Shown here: piece by piece, positions 1-36,133 of the stretch | Position numbering within the stretch: the stretch's first letter is position 1 | Layout: each line of letters begins with the position of its first letter | DNA from: a virus | IMG/VR virus record: IMGVR_UViG_3300031787_000409 | Location: 1 to 36,133 of that record | Length of the DNA: 36,133 nt | Reading direction: 5' to 3' (one strand) | The notes under the pieces: model-generated | Databases searched by the model: none | What the model was told of the DNA's origin: nothing | The model's input: the letters and a program-made list of their open reading frames with translations, nothing else | Translations under genes and position numbers: made by a program

Positions 1-208
1 CTTCGGCAAATTTGTTAACCTGAAATTCGAGTAGGCTTTCGGCTTCAGCTACGGTTATCTCTTTGTCCTTCATATTTACTTTTTTACCGTCCTTGTAAAA
101 TGTCGAACCATAACCTATTGTAGCCTTACCCCCACTGCATATATAAGGCTTTGCCATAAAGCCTTCAAACTCTTTTATTATGTCTAAACAGTTTTTACTT
201 ACTTTCAT
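1..208 (-). CDS. Endolysin, GH24 phage lysozyme (3' end outside window)
   Basis: Hydrolyses the peptidoglycan glycan backbone at lysis. I read 69 residues from an ATG at 208, and the frame is still open at the window edge, so the C-terminus is missing. The N-terminus carries the GH24 catalytic signature: E15 in FEGF, then 8 residues, C24, then 5 residues, T30 (ICSGGKATIGYG). This E-8-C-5-T spacing is that of P1 Lyz/R21-type endolysins, where Cys takes the place of the T4 Asp. There is no N-terminal hydrophobic segment, so it is not a SAR endolysin and should need a holin. It overlaps the preceding membrane protein gene by 14 bases, as expected in a lysis operon. Confidence 0.9.
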   Translation of the reverse strand, partial: MKVSKNCLDIIKEFEGFMAKPYICSGGKATIGYGSTFYKDGKKVNMKDKEITVAEAESLLEFQVNKFAE

Positions 209-410
209 CTACTTTCGTATTAGTGTACGCCTTAAACAATACTAAAAAGGTTGTTATTCCCCACTTTAACCATTGCGATTCTATACTATCGCTCACTGGC
301 ATAATATTAAACTGTGCCTCCAAAACTGGTATAAGAAACAAAGCTAAATCACCCCACTTACGCCAAATTATAGGGGTCGGTTTTTCGTAGTTTTCAATGA
401 TTTTTTTCAT
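195..410 (-). CDS. Small membrane protein, candidate holin
   Basis: 71 residues. Two hydrophobic stretches are visible, about 22-38 (LALFLIPVLEAQF) and 47-63 (KWGITTFLVLFKAY), with a short polar link and charged ends (KK at the N-terminus, KVDESK at the C-terminus). This fits a small class II-like holin with two membrane spans. The gene directly precedes and overlaps the endolysin and follows another one-span protein. Its overlapping position in the lysis cassette is the main argument; I do not recognise a named holin family. It would let the endolysin cross the inner membrane. Confidence 0.55.
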   Translation of the reverse strand: MKKIIENYEKPTPIIWRKWGDLALFLIPVLEAQFNIMPVSDSIESQWLKWGITTFLVLFKAYTNTKVDESK

Positions 411-696
411 GTTCTAAATACTTCAATATCGCTGTGAGTGTACTTGTTAACTGGTTTTCGGCATTCTTTGCTGCGTGTACATTACTTGCTAACTGGTTAA
501 CTTTTTCGGTCAACTTATCGAGCTTAATTTCCATGTCCTTTATATCCTGTTTTAGCCCGTCTATTGCGCTGCCTTGTACGTCTTCAAGTCTTTGCACCCG
601 TCTGTCAAGTGATTGCGAACTATTAAATAAATAGCCACCTACAATAGTAAGTGCGCCAACTATTAGATTAAATATGTATTGAATATCGAAGTTCAT
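394..696 (-). CDS. One-span membrane protein with coiled coil, lysis-associated
   Basis: 100 residues. A hydrophobic N-terminal segment (about 6-25, IFNLIVGALTIVGGYLF) is followed by a long heptad-like charged region (about 30-95, LDRRVQRLEDVQ onwards) that should form a coiled coil. The architecture resembles XhlA-like or other holin-associated phage proteins. It overlaps the candidate holin downstream by 17 bases and the 30-residue basic protein upstream by 4 (ATGA). A role in lysis timing or as a second holin is inference from context. The start is preceded by an AAAGGAG-like sequence lying inside the upstream small gene. Confidence 0.5.
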   Translation of the reverse strand: MNFDIQYIFNLIVGALTIVGGYLFNSSQSLDRRVQRLEDVQGSAIDGLKQDIKDMEIKLDKLTEKVNQLASNVHAAKNAENQLTSTLTAILKYLEHEKNH

Positions 697-785
697 TTGC
701 TGCTCCTTTTTCTGTTACGTTTAACGGCTTTGCCTTTTTTACGTTTGCCGAATGTGGTCTTTTGATTTGGCTGTTTACCTTTCAT
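693..785 (-). CDS. 30-residue highly basic small protein
   Basis: An ATG at 785 opens a 30-codon frame ending in TGA at 695-693, which overlaps the ATG of the next gene (ATGA). Roughly 40 percent of residues are Lys or Arg (for example FGKRKKGKAVKRNRKR) and there are no acidic residues. It fills the whole gap between the 96-residue gene and the coiled-coil membrane protein, which supports it as a real gene. Function is unknown. A nucleic-acid- or membrane-binding micropeptide is possible. It may also serve translational coupling, because it carries the SD-like sequence of the next gene. Confidence 0.55.
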   Translation of the reverse strand: MKGKQPNQKTTFGKRKKGKAVKRNRKRSSK

Positions 786-786
786 G

Positions 787-1077
787 TTAAAATACTTCTA
801 AAATCTGCCCCTTCAACATATTGTCAATAGGTAGTTCAACTATAATACTTTTGATGTATTCCGCATCTTCAGTTGATAGTTCAACAGACCCCGTATTACG
901 TAGTGATTGCGCTACCTCATATTCAAGTAGCGGGTTTTCTGTACTTGTGCGGGCTTCAAGTTGCTCTGCTACATACTGCGACACCGTGTAGTCTATAATG
1001 TGTGGCACTTCAATTTCGTTGTTTTTGCCGTCAATGATTTTGATTTTTGGCGTAAAGTGTAAGTTTATTTTTTTCAT
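787..1077 (-). CDS. Hypothetical protein between adhesin and lysis genes
   Basis: 96 residues, starting MKKINLHFTPKIKIID. It appears soluble: a beta-rich, charged N-terminal third is followed by a helical acidic part (YVAEQLEARTSTENPLLEYEVA and on). No membrane segment or known motif is visible. It begins 3 bases after the LamG adhesin gene and stops 1 base before the next ATG, so it is part of the late operon. It could be a small virion or assembly protein. I do not recognise the family. Confidence 0.75.
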   Translation of the reverse strand: MKKINLHFTPKIKIIDGKNNEIEVPHIIDYTVSQYVAEQLEARTSTENPLLEYEVAQSLRNTGSVELSTEDAEYIKSIIVELPIDNMLKGQILEVF

Positions 1078-1080
1078 TTC

Positions 1081-1806
1081 TTATAAGTTTTCGTAACGCA
1101 AACCTGCGCCACCGTTGTATAATCTTTTAATGTCTATTGGTAGTAAGGCTCTATTCCATACACCTGCTGCGAATAGTTGACCTTGATGTTGTAGTGTAGA
1201 AACTTGAGTCCATCCCTGACCGATTACAAATTGTGCGTTATTCGTTTGTTGAGATGTGTTTCTTACAGCCGACCTGTATATAGAACCATTAACCCACATT
1301 TCTACTATGTTTTGCCTTGTAACCATAGTCAACATAATCCATTGATTAAGTATTGTGTAAGGGTAAAAAACTGTATATGCGTTGACGTTTCTATCTAAAG
1401 TTTCAATAAATAATTGCGGGTCAGGATTACGGAATGTACCTAATTGAAAGTACATATCAACTGTTGCGTTCCTGTGTTGAATATACCAATTACCAGTAGT
1501 CGGTGATATTGCTACGTTACGCACCCAAATATTCACGCTGTAACTTTCGGAATATGAATCCAACGGTCTTACGCTTGCATTTCGGTAAAAGTTAGCTGTA
1601 CCTCCCGTAGGAAAATCTATACAACTTCCACCATCTGGCGCACCATTTGCCAACGTATTTACCGTTCCACTACGTGTCAATACAAGTCCACTATGTTGGT
1701 CTGTAATAGTTGCATCTGCACTACTTAAATCCCAATACCATTGCAGCCCGTTTCGCAACGAGTAGTTCTTTGTATTAGTTCCGTTATTAGGTATGCTACC
1801 CGCCAT
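1081..1806 (-). CDS. LamG/concanavalin A-like virion adhesin
   Basis: 241 residues forming one Laminin G/concanavalin A-like jelly roll. Hallmarks are YWDLSSADATITDQHSGLVLT near the N-terminus (a ligand-facing beta strand), SVNIWVRN mid-protein, NQWIMLTMV and the closing GVWNRALLPIDIKRLYNGG, the typical LamG_3 C-terminal strand-loop. Such domains bind sugars, and in phages they sit on tail fibres or capsid decorations. There is no signal peptide. It lies at the end of the structural operon, just before lysis, where receptor-binding genes often sit. The preceding 155-residue gene ends at the same base (1806), so the two are probably co-translated. Confidence 0.75.
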   Translation of the reverse strand: MAGSIPNNGTNTKNYSLRNGLQWYWDLSSADATITDQHSGLVLTRSGTVNTLANGAPDGGSCIDFPTGGTANFYRNASVRPLDSYSESYSVNIWVRNVAISPTTGNWYIQHRNATVDMYFQLGTFRNPDPQLFIETLDRNVNAYTVFYPYTILNQWIMLTMVTRQNIVEMWVNGSIYRSAVRNTSQQTNNAQFVIGQGWTQVSTLQHQGQLFAAGVWNRALLPIDIKRLYNGGAGLRYENL

Positions 1807-2273
1807 TAACTTTCAGCTTGAAACTCTGTACCACTCACACTTGCACGTACTGCCATACCTGTTGTATTGGTTACGGCTGTTGTTACTTTGAACGCCAAAG
1901 CCTCACCATTCGCCAAACGAATAAACCTTTTACCTTGTGCGTTAATTGGTAAGCCTGCTATAATCGCACCGCTTAACGCATCAACACTCGCAGTTGTTCC
2001 ATTCGTACCTGCGTTGGCAAGTATCTGTACTGCTCCAATAGGTCTGTAAGTTCCGCTAACTTTGCGTGAAAGTATTACTACACGGTTTGCGCTATCATTG
2101 CTAGTTAATACTATCGCATCAACTAACAAACCATCGCCACCTGCTGTTATTAAGTCCACATAGTTGCTTTGGCTATCAATAGCTGAACCGCCTTGTGCGT
2201 TGGCTATTTCACCAAATGCAGTCTTAACTACATTCGCAAACCACGGTCTTTCTTTCTTTAAAAAATCTCTCAT
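1806..2273 (-). CDS. Virion-associated hypothetical protein
   Basis: 155 residues. After a basic start (MRDFLKKERPWF) the rest is Ala/Gly/Thr/Val-rich with alternating hydrophobics, which predicts a beta-sandwich (for example GDGLLVDAIVLTSNDSANRVV). No catalytic motif is visible. It is flanked by adhesin-like genes (LamG downstream; Ig-like and repeat proteins upstream), so a part in the tail tip or fibre is the likely role. It touches the LamG gene end to end. The family is not recognised. Confidence 0.65.
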   Translation of the reverse strand: MRDFLKKERPWFANVVKTAFGEIANAQGGSAIDSQSNYVDLITAGGDGLLVDAIVLTSNDSANRVVILSRKVSGTYRPIGAVQILANAGTNGTTASVDALSGAIIAGLPINAQGKRFIRLANGEALAFKVTTAVTNTTGMAVRASVSGTEFQAES

Positions 2274-2285
2274 TGTATATTCTAT

Positions 2286-2639
2286 TTATGTTAAAAAATC
2301 AAACAAACTTCCGTTACCTGTATAGTTTAAGTTCAAGTTAATTTCGGGCAAACCATCGTAATCAGTAAGCTGTATTTTGTTACCAGTTACCGTGTAGTTT
2401 GGCACATCGTCAAACGCATCTACAAGTTCAACGTTTACCGTTTGGTTTGAACGTGGCGAAATAAATGGTGCGGTGTTTAAGTTTACCGTTGCGTTTGGTG
2501 CGATTATGTTTTCTGTTGCACCGCTTGGAATAGCCTCAGTTAATATAGTGTTATTAGCTGTGTCTTTTAACACCGCAGTTGCATCTTCGCAAATAGGCTG
2601 CTTTGCTACAATCTTTAATTTGAAATTAGGTAGTGTCAT
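2286..2639 (-). CDS. Beta-rich virion-associated hypothetical protein
   Basis: 117 residues with strand-like segments and a central pattern (AIPSGATENIIAPNATVNL) seen in modules of Bacteroidetes phage tail and base-plate proteins. Similar 'PSGD/GATENI..P' text occurs in the C-terminal part of the 296-residue tail protein at 4641-5531, suggesting a shared beta-sandwich module. No signal peptide or enzyme motif. The start overlaps the stop of the repeat protein upstream by 4 bases. Likely structural; exact role unknown. Confidence 0.6.
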   Translation of the reverse strand: MTLPNFKLKIVAKQPICEDATAVLKDTANNTILTEAIPSGATENIIAPNATVNLNTAPFISPRSNQTVNVELVDAFDDVPNYTVTGNKIQLTDYDGLPEINLNLNYTGNGSLFDFLT

Positions 2640-3265
2640 ATTTCGTTATAATTACCGTTTACTTTTTTGTACCCTTTTAAGTCCTTATAAACACCGCTTT
2701 GTTTTATCTTTAATATGCCTTCGATAAATTGCCCGTTGTGAAATACAGTACAAATAAAACCATTCGAAGCGGGCGTTAATGTTATGTTGATATTTTTACC
2801 AACAAGCGTGTACGTGCCTTTGCTGCCGCTTAACAAGTAACTCACCAAAGCATCGGCTTGTTTTCCTGTTATTGAGTAGTTACCCTTTGAAGCGTTTAAC
2901 AATCCATTATAAGGAACGGCTGTATCAAACCCAGTTATCGTATAGCTTCCTTTTTCTGCGCTTGCTAATGCGTTAAAAATAGGGCTTACGTTGTAACCAG
3001 TGAGCAAGTACGAACCTGAATTTGAATCGAGCAGGTATGTTGCTTTTATGTCTGCGTTTTTACCAGTTAAATTGAACGTACCTTTTGAACAGGTAAGTGT
3101 GATAGCCTGACCCTGCGAACCGAAAAACCAATTTGTGTAGATAGTCTTTTCAGTTGCATCTAAATCCGAAAATCCGATGCGCTGGTTTATAAGCATCATA
3201 CCCTTTGCGCCTTTGTTTTTAGCACCAAAAGAATAACCTACAAGTATGTCGCTTAATTTATTCAT
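2636..3265 (-). CDS. Repeat-containing virion protein (five 22-residue repeats)
   Basis: 209 residues. Residues about 55-165 consist of five repeats with a period of exactly 22 residues. Each is centred on a beta hairpin G-[ST]-[YF]-x-[IL]-T-G: Gly at positions 62, 84, 106, 128 and 150. The period predicts a regular beta solenoid or strand stack. The N-terminal 55 residues (with a DATEKTIYTNWFFG segment) may anchor it to the virion, and the last 45 form a separate beta-rich cap. Such repeats occur in phage fibres and decoration proteins. It sits between other virion surface genes. No enzyme motif. Confidence 0.7.
   Translation of the reverse strand: MNKLSDILVGYSFGAKNKGAKGMMLINQRIGFSDLDATEKTIYTNWFFGSQGQAITLTCSKGTFNLTGKNADIKATYLLDSNSGSYLLTGYNVSPIFNALASAEKGSYTITGFDTAVPYNGLLNASKGNYSITGKQADALVSYLLSGSKGTYTLVGKNINITLTPASNGFICTVFHNGQFIEGILKIKQSGVYKDLKGYKKVNGNYNEI
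2786..3091 (-). repeat. Coding repeat array, 66-bp period (22 residues x 5)
   Basis: This stretch encodes the five GxYxITG-type units. Spacing is constant, but the DNA copies have diverged (for example ACGTACCTTTTGAAC, TACGAACCTGAATTT and TAGCTTCCTTTTTCT at the same phase), so the array is old or under selection at protein level. Copy number could vary between relatives. Confidence 0.7.
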
Positions 3266-3266
3266 G

Positions 3267-4082
3267 TTATCCTTGTGTCCAAACTACTGTACCCGATACG
3301 TTGGCTGCGGTTGTAGTGGATGAAACATATATTAAGTAAGGCACTGAACCATTATACAATCTTGGGAAACCACTTGTAAGTGCATCAATAGCATTCGGCA
3401 CTTGTGCTGCCGTTAGTTCTAAATAAGCCAAAGGACGGTACGCAACCAAGTTAATCGTACCCGACACCCATGATGCTGATAAAGTCAAAGACTGTACGCT
3501 ACGCACACCAACGTCACCGCTTTGTAAACCGAGCGGGAAGAATGAACCTGCTGCGGGTGAGTTTGCCGTTGGGAAACTATTTGTCGCTGTACGTGTACCG
3601 TTATTGGAACTATTGGTATATTCAACTGTGATTGTCGGAGCTGCTGCGCCTGCTGCTGCTGATACTTCCAAACCTAATAAAACACCTACACCGTTTGTAC
3701 TTCCATTCGCATCACGTGCGGGGAAGGTTGCGGAGTTAATTGTTTGTGCGGTTGTTTGGGTGATTGTAAATCCTCCATTATGCCACAACCTATCTGCAAG
3801 TATTAGCGTGCCTGCGTTTGTTGCCTGCCCTTGAAATCTTGCTAAATAAGTATTGATACCTGTGCCACCGTCTTGAAAGTTAATTTGCCCGTTCACTTGT
3901 GCTGATGTGCTGCTTAACGCTACACCTGCCAAAGTATTATCCCAACTACCTGCGCTCGGATTTCCAGCTAAACCCCACAAAGACCACGGCCTACCCGCTA
4001 CGAGTGTCGGTGTTGCTGCTTTGTTAAACTGTCTCGGCCATTGCATTCCTGCAAGTGCTTCATCTAATGTTGCTATTGCCAT
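3267..4082 (-). CDS. Ala-rich phage virion protein
   Basis: 271 residues starting MAIATLDEALAGMQWPRQF, then FNKAATPTLVAGRPWSLWGLAGNP. This opening (a short helix, then a 'sphere-like' W-x-L-W-x-x-x-G-x-P segment) is shared by a widespread group of phage structural proteins of unknown exact role. The body is Ala/Thr/Ser/Gly-rich and beta-predicted. Base composition is somewhat richer in GC than its neighbours. It overlaps the preceding 50-residue gene by 10 bases. Likely a capsid- or tail-surface protein. Moderate certainty on class, low on exact role. Confidence 0.65.
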   Translation of the reverse strand: MAIATLDEALAGMQWPRQFNKAATPTLVAGRPWSLWGLAGNPSAGSWDNTLAGVALSSTSAQVNGQINFQDGGTGINTYLARFQGQATNAGTLILADRLWHNGGFTITQTTAQTINSATFPARDANGSTNGVGVLLGLEVSAAAGAAAPTITVEYTNSSNNGTRTATNSFPTANSPAAGSFFPLGLQSGDVGVRSVQSLTLSASWVSGTINLVAYRPLAYLELTAAQVPNAIDALTSGFPRLYNGSVPYLIYVSSTTTAANVSGTVVWTQG

Positions 4083-4225
4083 TTTTGTATATATATTATG
4101 TCGTAATCACTCCCGTTTATTATGTAAGCATTATTAGCTTCATTAATACCTTCCACTTTATACACGTCAGGGTAATACGTGTTAAAGGGTGATTTTAACT
4201 TCACCAAATCGCCTACGTTTATCAT
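4073..4225 (-). CDS. 50-residue SH3-like small protein
   Basis: An ATG at 4225 overlaps the stop of the upstream gene (ATGA) and gives 50 codons ending in TAG at 4075-4073, inside the start of the next gene. The N-terminus INVGDLVKLKSPF followed by YKVEGI is the pattern of a small SH3/KOW-like barrel. The C-terminus (DYDIIYIQKWQ) would supply the last strands. The double overlap and complete filling of the gap support it as real. Function unknown; likely a minor structural or assembly factor. Confidence 0.6.
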   Translation of the reverse strand: MINVGDLVKLKSPFNTYYPDVYKVEGINEANNAYIINGSDYDIIYIQKWQ

Positions 4226-4629
4226 GTCAATTCAAACAGTTTTTGTGTGTCTGTAAAATCAATAGTGATACTGTCACCGCTTTGCAGCGTTACTGCCGAA
4301 CCTCTATCATACCAACATATCAGTGAATCGCTTGGTGATGTTTCGTTGTAAATTACTACGTACTGAAACGGACCTACTGCACCCGTTGCGGTTAACGTCA
4401 AGTCAGCTAATACAAGCGAATAAACACCGCCAGACTGTGCACTTGATGTTGTAGTTATGTTTCTGCTTGATAGGTTAGTGTAGCTTATTTGCGTAATATC
4501 TGCTAGCGTACTATTGCTCGCAGTTGGTGCTGTGTTGGTTAATGCTACCGTCAACTGATTGGTAGCTAAATTGTGTACACCGTTTGCAAGGTCTGCTACA
4601 AGTGAATTGAATTTGTTAAATGATGCCAT
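4222..4629 (-). CDS. Conserved phage structural protein, tail region
   Basis: 135 residues. The opening FNKFNSLVADLANGVHNL, with the later TQISYTNLSSRN and VGPFQYVVIYNE, is a pattern I recognise from a widespread small phage structural protein, probably a virion beta-sandwich. It contains no enzyme motif. It follows the tail-terminator-like gene and precedes the surface proteins. Its job (tail or capsid decoration) is inferred from position. Confidence that it is a virion protein is fairly high; its exact location is unknown. Confidence 0.7.
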   Translation of the reverse strand: MASFNKFNSLVADLANGVHNLATNQLTVALTNTAPTASNSTLADITQISYTNLSSRNITTTSSAQSGGVYSLVLADLTLTATGAVGPFQYVVIYNETSPSDSLICWYDRGSAVTLQSGDSITIDFTDTQKLFELT

Positions 4630-4640
4630 GTTTTTTTATT

Positions 4641-5531
4641 TTATAAAGGTTGAAACCAATACGAACCATTAGGCTGTCCTACTGGTTGTGTGTTACTTAC
4701 TGTTAAATTTGAAAGGTTTATTAAATTATTACATTCTGCCAACGCTGTTATATCTATTGTGTCCTCTGTATATACAAGTTGGTTTGTGCTAAATATCGGG
4801 TTGTCATTTTCATCTACTACTTCAATGATTAAATCTTCAAGTTCAAAGTTCGCAGGTGCTGTCACCGTTTCTACTACCGTGTCGTCTGTACGCTCAAGTA
4901 CTACATCCCCACCTCCGCCTGTATTCGGTACGGTTATCACACTACCCACCACGCTAACTGGTGTTACTGGATTGTTATTCGTATCTTGTAGTACTATATT
5001 CTCAACATCCCCACTAGGTACGGTTAAAAATGTATTGCCATTAAGTGTAAGTATCGCTGGCCTACATTCTACTTCAGGGTTAGGTATTGGGAATGAAGGT
5101 ACTTGACACCTATCACGCACTTGTTGTAAGTCAAGTATTAAATCTATTTGCCAACCGTTTACTTTGTCAGGGAATCCCTCACGTATAGGTGTTAAAGGTG
5201 CGCTGTACTGAATTAAAAAGTAATCTTCATACGATGGATTAGCTAACTCCGCATAAATATCCTGTGCGATGCTTAAACAATCGCTTAATGTGTCTGTTTC
5301 GTTATCCTCGTTATCTCTTACTATATCCAGTACATAAAGAGTTACAGCTAGGCTTAACGTCTTTTCGCTGATACTTGATGGCTGTATGTCCATCCACACC
5401 AAAGGGTAAGCTATCTGTTCGCTGGCCGATATACTAGACGGCTCACCAAACCCGAAATCATTTACCTGCTTGTGTGCTAGGCTTATCTGACTTATTAGAT
5501 TTATTACTTGATTTAGGGTGTAGAATACCAT
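4641..5531 (-). CDS. Tail terminator/completion-like protein with C-terminal beta domain
   Basis: 296 residues in two parts. Residues 1-140 resemble tail terminator/completion proteins: an N-terminal helix (TLNQVINLISQISLAHKQ), FGFGEP, then PLVWMDI, a beta strand LAVTLYVLDIV and the helix TDTLSDCLSIAQDIYAEL. Residues 150-296 add a beta-rich extension with a Gly linker (NTGGGGDVV), similar in style to other Bacteroidetes phage tail proteins. Terminators cap the tail tube and join it to the head. It follows the connector and portal genes, as expected. A 44-codon frame overlaps its 5' end, but the conserved N-terminal helix supports this ATG. Confidence 0.65.
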   Translation of the reverse strand: MVFYTLNQVINLISQISLAHKQVNDFGFGEPSSISASEQIAYPLVWMDIQPSSISEKTLSLAVTLYVLDIVRDNEDNETDTLSDCLSIAQDIYAELANPSYEDYFLIQYSAPLTPIREGFPDKVNGWQIDLILDLQQVRDRCQVPSFPIPNPEVECRPAILTLNGNTFLTVPSGDVENIVLQDTNNNPVTPVSVVGSVITVPNTGGGGDVVLERTDDTVVETVTAPANFELEDLIIEVVDENDNPIFSTNQLVYTEDTIDITALAECNNLINLSNLTVSNTQPVGQPNGSYWFQPL

Positions 5532-5592
5532 TTTTGTTCAGTATAAATTGTTTTAGCTTTTCTCTGTTTTTTTTTGATACTTTAGCAGTCAT
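5458..5592 (-). CDS. Possible 44-residue basic overlapping protein
   Basis: An ATG at 5592, inside the last codons of the connector gene, opens 44 codons. They run through a run of nine A and 74 bases into the tail terminator gene in another frame. The product would be Lys/Ser/Asn-rich (KVSKKNREKLKQF). For: it fills the 50-bp gap between two genes. Against: a large out-of-frame overlap with a conserved coding region, and low complexity. It may be only a leader that carries ribosomes to the next start. Confidence 0.25.
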   Translation of the reverse strand: MTAKVSKKNREKLKQFILNKNGILHPKSSNKSNKSDKPSTQAGK

Positions 5593-6178
5593 TGCAATTT
5601 CGGTTTAACATTGATTTGCTCTTGCCTATGCCAGTAAAATTATACTTACCCATGCAGCAATCACTATCACCTATTACCATGCCCGATGTGTAGTTTGTGC
5701 GCTTGGCAAAGATAGTATCTATATCTGCATTCGGCTGGTTTAAATATAGCGGGTAGGTTGTTTGATTGCTTAATAAAAACTTTGTCAATCTTTCAGCATA
5801 CCATTCGGCTTTGTTTTTCGCCCTGTCTGTTATGTAAGCTATCTCTTCAATACTTGCAGGTGTCATGTTATCTGCATTCTGAACCCCTACGGCTTTATTG
5901 AAGTATTTATAATTCATGTTCATTGGTAACTCGTAACGGCAATACCAAATCATTGTAGGTTGTATATACGTGTCTAGTAAAGTTTGATACGCTGCGCTTA
6001 CTGTACCCGATTGTACTTGACTTACTACGTCATTATAAAGTGACGTGCCTAATATCGGTAATATATAATACTGCTGTACATCGTATATAGTAGGGCTAAC
6101 TACTTTCATGTCTACATTGTCTTGTAGTATGCTTTCAGCCTTTAATGTTGCTTCGCTTAAAAATAATACTTTAGCCAT
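5582..6178 (-). CDS. Head-tail connector/adaptor-like protein
   Basis: 198 residues, largely helical: an N-terminal part (LFLSEATLKAESILQDNVD), then IYDVQQYYILPILGTSLYNDVV, then a helical bundle with YCRYELPMNMNYKYFN. This layout matches the DUF6712-type connector-adaptor proteins of Bacteroidetes phages, the counterpart of HK97 gp6. It would bind the portal and form the joining ring. The gene starts on the stop of the portal gene (shared base at 6178). The Cys-rich C-terminus (DSDCCMG, NRNCNDC) is unusual. Family assignment is from memory of the pattern. Confidence 0.65.
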   Translation of the reverse strand: MAKVLFLSEATLKAESILQDNVDMKVVSPTIYDVQQYYILPILGTSLYNDVVSQVQSGTVSAAYQTLLDTYIQPTMIWYCRYELPMNMNYKYFNKAVGVQNADNMTPASIEEIAYITDRAKNKAEWYAERLTKFLLSNQTTYPLYLNQPNADIDTIFAKRTNYTSGMVIGDSDCCMGKYNFTGIGKSKSMLNRNCNDC

Positions 6179-8025
6179 TACCTTACTCTTTTAACTAATT
6201 CTGAAATCCAAATGTGCCTACAATATGGCAGGTTTACATCCTTAACTGGGTCATGATACCAACCGCCACGCATTGAAAACGCATCGTAGTTAGGTATTCC
6301 GTATATATCTCCCAAGTCTTTGCTTATGTTTTCGATGTCTTCCTTTGAGAAATAACGTGGGTTAGCCATCATAGCTTGGCAAAAGTCACGGCTTTCTCCT
6401 ATCAATGCAGGCGCATCGGGTCTTAATATATATCTATAACGAATAAACAAATCTTCAAATGTAGGTAGCTTTGTTTTTTCCGCTTTGTCAGTCAACTTCC
6501 ACGCATCTTTGCTGCGCTCTATCATGTTGCTTTGGGCCAAATTGGTTAACGCTTTTTGGATAGTTGTTTTGTCGCTATCTAAAACTTTAACCAAATCTTC
6601 AATGGTTATGTTTGGTGTCTTTTTTATCAGGTCTAAAATACCTTTTTCCAGTTTGTTTAATGCAAAATCCTGCTTACTGAAAACTGTACGTCTAAAACCT
6701 ATTGCCTCGTAACCGTCAACTGGTTCACCATACTTGCTAAATACTTCAAAGTCTGTTTTGTCATTAAACTTTTTAAACTGGTGACACATTTTCAACTCCG
6801 CTGGTTTAACATCGGTTACTTCACTTACAACCTGCAAAGGCTTACGTCCTATTATTTCACGCATCTCGTCTTTAGAAAGTATCTGTGTCAACGTCTGTTC
6901 GCTAAACGATGGCATGATAGGCTCAATAGGTTTAATCTTCAACTTGCCTTTAACAGGTGAGAAAATATTATATACGTACTCTTGTATCTGTTGTTTGGGT
7001 GTTATGTAGGTGTTTTGAAACAAATTGAACGCATCAATCATTTCATTCCTGCCACCTAATTGCCCTTCAGTACGCACACCGAATAACATCGGGCTGGTAA
7101 CTTTATGTCCTACAAATATCTCTTCTTGTATTGTCTTATTTAAAGCGTCATACCGTTTGTCAAAGTCATCCCCATTCAGTGCGATTATTTCAGGCACACG
7201 GTTAGGGTCATCCACAAAGTCAATTACCAAACTACCTGCTGCATCTGTTGGCGTAAACTTGTTTTTCATTCTACGCTCAACTGACTTCATCTCTTCATCG
7301 CTAGGTACTCCATTCTTAAACACAATCATTCGGCTACCTTTGAAACCGTTTTGAATTTCAGCCCTGTGAAAGTTAGCAATCTCCGCATCAGTTATAATAG
7401 CTGGTACTGCGCCTATGTATTCAGGTAGTGTATATGTTTTTATATTCGGTCTATACGACTTAAAATAGAATATAAATTCTGTTTGTTTTTTATCAGGATT
7501 GTACGCTGGTATAGTTTTTATTTCATCAGGTCTTATATTGGTACGTTCCGCTCCGTTTTCGTCTAACCATTCAGCGATGTAAAATTCGGTGTTATCTTCA
7601 TTACTCCTAACCATACAATAATCGATATGGTACAGTTCCGAAAACTCACCCTTTTTACTATTAACGCCTTTAAGGTAAAACCCACCGAATAACAGTTCAT
7701 CCAGTGCCGTTTTATCCATTAAATCATTTAACTTCTCATACGGATTAGGGGCATCAACAAACGCTTGCAATTTAGCTACGTCATCCCCTTCCATTCCGTT
7801 TTGGTCAAACGTAAAACCCTGACCTTTTATGTATAATTGTTTTGATGTGGATATAGCGTTATGTTTCGCACTGCGATTAAATAGCGTTACAAGAAATTGT
7901 GGATAGTCATTTGTTTCTCCATACTTCACCCACTTTTGTTTGCCGTTTTTCTTTGGCTCTACAAAGGCTGGTACTTTGTTATTGTCAAACTTTACGACTA
8001 TTGTGCTGTTCTTAAAATCAGTCAT
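6178..8025 (-). CDS. Portal protein with winged-helix and MuF-like C-terminal extension
   Basis: 615 residues. Residues about 1-390 look like an HK97/SPP1-type portal: NDYPQFLVTLFNRSAKHNAI, the YIKGQGF loop, the IDYCMVR strand, RMKNKF and TSPMLFGVR followed by the long stem helix. The portal ring is the DNA channel and tail docking site. After about 440 a winged-helix-like section appears (LEKGILDLIKKTPNITIEDL, TIQKALTNLAQSNMIE). It is followed by a block (ESRDFCQAMM, MRGGWYHDP, LPYCRHIWISE) resembling the C-terminal domain of MuF-type minor head proteins. No separate MuF gene is seen. The fusion reading is inference. Confidence 0.8.
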   Translation of the reverse strand: MTDFKNSTIVVKFDNNKVPAFVEPKKNGKQKWVKYGETNDYPQFLVTLFNRSAKHNAISTSKQLYIKGQGFTFDQNGMEGDDVAKLQAFVDAPNPYEKLNDLMDKTALDELLFGGFYLKGVNSKKGEFSELYHIDYCMVRSNEDNTEFYIAEWLDENGAERTNIRPDEIKTIPAYNPDKKQTEFIFYFKSYRPNIKTYTLPEYIGAVPAIITDAEIANFHRAEIQNGFKGSRMIVFKNGVPSDEEMKSVERRMKNKFTPTDAAGSLVIDFVDDPNRVPEIIALNGDDFDKRYDALNKTIQEEIFVGHKVTSPMLFGVRTEGQLGGRNEMIDAFNLFQNTYITPKQQIQEYVYNIFSPVKGKLKIKPIEPIMPSFSEQTLTQILSKDEMREIIGRKPLQVVSEVTDVKPAELKMCHQFKKFNDKTDFEVFSKYGEPVDGYEAIGFRRTVFSKQDFALNKLEKGILDLIKKTPNITIEDLVKVLDSDKTTIQKALTNLAQSNMIERSKDAWKLTDKAEKTKLPTFEDLFIRYRYILRPDAPALIGESRDFCQAMMANPRYFSKEDIENISKDLGDIYGIPNYDAFSMRGGWYHDPVKDVNLPYCRHIWISELVKRVR

Positions 8026-8437
8026 TGTTATATACTATTGCTGTATTACTTTGTGGGTTATATGTTATTGTACTTGTTGCTTCAGGCACTACCCACACTA
8101 ACCCGTTCTCAACCTCTTTAACTATATCCTGTACCGCTTCACTTGCATTCGTTAATCCTGATGTGCTTTGTAGGTTCGTTTGATAGATGTAGTAATTATA
8201 AAACCCTTCATTCCCTAGTTCCACTTCACCATTTAACGTGTCTGGGTTTGTTGTTTCGGTCACTTCAAACTGATTATACCTGCGTAAATACTGCGAAGTA
8301 TCATTCGCAATGAAGTAATAATCTACATTGGTTTGTTGACTGTTAAAGCAAAATAAATAGATTGGATTAGCAACTGTGCTATTTTCGTAAAGCGTTACGG
8401 TAATAGTGTTTACTTCCCCCTTGTTTATTCTAATCAT
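8018..8437 (-). CDS. Conserved small virion protein upstream of portal
   Basis: 139 residues starting MIRINKGEVNTITVTLYE, beta-rich with many Tyr/Asn (YNYYIYQTNLQ). Proteins with this opening are common next to capsid and portal genes of Bacteroidetes phages and have no assigned function. No membrane or enzyme motif. It overlaps the portal gene by 8 bases. It is the first gene after the strong terminator at 8470-8495 and has the TTTATATTTATA motif 4 bases upstream of its ATG, so it may start a new transcript. A virion role is inferred. Confidence 0.7.
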   Translation of the reverse strand: MIRINKGEVNTITVTLYENSTVANPIYLFCFNSQQTNVDYYFIANDTSQYLRRYNQFEVTETTNPDTLNGEVELGNEGFYNYYIYQTNLQSTSGLTNASEAVQDIVKEVENGLVWVVPEATSTITYNPQSNTAIVYNND

Positions 8438-8440
8438 ACA

Positions 8441-8452
8441 TATAAATATAAA
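8441..8452 (-). promoter_or_regulatory. Conserved late-gene 12-mer (TTTATATTTATA), copy 1
   Basis: Reading on the minus strand, TTTATATTTATA lies a few bases before the ATG of the 139-residue virion gene and just after a terminator. The same 12 bases occur before three other late genes. A promoter element recognised by a phage sigma-like factor is proposed; a translation signal is the alternative. Confidence 0.45.
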
Positions 8453-8469
8453 TGCCCATAAATTTTGCT

Positions 8470-8495
8470 AAAAAGAAAAGGGGCTTTCGCCCCTT
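8470..8495 (-). terminator. Intrinsic terminator after the tail tube-like gene
   Basis: On the minus strand: stem AAGGGGC, GAAA tetraloop, GCCCCTT, then TTCTTTTT. A 7-bp GC-rich stem with a stable loop and a U tract is a textbook rho-independent terminator. It would separate capsid and tail tube transcription from the portal group. Confidence 0.8.
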
Positions 8496-8523
8496 AACCC
8501 AATTAAAACTATGAAAACAAACG

Positions 8524-9042
8524 CTAACTTAATAGCCCGCTAATGATGGTTGATGAAACTTCATTCGCAAATGTTTTTTCCATTGCGCTAAAGGTTAGTT
8601 GATAACCTTGAAATTCATTCATCGCCTGACCTGAATTACCAGAACCTGCCGAAACTTCCATGCCAAAGTTTTTACCAAACAAGAAATAACTGCCGTCTTT
8701 AGTTTCGATTATAACCATTGTGCGGTTTTTAACCAAAGTTTCAAGTTTAACCTGTGTTTCGTATTTTAGTTTAACGAAATTGGCTATTACAGTTTGCTCG
8801 TAAGCTACTGTACCTACGGTAGGGTCAGCTTGTATGGCTTGTGCGAAGTTATTTTGACCACGTGGCTCTAATTCATACTTGTAGAATTTAGTACCACCTG
8901 CTTTAGTGATTGCGGTAACGAATCCGCTCGCATTTTCGGTAACAGCCGTTACGTTGGCGTGTTCAGTTATATACAGGTTTTTAATACCTGCTACTGCATC
9001 TTTGCAGTCTAATGTGTACCCAGTTACTATTGCACAACTCAT
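8524..9042 (-). CDS. Tail tube-like structural protein
   Basis: 172 residues. Its start (MSCAIVTGYTLDCKDAVAGIKNLYI), the mid VKLKYETQVKLETLVKNRTMVII and the C-terminal GYQLTFSAMEKTFANE follow a pattern of small beta-barrel virion proteins found directly after the capsid gene in Bacteroidetes phages. The 'GYxLTFxxxE' ending resembles tail tube proteins. It would stack as hexamers to form the tail tube. It is flanked on both sides by hairpin terminators, which suggests separate dosage control as for a high-copy protein. Tail tube is the best guess; a capsid decoration protein is the alternative. Confidence 0.55.
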   Translation of the reverse strand: MSCAIVTGYTLDCKDAVAGIKNLYITEHANVTAVTENASGFVTAITKAGGTKFYKYELEPRGQNNFAQAIQADPTVGTVAYEQTVIANFVKLKYETQVKLETLVKNRTMVIIETKDGSYFLFGKNFGMEVSAGSGNSGQAMNEFQGYQLTFSAMEKTFANEVSSTIISGLLS

Positions 9043-9047
9043 TTTGA

Positions 9048-9079
9048 AAAATTATTAAAGGGCAGGTGTTACCCTGCCC
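9048..9079 (-). terminator. Terminator or attenuator between capsid and tail tube-like genes
   Basis: Minus strand: GGGCAGG, 6-base loop, CCTGCCC, then TTTAATAATTTTTC. The 7-bp stem is perfect, but the U tract is interrupted, so partial read-through is likely. It follows the major capsid gene stop by 6 bases. Confidence 0.65.
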
Positions 9080-9085
9080 GTGTTA

Positions 9086-10030
9086 TTATAATGTGAAACG
9101 TACTACTTCAGTTGGTATGCCAATTTGAACACCCATTTTGAATTTCATTCTCATGTAAACGGTGTCGTAATCTTCGCTGTACCATACTTTCAACTCCTCA
9201 TCTTCACCCTCACCGTCAACACCCAAGAATAAGTTAGATGTACGTGCAGCGTAAAGTTTGTTAGTACTATTCAGTCCGTCAACTGGTACAATCTTCACGT
9301 TAGTTCCGTGTAAGTAGTATTCGCCCAGTGAATCAGCAGCAGGTACAAAGTTAAACAGGTTAGCGTTAATCAACGCAGTCTGATACAATCTGCTTAAATC
9401 AGTACCCATGAAGATACGCAGGTCAGGCTTGTTCAATATCTGAACTGGTATCGCATTGTAAGTAGCTTGCAATACTGCTATAATGTTTGATACGGTAATT
9501 GCAGTTGCAGGTGTAGCGATAAACGGTGTAGCATTAGCTTGTACAACTCCTGAAGCTGCGCCAATGATTTTAATTAAACCATCAAACTTGTTTAAGAAAT
9601 CCTGCCATGCAGTTGTATCACCTTGCCAAATAGCTTGTTCGATACGTTGACCCTGATTGCCCATTACTGTATTCATGAAAGCCTCATCAATACCGCCCGG
9701 CAATGATTCGTACTGCGAACCCGGTGAAAGTAAAAGCTGGGTGTATTTTGCTTCAAGGTCAGCAACGCACCATGATTTTTCTGACTTTACTTTACCAATG
9801 GTAAGTACACGTGCTGCGATTGTGGTATCGCCTGAAGCATTAACCAGTCCGCAAGTACCGCCTGTCTGCCATACTAAAGTGTCATCTAAATTAGGAAGTT
9901 GGATTGAAGATTTAACCCCTGTTAATTTGCTCATCAATGAAGCCGTTTTAGGCTCAAAGAATGATTTTACGAGCAGCATCTGCTCATTTGTTTTGGTGTA
10001 GTTACTTAAACTACCGACTTGAAATGCCAT
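9086..10030 (-). CDS. Major capsid protein (HK97-fold type)
   Basis: 314 residues. It forms the icosahedral shell. Features fitting a short HK97-fold capsid protein of Bacteroidetes phages are the N-terminal arm (MLLVKSFFEPKTASLMSKL), a GVKSSIQLPNLDD strand, an E-loop-like region with Gly/Ala, the long helix GIDEAFMNTVMGNQGQRIEQAIW (a spine helix), and a C-terminal domain with PDLRIFMGTDLSRLYQ and FLGVDGEGEDEELKVWYSED. It follows the scaffold and protease genes, as is typical, and precedes a terminator hairpin. No delta domain is visible, as the scaffold is a separate gene. Confidence 0.85.
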   Translation of the reverse strand: MAFQVGSLSNYTKTNEQMLLVKSFFEPKTASLMSKLTGVKSSIQLPNLDDTLVWQTGGTCGLVNASGDTTIAARVLTIGKVKSEKSWCVADLEAKYTQLLLSPGSQYESLPGGIDEAFMNTVMGNQGQRIEQAIWQGDTTAWQDFLNKFDGLIKIIGAASGVVQANATPFIATPATAITVSNIIAVLQATYNAIPVQILNKPDLRIFMGTDLSRLYQTALINANLFNFVPAADSLGEYYLHGTNVKIVPVDGLNSTNKLYAARTSNLFLGVDGEGEDEELKVWYSEDYDTVYMRMKFKMGVQIGIPTEVVRFTL

Positions 10031-10058
10031 GTCTTTATTAAATTAAATTGTTAAAAAA

Positions 10059-10646
10059 TTATCTTGATTTGTATTCTGCTATTACTTCAGCGATTGGTCG
10101 CTTTGTAGTTTGCTTTTTCTCGATTCTAAACATACCCGCAGTTGGTTTTACAGGTTCTGCTGCTGGCTCGTTTGCAATGCTTTCTACGATTTCTTTGATT
10201 GCATTAAACTTGCTTTCGGTGTCTGCTTTAGTTGAATTTACAACCTCGTTAACCTCGCTGAATTTGCTTTCGTATTCACCCAGTTTAGTTTCAAGTGCTG
10301 CTACTCTGTCAATCAGTTTAGCAAATTCACCAACGTGATTGGCAAACGCTTTTTCAAACTCGCTAGCCATAGCCTCGTCAACTTCTTTTTTATCCTCTAC
10401 TTCGGTTTCGATTGAAACAACTAAACCACCAACGGTAGATACATAAGTTCCATCTTCAAGTTCGTGCTTACCATCGGGTGCAGGTGTTGTGTTTCCATCT
10501 TCGCTTACAACGAATACGGGCGCACCTTCAACCAGTTCGCCTTCCCATTGAATGATAGTACCGTCTGTTAGTTTAGCATTGCCAAACTCTTTATCCTCAC
10601 CCATTAATAGGGTTTTGATTTTTTCAAATGCCTCTTTGCGTGTCAT
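10059..10646 (-). CDS. Capsid scaffold-like protein
   Basis: 195 residues, acidic. Residues about 20-80 contain a small beta domain with repeated DG..I / DGTYV turns (AKLTDGTIIQWEGELVEG, PAPDGKHELEDG). Residues 85-165 are a long coiled coil (FEKAFANHVGEFAKLIDRVAAL, LGEYESKFSEVNEVV). The C-terminus is basic (KKQTTKRPIAEVIAEYKSR), the usual capsid-binding end of scaffolds. It lies between the prohead protease and the capsid gene. It should guide shell assembly and be cleaved by the protease. The late-gene 12-mer lies upstream at 10662-10673. Confidence 0.75.
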   Translation of the reverse strand: MTRKEAFEKIKTLLMGEDKEFGNAKLTDGTIIQWEGELVEGAPVFVVSEDGNTTPAPDGKHELEDGTYVSTVGGLVVSIETEVEDKKEVDEAMASEFEKAFANHVGEFAKLIDRVAALETKLGEYESKFSEVNEVVNSTKADTESKFNAIKEIVESIANEPAAEPVKPTAGMFRIEKKQTTKRPIAEVIAEYKSR

Positions 10647-10661
10647 GTTATTATGTTTACT

Positions 10662-10673
10662 TATAAATATAAA
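10662..10673 (-). promoter_or_regulatory. Conserved late-gene 12-mer (TTTATATTTATA), copy 2
   Basis: Identical 12-mer in the 47-base gap before the scaffold gene, here about 15 bases upstream of the ATG. The larger distance argues against a simple ribosome-binding role and favours a promoter element. Confidence 0.45.
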
Positions 10674-10693
10674 TGCTTTTATCCGTTGCTTTT

Positions 10694-11275
10694 TTAGTCC
10701 TTAATTTGTTTTACGATGTCAATTATCTGCTCTATAATGGTCACTGGTTTGCGGTCTATCTTCTCCATCCCGAACACTCCCTCAACGCTAAAACCCCTGA
10801 ATTTACCTGTCTTTATAAAGTCGTTCCACACATCCTCGTTGTCTACTTTGTACGAACCAAACCAGCTACCGTCTTTTAGGTTAAAGCCTTGCGGTGAATG
10901 TATGCCCCTTTCGCTGTCAATGATAAAACTTTCAATCATATACACCCCTTCGATAAAGTCTTTTGGGTTGTGCATTGCGTTAACCTCGTGGCCGTATTGT
11001 TTTTTATGAAACTTATTGCGGATGTTGTACACGTCTTCAGCGGTAAACACACCGTAATATTCTCCTAATTCGTCACGTCTGTAAATAGGTAGGTCAGCAA
11101 CCATTAACGCACCGCTTATAATACGCTTTTCGCTGTCTGACTTAAACTGGATGTTATGGTTAAACGCCTGCCAGTTAATCTCTATTGCGGGTGTGTCTAC
11201 CAACGCAACGGCTGTAACTTCGGCTTCATCATTTTCACCTACAACAAAACGGTATATCGGTAATGTATTATCCAT
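10694..11275 (-). CDS. Prohead protease, XkdF-like (peptidase S78-related)
   Basis: 193 residues. The sequence follows XkdF-type putative prohead proteases: VTAVALVDTPAIEIN, KRIISGALMVADLPIYRRD, YYGVFTAEDVYNI, GHEVNAMHNPKDF (candidate catalytic His), ESFIIDSE (candidate Ser) and GSWFGSYKVDNEDVWNDF with FRGFSVEGVF at the end. It would cleave the scaffold and capsid during maturation. It stands directly before the scaffold gene, as expected. The 12-mer TTTATATTTATA is 4 bases upstream of its ATG. Confidence 0.82.
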   Translation of the reverse strand: MDNTLPIYRFVVGENDEAEVTAVALVDTPAIEINWQAFNHNIQFKSDSEKRIISGALMVADLPIYRRDELGEYYGVFTAEDVYNIRNKFHKKQYGHEVNAMHNPKDFIEGVYMIESFIIDSERGIHSPQGFNLKDGSWFGSYKVDNEDVWNDFIKTGKFRGFSVEGVFGMEKIDRKPVTIIEQIIDIVKQIKD

Positions 11276-11279
11276 TGTA

Positions 11280-11291
11280 TATAAATATAAA
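11280..11291 (-). promoter_or_regulatory. Conserved late-gene 12-mer (TTTATATTTATA), copy 3
   Basis: Identical 12-mer between the tape measure gene and the prohead protease gene, 4 bases before the ATG. If it acts as a promoter -10 element, the transcript would begin at or next to the start codon. Confidence 0.45.
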
Positions 11292-11292
11292 T

Positions 11293-12804
11293 TTATCGAA
11301 CCCTTGCTTTTTGCTTAATCATGTTCACCCTTTCTTGTGTGTCTGTGATATCGCTTTCTAGTACGTAAACCCTGCTATCATTTTGACGTATATTCCTAGT
11401 AATTATTGGCTCGTTTGCGTTTTGTATTCTAAATGTAGGTGAAACTGCATTAAAACTTGGCGCACTAGGTGCAGCCGATGAAGGTAGACTACCACCGCCA
11501 CCGCCAAAATTAGGAACTTGTGTATTGGTTATATTTCTTACAGCAGTAATACCAGCCAATGTAGCCGATGCTGCTGCTACTATTGAGAATATGCCTGTCG
11601 GGTCAACTTTTAAACCTTCTGTATACGCTCTGAATGCAGCAACGTAAGTATCTATTGTTGTGCCAGCTATTGCCAATGCTTTACCCTCTGCTGTTGCTTG
11701 ACCTACTAACCCTGATAGTTGTGTAAGTATTTGACCTGAAGATTGAAGTGTTGCAAGTTTGGCCTGCAACTTTCTGTCTTCCATCATCTGTTCAAAGTCT
11801 GCTAGGTCTTTTTCTATTTGTTTCTTTTTGGCTGCGTATTCGTTTGCGCTTATTAATTTATTTTGATGCTGATAACGCAATAGCTGAAGTTCAAGTGCGT
11901 AAAGTTCTTCAGCATCGCTCAAAGTATTTATACCTTCAGCCCTTCGAAGTTCTATTAAATCATTGGCAATATCCTGTTGGTCTTTTAATCTTTTTTCCCT
12001 ATCCTCTTTTGCGAATTTAGTTTCTAGGTCTCTTAATTCGTGTGCAGCATTAATACGTATTTGTTTTTTTAATTCCTCACCTTGTGCTACGGTATATGTT
12101 TCCTCTTTAACTGCTGCATCAATTTCTTCAAGGTTTTTATTCATATTCCGCTTAATGTCTTCCCTTTCTTTTTCTCTACCCCTCATGTTTTCAACTTGCA
12201 GTTCTTTCATTTTCTCCGAATACTTATTGTACTGGTCAAGTGCTTTGGCTGCTGCTTCAGTTGCTGACTTTGTTTTATACCACTCATAAATTAACACACC
12301 CAATGCAGCCACCAACGCTATTATACCTGTGCTGCGTATTGCCTTACCTAAAGTGTTAAATGACGTTACTACCTGCGTTTTAATTACGTTTGATAAAATA
12401 ATAAACTGGTCTTTCATCCCCAACAAACCATTAACACCAGTCGCTAATGCTATCGCACCTTGCGTTCTGTGTATCATTTTTTCAACGTCCTTACTTTCTG
12501 ACCCAAATATTTGCATCGTTCCTTGTAATGCAGTAAACCCATTTACAACTCCACCTAACACACCTGCAAACGCTTGGAACTTTTGTTCAGGGTTAAACGC
12601 TTTAATGGCAGCTTGTGCATCGTCCATCCTGTCACGTAATTCACCTGCACGCTGGGCAGCCCTTGTAAACTCCTTACTACCCACATCAAGCCCTGCCATT
12701 TGCTGCGTTAATTCACGCAACTCCGCACGAACTGACTTTATACTTTGACCGCTATTGCCTGTGTTTACGCTTATGTCATAAATAATATTTTCTTTCTCTG
12801 CCAT
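11293..12804 (-). CDS. Tail tape measure protein (short)
   Basis: 503 residues. An N-terminal coiled part (SIKSVRAELRELTQQMAGLD, EFTRAAQRAGELRDRMDDAQ) leads to hydrophobic segments around 115-130 (GAIALATGVNGLLGM) and 155-175 (STGIIALVAALGVLIYEW). A very long charged coiled coil follows, then a second Ala/Gly-rich hydrophobic stretch (IFSIVAAASATLAGI) and a flexible C-terminus with GGGGGS. Helical content and membrane-like segments are typical of tape measure proteins, which set tail length and help DNA ejection. At about 0.15 nm per residue it predicts a tail near 75 nm (inference). It follows the tail-tip gene by 1 base. Confidence 0.75.
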   Translation of the reverse strand: MAEKENIIYDISVNTGNSGQSIKSVRAELRELTQQMAGLDVGSKEFTRAAQRAGELRDRMDDAQAAIKAFNPEQKFQAFAGVLGGVVNGFTALQGTMQIFGSESKDVEKMIHRTQGAIALATGVNGLLGMKDQFIILSNVIKTQVVTSFNTLGKAIRSTGIIALVAALGVLIYEWYKTKSATEAAAKALDQYNKYSEKMKELQVENMRGREKEREDIKRNMNKNLEEIDAAVKEETYTVAQGEELKKQIRINAAHELRDLETKFAKEDREKRLKDQQDIANDLIELRRAEGINTLSDAEELYALELQLLRYQHQNKLISANEYAAKKKQIEKDLADFEQMMEDRKLQAKLATLQSSGQILTQLSGLVGQATAEGKALAIAGTTIDTYVAAFRAYTEGLKVDPTGIFSIVAAASATLAGITAVRNITNTQVPNFGGGGGSLPSSAAPSAPSFNAVSPTFRIQNANEPIITRNIRQNDSRVYVLESDITDTQERVNMIKQKARVR

Positions 12805-12805
12805 G

Positions 12806-15682
12806 TTATATCTTTATTAATCTGTACTGTATTACTATTAGTATGTCACTGTCACCACTTGCTGTTAAATCTCCACTCGCTTCAATCATTAATCTGTCTT
12901 TTGTGAAGTTTGGTTTATCAATCAAACTAAAATTAGTCATTATCGATTCTGTGGATGAAGTAAAGCTAGTATTTGTTTCGGATATTGGTTCGTCTGTTGT
13001 TTGCTCTTGATATATCGTAAGTTTATGCCCAGCGTATGCGGTTGAACCATACTCTAATACAGCGTATGCACTTACGTATTCTATCAGATAACCATCGGCT
13101 TCAGGTACTAACTCAACTGGTGTGGTGTTTAGTGCATCTAATTGTGTAGGGGTTAGCCTTATTGTTTTTCCGAATGGATGCTGAACATTGTTTATTATGG
13201 TTTCGTTGTTAATCGTTGCTGTCTGTCCTTCGCTTCCTATGATTGTCACGTTATCCAATGCTGCGTTATTATCGCTACCGCCCAATATAGTTACGTGTGT
13301 ACCTACTGCGTTATTACTGTCACCGTTTATTATCGTTCCTTGTGAACCTGCTATGTTATCCGCACCTGCTAAAAATATACTCGCCTCATACGCTGTTGTA
13401 TTTTTGCCGTAGTTATTACCGCTTTTACCCATAGTTGCATCCCATACACCTATACTTTCGTTATCCACTTGTGCGCCACCTCCACCGTTTACCGTTACCG
13501 ACTGACCAGAAAATGAATACTTATTCGGTAGTTTTAGAAACTCACACTTCGCAGGTTCGCTGCTGTTCAAATCGTAGTTAATAGATTGAAGTATGTATAG
13601 TTGTCTGTCTATTAAGTAGTAGCTTCTGAATGATAAATTATATATATCCAACTCATTCAAGTACACGTGCATTTCAACTAGCTTGCTATCAGGGTCTGAT
13701 ATTTGTTGAATGTATGTTTTCCAGTACAGATTGAATAGGTTGTTATTCGTGTACGTGGTTACATTGTAGTAAAACTCTGTCGGTATTCCGAAACTCAAAT
13801 CATAGTTAGGTGTAAACACATCGTCTATATGACCTGCGTATGGATATGTTGAAATAGTTAATGCCCCGTATTCTATTGTGTCTAAAACCCAAAACTTATC
13901 AGGCGCATCGGTAAACTGATATTTCTTATAAAACAATATGCGTGGTTTTACTGATGCAAGTTTGCCGTCATTGTTGTCGGTTGCTATTTGAGTTGTAATT
14001 CGGCTATGTAATGAAGGGAAGTCTGCTAGCGGTGTGGGCGCAAAGCCTATTTTAGTTTCATCTTCATCTGTTACAAAGTCATTTACTATGTCAAACTTCC
14101 TGTGTCCGTATGTGTACTCGGATGCGTTTTTATATCGCTTGTTAAATTTATCATCATCCTCTTCATATTGGTACAGGTACGTTTTGTTTTTCAACGCACC
14201 CAAAGGTTTAATGTTTATGTCACGTGAATAGTCTACTTTATTAGTCCAGTTAACTATCGCACTTGCATCGTAAAAGGTGTTACGTGGTTCTATTATTAGT
14301 TTTCTGTCATCGTATTTATCAGGCTCAATGTACAGGTTAAACATTTTAATCAGCCATATAAGTAGGTCTGATTGTTTTATTTCAGTAGATAGACTTGATG
14401 TTAATGGTATATTTGTGCCTTCAATAGTGTTTAATATCGGGTTAGGACTTATAAGAAAACTTGAACCTTGTTTAAGAGTTAATCCTGTAGAAAATCTAAA
14501 TCTCCATCCCACACCAAAAATTATATAAGGTTCATCAACATATAAGTAAACACTATCACCGTTTTGAAGGTCATAATAGTTTCCATCAGTAAAATTTATA
14601 TCAAGTAATTGTGTGTCATTTGGTGAAAGTGTGTTTGTTGTATATTTTTGTGATGTTAGTGCTGTTAAAACACCACCTCTATCTCTAACAAGTGTAAAAA
14701 GAATATTTATTTCTCCTGTAAATGCAGTTGTATTTTCTATTTCAAAAATACAATTTGCAGTAACCCTATATTGACCAACTAATCCAGTTGGCACATCATA
14801 GCTGTAATCAGTAGTATTGTAACCTGCTGGACTTGTATCTTGAAGAATAGTATCAAATGGATAAACCCTAGAAAACCATCCAGTTAAAGCATTTGGAATT
14901 GGATATGATGTAATTGCTGTATCAGTTGACAATTCAGCAATCGCTGTCCTATTTTCTGCATCTTGTTCTGTCAACCTAAACTCTCCATTGCTAAATGGTA
15001 GTATAAGCGACTTAAACATATCAGTATTGAAAAAGTTTGACTGATACGTGTAGCCTGCATCGGTAAATATCTTGTCTACAATAGTGCGTACAAATACTGA
15101 TGGGTATAGGTTGTTTAACTTGTATATGTCTTGCTGCGTTACTTGCCCGTAATCTATTAACGGGTACACAAACCCGCTTACGTGGTTATAATTCCAACTG
15201 GCTACTACTGTGTCGTAATCTAGTGTGTGGTCGAATTCTGACAAGTCAATATCTGACAAGTATTTATTCTCAATATCTGTTATAATATTTTTTACCCTAC
15301 CGATAAAGTTAATCTCGTACTCGTAACTGTTGTTAGGCAACTTGACAATATTTGTCAACTGTATATACCCTACCGACTGAAGTACGCTGTTTTTGTACAG
15401 CATAGCGTTTGCCTTATATATCGGGCTGAAGTCTGTGTTAAAGTTTATACCACTATCGTTACGGGTGAACCTTGCTAGGTCGAATATATAGTTGAATATC
15501 TTATTGTTATTCGCAGTTGCAGGTACTTTTATCGTTTTAGTATAGTCAGCATTTCTGCTTTGCGGGTCAGATATATCGCTAATCTGTTTGGTCAACTCCA
15601 ACGGAACGTCCTCGTATAGGTCTATTTCATACTTTACTATACCGCTTGCGTTATCGTAGATTATAAGTTGTGTTTGTATCAT
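12806..15682 (-). CDS. Large tail-tip/base-plate hub protein with adhesin-like head
   Basis: 958 residues. The N-terminus (LIIYDNASGIVKYEIDLYEDVP, LTKQISDISDPQSRNADYTKTI) is a conserved opening of large tail-tip proteins in Bacteroidetes phages. Residues about 440-720 contain hub-like strands (DLLIWLIKMFNLYIEPDKYDD). Residues about 745-810 carry YadA-head-like beta-roll repeats (NIAGSQGTIINGDSNNAVG, TILGGSDNNAALDN, TIIGSEG). The last 150 form a beta cap. It likely contacts the host receptor. Residues about 248-415 are encoded by DNA almost lacking CG dinucleotides, unlike the flanks, so this part may be exchanged. It overlaps the gene upstream by 4 bases. Confidence 0.7.
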   Translation of the reverse strand: MIQTQLIIYDNASGIVKYEIDLYEDVPLELTKQISDISDPQSRNADYTKTIKVPATANNNKIFNYIFDLARFTRNDSGINFNTDFSPIYKANAMLYKNSVLQSVGYIQLTNIVKLPNNSYEYEINFIGRVKNIITDIENKYLSDIDLSEFDHTLDYDTVVASWNYNHVSGFVYPLIDYGQVTQQDIYKLNNLYPSVFVRTIVDKIFTDAGYTYQSNFFNTDMFKSLILPFSNGEFRLTEQDAENRTAIAELSTDTAITSYPIPNALTGWFSRVYPFDTILQDTSPAGYNTTDYSYDVPTGLVGQYRVTANCIFEIENTTAFTGEINILFTLVRDRGGVLTALTSQKYTTNTLSPNDTQLLDINFTDGNYYDLQNGDSVYLYVDEPYIIFGVGWRFRFSTGLTLKQGSSFLISPNPILNTIEGTNIPLTSSLSTEIKQSDLLIWLIKMFNLYIEPDKYDDRKLIIEPRNTFYDASAIVNWTNKVDYSRDINIKPLGALKNKTYLYQYEEDDDKFNKRYKNASEYTYGHRKFDIVNDFVTDEDETKIGFAPTPLADFPSLHSRITTQIATDNNDGKLASVKPRILFYKKYQFTDAPDKFWVLDTIEYGALTISTYPYAGHIDDVFTPNYDLSFGIPTEFYYNVTTYTNNNLFNLYWKTYIQQISDPDSKLVEMHVYLNELDIYNLSFRSYYLIDRQLYILQSINYDLNSSEPAKCEFLKLPNKYSFSGQSVTVNGGGGAQVDNESIGVWDATMGKSGNNYGKNTTAYEASIFLAGADNIAGSQGTIINGDSNNAVGTHVTILGGSDNNAALDNVTIIGSEGQTATINNETIINNVQHPFGKTIRLTPTQLDALNTTPVELVPEADGYLIEYVSAYAVLEYGSTAYAGHKLTIYQEQTTDEPISETNTSFTSSTESIMTNFSLIDKPNFTKDRLMIEASGDLTASGDSDILIVIQYRLIKI

Positions 15683-16845
15683 TGGCTTTGAGTGTATCTG
15701 TCGTATGTGTAGTTAAATGATAGGGTGATATTGTGTAGCTGCCTGCCGTTTGAATACTTACGTTTCTCGTAGCTACTATTGGTTATGTTTATTGCCACCA
15801 TATCGGGTGTTAGTGATGTGGGTGTTTGTCGCTCTAAAAATACCAACGGACTTGTAAATAAATTCTCAAACCATACAGCCATCTCATCGCTCACCCAGTC
15901 GCTGTTAATTGTTACCTCATCCACTATGCGGGTGTTGTAGATAGTCATTAACCTGTCACTTGTATTGTACGGCATATTTAATGCTTTCTTGTACATACTT
16001 TTTTCAATGCTTTCGTTTTGTACCGACACCTTTGTGAAGTTGTAGCTATCCCAACCCCCTAGTTTATTAAACCAATGCAGGCGGTATGTTTCGTATTTAC
16101 CACACGGTTCACTTACTTCGATGTTTATAAAACCTAGTGAGTTGTTACTATTGTCTAGTATGGATATTTTATAATCGCCAGTTTGGTATAGGTTAGTAGC
16201 TGGATAACTAGCGTACATATAAGTTGACGGTATTATGTTATACTTAAACTTACCGCTTGTAAGGGTAAATGTATCAGTAAACGATGTGCCCTTTTCTGTT
16301 TTTATTTTCTTTGTTATTCCTGATGGGTCATAGTAACTTAAAAGTATTTTATCCCCCTGCTCTACTTTTATCGCTTCAGGTATGGTCGTTAAAAAACCAA
16401 AGTTATCCATGCGGTACGAGTTCAACACATTTGCGCTAAAGTCTTCAAAGTCAAATATCGAATTGTAAACCCTCTTATAATTACTTGACGGGTTGCGTGT
16501 CAGGTTTGGATAAATAGTTAATGTACCGCTCACATCATACGCTTCGCCAAATTGCACGAAGTAATCTAGTTGCCCGTTGCTATCAGGATAAAAACTTGAA
16601 GTAAAATCGAAGGTGTGTGTAACGTAGGTTTTAAGGATATTACTTATATCTATCTTTACCGATGTGCTGCTAGGTTGTTTCGGGTACAATAGACGTGCTG
16701 CCAATACATCGCTAGTCTGTTTCACGTAAACGTCCACAACGAAGTTGAAGTTAGGTTGTGAAGTATTGCTACTACTTATATCAAACAGTACCTGATTATA
16801 TGCTGGCTGGTTATCGTTTGGGCTTGATGCGACTGTTATTGCCAT
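15679..16845 (-). CDS. Distal tail-like protein
   Basis: 388 residues, beta-rich throughout. Notable are YNQVLFDISSSN, VDVYVKQTSDVLAARLL, the central CGKYETYRLHWFNKLGGWD and a C-terminal HNITLSFNYTYDRYTQ. The 'LHWFNKLGGWDSYNF' stretch recurs in tail proteins of Bacteroidetes phages placed between gp10-like and tail-tip genes, so a Dit-like or tail-tip adaptor role fits. It overlaps the gp10-like gene by 35 bases and the tail-tip gene by 4. No enzyme motif. Role inferred from order and fold. Confidence 0.6.
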   Translation of the reverse strand: MAITVASSPNDNQPAYNQVLFDISSSNTSQPNFNFVVDVYVKQTSDVLAARLLYPKQPSSTSVKIDISNILKTYVTHTFDFTSSFYPDSNGQLDYFVQFGEAYDVSGTLTIYPNLTRNPSSNYKRVYNSIFDFEDFSANVLNSYRMDNFGFLTTIPEAIKVEQGDKILLSYYDPSGITKKIKTEKGTSFTDTFTLTSGKFKYNIIPSTYMYASYPATNLYQTGDYKISILDNSNNSLGFINIEVSEPCGKYETYRLHWFNKLGGWDSYNFTKVSVQNESIEKSMYKKALNMPYNTSDRLMTIYNTRIVDEVTINSDWVSDEMAVWFENLFTSPLVFLERQTPTSLTPDMVAINITNSSYEKRKYSNGRQLHNITLSFNYTYDRYTQSQ

Positions 16846-17461
16846 AGATTGAAATGTTTATGTTTTGTCTTATTCCACTTGCAAGTCCTTGACGTAGCTT
16901 GCGTGTTAAATCTTTATTCCTTTTGGGGTTGTTTGCCTTGCTCACATAGTCTATTGGTTTTATACCTCCTATCTTTGTGCGTACTGCTAGTGTCTGGGCT
17001 GCACGTTCCTGTTCCTTTAATGCTGTTTTGCGTTTCTTGCCTTTGAAACTCATCTGTGTTCCGTCCACTACCTTTGTGCCTGTACGTGCAATCCACTTTT
17101 TGAAACTATCAACCATTGCAGGCGGTGTGCCTAAATTTCTAAACCGATATGGGCTTTGTGGTGCTTTGTTTTTATTCTTAACACCTTTCACGCCTTTGTC
17201 TACAAACTCCCAGTAAACCATATCGCTAACCGTGCTGATGGTTACTTTTGTAGGTGTTACTTCCTTTGGTTTTATTTGCAACGATTGTGCAAGGTCTGAA
17301 GCCTGACCTGTCTTCGCCTTTTTCCATATCTGCTTACGCATCAAATCTATCCCCTCATTGCAATGCTGTATCAATATATCTTCAATGATATTTGTAGATG
17401 CCGTGCTGAAGTCGTTTATTGACTTGCCGTATTTAGCCCCTATTTCACTTTCCCTAGACAT
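16811..17461 (-). CDS. HK97 gp10-like tail completion protein
   Basis: 216 residues. N-terminal helices (NIIEDILIQHCNEGIDLMRKQI) are followed by a strand region with SDMVYWEFVDKGVKG and PYRFRNLGTPPAMVDSFKKWI. The 'Y-x-E-F-V-x-x-G-V-x-G ... PP-x-x-x-x-x-x-x-W-I' arrangement matches HK97 gp10-like proteins, which act at the head-tail joint. The C-terminal 60 residues are strongly basic (GKKRKTALKEQERA, NNPKRNKDLTRKLRQG). It overlaps the frameshift extension upstream by 8 bases. Confidence 0.7.
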   Translation of the reverse strand: MSRESEIGAKYGKSINDFSTASTNIIEDILIQHCNEGIDLMRKQIWKKAKTGQASDLAQSLQIKPKEVTPTKVTISTVSDMVYWEFVDKGVKGVKNKNKAPQSPYRFRNLGTPPAMVDSFKKWIARTGTKVVDGTQMSFKGKKRKTALKEQERAAQTLAVRTKIGGIKPIDYVSKANNPKRNKDLTRKLRQGLASGIRQNINISIYGNNSRIKPKR

Positions 17462-17720
17462 TGTTAATCGCTTTCTTTTGTTGCTCTATTTCGTACTCGC
17501 TTTTTTCTTTGCTGAAAACCACTATGTTCATAAATTCAATTACATTCATGTTAAAGTAGTAGTTCCATTTTGTTGCATCGTTATTAGCTAAATTGTTAAT
17601 TATTGCAACCCATCCCCACCTATTGCTGAATGTTTCTCCATTACTACTTTCGCTGCTTGCTTGGCTTCCTGCTCCAAATAGGTTAGGGTAGCTTCTGCTA
17701 ATTCCTTGTAGTATTTGCAA
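17454..17720 (-). CDS. Tail assembly chaperone, frameshift extension (T part)
   Basis: 88 codons with no ATG start. The frame is entered from the upstream chaperone by a -1 slip on T TTT TTT (minus strand, 17726-17720), which would fuse 162 residues of the chaperone to these 88 for a 250-residue product. The extension contains SNRWGWVAIINNLANNDAT and NMNVIEFMNIVVFSKEKSE, a helical sequence typical of T-part proteins in this phage group. This mirrors lambda gpG/gpGT, in which the T part recruits the tail tube protein to the tape measure. The first 121 bases overlap the C-terminus of the unshifted protein. Confidence 0.75.
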   Translation of the reverse strand: MQILQGISRSYPNLFGAGSQASSESSNGETFSNRWGWVAIINNLANNDATKWNYYFNMNVIEFMNIVVFSKEKSEYEIEQQKKAINNV

Positions 17721-18205
17721 AAAAAAAGCATGATAGGGTACGCTTGGCTTATTTTCATGTGATTGTAAAACAAGTCGGCAACCTCTTTATGTTTGCTTCC
17801 GTTATAAGGTTTATCCCGACCTAACCAGTCTACTTCAACTGATATGGCTGCTAGTATGTTATGGATGTTGTTAGTGATTTTCGTACTGTCCTTGCAAAAG
17901 TGTGTAGCATCTATATACTGTGCTGCTGTTAAATCCTGCTGTTTCCATTTCACACGGTACTTTTTACCTTTTAATTTAATTGTCATCTTAACCTTCTCGT
18001 CAGGCTTTAATGCTTCAATCTGTGATAACTTTTTAACTTTATTCACTAATTCACCGATTGGTAGGTCTTCAACCTCTTCAAGTGTTTTGTCTTCGATTAG
18101 CGCTAATAGTTTCAGGTTACGCAATACAGGGTCGCTCTCCAGTTCAGTAATTGACTTGAAGTTTAAAAACTGTTTAATCGTTAAATCATAATAGTTACCT
18201 AGCAT
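17600..18205 (-). CDS. Tail assembly chaperone (G-like)
   Basis: 201 residues, mostly helical: DLTIKQFLNFKSITELESDP, then NLKLLALIEDKTLEEVEDLP, a basic beta strand pair (KMTIKLKGKKYRVKWKQQDL), and C-terminal helices. The opening is typical of the small helical protein that precedes tape measure genes in Bacteroidetes phages. It would coat the tape measure protein during tail assembly. Codons 160-162 (CTT TTT TTT) form a slippery run leading to the 88-codon extension, so both 201- and 250-residue forms are expected. The late 12-mer lies 3 bases before the ATG. Confidence 0.75.
   Translation of the reverse strand: MLGNYYDLTIKQFLNFKSITELESDPVLRNLKLLALIEDKTLEEVEDLPIGELVNKVKKLSQIEALKPDEKVKMTIKLKGKKYRVKWKQQDLTAAQYIDATHFCKDSTKITNNIHNILAAISVEVDWLGRDKPYNGSKHKEVADLFYNHMKISQAYPIMLFFCKYYKELAEATLTYLEQEAKQAAKVVMEKHSAIGGDGLQ
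17718..17730 (-). promoter_or_regulatory. Programmed -1 frameshift slippery site
   Basis: On the minus strand the reading is ATG CTT TTT TTT TGC. The run of nine T (17727-17719) contains T TTT TTT in the correct phase for tandem slippage. After slipping, the next codon is TTG at 17720, the first codon of the open 88-codon frame. A small TAGC-AGAA-GCTA hairpin lies about 20 bases downstream; no strong stimulator is obvious. Confidence 0.75.
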
Positions 18206-18208
18206 GAT

Positions 18209-18220
18209 TATAAATATAAA
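18209..18220 (-). promoter_or_regulatory. Conserved late-gene 12-mer (TTTATATTTATA), copy 4
   Basis: Identical 12-mer in the 22-base gap between the large terminase gene and the tail chaperone gene, 3 bases before the ATG. Its placement suits a start of tail and head gene transcription after packaging genes. Confidence 0.45.
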
Positions 18221-18227
18221 CAGGCTG

Positions 18228-19406
18228 TTAAATTGCTATTGTAGAATATTTACCTGAAGGGCGGTTGTTCAGTTTGTTCAACGCCACGTATCGCAACGCA
18301 TCCAGTGCATGGTTAAACGTGTCTATTGGTTTTCCAGTGTATTTACCTGTATTGTCTTTATCCCACGTGTAGCCTCTCAATTCTTTGATTAGGTTAGTGC
18401 TGTCCTTTGTTATCATTAAATCATACCGCTTCAGTATGTCTATGCCTATCTTAATACTGTCCGCACCCTTAATCGCTGGGTGTACGTTAAAGCCTTGTAA
18501 CCTTAATTCCTCTATTGACTTCGGCTCTGCACTATCACATATTAATTCGTTTCGATTAAAATTCAGCGACTTTAAGTAATTGCCTATGTCGTTATTGGTC
18601 ATGTTGGTTCGGTACAGTAACTCCCTAACCCATAACTTACCGTCCGACTTATACACAGCTATTAGTGTTGTAGGGTCATTTGTAAACCCAAAGTCCATAC
18701 CATGTGAAACTAACTTCGCATCTTCAGGTATTGTATCGCATTGTTTCCAGTCTTCATACACTACACCTTGCAGCGTACCTACTTCACCTAACCCATATAC
18801 CTTCCACCAGTTTGACCAATAATCGGACGTTGGTGCTTTGTTACGTGCCTTTTCTATTTCACGCACAATGCTATCTGATAGGGCTTCATTGTCTTTATAG
18901 GTTAATACTATCAACTCCGCATCTGGGTCTTTAATTAATTCGGTGTCTACCCAAAACTCCGCAACGGGGTTGTAGTCTAACCATATTTCGTCTGAAGTTC
19001 TTATGGCTAACTGTGAGTAACTTTCGAAGTCTACATTGTTACACTCATTAATATAAAGTATGTTACGCCTTGCGCCTCGTAGTTTGTCGGGTTGCTCTGC
19101 GCTAAAAAACTCAATAAACGAACCGTTTGAAAACCTGTAAGTAAGTAGTGACCTGTTCCAATTTGCATCTATAAAGCGGTTAGTGGACTGCATGATTTTA
19201 ATAAAGTCCTTCATTGCACCCCTGCGAAGGTGGGGTACTGTTTCGGCTACTACCGATATTTCTAAACCTGCCTGTTTTGTCGCACGGTCAATAAGTATAG
19301 GAAGTACGCCAAAGGTCTTACCCGCTGACGTTCCCCCACGTACTATCTTTATTCGCTTGGATAGTTTGCGAAGTTTCTTTATTGCCGTTGTGTAAACGAA
19401 ACTCAT
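18228..19406 (-). CDS. terL: Terminase large subunit (ATPase and nuclease)
   Basis: 392 residues. It is the packaging motor. Walker A GGTSAGKT lies at 24-31; Walker B with the catalytic Glu is NILYINEC. A coupling-like segment follows (SQLAIRTSDEIWLDYNPVAEF). The RNase H-like nuclease carries MDFGFTNDPTTLI (first Asp), ELICDSAEPKSIEEL (second Asp) and DTFNHALDALRY (third acidic site). The layout matches PBSX/SPP1-type large terminases. Length is normal to slightly short. The gene overlaps the small subunit gene by 4 bases. Confidence 0.95.
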   Translation of the reverse strand: MSFVYTTAIKKLRKLSKRIKIVRGGTSAGKTFGVLPILIDRATKQAGLEISVVAETVPHLRRGAMKDFIKIMQSTNRFIDANWNRSLLTYRFSNGSFIEFFSAEQPDKLRGARRNILYINECNNVDFESYSQLAIRTSDEIWLDYNPVAEFWVDTELIKDPDAELIVLTYKDNEALSDSIVREIEKARNKAPTSDYWSNWWKVYGLGEVGTLQGVVYEDWKQCDTIPEDAKLVSHGMDFGFTNDPTTLIAVYKSDGKLWVRELLYRTNMTNNDIGNYLKSLNFNRNELICDSAEPKSIEELRLQGFNVHPAIKGADSIKIGIDILKRYDLMITKDSTNLIKELRGYTWDKDNTGKYTGKPIDTFNHALDALRYVALNKLNNRPSGKYSTIAI

Positions 19407-19804
19407 TTTTCATCCCCAAAAAGCGGCTGCTCTTTTATCTCCACTTGCTTTTGGTCTACTAACCCGTTAAGGCGTTGTGTTATGCTTGGGTTGTAAATCA
19501 TTGCCATACCGCCTTCGATTTGGTCTTGCCTTATCTCTTCAGTTATAGCGCGACAGATTGTCGAATAATCGTTGTAAGCCCCATTTGTATTAGCAAAATA
19601 ATCTTGAACACAACACACGTTTTTCCTTGCATAGTTTCTGAATCCTTCAATCGTCAATGGCCTTTCCCTCTGTTCGTATTCGCTTTGTCCGTCTTTACCT
19701 ACAAATACGTGTTTTAGTATGGGTTTGCTCTTAACCTCTTTTCGGTAGGCCTCAAACAGTTGCCACATCTTTTCGGGTGTTTCTATGTACTTATGCTTTG
19801 CCAT
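19403..19804 (-). CDS. Terminase small subunit
   Basis: 133 residues. It recognises phage DNA and regulates the large subunit. The helical N-terminus (TPEKMWQLFEAYRKEVKSKP), RPLTIEGFRNYARKN (a helix-turn-helix-like section), DYSTICRAITEEIRQDQIEGG and the C-terminal IYNPSITQRLNGLVD followed by EQPLFGDE are the usual Bacteroidetes phage small terminase pattern. It lies immediately before the large subunit with a 4-base overlap, and its start codon touches the stop of the gene upstream. Confidence 0.85.
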   Translation of the reverse strand: MAKHKYIETPEKMWQLFEAYRKEVKSKPILKHVFVGKDGQSEYEQRERPLTIEGFRNYARKNVCCVQDYFANTNGAYNDYSTICRAITEEIRQDQIEGGMAMIYNPSITQRLNGLVDQKQVEIKEQPLFGDEK

Positions 19805-20274
19805 TATAGTTCCCCCAATTCTTTAAGTTTGTTTCTTGACCAGCTTAATGCAGATTTACCACCCCATAATAGGTAGCTGATATATCCACATTCGTTTTGA
19901 TTTTTAGCGTTATCGTAGTATGTTTCTGCACGGCTTAAGTATGAGTGCATTCTCTTTATGGTGTCTACACTTATTGGTTCACCGTTTGCAAGCTGTTGCG
20001 CCCTTACTTTGCCTGTTTGTGTTGCACACTTGTTGCCGTTTTTTTCGTTTAACTCTATTCCCCTCTTTGCGTTGTTTCTTATTTCTTGACCGTAGTCCGA
20101 GTATGTTTCTGCGTACTTTTGTTTACTTGCTTTCTTGTACGTTTGCCATTGCCTTTCACATATAACGTAAAGCTGTGCATTGTCTTTGTATTCGTTTTGC
20201 ATTATGTTGTCACCCATGCAGCGGTTTACAAAGTCGTTTTTTTCTTCTCCGTGTTGTGGTTTAGGTATTGGCAT
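19804..20274 (-). CDS. Conserved phage protein with prohead-type 'IPKP' and 'LLWGG' motifs
   Basis: 156 residues. The N-terminus (MPIPKPQHGEEKNDFVNRCM) with MQNEYKDNAQLYVICERQW is a short module also seen at the N-termini of phage prohead and portal-associated proteins. The C-terminus (TIKRMHSYLSRAETYYD, CGYISYLLWGGKSALSWSRN) is another recurring phage domain, usually near capsid genes. Between them is a basic linker (IRNNAKRGIELNEK). The two modules together suggest a link to head assembly or packaging, and the next gene is the small terminase. Exact function unknown. Confidence 0.65.
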   Translation of the reverse strand: MPIPKPQHGEEKNDFVNRCMGDNIMQNEYKDNAQLYVICERQWQTYKKASKQKYAETYSDYGQEIRNNAKRGIELNEKNGNKCATQTGKVRAQQLANGEPISVDTIKRMHSYLSRAETYYDNAKNQNECGYISYLLWGGKSALSWSRNKLKELGEL

Positions 20275-20938
20275 ATTTCAAAGTTAATTTATTTTTAGTT
20301 AAATCCCAAACCTTATTGTGTACCACGTTATAAGTGAATGGTGTTTCAATGGTATGGTTTACAGCATCGGTAACTGGTTGTATGCCTGCGAACATTCCGA
20401 AAGGTATGTCTAAATCATTACAGCAATCGTCAATTAGCAGTGTGTGTGTTGCTAGTGGTGCGTATTCTATTATATCTGACTTGGCTACATCGTATGAGTG
20501 GCCACCGTCTATGTACACAACGTCAAAGTTTTTAAGTGCTTTAACCGCTTGTATTATGTTTGGGTCTGTACTTAAACCTTTAATTATGTTTGGTTGTTTT
20601 AAGCTAAAGTGAGTGTGTAGATACTGGATGTCACTTTCATAATCTGATTCCCAGTGTCCGTCTGTACTGTCTAGTGGTGTAACACCGTATAGTGTGCAGG
20701 TTTTACCAGCTAGTTTTGCAAGTGTCTGTACAAGTGCAAGTGTTTGACCTCTGAATACTCCTATTTCTAAAAGGCTGAAGTGGTTTGGCAGTTTGTCTAC
20801 TATTAGTTTCCACATCCAATAGAATGACCGTTCACCAAACCCAAAAGCGTGCTGCTCTACAAAATCCCTTAATGCTTTTAATTCGGGTACTTTGTTTGTT
20901 TCTTGACAATAATAGTCATGTAATTCTTTATGATTCAT
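20261..20938 (-). CDS. Class I SAM-dependent methyltransferase
   Basis: 225 residues. The Rossmann core shows motif I LLEIGVFRGQT (56-66, SAM binding), NFDVVYIDGGHSYDVAKSD (motif IV region) and ATHTLLIDDCC. This is the Methyltransf_24 type, common in glycan and small-molecule clusters. A GHSYD His-Asp pair could bind metal. It follows three glycosyltransferase genes and overlaps the PLOD-like one by 11 bases, so it probably methylates a sugar (inference). A DNA methyltransferase is unlikely, since no (D/N/S)PP(Y/F) motif is present. Confidence 0.8.
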   Translation of the reverse strand: MNHKELHDYYCQETNKVPELKALRDFVEQHAFGFGERSFYWMWKLIVDKLPNHFSLLEIGVFRGQTLALVQTLAKLAGKTCTLYGVTPLDSTDGHWESDYESDIQYLHTHFSLKQPNIIKGLSTDPNIIQAVKALKNFDVVYIDGGHSYDVAKSDIIEYAPLATHTLLIDDCCNDLDIPFGMFAGIQPVTDAVNHTIETPFTYNVVHNKVWDLTKNKLTLKYANT

Positions 20939-21515
20939 ATCTTGTTAAATCTCCTTTGCCGTTTGCATGAATAAATACTGGTTTAGTTCCTATGTCTGTA
21001 ATAAACCTACCGTCTGCCATGTGTCCGCACGTTTCTAGCATACCGCACGTGTTTTGCACTAATCTTCTTTCGTAGTCTAGTTTTAACTCATACTTCAGCA
21101 CCATGTCTGTCATCCAGCGTTGGTCATCGTCTGAATATTGCGGTGGGTTTTCGTTAAACATTTTCAAATATAATTCTTTATTTAATGAGTAACATCCTGA
21201 ATTAGGGTACTTGTAGTGTGTGTTTGGTTGCGGGAACTGTTGCCACCTGTCTGCATCAGGCCAGCAGTTTATTTCAGTGCCTATTAAATCTTCAGTAACT
21301 TCATCGGGTTTGCCTAGACATATAACATCGTAAGCATCAACAAATACGAACCTATCAATATTGACCTTTTCTAAATATTCTTTTAAGTGTATTAGTTTAG
21401 TTCCAAATCCACGCCAGCTTGCTTTTATAATCTCGTAAGTCCATCCGCAACGCTCAAGTGATTGAACTAGCTTATTGGCTCTTGCTGGGTCATCACACAC
21501 ACTTATTGCTATCAT
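20928..21515 (-). CDS. PLOD/GT25-like glycosyltransferase
   Basis: 195 residues. The fold resembles the glycosyltransferase domain of procollagen lysyl hydroxylase/galactosyltransferase proteins. Metal-binding motif DAYD is at 60-63 (FVFVDAYDVICLG); YPNSGCYSLNKELYLK supplies the acceptor-site loop; SDDDQRWMTDM and the C-terminal PVFIHANGKGD (a second metal-binding His) complete it. Such enzymes transfer hexose from a UDP-sugar. The start overlaps the GT2 gene stop (ATGA). Target unknown: virion glycoprotein or host surface glycan. Confidence 0.8.
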   Translation of the reverse strand: MIAISVCDDPARANKLVQSLERCGWTYEIIKASWRGFGTKLIHLKEYLEKVNIDRFVFVDAYDVICLGKPDEVTEDLIGTEINCWPDADRWQQFPQPNTHYKYPNSGCYSLNKELYLKMFNENPPQYSDDDQRWMTDMVLKYELKLDYERRLVQNTCGMLETCGHMADGRFITDIGTKPVFIHANGKGDLTRYES

Positions 21516-22276
21516 ATCGGTATATATATTGATTGTTCGCCTGTTGCAAATTTACGTTTTACTTCGTTAAATTTATCCATCATTTGTCCAGCGTATTTTC
21601 TTTTCCAGTCTGTATACTCGTTCCCACCTTCGTCTATGTGGTCAATTTCAATGTGTGGCAAGAATGAATTTTTGAAGCCCGCTAGTTTAGAACGTACACA
21701 CGCCAGCGTATCGTCAAATCCATATAACCCATCCATCTGATACATACCGCCTATCTTTTCAATTAAACGATAATTAAACATAGTACAAGTACCCATTATG
21801 TGTTCAGCATCTTCAACTATAATCCACCTATCGCCTTTATTGTGTGGCAACATACGTAGTGTTGTTTTCCAGTGGTCGTTTCTAAAAGGGTTTTCCATTA
21901 GGTCTTTTCTTTTTAAACCTAAAATGCCTATGCTTTTGTCTGTTTCAATAGCGTATTCCATATCGTCAACCCAGTCTGTAAAGTAAAACTCCACATCGTT
22001 ATCCATTTTAATTAAATGCTCTTTGGGTTTGCGTAACGCCCACGCCTGATTAATAGCTTTGGCAGTTCCCACATTTACTTCGTTGGTTATTACTGTTGCC
22101 CAGCTTTTTGCGGTTTCAAGTATTCGTTTGGTTGCATCACATGAAGCGTTATCTACTATTACTACTCGATGTCTTTCTAGGTCTATTGTATCTTTTAACG
22201 ATAGTAGTGTACGCATAGTGTAATGACTACGCCCGTTTTCTATTGTATCGTAACAAGCTAATGCTATTAATGCCAT
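21512..22276 (-). CDS. Glycosyltransferase family 2 (GT-A fold)
   Basis: 254 residues. The nucleotide-sugar site shows RVVIVDNASCDATKRIL (37-53), VNVGTAKAINQAW, and the DXD metal motif DND at 92-94 in LIKMDNDVEF. Downstream YGFDDTLACVRSKLAGF fits the acceptor-side ED-type motif. There are no membrane spans, so it is cytosolic and soluble. It would add a sugar from an NDP-sugar donor. It sits between a small protein with a CxxC motif and the PLOD-like transferase, and forms a translationally coupled series. Confidence 0.85.
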   Translation of the reverse strand: MALIALACYDTIENGRSHYTMRTLLSLKDTIDLERHRVVIVDNASCDATKRILETAKSWATVITNEVNVGTAKAINQAWALRKPKEHLIKMDNDVEFYFTDWVDDMEYAIETDKSIGILGLKRKDLMENPFRNDHWKTTLRMLPHNKGDRWIIVEDAEHIMGTCTMFNYRLIEKIGGMYQMDGLYGFDDTLACVRSKLAGFKNSFLPHIEIDHIDEGGNEYTDWKRKYAGQMMDKFNEVKRKFATGEQSIYIPI

Positions 22277-22277
22277 A

Positions 22278-22571
22278 CTATTTTGATTTTGGTCTGCCCT
22301 TTTTTACTTCCTTTGTTTCTGTTTGTGTGTGTTCGCTTTCGTATCGGTTTACCCAACGTGCCATGTTTGTCATCATGTCTACTAAACACCCGCTACAATT
22401 ACCTACACGTATGCCTGTTATTTCGTGGCTTATTTCACGCAACCGCATTAACTGAAGTCCGCTGCCTATCCATGAACGCTCATGCTCAAAGATGCCTATT
22501 AACTCACGTATGGTGTATTGCTCACCAGTTTTAGTATTTAGGTCGGTGTAAATTTGTTCAAATGTTCTCAT
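22278..22571 (-). CDS. Conserved small protein with a CxxC motif and a basic tail
   Basis: 97 residues. The helical N-terminus (RTFEQIYTDLNTKTGEQYT, RELIGIFEHERSWIG) is followed by GIRVGNCSGCLVDMMTNMARW. The CxxC pair may bind metal or form a disulfide. The tail is basic (KEVKKGRPKSK) with an AT-hook-like GRP. It lies inside the glycosyltransferase operon, one base before GT2, and overlaps the membrane protein gene. Proteins of this shape seem common in Bacteroidetes phages, but the function is unknown. Confidence 0.65.
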   Translation of the reverse strand: MRTFEQIYTDLNTKTGEQYTIRELIGIFEHERSWIGSGLQLMRLREISHEITGIRVGNCSGCLVDMMTNMARWVNRYESEHTQTETKEVKKGRPKSK

Positions 22572-22804
22572 ATTCTGTATATTAATCGTTTAAATATTAT
22601 TGCCGAATAAGCACCTATACCTGCCAGTCCTAATCCGTTAAATACAAACTCAAACTGTGGGTAAAAGTGAATGATAATCGAAGCGATTAATACGCTCCAA
22701 AAAGATAAACATACAATGCAGTTGAACGGTTTGAAATTTAACCAGTCTGCAATGGGCGTTAAATGAAAAAACGCAATCCAAATAAAAGCTATTCCTATTA
22801 TCAT
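22568..22804 (-). CDS. Small membrane protein with PFNCxxC motif
   Basis: 78 residues with three hydrophobic segments: about 2-20 (IIGIAFIWIAFFHLTPIA), 34-48 (FWSVLIASIIIHFYP) and 56-72 (NGLGLAGIGAYSAIIF). Between the first two is KPFNCIVCLSFW, a conserved CxxC motif of a small membrane protein family found near sugar-modifying genes in Bacteroidetes and their phages. It could anchor the glycosyltransferases at the inner membrane (inference). It overlaps its neighbours on both sides by 4 bases. Confidence 0.7.
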   Translation of the reverse strand: MIIGIAFIWIAFFHLTPIADWLNFKPFNCIVCLSFWSVLIASIIIHFYPQFEFVFNGLGLAGIGAYSAIIFKRLIYRI

Positions 22805-23859
22805 AATATTGATTGATAAATTTCGTATCGTGTTTGTGCTACTTTATCCATGTGGTAATCCTGTACGTATTCGTAAAGTCTTAATGATAGTTCGTCTATT
22901 CTTGCTGGGTCTTTTATCAACTTAACCATTTGCTTATACCAGTCCTTTTTATGTTTAACAGTCAAACAGTTCCATCCGTACATTATATCTGGTGAGTATG
23001 GGTAAACGTCTGATACTATTACGGCTTTCTTTTTGAACCCTGCTTCAAGTAGTTTAAGGTTTGACTTCATGTTGTTAAATCGGTTATTCCTTAAAGGTAT
23101 CAAAGCCACGTTTATGTAGTCGTAAAAGTTAGCATAACTAAATGGATTGGTCGCTGGGAATGTAGTGAACTGAAAGTCTTTGGCCTTACCCTTGCAACTT
23201 AATACACCTGCTATTGCCTTACTTGTATTGTCTGTATTCTCATAGCCACCATACACCATCCTGAATTTGTGTTCGTAACTGTCATCTGAATATAAAGAGT
23301 ACAACGCCTCATATAATTCAAGTACATCGTCAAAGTGTGTTATCGAACCGCTCCATCCGAAATTAACCTTATCAGTAAAGTGGCATTTTTTAACATCGAA
23401 TTGTCCTTCAGGTTCTATACCGTTTGGTACTATGTATACTTTTTTTTGCCGTGTTTCGTTTAAGATTGTACGTTGTAATAAATCATGTGTAACTGTAACA
23501 CACGCTGCACCGTTTATGCTTTCAATAATTTTAGCTGCGTGTCCTTGCATTTTACTAGCAGCATGGAGTACGTGCCATTCAGGTATTCTGAAGTCATCAT
23601 CTAAATCTAATACATACGGAACTCCCAATACTTTTAACCGCATAATAAGCCCAAACTGGTCACCCATTTTAGATATAAACCTATTGGCTACTATCAAGTC
23701 AAACTGCTGCAAGAAACTATCTTCTGCGCTATCAATCTCGTTTATGTTTGATACTTCCACGCTTGGGTTGTTTTTACCTATGTTTCCATGCGGTATTACA
23801 AGCCTGTGATAGTCTACACCTGATGGTTTGGGATGCTGGCTAATTATTAATATTCTCAT
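22801..23859 (-). CDS. Glycosyltransferase family 4 (GT-B fold)
   Basis: 352 residues. N-terminal Rossmann domain: MRILIISQHPKPSGVDYHRL. Interdomain segment: VYIVPNGIEPEG. Donor domain: VNFGWSGSITHFDDV, VALIPLRNNRFNNMKSNLKLLEAG (sugar-nucleotide site with the ExxxxG-type KLLEAG) and IMYGWNCLTV. This is the standard group 1/GT4 layout, retaining mechanism, NDP-sugar donor. It starts inside the end of the sigma-like gene (20-base overlap) and leads the glycosylation series. Confidence 0.85.
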   Translation of the reverse strand: MRILIISQHPKPSGVDYHRLVIPHGNIGKNNPSVEVSNINEIDSAEDSFLQQFDLIVANRFISKMGDQFGLIMRLKVLGVPYVLDLDDDFRIPEWHVLHAASKMQGHAAKIIESINGAACVTVTHDLLQRTILNETRQKKVYIVPNGIEPEGQFDVKKCHFTDKVNFGWSGSITHFDDVLELYEALYSLYSDDSYEHKFRMVYGGYENTDNTSKAIAGVLSCKGKAKDFQFTTFPATNPFSYANFYDYINVALIPLRNNRFNNMKSNLKLLEAGFKKKAVIVSDVYPYSPDIMYGWNCLTVKHKKDWYKQMVKLIKDPARIDELSLRLYEYVQDYHMDKVAQTRYEIYQSIL

Positions 23860-24304
23860 TTACCTTTTTAATTTTTTCTTTTACCGCCCTTAATGCTGAA
23901 TAGCTGATGCCTGTTTCACGCTGTACTTTTTTCATGTTTCCGTACTCTTTGTATAATAATACTATTCTGTTTTCAAACTCGTCTAGTTCTATCATAAACT
24001 GCTCGGCTGCTTTGATTAGTTTTTCTGTTTTGTTTTCATCGGTACTGAATACTGGTATTGCGTGTTCGTTCCTACGTGTGTACTTGCCTACTATTCCATA
24101 ACGTGTACTCATGTTTCTTGCAGTATTATAATACCATAAATTGAACTGTTGGTAGTTAGGTAGTTTTGTTTCTTCAACTGATAATATATGTAAGCACATT
24201 TCTTGATACAAGTCCTCGAAATCTGAAGGGCTTAATTTACGGCACACCCTTTTGTACGCTTCATCGTTTAATACCCTGTTCAAATGTTCGTTCCTTATGC
24301 TCAC
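23840..24304 (-). CDS. Sigma-70/ECF-like transcription factor
   Basis: 154 residues, GTG start overlapping the ninG stop (GTGA). Region 2-like part: LSPSDFEDLYQEMCLHIL (24-42), the classic D-x-E-D-L-x-Q-E-x-x-L of sigma region 2, followed by FNLWYYNTARNM. Region 4-like part: LDEFENRIVLLYKEYGNMKKVQRETGISYSALRAVKEKIKKV, a helix-turn-helix with the sigma 4 pattern. Length is close to small ECF factors. It could direct host polymerase to phage late promoters; the TTTATATTTATA 12-mer is a candidate target (inference). Only partial conservation, so a sigma-like regulator is also possible. Confidence 0.65.
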   Translation of the reverse strand: MSIRNEHLNRVLNDEAYKRVCRKLSPSDFEDLYQEMCLHILSVEETKLPNYQQFNLWYYNTARNMSTRYGIVGKYTRRNEHAIPVFSTDENKTEKLIKAAEQFMIELDEFENRIVLLYKEYGNMKKVQRETGISYSALRAVKEKIKKVNENINN

Positions 24305-24882
24305 TTATATATTCCTATTAGCTGGTTAAACCATATCCTTACACCTATTCGTTCATCGTTTGTTATTTTACTTTTATAAACTCTTTTCCACTCCCGTTTA
24401 GCGTGTTTGATGTTTGCCAGTGCATCCTTTAAGTCTTCAATACTTAACTTTAGATTGCGGTGTATGGTTAGTTCACGTTCAAGTCGGTCTATTACGTTAA
24501 GGTTTTCCAGTGACTTGTGATAGTGTGCGATGTTTCCTGATAGGTGAGTGTTGCAATAATCGCATTGCTTCCAAATGTTTAGTAAGTTAAACCGCAACCA
24601 TGAGTGACCGCCTGCGTGATAGTAATGGCCTGCATGGTATTTGTCACGTTTCTGACCGCATGAAATACAGTTAAAGTCTTTATCTATTTCACGTACTATT
24701 GTGTTCACGTTGCGCTGAAGTATCTTAATGTAGTCTGCTTTGGTTAGTACATCAGACTTTTTTAGCTGTTTTGGTTTTGACAAATTAATAGCACAATCCC
24801 AGCCGCACACTTGCTGAAGTGACCTAAACGGCTGAAACACCTCACCGCAACATTTACACTTTTTAGCCTTCAAACTTTTCAC
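24301..24882 (-). CDS. ninG: NinG (Rap)-like recombination nuclease
   Basis: 193 residues with a GTG start. N-terminal zinc finger: KCKCCGEVFQPF and VCGWDC. Second metal site: NCISCGQKRDKYHAGHYYHAGG and QCDYCNTHLSGN, the HNH-like core of lambda NinG/Rap, which cleaves recombination intermediates. Key residues are H in AGHYYHAGG and the following Asn/His of NIAHYHKSL. Spacing and length fit the family. It would resolve branched DNA made by the phage annealing and exonuclease proteins. The frame has a TGA a few codons before the GTG, which fixes the start region. Confidence 0.85.
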   Translation of the reverse strand: MKSLKAKKCKCCGEVFQPFRSLQQVCGWDCAINLSKPKQLKKSDVLTKADYIKILQRNVNTIVREIDKDFNCISCGQKRDKYHAGHYYHAGGHSWLRFNLLNIWKQCDYCNTHLSGNIAHYHKSLENLNVIDRLERELTIHRNLKLSIEDLKDALANIKHAKREWKRVYKSKITNDERIGVRIWFNQLIGIYK

Positions 24883-25018
24883 GTATAGCCTTTTTCATCC
24901 CTGACAAACCACCGTGTTTTTCAATAAGTGAGTTCGATAACATGACTGGTACTACTGACCGCTTTTCGATGTGTTGTTTTGGCTTTCGCCCTCTTTTGCT
25001 TTTTGTTTTATTTTCCAT
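24863..25018 (-). CDS. 51-residue basic protein with AT-hook-like motif
   Basis: An ATG at 25018 overlaps the stop of the 82-residue gene by 11 bases and gives 51 codons, ending 20 bases inside ninG. The N-terminus KTKSKRGRKPKQ contains an RGRKP AT-hook-like core, which binds the minor groove of AT-rich DNA. The rest (SLIEKHGGLSGMKKAIREKF) may form helices. It fills the gap before ninG completely. Likely a small DNA-binding protein (inference). Confidence 0.6.
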   Translation of the reverse strand: MENKTKSKRGRKPKQHIEKRSVVPVMLSNSLIEKHGGLSGMKKAIREKFEG

Positions 25019-25256
25019 TGTTGTATGTTTCGTTGTAGTATTGTTCTGCTTGTTTGGTTGCTTCCATTTCTAATGGGTGTATAAGTCCCATTAAATGTGA
25101 ATCCATTATTTGCTGCTCAAACATTTTATTGGCTTGTTCAATTACATCCATAACAGATGAACCACTTTCATTTGCTTCGTTTATTACTCTTTGGTAATTT
25201 CTTGTTTTTTGTAATTGACTTATTAACCAATCAACGGCTGTTTGTTTTGTTTCCAT
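25008..25256 (-). CDS. Hypothetical helical protein of phage accessory region
   Basis: 82 residues starting METKQTAVDWLISQLQKTRN, all helical and charged, ending QAEQYYNETYNNGK. The 'TAVxWLxxQL' opening and 'AEQYYNETY' ending are a recurrent small phage protein in Bacteroidetes. No function known. It begins after the E-side repeat arm (GCATAACTA at 25299) and is the first gene downstream of the cassette array. Confidence 0.65.
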   Translation of the reverse strand: METKQTAVDWLISQLQKTRNYQRVINEANESGSSVMDVIEQANKMFEQQIMDSHLMGLIHPLEMEATKQAEQYYNETYNNGK

Positions 25257-25298
25257 GCTTGCAAATTTAATTACATTGTAAATTGAAATTCACGCTGT

Positions 25299-25580
25299 GC
25301 ATAACTAATATTTCGGCACTTACTTTTATTCGCTGCCAAATTTTAGTCAATAACAAACACACACCCGTCAATATGCAGCGTTATTAGCTTACCGTTTTTT
25401 ATGCGCTTGTAAACGCTCTGTACACTCACACCTTTACTCTTTGCGTAGGTCGATATGGTTACAGGTTTAAAGTGTTCAACCGCATCGTATAGACGGTTTA
25501 AATCATTCAACCCGTACACAATTTCATCTGCCTGTATTTCAATGTGTTTATTCATAGGTGCAGGAAGCGAGTAGTTATGC
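25299..25580. repeat. Inverted repeat arms flanking a small HTH gene (attC-like ends)
   Basis: GCATAACTA at 25299-25307 and its exact complement TAGTTATGC at 25572-25580 enclose the 70-residue HTH gene. Similarity continues weakly inwards (TTTCGGCAC against the complement of GTGCAGGAAG). The outer bases GTTATGCGTA at 25574-25583 pair with the CTACGCATAAC end of site C. Whether this is a diverged attC site with a gene inside or a separate element is open. Confidence 0.5.
25343..25555 (-). CDS. Small helix-turn-helix protein
   Basis: 70 residues from an ATG at 25555. A longer in-frame reading upstream would overlap the 105-residue gene, so I prefer this start. The core VTISTYAKSKGVSVQSVYKRIKNGKLITL is a MerR/excisionase-type helix-turn-helix with wing, ending in ITLHIDGCVFVID. 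It probably binds DNA as a small regulator or recombination directionality factor. It sits between the two arms of an inverted repeat with attC-like sequence. Confidence 0.65.
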   Translation of the reverse strand: MNKHIEIQADEIVYGLNDLNRLYDAVEHFKPVTISTYAKSKGVSVQSVYKRIKNGKLITLHIDGCVFVID

Positions 25581-25892
25581 GTAATTTTGGTCAGCATCTC
25601 GGTAATTAAACAAAAACTTGACAAGTTCCTCAAACTTTTGCTTATTGACAATTAGTGTCTGGCCTGCATCGCTTACAATCAAATCATTGTATATTTTCTC
25701 AAACTTTTTACGCTTTATAAAGCTATCAACCATTTGCCTTTCACAATGTAAATCACCACTCCACATTTCGGCAGTTTTATACTCTAATGCTACTTCACGT
25801 GCAAATTCAGCCACTAATTCCTTTGTCCAATAAAAGTATGGTTCTTTGTGAATGTCATCACAAGTTTTTGTTTTTTCTTCTTCGTTTGTCAT
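25575..25892 (-). CDS. Orphan cassette protein, 105 residues
   Basis: Acidic N-terminus (TNEEEKTKTCDDIHKEPYFYW), then helices (KELVAEFAREVALEYKTAE, MVDSFIKRKKFEKIYNDL) and VNKQKFEELVKFLFNY. No known motif. Its stop codon TAA is part of the TACGCATAAC repeat end. It occupies one unit of the attC-like array: bounded by GTTATGCGTA on the left and CTACGCATAAC on the right, which are complementary. It behaves as a single-gene cassette. Confidence 0.65.
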   Translation of the reverse strand: MTNEEEKTKTCDDIHKEPYFYWTKELVAEFAREVALEYKTAEMWSGDLHCERQMVDSFIKRKKFEKIYNDLIVSDAGQTLIVNKQKFEELVKFLFNYRDADQNYA

Positions 25893-25924
25893 TTTATTGT
25901 TATTTAAAATTTATTAATAAAAAA

Positions 25925-26023
25925 CTACGCATAACAGCGGTTTGGCAAAAGCTGCCAGAAAGTTTTGTGCGAAAATTAAGCATCCGTTAGGCAGCCTTCG
26001 TCAAGCCGCCAAACGTTATCGGC
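25925..26023. repeat. attC-like site C
   Basis: 99 bp. Outer boxes CTACGCATAAC and GTTATCGGC; inner imperfect arms GCGGTTTGGC / GCCGCCAAAC and AAAGCTGCC / GGCAGCCTT; AT-rich centre with TTTGTGCG. Size and R/L-box-like layout match integron attC sites (usually about 57-141 bp). The left box pairs with the left end of the 105-residue unit; the right box pairs with the left box of site B. Confidence 0.6.
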
Positions 26024-26027
26024 AAGG

Positions 26028-26291
26028 CTAATAACCATCACCGACAAATACTTTATCAATGTCAATTCCAAAGTATTCGCAAAGGTCATTCATCCATATT
26101 GCAACATAACCGTTCAATAAACGAATGACAAGACCACCATCATCAGCATTGTAGTCTTTGACCAGTTTACAAAAATCTTCCAACTGAAAAACGTATGGGA
26201 AAATTAAAATGTCTGGCGTACCTTCATTGTCTTGTCTGTGCCACTCAATGGAATTGTCATTGATAAATTTGTAAAGTTCTAATTCTGTCAT
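26028..26291 (-). CDS. Orphan cassette protein, 87 residues
   Basis: 87 residues, acidic. It contains TELELYKFINDNSIEWHRQD, ILIFPYVFQLEDFCKLVKDY, GGLVIRLLNGYVAIWM and CEYFGIDIDKVF, predicting a compact alpha/beta fold. I recognise this as a type of small protein often found in accessory regions of Bacteroidetes, with no known function. The stop lies 5 bases before site C and the start 26 bases after site B, so the gene is framed as a cassette. The ends of the unit, GTTATCGGC and GCCGATAAC, are exact complements. Confidence 0.65.
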   Translation of the reverse strand: MTELELYKFINDNSIEWHRQDNEGTPDILIFPYVFQLEDFCKLVKDYNADDGGLVIRLLNGYVAIWMNDLCEYFGIDIDKVFVGDGY

Positions 26292-26316
26292 TTTGATTAA
26301 AATTTGCAGAAGCCCA

Positions 26317-26451
26317 GCCGATAACAGCCATTTTGCGTAATGGCAGGTAACGTGCTTGCTTCAAGGTTTGTAATTCTATTTAACATTTGTGCTTGTTTGA
26401 AAATTTGTGCATCTAATCTGCCACTACGCAAAGTGGCAAAACGTTATGGGC
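26317..26451. repeat. attC-like site B
   Basis: 135 bp. Outer boxes GCCGATAAC and GTTATGGGC; inner arms CCATTTTGCGTAATGGCAG / CTGCCACTACGCAAAGTGG pair over about 19 positions with few mismatches; the centre has repeated TTTGTGC words. It begins after the 87-residue gene start and ends 4 bases before the stop of the methyltransferase gene. Confidence 0.65.
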
Positions 26452-26455
26452 AATA

Positions 26456-27409
26456 CTACGACACTGCAAACAATGACGGTTGTGCCTTGATATTATCAGT
26501 TCGTTTGTTTCCATAATTTACGTGTTTTTCGTTTATTTCAAATCCTATAAAGTTTCTATTTTCTTTTATTGCCATTGCACACTCTGTTCCACTTCCAGCA
26601 AAAGGAACTAAAATAAGGTCGTTTGGTCTGCTACTTATTAGTATTATTTCCCTTGTTAGTTTTTCAGGTTTTGGCGTGTCGTGTTCGTGGTTTCCAGTTT
26701 CATAGTTTGGTATTCTAATCACATCACCATAAAAGCGTTCATTATTAAACGGTCTGCGTAGCACTTCATATTCCTTGCGTAGCACTTCATATTCCTTGCG
26801 TAAATAAGGATAGCACCACTTTTGCAACTTTTCATACATTTCTTTTGTTAGCATCGTTGGTTCTGCTTTATCTAAACTCAAACAAGCCGAAGCAACACCA
26901 CCGCCATTTGTTGCAGTTCCTAAAGCTTCATTTACTTCTTTCAATACTATTTTGCCTTTTGCCTTTGTTATTTCTGCTCTGATATAATCCCTAATATGAT
27001 AAACACATTGCGTTAAATTATACGTTTCATTGCTATACATCAGTAATCTTTCAGTAAGTGGTGCAAAGGTTCGCAAATCGGTATTAAATCGTATTTGTTG
27101 CTTATGGTCGTTTGTATTTTCCCATACTAAACTATTCAATAGATTAAAATGCTTATCAAAAATGATTTGAGCATAAGCAATATTTTTAGCATCTCCATAC
27201 CAATAAAGCGTTCCATTGTCTGCTAAAACTCTTTTACATTCTATTGCCCAGCGTTCTACATCAGCAAGGTAATCGTCAAAGGTTTTCCAAACAAAGTCAA
27301 AATCTCCTTTTACTTTGTAATATGGTGGGTCTGCAATAATCAACTGAACCGATTTATCAGCAAGTTTATTATTCATCCAGTCATCGTGATATATTTTGTT
27401 TACTTCCAT
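26456..27409 (-). CDS. DNA methyltransferase, N6-adenine/N4-cytosine type (beta class order)
   Basis: 317 residues from the ATG at 27409; a longer TTG reading would start inside repeat site A. Motif IV DPPY lies near the N-terminus (VQLIIADPPYYKV). Motif I FAGSGTE lies near the C-terminus (LILVPFAGSGTECAMAI), preceded by PEKLTREIIL (motif X-like). This IV-TRD-I order is the beta class of amino-methyltransferases. It would methylate phage or host DNA, possibly to evade restriction. No restriction gene is near. It carries a 7-residue tandem duplication. It occupies one attC-like unit. Confidence 0.85.
   Translation of the reverse strand: MEVNKIYHDDWMNNKLADKSVQLIIADPPYYKVKGDFDFVWKTFDDYLADVERWAIECKRVLADNGTLYWYGDAKNIAYAQIIFDKHFNLLNSLVWENTNDHKQQIRFNTDLRTFAPLTERLLMYSNETYNLTQCVYHIRDYIRAEITKAKGKIVLKEVNEALGTATNGGGVASACLSLDKAEPTMLTKEMYEKLQKWCYPYLRKEYEVLRKEYEVLRRPFNNERFYGDVIRIPNYETGNHEHDTPKPEKLTREIILISSRPNDLILVPFAGSGTECAMAIKENRNFIGFEINEKHVNYGNKRTDNIKAQPSLFAVS
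26755..26802 (-). repeat. 21-bp tandem repeat in the methyltransferase gene
   Basis: Two perfect copies of a 21-bp unit (26755-26775 and 26776-26796) plus 6 bases of a third. It encodes KEYEVLR twice, in frame. Perfect identity suggests a recent slippage or duplication, in the section expected to hold target recognition. Confidence 0.85.
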
Positions 27410-27437
27410 TTTAAAATCTCGTGTTAAATACCGTACT

Positions 27438-27570
27438 GCCCATAACAAGGGTTTTGCAAAAGCAGGGCATTAGTGGTTTATTGAACATTTGTGCTAATAT
27501 TAAACATTGTGCTATATTTGAACTTTCGTGCCTTGAAGCCCTGCCTTCGCAAAGCCCCGAAACGTTATAC
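27438..27570. repeat. attC-like site A
   Basis: 133 bp. Outer boxes GCCCATAAC and GTTATACC; inner arms GGGTTTTGCAAAAGCAGGGC and GCCCTGCCTTCGCAAAGCC pair imperfectly; the centre again has ATTTGTGC words. The left box, extended as GTACTGCCCATAAC, is complementary to GTTATGGGCAATAC after site B at 13 of 14 positions. Confidence 0.65.
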
Positions 27571-27632
27571 CATATCGGGTGTAAATACTGTTAATCAATG
27601 CCATATAATACCTTATAGGGTATAAACCAATG

Positions 27633-27640
27633 CAAATATA
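27633..27640 (-). promoter_or_regulatory. Possible -7 promoter box before the cassette region
   Basis: TATATTTG on the minus strand matches the Bacteroidetes -7 box TAnnTTTG, and the area is AT-rich. No TTTG is found at the right distance upstream. It could drive the methyltransferase and following cassettes, since the gap 27410-27661 holds only this, site A and a weak ATACC/GGTAT hairpin. Confidence 0.3.
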
Positions 27641-27661
27641 TATTTTATTTCAATTAAAAAA

Positions 27662-28024
27662 CTATTCAAAGCCGATATTTTTTTTCAACTTTTCCACTTC
27701 ATCCGATAATTCTGCTGCTTTAATCTGTAAATCAAAGTGTTGACGTTCCAGTTCCTTGTATTTGAACCTGTGGTAAATCTCCCCGAAGTAATATGCTGCG
27801 TACACGTTATGTATTTCTTTTAGCTTATTTAAGCGATTTTGTGCGGGCTGTTTGTCTTTCGCTGCCGAGTTGATTAGTATTGCCTGCATCTCATCAATAG
27901 TGGCTGTAAAGTCAAATAAATAGGCAACGGTACTTTCTCTCTTTTCGTAGTCATCAAGTAGTGAGTAGACGTTTAAAAGGGTGTTTATTGTTTCTTGATA
28001 TTTTTTGTCAGTATGTTTACTCAT
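27662..28024 (-). CDS. Hypothetical helical protein downstream of helicase
   Basis: 120 residues. All helical with coiled-coil tail (YKELERQHFDLQIKAAELSDEVEKLKK). The N-terminal half (QETINTLLNVYSLLDDYEKRE, FDFTATIDEMQAIL) has no known motif. It starts 1 base after the helicase gene stop, so it belongs to the replication operon and is its last gene before the cassette array. Function unknown; helicase partner is possible. Confidence 0.7.
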   Translation of the reverse strand: MSKHTDKKYQETINTLLNVYSLLDDYEKRESTVAYLFDFTATIDEMQAILINSAAKDKQPAQNRLNKLKEIHNVYAAYYFGEIYHRFKYKELERQHFDLQIKAAELSDEVEKLKKNIGFE

Positions 28025-28025
28025 G

Positions 28026-28943
28026 TTAAAATGTAATTATGTTTTCGTTTTTCTTGTATTTTTCTGCATCCCCAGCCCACATTATTTTGTTGTTGTAAAA
28101 TTCTACATATCTAGATTTTTTCCACCAAAATTCCATCTCACCTATTACTGCCCCAGCTTTGCCTATTGTATCGGGCTTAACCTTTGAAAAGTAAATATCA
28201 ACTAACTGTCCTTCGATATTCGGTTTATCTACTGTTATTATTGTTTTGCCGTTTGCAAACCATGCGCCACCACCTTTTATATCATAGGCCGTTGGTATTC
28301 TGCGTTTGCCACCCTCACCTTGTAATTCTGTTTTTGTTGCGTGCGCAATAGTAATTATGTGCTTTTTGCTTTGCTCTGCTATTTCATTTCGGTAGCTTAA
28401 TACATAATCCAAGTATAAGTCTTCACGCCCCACGTACTGATGATAAAGGTTTTTCCAACTATCGAGTAGTAAACCATGCACACCTCCTGAATTATCTTTA
28501 TACTCTGCCATAAACTCCCAAAGTGATTGCGGGGTTATCGATTCTTTATAATCGCTTTTACCTAATATCAAAAAGTGTTGGTCTATCCATGAAGCTGCAA
28601 GCGAAAGTTCATGCTCTTTTATAGAATTTTCATAACCCCTGAATGAGCGTTTGTAATATTTAGTAATTAGCTTACGCCTTATTTCATTGTAACTACCAAC
28701 GTCAGGTACATACAACATAAACCTTTTACCAAATGTTTCAGCCTGAAAAAATAAAATCTCAAATGCAAATTCTGTTTTACCGCTCGAAGGGAATCCAGTA
28801 ATATCGGTTACACCATCGTCTGCAAACTTCCAATATTTATCTACACATTCAAACCCAGACGAACTAATACCAGCCCCGCCTGTTTTGTGGTAGTTTTCAA
28901 AGTCCTTTCGCTTTTCGTTATATTCAATTACTTTTATACTCAT
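28026..28943 (-). CDS. DnaB-type replicative helicase ATPase (C-terminal domain only)
   Basis: 305 residues. RecA-like ATPase core: Walker A GFPSSGKT at 50-57, Walker B GGVHGLLLDSW, and HIITIAHATKTEL (sensor-type His) followed by AYDIKGGGAWFANGKTII, the DnaB motif 4 region. It lacks the DnaB N-terminal primase-binding domain (normal DnaB is about 450 residues). Short forms like this occur in phages, working with a loader. The initiator/loader-like gene is just upstream, 2 bases away. It unwinds DNA at the phage fork. Confidence 0.85.
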   Translation of the reverse strand: MSIKVIEYNEKRKDFENYHKTGGAGISSSGFECVDKYWKFADDGVTDITGFPSSGKTEFAFEILFFQAETFGKRFMLYVPDVGSYNEIRRKLITKYYKRSFRGYENSIKEHELSLAASWIDQHFLILGKSDYKESITPQSLWEFMAEYKDNSGGVHGLLLDSWKNLYHQYVGREDLYLDYVLSYRNEIAEQSKKHIITIAHATKTELQGEGGKRRIPTAYDIKGGGAWFANGKTIITVDKPNIEGQLVDIYFSKVKPDTIGKAGAVIGEMEFWWKKSRYVEFYNNKIMWAGDAEKYKKNENIITF

Positions 28944-28945
28944 TT

Positions 28946-29578
28946 TTAGAATTGGCTTTGAAATGCTTTAATCTTTTCTGCTTTTTCTTGCTCAAGTGTT
29001 TTGGCTTTTTGTATTTCATTTTCAGGTTTAAACCAAACTGATTGTATTTTCTGTTTCCAGTTTAATATTTTATCTCCTTTTGAATCATGCCAATCTGCTT
29101 CGTTATAATACCTAAATGCTTTTATAGCTATTTCTTTTCTATAACCATTATCTATAAAATAATTTATAACTTCATTTTCATTTTCAGGTCGTATAACTTT
29201 TGTACGTTTTTTCTTTGGTATTGTATTACTATTGCTTTGAGATTGCAATGCAATTGTATCGGTTTGTTTTACAATTGTATTTTTACGCTTTAACCATGTT
29301 TCTTTAGCAGCCTTACTTAAGTTGGTACTTTTTACACTCCTTTTTGCCATTTCCTGCATTAACCTTTCATTGTAAAAACCATCTTCACACTCAATAAATT
29401 TTGAGCGTATAATATCGTGCGTTGATACCATAGAATTAAACGTAACTTTATCTATAATACCTCCGTGCTGATGTTGTGAACATAACAAACGCATATATAT
29501 ACCAATCTGTTCGTTTGTCATAAACATTGTACCAGTTAAAAAATCTGATGTATAAAATAAAAATGCAGGGTCTTTCAT
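28946..29578 (-). CDS. Replication initiator/helicase loader-like protein
   Basis: 210 residues. N-terminus MKDPAFLFYTSDFLTGTMFMTNEQIGIYMRLL is the DUF1376/Lin1244-type winged-helix opening found in phage replication proteins. The linker is basic (PKKKRTKVIRPENE). The C-terminus AFRYYNEADWHDSKGDKILNWKQKIQSVW resembles the conserved end of such initiators. It would bind origin DNA and help load the helicase encoded next. Codon use is AT-rich compared with the early genes to the right. Stop 2 bases before helicase start. Confidence 0.75.
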   Translation of the reverse strand: MKDPAFLFYTSDFLTGTMFMTNEQIGIYMRLLCSQHQHGGIIDKVTFNSMVSTHDIIRSKFIECEDGFYNERLMQEMAKRSVKSTNLSKAAKETWLKRKNTIVKQTDTIALQSQSNSNTIPKKKRTKVIRPENENEVINYFIDNGYRKEIAIKAFRYYNEADWHDSKGDKILNWKQKIQSVWFKPENEIQKAKTLEQEKAEKIKAFQSQF

Positions 29579-29868
29579 GTGTTTTTGTTACTTAAAATTC
29601 GTAAAACTTCGGCAGCTGATTCTTTTCTATTATTCTTGAAGTCAATAACAAATTTGTAAGTATTGCTATAATCTACTTCAGGATGTATGTGTTTCGAGTA
29701 TTCAATTAACTCTTTAAGCATTGCATCTGTAAACCAATATTTTTTAGATAAATGTACAAACATTGATTCATCTGCATTACGCTTTAAATAATTTACGTCA
29801 ATTTGATAATCATTTTTAACGTTTGGGTATATAAACCCTTTTTTAACTGTAAAGTAATTTAGTTTCAT
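29575..29868 (-). CDS. Hypothetical protein of replication operon
   Basis: 97 residues, basic. Contains LNYFTVKKGFIYPNVKNDYQ, FTDAMLKELIEYSKHI and AAEVLRILSN. No known motif. AT-rich. It overlaps the initiator gene by 4 bases and the 32-codon frame upstream by 4 (ATGA). Function unknown, presumably replication-linked. Confidence 0.6.
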   Translation of the reverse strand: MKLNYFTVKKGFIYPNVKNDYQIDVNYLKRNADESMFVHLSKKYWFTDAMLKELIEYSKHIHPEVDYSNTYKFVIDFKNNRKESAAEVLRILSNKNT

Positions 29869-29963
29869 AAAAATAAAAACGCCTCATTGCTTTCTCTGTT
29901 TTGACACAGCCTACGAAAAAGGCCAACAGGTACTCGCAATAAGGCGTTAAAAATTCGATTCAT
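29865..29963 (-). CDS. Possible 32-residue protein coinciding with a structured RNA
   Basis: An ATG at 29963 opens 32 codons with a TGA overlapping the next ATG (ATGA), the arrangement used by many real genes here. The product would begin MNRIFNALLRVPVGLFRRLC, amphipathic and basic. The same bases form a 13-bp stem (29878-29890 with 29936-29948), so this may be a leader peptide whose translation controls folding, or a non-coding structured leader. Confidence 0.4.
   Translation of the reverse strand: MNRIFNALLRVPVGLFRRLCQNRESNEAFLFL
29878..29948 (-). promoter_or_regulatory. Long stem-loop/terminator-like leader before the helicase operon
   Basis: Minus strand: AACGCCTTATTGC pairs with GCAATGAGGCGTT (12 of 13), closing a 45-base inner region. 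It is followed by TTTATTTTT, so it could end transcription or act as an attenuator ahead of the 97-residue gene. It overlaps the 32-codon frame. Confidence 0.55.
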
Positions 29964-30016
29964 TTTTCGTTTATTATTCGGTAGGGTGTCAAGCCTATTA
30001 TTCCGATGTTGTGCTA

Positions 30017-30024
30017 CAAATATA
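30017..30024 (-). promoter_or_regulatory. Possible promoter -7 box for the helicase operon
   Basis: TATATTTG on the minus strand matches TAnnTTTG, 10 bases after the SSB-like stop region begins. The expected -33 TTTG is absent (GATA is at the 19-nt distance), so it may be weak. It lies upstream of the structured leader. Confidence 0.35.
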
Positions 30025-30026
30025 CA

Positions 30027-30299
30027 CTAAAACGGTGTACCTGTATCGCTTTTTTCTTGCTGTTTTTCCACAGGCTCACCCGTGCGACCGTTACCTACAT
30101 AGATAACTTTTCGCTCCGCATTCGCATCGTACAACTGTACTGATACATTGTTACCAAATTTGTCGGGCTGCTCATTCACCCATACGTTAAGGCTTACATA
30201 GGTCTTACCGTTTGCGTTTTTTTTGAAACGTGGGTGGCCTGCTTTACTTTGTGCGTACAAGTCATCAAGACATACGCTGATGTTTAGTTTTTGTGGCAT
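30027..30299 (-). CDS. Single-stranded DNA-binding-like protein
   Basis: 90 residues. The central KTYVSLNVWVNEQPDKFGNNVSVQ followed by KVIYVGNGR has the strand-turn pattern of small phage OB-fold SSB proteins in Bacteroidetes. The C-terminus ends DTGTPF, like the D-x-P-F tip by which SSB proteins contact partners. It follows the exonuclease and HTH genes in the recombination and replication block. SSB role likely but not proven; length is short for a bacterial SSB. Confidence 0.6.
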   Translation of the reverse strand: MPQKLNISVCLDDLYAQSKAGHPRFKKNANGKTYVSLNVWVNEQPDKFGNNVSVQLYDANAERKVIYVGNGRTGEPVEKQQEKSDTGTPF

Positions 30300-30535
30300 T
30301 ACTTTTTACTCTTTAACTTGTACGACTTAAACTTCGTTTTCGTTTTCTCGTTCATGTGCCACGTGTCAATAATCTTTAACCCCTCATCTCGGAGTAGTGC
30401 GATTAACTTGTGGTGGTTTACTGAACCGATACCTGCACGTTTCTTTGTTTCTTTGTACACGGTGGATGCGGTTACTTCTTGTTTGTTGAGCAGCATCTCA
30501 CGTACTACTTCAACTTGTGTTGGTTTGTTTTTCAT
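30299..30535 (-). CDS. Small winged-helix-like protein
   Basis: 78 residues, basic. TQVEVVREMLLNKQEVTASTVYKETK then GSVNHHKLIALLRDEGLKIID suggests a winged helix (recognition helix around GSVNHHKLIALL), ending in a Lys-rich tail (KTKTKFKSYKLKSKK). Probably DNA-binding. It overlaps both neighbours minimally (ATGA with the 56-residue gene, one base with the SSB-like gene). Confidence 0.6.
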   Translation of the reverse strand: MKNKPTQVEVVREMLLNKQEVTASTVYKETKKRAGIGSVNHHKLIALLRDEGLKIIDTWHMNEKTKTKFKSYKLKSKK

Positions 30536-30702
30536 TGGTTTTCTTTGCCGTCTGTGGCTGTTTGGTTTTCTTTTGATTGGTTAATGTGATTTACGATGTG
30601 CGTAAACAATTCCTGTGCATCTTGTACGCCTTTTACTTTGATGTGTATTACACCAACGTCAAGTGTTTCGTAGTTAGTAAATTCGATGTTTTCAATTTTC
30701 AT
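30532..30702 (-). CDS. 56-residue small protein
   Basis: An ATG at 30702 overlaps the exonuclease stop (ATGA) and the TGA at 30534-30532 overlaps the next ATG (ATGA). The product is acidic to neutral: ENIEFTNYETLDVGVIHIKV, then VQDAQELFTHIVNHINQ, a beta strand followed by an amphipathic helix, then a Gln/Asn-rich tail. Chained overlaps on both sides make it a convincing gene. Function unknown. Confidence 0.65.
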   Translation of the reverse strand: MKIENIEFTNYETLDVGVIHIKVKGVQDAQELFTHIVNHINQSKENQTATDGKENQ

Positions 30703-31373
30703 TGTTGTTTGTATTTATTGGTGATTGATATTAATTCAGTTATTGAATGTGTAAGTTTATCCAGTATGCGGTCACACACCGAAACATCGTGCTGAATCCA
30801 CACTTTATGCAGCTGCAAGTTTTCGGGGTAACGGTCATCGTAGCTTGCGAATATAGCCCCTTTTGCCTCGCTTAATAGTATGTTCAACTGGATTTGATAG
30901 TAGTACTCGGGCGCAACGTCCAGCAAGTCTTCAGGCGTTTCAATTTGTAGGTACTTTAAGTGCGTTGCGCTGTCAGGGCATTTCAACTCAACTATCAACT
31001 CTTTGTCAAGTATCAGCCCATCAGGTGAAGCTGCGATGTAGTCATTCGGTGCGTACAGTCCGAACTCGCTGACGCCAAAGTGCATTACATCGGGGTCGGT
31101 TAGTTCAAGTCCTAACTGCTTACAAAGTGCTGCAAAGGCCATCGGTTCAAGTTCTATTCCCCGCTCCATTGCGTTGTTTTGAAAGCGTGGTTTGCGGTGG
31201 CCTGTCAATAGTTCCGCTGCGACCTCGTTAATGTACGTTTTTGCGCCCACTGATAACACTTCGCCCTTCTTTTTAGGCTCTGTCATTAGTCTGTGAATTT
31301 GGCTTGCTGTAAAACGTCCTATGCGTTTTAATTGCCAGTCGTTTTCGGAGTTGTAAATAATTGGTAGTTTCAT
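30699..31373 (-). CDS. YqaJ/lambda exonuclease-type recombination nuclease
   Basis: 224 residues. PD-(D/E)XK nuclease of the viral recombinase YqaJ family: RIGRFTASQIHRLM, MERGIELEPMAFAALC (Glu of the site), IAASPDGLILDKELIVELKCP (Asp, then E-x-K) and YYYQIQLNILLSEA (the Q-x-x-x-x motif). It should digest one strand from DNA ends, giving tails for the annealing protein encoded two genes upstream. Family length is about 200-230, so it is complete. It ends with an ATGA link to the 56-residue gene. Confidence 0.9.
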   Translation of the reverse strand: MKLPIIYNSENDWQLKRIGRFTASQIHRLMTEPKKKGEVLSVGAKTYINEVAAELLTGHRKPRFQNNAMERGIELEPMAFAALCKQLGLELTDPDVMHFGVSEFGLYAPNDYIAASPDGLILDKELIVELKCPDSATHLKYLQIETPEDLLDVAPEYYYQIQLNILLSEAKGAIFASYDDRYPENLQLHKVWIQHDVSVCDRILDKLTHSITELISITNKYKQQ

Positions 31374-31377
31374 TTTA

Positions 31378-32190
31378 TTATTTTATTGGTGTTGGAAATT
31401 CATCTCTTTGAGTATCGTATTTTAAAACATTTAGACTTTTACCGCTCACATAACAGTTCCACGTCTTAATGATAAATGCGTATCTTAGAATAGGCTGCAT
31501 TTTTCTTAGTGATACTCTATCTTGCATTAGTTTATTTCTAAGTAAATGTATTACGTTGTTTGATACGTTTATCCCAGTAGATAATTCACTAAAAAATGTC
31601 GTTGCTTTATCTGGATTTAACTCATAAAAGTGTGCATAAAAACCTCCAATAATAGACGGCTGTAATAACTTAGCAAATGATACATACCACGCATAGGTTT
31701 TTTTCGCCACATCTTGCCAAAACTCTTCATTGTCATAATACTGATTTAATAACTCTGAATTGTTTAACCTGTCATGTTTTTGTATGTTGTACATCTTACC
31801 GCTTTTTATTTTGTTGTAAGTTGCAATTATTGAAGGTATGGAGTTATCGTGTTTTACGCCTGCAATCTTAAACACATCGCTTGCATTTCGTGAAGTTCCA
31901 GTGTCTAATACATCGAATATATTATCATCAAGTCCACGTGCAACTTGAAATATAATAGGAGTGTTTGATTTAATAACAGCCATAAGCCTATGTTGACCGT
32001 CAAGTATCTGCCCCGATTTTGATATTTTTATAAACTCGGCAGTGTTTTGTTTCCATAACCCTTTTTGCATATCACTTGCATATCGCATAATGATTGGTGA
32101 TTTAGGCCTTCGGTTGTTTGTGTTACTTTCAAGTAAAGCCTTTGCCATTTGTGGCGTAATAAGTTCGGTGTTAAATGTTATTGTGTTCAT
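31378..32190 (-). CDS. ParB/Srx-fold DNA-binding-like protein
   Basis: 270 residues. The ParB N-terminal-like signature GQILDGQHRLMAVI (59-72) follows a SPIIMRYASDMQKGLW segment; FQVARGLDDNIFDVLDTGTSR comes next. The remainder is helical (LNNSELLNQYYDNEEFW; LRKMQPILRYAFII). ParB-like folds bind nucleotide (CTP or ATP) and act in DNA clamping or nicking; the exact role here is unknown. It is inserted between annealing and exonuclease genes that normally adjoin, and its codon use is AT-richer, so it may be a late arrival. Confidence 0.7.
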   Translation of the reverse strand: MNTITFNTELITPQMAKALLESNTNNRRPKSPIIMRYASDMQKGLWKQNTAEFIKISKSGQILDGQHRLMAVIKSNTPIIFQVARGLDDNIFDVLDTGTSRNASDVFKIAGVKHDNSIPSIIATYNKIKSGKMYNIQKHDRLNNSELLNQYYDNEEFWQDVAKKTYAWYVSFAKLLQPSIIGGFYAHFYELNPDKATTFFSELSTGINVSNNVIHLLRNKLMQDRVSLRKMQPILRYAFIIKTWNCYVSGKSLNVLKYDTQRDEFPTPIK

Positions 32191-32191
32191 A

Positions 32192-32806
32192 TTATACTAT
32201 TTGGTTTTTACGTGTTGTGAATGCGTGCTTAAATCTTGTGTTGGTGTGATAGTCAGGGTACAGCTGCCATGTTTCGTTTAACTCGGCCAGCGTGCTGCAT
32301 TTAGCTAAATCTTCAGTTACTGAATCAAGTGTTACATCGGTTACATACGCTTCCTCGAATTGACGGTTAACGTCCGCACCGTACTTTTTACCTATCTTTT
32401 TTGCAGCGTTTTTTATCGCTTCAGCATAGGCTTTAGGTGCATTCATTTGTAGGGCGTTTTTCTTTTTCGTATCGTTAAACTGGCTGATACTTGCACCGCT
32501 ATCCTGCATGATTTGCACCGCACCTATACCGTCATAATTTAGCCACTGCATAAGTACGGGGTGAAATACCTTAATACGTGCCGATACGATGTACTCGTTT
32601 AACTCCCTGCGCTCGCTCAATACCTCATATTGAACCAAACCGTTAAAGTCTTCACGTAGTTGGTTCTCGAGTATCCCGATTGGTATGTATTCAGCTTTGT
32701 TGTCAGGAGTTTTCTTTAGCCATTCCCGCATAGGTTGGCTGTTTAGTTTGGCTGTGAAATCTTGCAGTAAGTCCACAGCCCCAGTTTTAGTTAGTGTAGT
32801 TTCCAT
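32192..32806 (-). CDS. Rad52/Sak-like single-strand annealing protein
   Basis: 204 residues. Central YIPIGILENQLREDFNGLVQY, NEYIVSARIKVFHPVLMQWL, YDGIGAVQIMQDSGASISQF and NAPKAYAEAIKNAAKKIGKKY match the Rad52-type fold of Sak/phage annealases: beta hairpin, then the conserved A-[ED]-[AS]-x-A-x-x-x-A-A-[KR]-x-[IL]-G helix. It anneals single strands with the YqaJ-type exonuclease. C-terminal 45 residues (ELNETWQLYPDYHTN) may contact SSB. The C-terminus differs from RecT, so this class is preferred. Confidence 0.8.
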   Translation of the reverse strand: METTLTKTGAVDLLQDFTAKLNSQPMREWLKKTPDNKAEYIPIGILENQLREDFNGLVQYEVLSERRELNEYIVSARIKVFHPVLMQWLNYDGIGAVQIMQDSGASISQFNDTKKKNALQMNAPKAYAEAIKNAAKKIGKKYGADVNRQFEEAYVTDVTLDSVTEDLAKCSTLAELNETWQLYPDYHTNTRFKHAFTTRKNQIV

Positions 32807-32827
32807 GTGTGCGAATATAATTTTAAT

Positions 32828-33220
32828 TTAATTAATAATCTCAAAACCGCTAAACTTTTTTTTCGCTTCGTACTGGTCTGTGAAGGTAAATGTTTCTTTT
32901 ATTCCCTTCCGTAAGTACACTACTTGGTAATACTGTTTGCATCTGCTTTCACGGTACAAAACATCGTAGTCATCAAAGTACTTTGCGGCAAGTGTATTAT
33001 AATACAGCCTTGTACTTCGCTCCAAGTTTTCACGGTATTCGTATTCGAGTGTGCTTAACTGGTCGGTCAAGTACTCCCAGTTGCGCTTTATCTCGGACAA
33101 TATCTTAAAGTCATTAACGGTTGACTGGTTTGAATTACACAGTTGAATCTGTGAGCTGTATTGCCTGTATGCTTCACGGCACATATCACGGCATTGTTTT
33201 AGTTTTTCTAATGGTGTCAT
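32828..33220 (-). CDS. Hypothetical coiled-coil protein of early region
   Basis: 130 residues. Helical coiled coil in the first 70 residues (LKQCRDMCREAYRQYSSQI; IKRNWEYLTDQLSTLEYEYRE), then a basic beta-like end (YYQVVYLRKGIKETFTF). Two or three Cys residues lie near the N-terminus. No known domain. It overlaps the DnaA-like gene by 4 bases and is followed by a 21-base gap, including TATATTCG, before the annealase gene. Confidence 0.6.
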   Translation of the reverse strand: MTPLEKLKQCRDMCREAYRQYSSQIQLCNSNQSTVNDFKILSEIKRNWEYLTDQLSTLEYEYRENLERSTRLYYNTLAAKYFDDYDVLYRESRCKQYYQVVYLRKGIKETFTFTDQYEAKKKFSGFEIIN

Positions 33221-33609
33221 TTGCGTTTTTGTTTTGAGTGAACTAATCTAATCGCCTGCTCGATTACAGGTCTGAAGGTGTTTGGATAGCTTAACGAATC
33301 TCGTATAGCATCCCTGCCATGTATTACCGTTGTGTGGTCGTAACCATTTAACGGCTCGGCTATTTCACGTAATGAGTAGTGTGTGTAAGTCCATGCAAGG
33401 TAGTAATATAAGTGTCTTGCCCGTACAAGTACGTTATAACGCCTGCGCTGTTTCAGTTCCAACACTTCAAGCCCGTTACATTCGGCTGCTATTTGTATCA
33501 ACTTTTCAAGCGTTGGCATATCATTGTGAACTTTATACACGTCACTTGTTACATACATCGGTACTATTTCTGTTAATATCATGCTGCTTACTTTTTGTTG
33601 GTTTGACAT
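33217..33609 (-). CDS. DnaA domain IV-like origin-binding protein
   Basis: 130 residues. The C-terminal 70 residues match only domain IV of the initiator DnaA: KQRRRYNVLVRARHLYYYLAW, TYTHYSLREIAEPLNG and YDHTTVIHGRDAI. The last is the DHTTVxH motif of the DnaA-box recognition helix. It has no AAA+ domain. The 45-residue N-terminus (IVPMYVTSDVYKVHNDMPTLE) may contact DNA or a partner. It could compete with host DnaA at boxes or mark the phage origin. It overlaps neighbours on both sides. Confidence 0.8.
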   Translation of the reverse strand: MSNQQKVSSMILTEIVPMYVTSDVYKVHNDMPTLEKLIQIAAECNGLEVLELKQRRRYNVLVRARHLYYYLAWTYTHYSLREIAEPLNGYDHTTVIHGRDAIRDSLSYPNTFRPVIEQAIRLVHSKQKRK

Positions 33610-33770
33610 AGGTACTTTACTTTACTCCTTTCTGACATCATTAACGTCATGCGGTCTGTTGCAGATAACTCGGGGTACACGTCCACCGTTCTGCATATTC
33701 GGAGTGTTGCCTGTTCCTTAAAAATGCGCTGCGCATCCTTAATCATTTTTATCGTTGCGTTCATGTTCAT
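33588..33770 (-). CDS. Small hypothetical early protein
   Basis: 60 residues, basic, starting with M-N-M-N (a second ATG two codons in is also possible). ATIKMIKDAQRIFKEQATLR forms an amphipathic helix, then SATDRMTLMMSERSKVKYL. It overlaps the DnaA-like gene by 22 bases and the 34-residue membrane gene by 32, a compact early array. Function unknown. Confidence 0.55.
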   Translation of the reverse strand: MNMNATIKMIKDAQRIFKEQATLRICRTVDVYPELSATDRMTLMMSERSKVKYLCQTNKK

Positions 33771-33843
33771 CGGTTATTTTAAAGCCCCAAAATGTAAGAC
33801 CTATCATTAATACTGCGATACCGCATACTGCCATCCATATCAT
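33739..33843 (-). CDS. 34-residue single-span membrane peptide
   Basis: An ATG at 33843 overlaps the TGA of the preceding gene (ATGA). 34 codons to TAA at 33741-33739. Residues 2-21 are hydrophobic (IWMAVCGIAVLMIGLTFWGF), followed by a charged C-terminus (ITDEHERNDKND). An SD-like AAAGGAGC stands just before. Typical of small phage membrane peptides, which may modify host membrane proteins. Function unknown. Confidence 0.55.
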   Translation of the reverse strand: MIWMAVCGIAVLMIGLTFWGFKITDEHERNDKND

Positions 33844-34043
33844 ATCTTTTTGCTCCTTTCTAAATCGTTTTGTAACTGGTTAATAAATTGTTTGCAGCAA
33901 TCGAGTTGCACGGCTTTGCTGATTACTTTCGCTTTCTCCCACCATTCTTCGAACCCGTTAAATTCCTCGATTAGTTTCTGTTCGATGTAGCGTTGCTGTT
34001 GATTGTAGACGTATGCGTCCACTCCGATAATTTGTGCGTCCAT
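33840..34043 (-). CDS. Small hypothetical early protein
   Basis: 67 residues, helical and Gln/Glu-rich: YVYNQQQRYIEQKLIEEF, then WWEKAKVISKAV and FINQLQNDLERSKKI. Ends with an ATGA overlap with the membrane peptide gene. Early operon. No known motif. Confidence 0.6.
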   Translation of the reverse strand: MDAQIIGVDAYVYNQQQRYIEQKLIEEFNGFEEWWEKAKVISKAVQLDCCKQFINQLQNDLERSKKI

Positions 34044-34055
34044 GTGTTTGTTTAA

Positions 34056-34232
34056 TTAGTTGTAGTATTCATCGTAATCGTAAGGGTCAACACGTTCTAT
34101 CTCCGTGCTGTCGCATTCAGGGCATACGGGGATTGTCTTTTCTAAATCTCTTGGGTCGAGTGGGTTTGGCATCCACTCCCGTGCGGGTGTGCCGAAGCGT
34201 GAACCGCAGTCTTGGCATTGGTAGATTGTCAT
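34056..34232 (-). CDS. 58-residue zinc-ribbon protein
   Basis: An ATG at 34232 gives 58 codons to TAA at 34058-34056, neatly filling the gap between two early genes. It contains two CxxC knuckles (YQCQDCGSRF and VCPECDSTEI), spaced by about 27 residues, a zinc ribbon. The tail is acidic (VDPYDYDEYYN). Such small phage zinc ribbons may bind nucleic acid or polymerase. Separated by 4 bases from the 73-residue gene upstream. Confidence 0.7.
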   Translation of the reverse strand: MTIYQCQDCGSRFGTPAREWMPNPLDPRDLEKTIPVCPECDSTEIERVDPYDYDEYYN

Positions 34233-34236
34233 AATA

Positions 34237-34458
34237 TTAGTATTTATCGTTGTAAGTTTTTTCGATTAAATAGTGGCAATAGTTAACGGCTTCAGCGTGT
34301 TTTTCTGCATCGCTGTCGTCATTGAACCAATCGTATGCTTCGCTGTTGGTTGTGTGTGCTTTTACAAGCGTTCCGTTAACATAGCCCGATACTTGATACT
34401 GACCGTAGCCTGATTTACGTGCGATTCCTAAATCTGTGATTGTGATTGCTGTGTTCAT
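34237..34458 (-). CDS. First gene of the early operon, small hypothetical
   Basis: 73 residues. The N-terminal half is beta-like (TAITITDLGIARKSGYGQYQ, SGYVNGTLVKAHTT), the C-terminal half helical (DDSDAEKHAEAVNYCHYLIEK). No known motif. It is the first gene after the control region and has a strong promoter 24-54 bases upstream, so it should be expressed early. Anti-host function is possible (inference). Confidence 0.65.
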   Translation of the reverse strand: MNTAITITDLGIARKSGYGQYQVSGYVNGTLVKAHTTNSEAYDWFNDDSDAEKHAEAVNYCHYLIEKTYNDKY

Positions 34459-34481
34459 GGTGTTTGTTGTTAATTGTTGTA

Positions 34482-34512
34482 CAAAGATAAATACAGGTTC
34501 GATAACTGCAAA
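34482..34512 (-). promoter_or_regulatory. Promoter P1 (Bacteroidetes type) for the early operon
   Basis: Minus strand: TTTG (34512-34509), 19-base spacer, TATCTTTG (34489-34482), matching TTTG-N19-TAnnTTTG. Start of transcription is expected near 34475, giving a 17-base leader to the first early gene. The -33 box lies within AAATTTATTTGCAG, shared with P2. Confidence 0.8.
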
Positions 34513-34576
34513 TAAATTTCAATTAAAATTATATATATACCCGTAACTTGCTGAAAATCAGCGCAATAAAATTAAC

Positions 34577-34597
34577 AAAAAAGGGGCATTACGCCCC
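34577..34597 (-). terminator. Intrinsic terminator T1 in the control region
   Basis: Minus strand: GGGGC, loop GTAAT, GCCCC, then TTTTTTG. It ends transcripts coming from promoters P2-P4 before P1, so the early operon has its own start and P2 makes a short RNA. Confidence 0.85.
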
Positions 34598-34624
34598 AAT
34601 TCTGATGAAAACTACCGAAAAAAA
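34577..34624 (-). ncRNA. Predicted small RNA from P2 to T1 (about 48 nt)
   Basis: P2 would start transcription near 34624, and T1 would end it at about 34577. The product is essentially a U-rich 5' part, an A/C-rich link and the terminator hairpin. It contains no ATG frame of useful length. Predicted from promoter and terminator only. Confidence 0.45.
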
Positions 34625-34629
34625 GTAAG

Positions 34630-34660
34630 CAAATATACTATAATAAAACAGCCCTGCAAA
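34630..34660 (-). promoter_or_regulatory. Promoter P2 (Bacteroidetes type)
   Basis: Minus strand: TTTG (34660-34657), 19-base spacer, TATATTTG (34637-34630). Its -33 side is embedded in the hairpin of terminator T2, so read-through from P3 and use of P2 may interfere. Confidence 0.75.
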
Positions 34661-34677
34661 TAAATTTACAAGGCTGT
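34641..34677 (-). terminator. Intrinsic terminator T2 in the control region
   Basis: Minus strand: ACAGCC TTGTAAAT / ATTTGCAG GGCTGT, up to 14 pairs with two wobbles, followed by TTTATTA. It would end transcripts from P3. Confidence 0.7.
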
Positions 34678-34707
34678 CAGCCCAAGTATTCTCTACAAGG
34701 GGTGGTT
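34641..34707 (-). ncRNA. Predicted small RNA from P3 to T2 (about 67 nt)
   Basis: P3 would start near 34707 and T2 end near 34641. The 5' part holds ACCACCCCTTGTAG and the 3' part the T2 hairpin. No credible ORF. Predicted from signals only; together with the P2-T1 unit it makes a tandem pair. Confidence 0.45.
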
Positions 34708-34712
34708 CAATG

Positions 34713-34743
34713 CAAATATACTACTTACGAATGATTATACAAG
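34713..34743 (-). promoter_or_regulatory. Promoter P3 (Bacteroidetes type)
   Basis: Minus strand: CTTG (34743-34740), 19-base spacer, TATATTTG (34720-34713). The -33 box is a three-of-four match, and it lies inside the perfect dyad at 34733-34756, which suggests repression by a bound protein. Confidence 0.6.
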
Positions 34744-34756
34744 TATATGTATAATC
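34733..34756. promoter_or_regulatory. Dyad-symmetric operator candidate
   Basis: GATTATACA, 6-base centre, TGTATAATC: nine perfect pairs. It overlaps the P3 -33 box and is immediately next to a long hairpin. Size and symmetry fit a dimeric HTH repressor. No cI-like repressor gene is seen nearby; the 70- or 78-residue HTH proteins are candidates. Confidence 0.6.
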
Positions 34757-34788
34757 AGCCAGACTCATTAGGCGAATCTGGCTGATTA
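34752..34788. other. 12-bp perfect hairpin in the control region
   Basis: TAATCAGCCAGA pairs perfectly with TCTGGCTGATTA around a 13-base loop. No T-tract follows on either strand, so it is a stable RNA or DNA structure rather than a simple terminator; it could end the P4 RNA or be a replication or protein-binding site. Confidence 0.7.
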
Positions 34789-34797
34789 GTACAATAG

Positions 34798-34966
34798 TTA
34801 GAGATTTTTTGATAGTATTGATCCACTTCTTAAAAAATCGCTAACACAACTGAAGAAAGAGAGTTTTCTAATAGTGTTATTAGGACACTTCTTAGATAAG
34901 TAGCCTGTTGAATTCTCTTTATCACGTCCACCGGTAGTTGCACTTACTAGTGGCCGTTTCTTTTTG
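34798..34966 (-). ncRNA. Predicted untranslated RNA region from P4
   Basis: About 170-215 nt transcribed from P4. It holds two imperfect direct repeats containing AAGAAGTG (about 34797-34840 and 34856-34903), a CTAATA-GTGT-TATTAG hairpin and a CCAC...GTGG hairpin near the 5' end. One frame is open to a TAA at 34800-34798 but has no ATG, GTG or TTG. I favour a structured RNA or origin-linked element. Confidence 0.35.
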
Positions 34967-34972
34967 TGTGTG

Positions 34973-35003
34973 CAAATATAATAAATAAATATTACAATGC
35001 AAA
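34973..35003 (-). promoter_or_regulatory. Promoter P4 (Bacteroidetes type)
   Basis: Minus strand: TTTG (35003-35000), 19-base spacer, TATATTTG (34980-34973), a full match to the Bacteroidetes consensus. It stands right after the spanin-like gene and would start transcription near 34966 into the untranslated region. Confidence 0.75.
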
Positions 35004-35004
35004 T

Positions 35005-35388
35005 TTATTTTTTCAAAATTAAACCTATTATGAAACCTAAAAAAAATATAAAGTAAATAAACCAACGCACTTTATACACCATTTCAAAACTTGTTAATTC
35101 AGGGCATTTAATAGTGTGATAAACTGGTACGCTGATAGTCTTATATATCGTATCTCCTTCACATTGTCCGCTCAAGTACACGCTATCTTTTACACGTATG
35201 TACTTCACTTTTAGTTTTTCTTTTTCCAATACTACGGTATCGTGTGTTGTGTTAAACACCGTGTCGGCTTTCACCGTTTCGATGTACGTAGTGTCATGTA
35301 CCGTAACCCTTTTTTCTACGGTTACTTCAGTTGTGCGGCAAGCGATTAAACTACTTACAATCGCAAGTATTACAAGGTTGTATTTCAT
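35005..35388 (-). CDS. Lipoprotein with C-terminal membrane segment, unimolecular spanin candidate
   Basis: 127 residues. N-terminus NLVILAIVSSLIAC is a signal with lipobox (LIAC, lipidated Cys17). The periplasmic part is beta-rich (VTVEKRVTVHDTTYIETV, DTVVLEKEKLKVKYIRV). The C-terminus VRWFIYFIFFLGFIIGLILKK is a membrane span. An outer-membrane lipid anchor with a C-terminal inner-membrane span is the architecture of u-spanins such as T1 gp11 (similar size), which fuse the two membranes at the end of lysis. It is separated from the endolysin in the linear window, but it could be close in the complete genome. Confidence 0.55.
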   Translation of the reverse strand: MKYNLVILAIVSSLIACRTTEVTVEKRVTVHDTTYIETVKADTVFNTTHDTVVLEKEKLKVKYIRVKDSVYLSGQCEGDTIYKTISVPVYHTIKCPELTSFEMVYKVRWFIYFIFFLGFIIGLILKK

Positions 35389-35563
35389 GTGCTTTTTCTA
35401 TTATTGTGTTCTCTATTAAAGTCATCGGATAACCTCCCCCAAACATTACGGTCATGCAGGCATCTAGCATCTCATGCGATGTGGCTTCGCTCACTACCAA
35501 TACCTCTGACCTGTATTCTACATCCCCGTTATCATTGTATCTCTCAAGTATTATCTTTTGCAT
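35351..35563 (-). CDS. Small hypothetical protein, Cys-rich end
   Basis: 70 residues. IILERYNDNGDVEYRSEVLVVSE suggests a beta hairpin, followed by a helix (HEMLDACMTVMFGGGYP) and the C-terminal PCNTCDCK, a possible metal site. It overlaps the spanin-like gene by 38 bases and starts 2 bases after the metallophosphoesterase stop. Function unknown. Confidence 0.55.
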   Translation of the reverse strand: MQKIILERYNDNGDVEYRSEVLVVSEATSHEMLDACMTVMFGGGYPMTLIENTIIEKAHEIQPCNTCDCK

Positions 35564-35565
35564 GG

Positions 35566-36133
35566 TTAATATATTACACCGTTTTGAATGGTTTTGTTTT
35601 CTACTCTGTACTCACCGCTCGGACTTAATTCAATATACGCAAAGCCGTGATTCCATTGGTTAATAGGTAGGTAGTCTGGGTGCAGGTCGCATAAACAACC
35701 TGTCGAGTATATGCTGTAACTCATACCTTTGTCAAACTCACGTCCATTTGCTACCGTTGTTTTGTGGAAGTGCCCGAATATAGCCTGTTTACCCAACGCC
35801 TTTTTACTCAAGTTAGCTGGGTTTTCACCGCCCGACTTCATAGGTAATTCGTGACCGTGCAATATAGGTAGTTTACCTGCGTATATATACTGCTTACTTT
35901 CTACCTCAATAATATTAAACTCATTAAACTTGCACAGGTCTGATAACTTAAAGTCCGATATAGCTAATAGTTCGGGTGCTTTTAGCATCAAGTACTTTTC
36001 AAGTCTCTGGTCATGATTACCTATTTTATAAATTATCAACGCTTTCGGGAACATATTACGCAACCCTTTTAGAAACACTTTAAGACAGTCTAATTCATAA
36101 GCTACATCTCTTTTATACGGGTTTTTTTCGTGT
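35566..36133 (-). CDS. Calcineurin-like metallophosphoesterase (5' end outside window)
   Basis: The frame is open to the window edge; an apparent GTG start at 36078 is internal, since coding continues upstream (YKRDVAYELDCLKVFLKGL). Metal-site motifs: IGNHDQR (GNHD, motif 3), ILHGHE (His ligand) and FGHFHKT (GHxH, motif 5). The upstream part with the D-x-H and GD-x-x-D motifs must lie outside. Phage members of this family may act on cyclic nucleotides, DNA ends or phosphoproteins; substrate unknown here. First gene in transcription order in the window. Confidence 0.85.
   Translation of the reverse strand, partial: HEKNPYKRDVAYELDCLKVFLKGLRNMFPKALIIYKIGNHDQRLEKYLMLKAPELLAISDFKLSDLCKFNEFNIIEVESKQYIYAGKLPILHGHELPMKSGGENPANLSKKALGKQAIFGHFHKTTVANGREFDKGMSYSIYSTGCLCDLHPDYLPINQWNHGFAYIELSPSGEYRVENKTIQNGVIY

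Follow-up and report, generated by a model that had tools for sequence, protein, structure and literature searches.

A probable array of integron-type cassettes with reversed genes in a phage genome

Introduction

Can a phage genome carry gene cassettes of the integron type, each gene reversed relative to its recombination site, and which enzyme would move them? This question is raised by a region of the window, a 36,133-nucleotide stretch of DNA (IMG/VR record IMGVR_UViG_3300031787_000409) that was analyzed at its full length. It is classed in the database as a virus record, and its phage identity is given by the encoded terminase, NinG and primase/helicase-like protein. An earlier note had described single genes separated by three inverted repeats and had read them as integron-type cassettes cut within GTT, with reversed genes, in a CALIN-like or new phage-borne system. 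The sites, the joints and the host family described below support that reading. With fairly high confidence, we consider the region to be a three-cassette array of an integron-type gene-capture system that is served by a host integrase.

Structure of the array in the window

Cassette 1 (25575..26015) contains the 105-residue orphan gene (25575..25892, minus strand) and site 1, and starts with the TT that follows the cut and ends with the G that precedes the next TT. Its limits were set from the ORF and from the complementary ends GTTATGCGTA at 25574 and TACGCATAAC at 25926; the stop codon of the gene is the TAA of the boundary TAAC. Pfam and PHROG searches gave no match for the orphan protein. 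Cassette 2 (26016..26443) was delimited by the complementary ends GTTATCGGC at 26015 and GCCGATAAC at 26317, and contains the 87-residue gene (26028..26291, minus strand; PHROG 37287, function unknown) and site 2. Cassette 3 (26444..27564), with the ends GTTATGGGCAATAC at 26443 and GTACTGCCCATAAC at 27433, contains a DNA methyltransferase gene (N6_N4_Mtase; 26456..27448, minus strand; PF01555, E 4.1e-38) and site 3, and the whole unit occurs at ~95% identity in an unrelated phage contig. The methyltransferase probably starts at the ATG at 27409, 33 nt after the site.

All three attC-like sites lie on the minus strand: site 1 (25932..26018, 87 bp), which reads TAACG...TGTTA on that strand, site 2 (26322..26446, 125 bp) and site 3 (27443..27567, 125 bp), which stands 5' of the gene it travels with. 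Each of the three repeats in the earlier note is such a site, although its coordinates had included flanks and the core sites are narrower. The orientation that it had given, with genes on the minus strand and sites reading TAACA...CGTTA on the plus strand, was confirmed. The TAACG...TGTTA strand is what we take to be the canonical attC bottom strand, as in Vibrio and class 1 sites. If accepted as attC, the three sites agree with the definition of a CALIN (at least two attC sites and no integrase).

The six end strings quoted earlier are all present in the window, and the claimed complementarity between the two ends of each unit also holds among viral and host units, where a unit's own ends agree at 5.6-6.3 of the 8 bases beyond GTTA and mismatched ends at 2.7-3.0. 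As a background, 9 of 1406 GTTA...TAAC pairs spaced 200-1200 bp apart in the window extend by at least 4 complementary bases. Strict GTTRRRY boxes are rare (11/164 viral sites, 11/165 host sites), and GTTR boxes occur in 159/164 viral and 163/165 host sites.

The array anchor, an attI-like insertion end, was placed at 25550..25574, because the first cassette starts at 25574 and the position is equivalent to that of the anchor in Flavobacterium phages (see below). It ends in the G of G/TTATGCG, where the slash marks the cut, and its left limit is a guess. Both the anchor and the host of the window phage are inferred. Among the relatives searched for an empty version of the window phage, no clean empty site was found; one record (L162) ends too early and another (L164) is without the conserved flanks. 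In a further relative (L163), whose helicase is 56% identical, an attC-like site lies at 5792-5877, just downstream of the same helicase region; its stem was detected by our own stem finder and was missed by the R1 model described below. The array location may thus be common to both phages.

Several other features were observed. The 87-residue gene contains a 19-nt inverted repeat (26052-26070 and 26249-26267, 95% complementary), and repeats lie in the loops of sites 2 and 3 (26377-26410 and 27479-27512). The plus strand of site 3 includes TTTG-N21-TATATTTG, similar to a Bacteroidota promoter pointing away from the gene. The methyltransferase gene carries a perfect 21-bp tandem duplication (26755-26796). 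Elsewhere in the window, two glycosyltransferase-like phage genes are located at 20928-21515 and 22801-23859 (PLOD GT domain; phrog_7162). An Rfam search of the window at gathering thresholds gave no match.

Site family and covariance models

The covariance search was run over the whole window with R2, a model made from Bacteroidota chromosome sites only and containing no window sequence. Its training sites had been gathered with the earlier model R1, which was built from viral sites including the three of the window, and the two models are therefore not wholly unrelated; the E-values of both are rough. R2 found exactly three sites in the window: site 3 at 115.2 bits (E 1.7e-27), site 2 at 104.7 bits (E 9e-25) and site 1 at 60.2 bits (E 2.6e-13). 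The next-best matches scored 21.2 bits (site 3 on the opposite strand) and 18.9 bits. In the viral alignment, compensatory changes were present in 16 of the 17 stem pairs. Folding of single sites is weak evidence, and for site 3 single-strand folding gave a z of -0.82. All of the sites belong to a single family whose stem covaries, and arrays of this kind are present in many phages of Bacteroidota.

Gene polarity and leader role of the sites

The gene was located on the TAACG...TGTTA strand in 32/33 viral units from loci picked by methyltransferase and in 115/116 picked by site pattern only, whereas it was located on the opposite strand in 42/46 and 41/46 bacterial units. ORFs were called mechanically, as the longest ATG ORF, and there is slight overlap between the two viral sets and between the two host sets. 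In bacteria the cassettes are canonical; in phages they are inverted, and the attC-like site occupies the 5' end of the gene. The reversed polarity pointed out earlier for the window is therefore the rule in phages (147/149 units).

Among the host exceptions, those in L191 resemble spurious ORFs, and others carry phage-type genes, namely a methylase in L177 and one gene in L077. The methylase case is a chromosomal array of Pedobacter sp. BS3 (L177:16832-18039) with two phage-polarity units, one of which has a 181-residue NPPY methylase-like gene. These units are perhaps phage cassettes captured by the host.

The longest ORF begins within the site and crosses its 3' arm in 59 of 148 distinct viral units; in a control with sites swapped between units, the ORF start fell within the site in 22.2% (sd 2.5%). 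This comparison of reading frames suggests that the sites often supply the start of the gene.

Movement of the methyltransferase unit between unrelated phages

A protein search with the methyltransferase gave 40 viral loci, each of which was aligned to the whole window. Their similarity to the window is confined to the array region and amounts in practice to the methyltransferase cassette. One locus (L002) gave a blastn block at 26442-27575 with 94.8% identity that covers the gene and site 3 and nothing else. In four others (L015, L017, L019 and L028), the identity of the outer blocks is ~88-95%, and they too end at the joints. The site upstream of the methyltransferase is conserved with the gene, and the downstream sites are mostly different. 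Unrelated phages thus carry this unit at ~95% DNA identity, and the matches end at the GTTA joints. Judging from these alignments, units evidently move whole between unrelated phages.

The middle of the methyltransferase is itself exchangeable. Six relatives (L015, L017, L018, L019, L024 and L025) are 10-37% identical in residues ~143-215 (26774-27027) and 93-100% identical outside residues ~121-240. The exchanged middle is presumably the target-recognition part. A search of 296 Bacteroidota genomes with the methyltransferase protein, performed without a positive control, gave no match.

The cargo, which is rich in DNA methyltransferases, was surveyed in 115 ORFs from pattern-selected viral units, with families that may overlap in one protein. 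The matches included N6_N4_Mtase (10), C5 DNA_methylase (4), MT-A70 (2) and MethyltransfD12 (1), and single matches included the Acb2/Tad1 hairpin domain, Rad52 and endonuclease VII. Methyltransferases, small proteins and an Acb2-like protein as cargo suggest swappable counter-defence.

Cassette exchange in Flavobacterium phages

The Flavobacterium phages from strains LMO6 and LMO9 are virulent (Nilsson et al. 2020, PMC7077304), and their plating differences were reported to track one methyltransferase; the word "integron" does not occur in the main text of that paper. These phages have a common backbone, in which the arrays start behind a fixed anchor (...ATTTTTTATCATGTAATATTGTA/GTTA). When 18 of them were split at the sites, 37 different cassettes were obtained and 214/214 boundaries fell at G/TT, a count that is partly derived from the model, as cuts were set at modelled site ends. 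Independently of the model, neighbouring cassettes change between phages at these cut points. As in attI, the anchor is fixed and is followed by at least 8 different first cassettes.

The clearest case is cassette U (439 bp), which is at position 8 in lillamy9-1, beside the anchor at position 1 in lillamy9-3 and lillamy9-7, and absent in snork6-1 and snork6-2. The genomes of lillamy9-1 and lillamy9-3 are of equal length (38268 bp). Around both places of the cassette, the blocks are 100% identical and the joints share only a few bases (GTTAT). The comparison of relatives with and without a unit, which the earlier note had proposed, therefore gave joints exactly at G/TT. Site-specific excision and insertion explain cassette U, and homologous recombination does not. 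Across these genomes, loss, gain and translocation of units behind the fixed anchor have taken place precisely at the sites.

Bacterial hosts and the candidate recombinase

The search for the same repeat family and an integrase, proposed in the earlier note for host genomes, located both in Bacteroidota. The site pattern matched at least 120 stretches of bacterial DNA, the majority of them in Bacteroidota. All 16 Bacteroidota genomes chosen for matching this pattern have sites, some as one-strand arrays of tens of kilobases, and of 198 sampled Bacteroidota genomes, 89 carry sites with E-values of 1e-5 or below. No site was present in any of 15 non-Bacteroidota genomes preselected by a short-pattern match. 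Arrays of this site family were also observed in Riemerella anatipestifer CCUG25054 (L135, L141).

An IntI-like tyrosine recombinase ending in SPLD is located within 5 kb of a site in 13/26 cases, compared to 3/68 for other tyrosine recombinases (Fisher p 1.2e-6), in a test that covers only listed sites and recombinases and uses a class that we defined from the C-terminal match. For the other half of these IntI-like enzymes, none of the listed sites lies close by. Where both could be placed, the integrase stands at the array end corresponding to attI. One host enzyme (L168) aligns with the Vibrio integrase 2a3v, leaving out chain residues 199-248, the region of the IntI additional domain, which is missing from it, and the top host recombinase matches are all split across the same gap of the IntI model. 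The additional domain is reported to be IntI-defining and necessary for IntI activity (PMC9668308). The same enzyme scored 208.5 bits with NF040815 (cut-off 220) and 202.2 bits with TIGR02249 (cut-off 265). According to IntegronFinder 2.0, a complete integron in Bacteroidetes proper is found only in Salinibacter ruber (PMC9024848).

On the phage side, the IntI model and PF00589 both found nothing in the window, in agreement with the earlier statement that it has no IntI gene. The IntI model gave no match in 15 phage records. Furthermore, PF00589 gave none in 30 array-bearing phage records, including the window and the complete lillamy9-1 genome, where viral records may be fragments; the enzyme is therefore probably the host's. 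We infer that a host enzyme probably acts in trans on the phage cassettes.

Discussion

In the proposed mechanism, each unit would consist of one gene and one structured attC-like site, and would be cut and joined at G/TT. The folded gene strand, the equivalent of the canonical attC bottom strand, would be the substrate, in trans, of an IntI-like integrase of the Bacteroidota host that is without the additional domain. Excision would occur between two sites, with re-insertion chiefly at the anchor. Since the genes are directed toward this end, an inserted gene would be added to the phage operon on its promoter-distal side, as predicted from gene direction, and the older genes would be left undisturbed. 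The 5' site would double as the leader, and often as the translation start, of its gene. Several findings count against this reading, namely that the host integrase is without a domain held necessary for IntI activity (PMC9668308), that strict GTTRRRY boxes are rare, that half of the IntI-like enzymes are not close to any listed site and that no empty version of the window phage was found among the relatives searched.

An ordinary CALIN, in which normal attC cassettes were taken from host integrons, canonical IntI is the enzyme and the reversal is a chance or local effect, would account for the attC-like site polarity and geometry. Phage CALINs with methyltransferases are known, and 5/6 tested sites worked with IntI1 (PMC9892861). 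However, the same site model gives 147/149 inverted units in phages versus 83/92 canonical units in bacteria, and the recombinases adjoining host arrays are without the IntI additional domain, which makes this explanation rather improbable. A phage-encoded recombinase outside the tyrosine recombinase family could move the cassettes instead, since these phages have no PF00589 protein and many genes of unknown function; it is considered unlikely, as the phage sites and the host sites near the IntI-like enzyme form one family.

Homologous recombination of the usual kind between phages, in which conserved hairpins would act merely as homologous joints, would fit the evident mosaicism of the phage genomes; some exchanges beyond the array are indeed of this type (33 mismatches between lillamy9-1 and lillamy9-3 over their first 2 kb). 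It does not fit cassette U at two non-homologous places, with identical surroundings and only GTTAT shared at the joints, nor cassette sites whose sequences differ among themselves. Exact translocation refutes it for cassette U, and as a general account it is very unlikely. If the hairpins were intrinsic terminators or dispersed palindromes with no role in mobility, their intergenic location directly after stop codons would be explained. Such elements were ruled out by mobility at exact ends; the fixed TAACG...TGTTA ends, the modal length near 125 bp, the long one-strand chromosomal arrays, the hairpins that travel with their genes and the reading frames that pass through them make this the least credible of the explanations.

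Beyond the window, we give somewhat better than an even chance to a wider reading, in which Bacteroidota and phages would share an integron-like system whose integrase is without the IntI additional domain. Phages would have their own pool of inverted cassettes, with the hairpin as 5' leader or start region, and the host enzyme would append counter-defence genes to the operon tail. These results show integron-type shuffling at work in virulent phages, and a recombinase appears to do the integron's job without a domain held essential. They also offer a mechanism for the gain and loss of counter-restriction genes as interchangeable units in phages.

Comparison with known systems

Phage attC clusters are already known (Qi et al. 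2023, PMC9892861). As far as the accessible text of that report goes, its phage CALINs (e.g., Polaribacter phage P12002L) are integrase-free attC clusters in virulent phages with methyltransferase cargo, as here, but are unlike the present system in its system-wide inversion, start codons in sites, natural translocation between isolates and Bacteroidota partner. P12002L gave no match with the R1 model. In open-licence PubMed Central, preprints excluded, no description was found of inverted phage-cassette polarity, natural shuffling between isolates or a Bacteroidota partner without the additional domain. The host enzyme falls in the integron-like subgroup of simple tyrosine recombinases (PMC8138268) and in NF040815 'tyrosine recombinase/integron integrase'; unlike the host enzyme here, that subgroup is without a described cassette-array partner in the portion of the source consulted.

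In Riemerella anatipestifer, aph(3')-IVb with a 140-bp attC-like 3' hairpin integrates without homology (PMC13148043). The attC-like hairpin with a gene resembles our units, and Riemerella carries arrays of this family. Unlike in the phage units, the polarity there is canonical, with the hairpin at the 3' end, and the mechanism was left open. A concrete enzyme and site are now offered for homology-free gene uptake in Riemerella and relatives, and the host side is therefore testable.

Compared to the integron cassettes of class 1, Vibrio and the IntI family, the system has in common one gene per unit, a structured site, complementary unit ends, the G/TT cut, a fixed insertion end, shuffling and the array polarity TAACA...CGTTA on the top strand. 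It differs in the inverted phage gene orientation with the site at the 5' end, the absence of an integrase from the phage element, the host integrase without the IntI additional domain, and boxes that are GTTR rather than strict GTTRRRY. Its function is integron-like, and by definition it departs from the integron in two features of IntI (the additional domain and an integrase beside the phage array) and in one of the cassette (gene then attC).

Follow-up and report, generated by a model that had tools for sequence, protein, structure and literature searches.

Tandem promoter–terminator units as candidate small-RNA genes before the early operon of a probable Bacteroidetes phage

The window (the whole stretch of DNA analysed, an IMG/VR virus record of 36,133 bases; the genes considered are read on the minus strand) contains an island of 546 bases (34459-35004, read on the minus strand), a non-coding stretch that separates a gene for a probable spanin-like protein from an early operon. 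Four Bacteroidetes-type promoters (P4, P3, P2 and P1, in order of transcription) and two intrinsic terminators (T2 and T1) are located in it. The island may represent tandem small-RNA units, with terminated RNAs from P4, P3 and P2, followed by a shielded early operon transcribed from P1; we give this reading an even chance. Transcription by host RNA polymerase carrying the main sigma factor would begin at P4, P3 and P2 and end at T2 or T1, and the products would be folded RNAs of only about 328, 68 and 49 nt; we infer that these are made and then released as free small RNAs. T2 and T1 would at the same time shield the early operon from transcription coming from upstream, and the operon would start afresh at P1. 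That the small RNAs act in trans, on RNA or proteins of the phage or of the host, would be a guess.

Genomic context

The large terminase subunit shares 56% identity with its homologue of Flavobacterium psychrophilum phages, and the best match of an exonuclease is to Riemerella phage RAP44 (39%); because of these similarities, the virus probably infects a bacterium of the Bacteroidetes. One MAG contig labelled 'Bacteroidetes bacterium' encodes a relative of the ParB-like protein (37%).

The upstream neighbour of the island, ORF 35005-35388, has a lipoprotein-type start and a C-terminal hydrophobic end, from which a spanin-like protein is suggested; no match was found in Pfam or PHROGs. A phosphoesterase gene is also located upstream. 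The genes downstream are of early type; a DnaA-like helix-turn-helix domain and a YqaJ exonuclease domain were recognised among them. Of the ORFs that touch the island, the longest encodes 47 amino acids and overlaps the upstream gene, and the others encode 23-37 amino acids; a coding gene within the island was thus rejected, as was a tRNA, and the first-pass annotation was right to report no credible gene here. Elsewhere in the window, at approximately 27570-27435, 26450-26310 and 26040-25930 (minus strand), there are imperfect intergenic palindromes of the TAACG...GTTATGGGC type flanking a methyltransferase gene and small ORFs, which we take to be candidates for a resemblance to integron attC sites.

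Promoters, terminators and predicted RNAs

The four promoters are on the minus strand and have 19-base spacers, as first annotated:

34973-35003, minus: P4, TTTG-19-TATATTTG; -33 box 35003-35000, -7 box 34980-34973, start ~34968
34713-34743, minus: P3, CTTG-19-TATATTTG; -33 box 34743-34740, -7 box 34720-34713, start ~34708
34630-34660, minus: P2, TTTG-19-TATATTTG; -33 box 34660-34657, -7 box 34637-34630, start ~34625
34482-34512, minus: P1 (early operon), TTTG-19-TATCTTTG; -33 box 34512-34509, -7 box 34489-34482, start ~34477

The starts were placed by the location of the -7 box of Bacteroidetes-type promoters at -12 to -5, as given in PMC9723704, and the positions proposed earlier agree with them within 1-2 bases. 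The predicted start of P1 lies 19 bases before the ATG of ORF 34237-34458. The -33 box of P3 is CTTG, with three of the four consensus letters, which corrects the earlier annotation. Both terminators that had been annotated are present, and the predicted RNAs follow from the promoter and terminator positions:

34637-34678, minus: terminator T2, 14-pair stem-loop (34678-34647) and T-rich tail; fold z -5.2
34577-34597, minus: terminator T1, GGGGCGTAATGCCCC then TTTTTTG, stem-loop 34597-34583 of 6 pairs; fold z -3.2
34641-34968, minus: predicted RNA P4-T2, ~328 nt, strongly folded (z -5.06)
34641-34708, minus: predicted RNA P3-T2, ~68 nt
34577-34625, minus: predicted RNA P2-T1, ~49 nt

The -33 box of P2 is located in the 3' arm of T2, so that the units are interlocked, as had been noted. 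Like canonical intergenic bacterial sRNAs, P3-T2 and P2-T1 each have a terminator of their own. There is none for P4 before T2, which is a second correction: the P4 RNA would run to T2. The proposal of short-RNA units is supported by analogous units near the corresponding place in related phages.

Three further elements lie between P4 and P3:

34797-34845, minus: hairpin with 14-nt arms, inside the P4 RNA
34752-34788, minus: hairpin of 15-16 pairs, no T tail, inside the P4 RNA
34732-34757, unstranded: perfect 10-6-10 palindrome, TGATTATACA-6-TGTATAATCA, covering the -33 box of P3

The hairpins drive the fold z of the P4-T2 RNA; the fold of its first 143 nt alone is unremarkable (z -0.91). The palindrome is present as a single copy in the window, allowing up to 3 mismatches, and could be a repressor operator.

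Units in related phages

First scans with the genes nearest the island found no relatives, and the ORF next to the island has no relative in IMG/VR. Relatives were obtained with the ParB-like gene (4, then 15 loci), the phosphoesterase (7 loci), and the protein of 32192-32806 aligned with its homologue in locus L019 (15 loci). Seven loci (L019, L024, L025, L027, L028, L031 and L032), which represent about five lineages, encode both the phosphoesterase, upstream, and the 32192-32806 homologue, downstream; near-copies (L027/L028, L031/L032 and L003/L004) were counted as one lineage each.

All seven relatives carry two or three promoter–terminator units after the phosphoesterase gene, with sequences that differ from those of the window; the units of L028 and L031 were read from scan and alignment outputs, and those of the other five also as sequence. 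This recurrence in 7/7 relatives, with a covarying kissing-loop RNA as unit 2 in 6/7 (next section), argues for the small-RNA reading.

In locus L024 three units lie one after another; their -7 boxes are at 4396, 4512 and 4684, and a terminator of the GGGTGTTTTTTTT type follows each of them. After the third unit, just before the next gene, there is a TATATTTG promoter, which parallels P1 after T1 in the window; the P1 promoter and leader are kept in L024 at 5377-5426 (50 nt, 78%, E 5e-4). The assignment of P1 to the early operon is thereby backed, and the conserved P1, with a fresh promoter after the units in L024 as well, supports the small-RNA reading. The 'timer' role proposed at first found no support, the gene after the units having its own promoter in both genomes.

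The six other relatives have two units in common. In unit 1, TACATTTG is followed at a distance of 52-53 nt by GGGGTCGGCAGCAATGTCGGCCTC with a T tract, as read in L019, L025, L027, L028 and L032, with L031 included as a near-copy of L032 and not by a separate reading; unit 2 is about 85-89 nt long. A TTTG -33 box at strict spacing before unit 1 is present only in L019, L027 and L028, and because it is missing from the rest, the unit 1 promoter looks weaker there.

No relative aligns over the units of the window itself, none of 50,697 phage records matched them as DNA, and no exact match was found to a 19-nt piece of P2-T1. Among 44 comparisons, there was weak similarity of P2-T1 to unit 1 (p 0.013-0.03) and of P3-T2 to unit L024b (p 0.007), and for P4 against L031, 0 of 300 shuffles were as similar. 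A P4 motif is common to L031, L032 and L029 (31 nt, 84%, E 0.006); the three contigs in IMG/VR that match it are all its own source contigs, hence give no independent support.

On these data the island may also be a plain boundary, at which T2 and T1 stop upstream transcription and P1 drives the early operon, while P4, P3 and P2 serve as additional early promoters with partial read-through, with the short RNAs as by-products. The exact placement of T1 and T2 between the upstream genes and P1, the orientation of every promoter toward the early operon, and the lack of sequence conservation of the units among relatives all fit this explanation. However, promoters 45-70 bases before strong terminators would be poor drivers of an operon, and units of this kind are kept in relatives, with conserved loop–loop pairing in one unit of 6/7. 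We consider a plain boundary possible, though unlikely.

Kissing-loop RNAs

Unit 2 of these six relatives has a kissing-loop plan, in which the first hairpin and the terminator have complementary loops. The loops are GAGAGAG/CUCUCUC in L019, L031 and L032, AUAGCGG/CCGCUAU in L025, and AUAGGAC/GUCCUAU in L027 and L028; between L025 and L027, three of the seven loop–loop pairs are doubly changed and none is broken, with both stems unchanged. RNAs of this plan were also found elsewhere in the relatives, in front of genes: after the ParB-like gene in L002 and L006 (3/7 pairs doubly changed, none broken) and in L007, before the ParB-like gene in L003, L004 and L005 (1/9 doubly changed, none broken; in this alignment the small middle hairpin is out of register, 64% paired), and in L010 and, twice, L012. 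In total, there are 17 copies in 7 positional groups, including:

L002 10846-10985: kissing-loop RNA
L003 9865-9975: kissing-loop RNA
L005 5974-6080: kissing-loop RNA
L006 3053-3186: kissing-loop RNA
L007 10920-11060: kissing-loop RNA
L010 5750-5880: kissing-loop RNA
L012 5724-5850 and 15684-15800: two kissing-loop RNAs
L025 1162-1270: kissing-loop RNA
Window 29866-30024, minus: separate kissing-loop unit with TATATTTG promoter, loops UUGACAC/GUGUCAA and a terminator directly before ORF 29575-29868; kept in L026

In the copy of the window (RNA 30011-29866), the first loop would form 7 pairs with an unpaired segment of the terminator loop, which is long here; by eye, concerted changes in L026 seem to affect the pairs of its inner hairpin too.

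The slid controls separated better than the shuffle control, with no more than one doubly changed pair versus three observed; in the shuffle control on the pair counts, 57-62 of 500 shuffles reached the observed value, two sequences being too few to decide. The mechanical kissing-loop descriptor was unspecific (55 matches versus 40 expected in 577 kb), and the case therefore rests on covariation among orthologues. Reading of the sequence by eye, and not the descriptor, identified the members in L025, L027, L028 and L007, and descriptor matches in coding-like sequence or without a real T tract were set aside, also by eye.

With at least 7 Watson–Crick pairs between the first hairpin loop and the terminator loop as the criterion, the island units were rejected as kissing-loop RNAs. 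P2-T1 has no loop–loop match of this type. The only match in P3-T2, CCUUGUAGA/UUUGCAGGG with nine pairs, three of them G-U, joins an upstream segment and the 3' arm of T2; it could act as a weak antiterminator, though it would compete with the 14-pair stem of T2.

Outside the window, most kissing-loop RNAs terminate close to a start codon. Where they form leaders of genes, their T tract nearly reaches the start codon with no promoter between; these leaders, whose genes have no fresh promoter after the terminator, look like attenuators. The same arrangement, elsewhere in the window and in relatives, counts in favour of a controlled read-through of the island, in which the promoters would fire from the start but transcription would be cut short as long as neither an antiterminator nor the RNA itself allows the polymerase to pass; the lambda pR'-tR' leader with Q and the HK022 put RNA are precedents. 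The island has the corresponding layout of promoter, short leader, terminator and operon. However, the order of terminator, fresh promoter and gene, in the window as in L024, speaks against such control of the island, since with P1 after T1 read-through is not needed, and no antiterminator gene was recognised; we regard controlled read-through as distinctly unlikely.

Comparison with chance expectation

A strict promoter criterion, xTTG-19-TAnnTTTG, which was chosen after the sites had been seen, gave four matches on both strands of the 36-kb window, all four within the island. In 2000 dinucleotide shuffles of the island there was a mean of 0.016 strict promoters (maximum 2, versus 4 observed) and of 0.0015 strong terminators (versus 2 observed), and no shuffle reached four promoters or two strong terminators. 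By sequence, the units thus have promoters of their own, as is usual for canonical intergenic bacterial sRNAs, and this concentration in the island argues for the small-RNA reading. With a TTTG -33 box and spacers of 18-22 bases, eight matches to TAnnTTTG were found versus 2.2 expected, three of them in the island; spacers of 18-20 added one minus-strand promoter, inside the gene at 20286, and one on the plus strand.

Less specific scans gave no enrichment: E. coli-type promoters (15 versus 11.4 expected in 4.1 kb), terminators in general (3 versus 3.9 expected in 4.1 kb), and TAnnTTTG without a -33 box (51 versus 52.5 expected). Chance look-alikes of promoters and terminators in an AT-rich gap would agree with these last results, but are very improbable given 0/2000 shuffles under the paired criterion and the conservation of P1.

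Applied to both strands of seven genomes of cultured Bacteroidetes phages (287 kb), the strict scan found a single promoter–terminator unit, in RAP44, and no tandem pair, which is a further argument for small-RNA units in the island. Gene-free annotation gaps of about 600-700 bases are located by the terminase genes of three cultured Bacteroides-group phages, BT61P1 (10254-10838; L049), BK745P4 (21182-21783; L041) and PM116P4 (18366-19070; L050); no strict promoter–terminator units were found in these three phages.

Searches for RNA families and targets

No matches to Rfam 15 were obtained at the gathering cut-off in the window or in 10 relatives. Under permissive settings the island had two matches below threshold (17.4 and 12.3 bits versus cut-offs of 290.8 and 60), and membership of an Rfam family was rejected. 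Permissive searches of the kissing-loop copies of L003 and of the window gave no matches, and L025 gave two below threshold, the better of which (tp2, 28 bits versus a cut-off of 50, E 0.008) is taken as chance.

The pairing of P2-T1 and P3-T2 with phage start regions was no better than that of shuffled RNAs (fractions 0.72 and 0.21), and lends no support to an antisense role of the window's RNAs at phage start codons. Among the nine RNAs tested, L024a reached a fraction of 0.007 of shuffles and unit 1 of 0.05-0.13; these are at most a lead. The unit 1 RNA (L019 445-481, L025 1065-1096, L027 943-972) is complementary over 11 nt to AATATGAAAGA, the start of a 74-aa ORF upstream of the 32192 homologue; at the above fraction this match is not clearly above chance.

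Relation to known systems and significance

Counted against the small-RNA reading are the imperfect -33 box of P3, P4 without its own terminator, the lack of a start-codon target above chance, and the units of the window being unaligned in relatives, with weak similarities. In its favour, most sRNAs of Bacteroides confirmed by Northern blot have both a start site and an intrinsic terminator (PMC7366714). Intergenic sRNAs with a sigma-ABfr promoter such as GibS (PMC7366714) resemble the island units in the TAnnTTTG/TTTG promoter, the intrinsic terminator and the non-coding character. The island units differ from these in being phage-borne, several in a row and overlapping, and they are known here as predictions from DNA sequence.

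In the pR'-tR' leader of phage lambda (phage 6S RNA), which is under Q control, a promoter is likewise closely followed by a terminator before a phage operon. The island differs by several tandem units and by a separate promoter after the last terminator; with P1 after T1, and conserved in L024, its operon would not depend on read-through of a terminator as in the lambda system. Type III toxin–antitoxin leaders have the order promoter, structured RNA, terminator and gene, which is shared by the kissing-loop RNAs of relatives and the unit at 30.0 kb, though not by the island; unlike in those systems, neither a repeat array in the RNA nor a gene resembling a toxin was recognised.

The kissing-loop RNAs may form a class of RNA in Bacteroidetes phages that has not been described before. 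More tentatively, and on balance somewhat doubtfully, these phages may carry an inter-operon site with arrays of independent small-RNA genes, including this class, in which a 5' hairpin loop clamps the RNA's own terminator loop and the loops vary freely but in step; the clamp would serve either to stabilise the small RNA once released or to adjust termination ahead of the following gene.

Small RNAs and termination control look little studied in Bacteroidetes phages, and a literature search found nothing on them. If the RNAs are made, RNA regulation by phages could be studied on compact examples in a phylum that uses a promoter type of its own, and a covarying kissing-loop terminator would be a new class of RNA structure, for which the question is whether loop–loop pairing changes termination.
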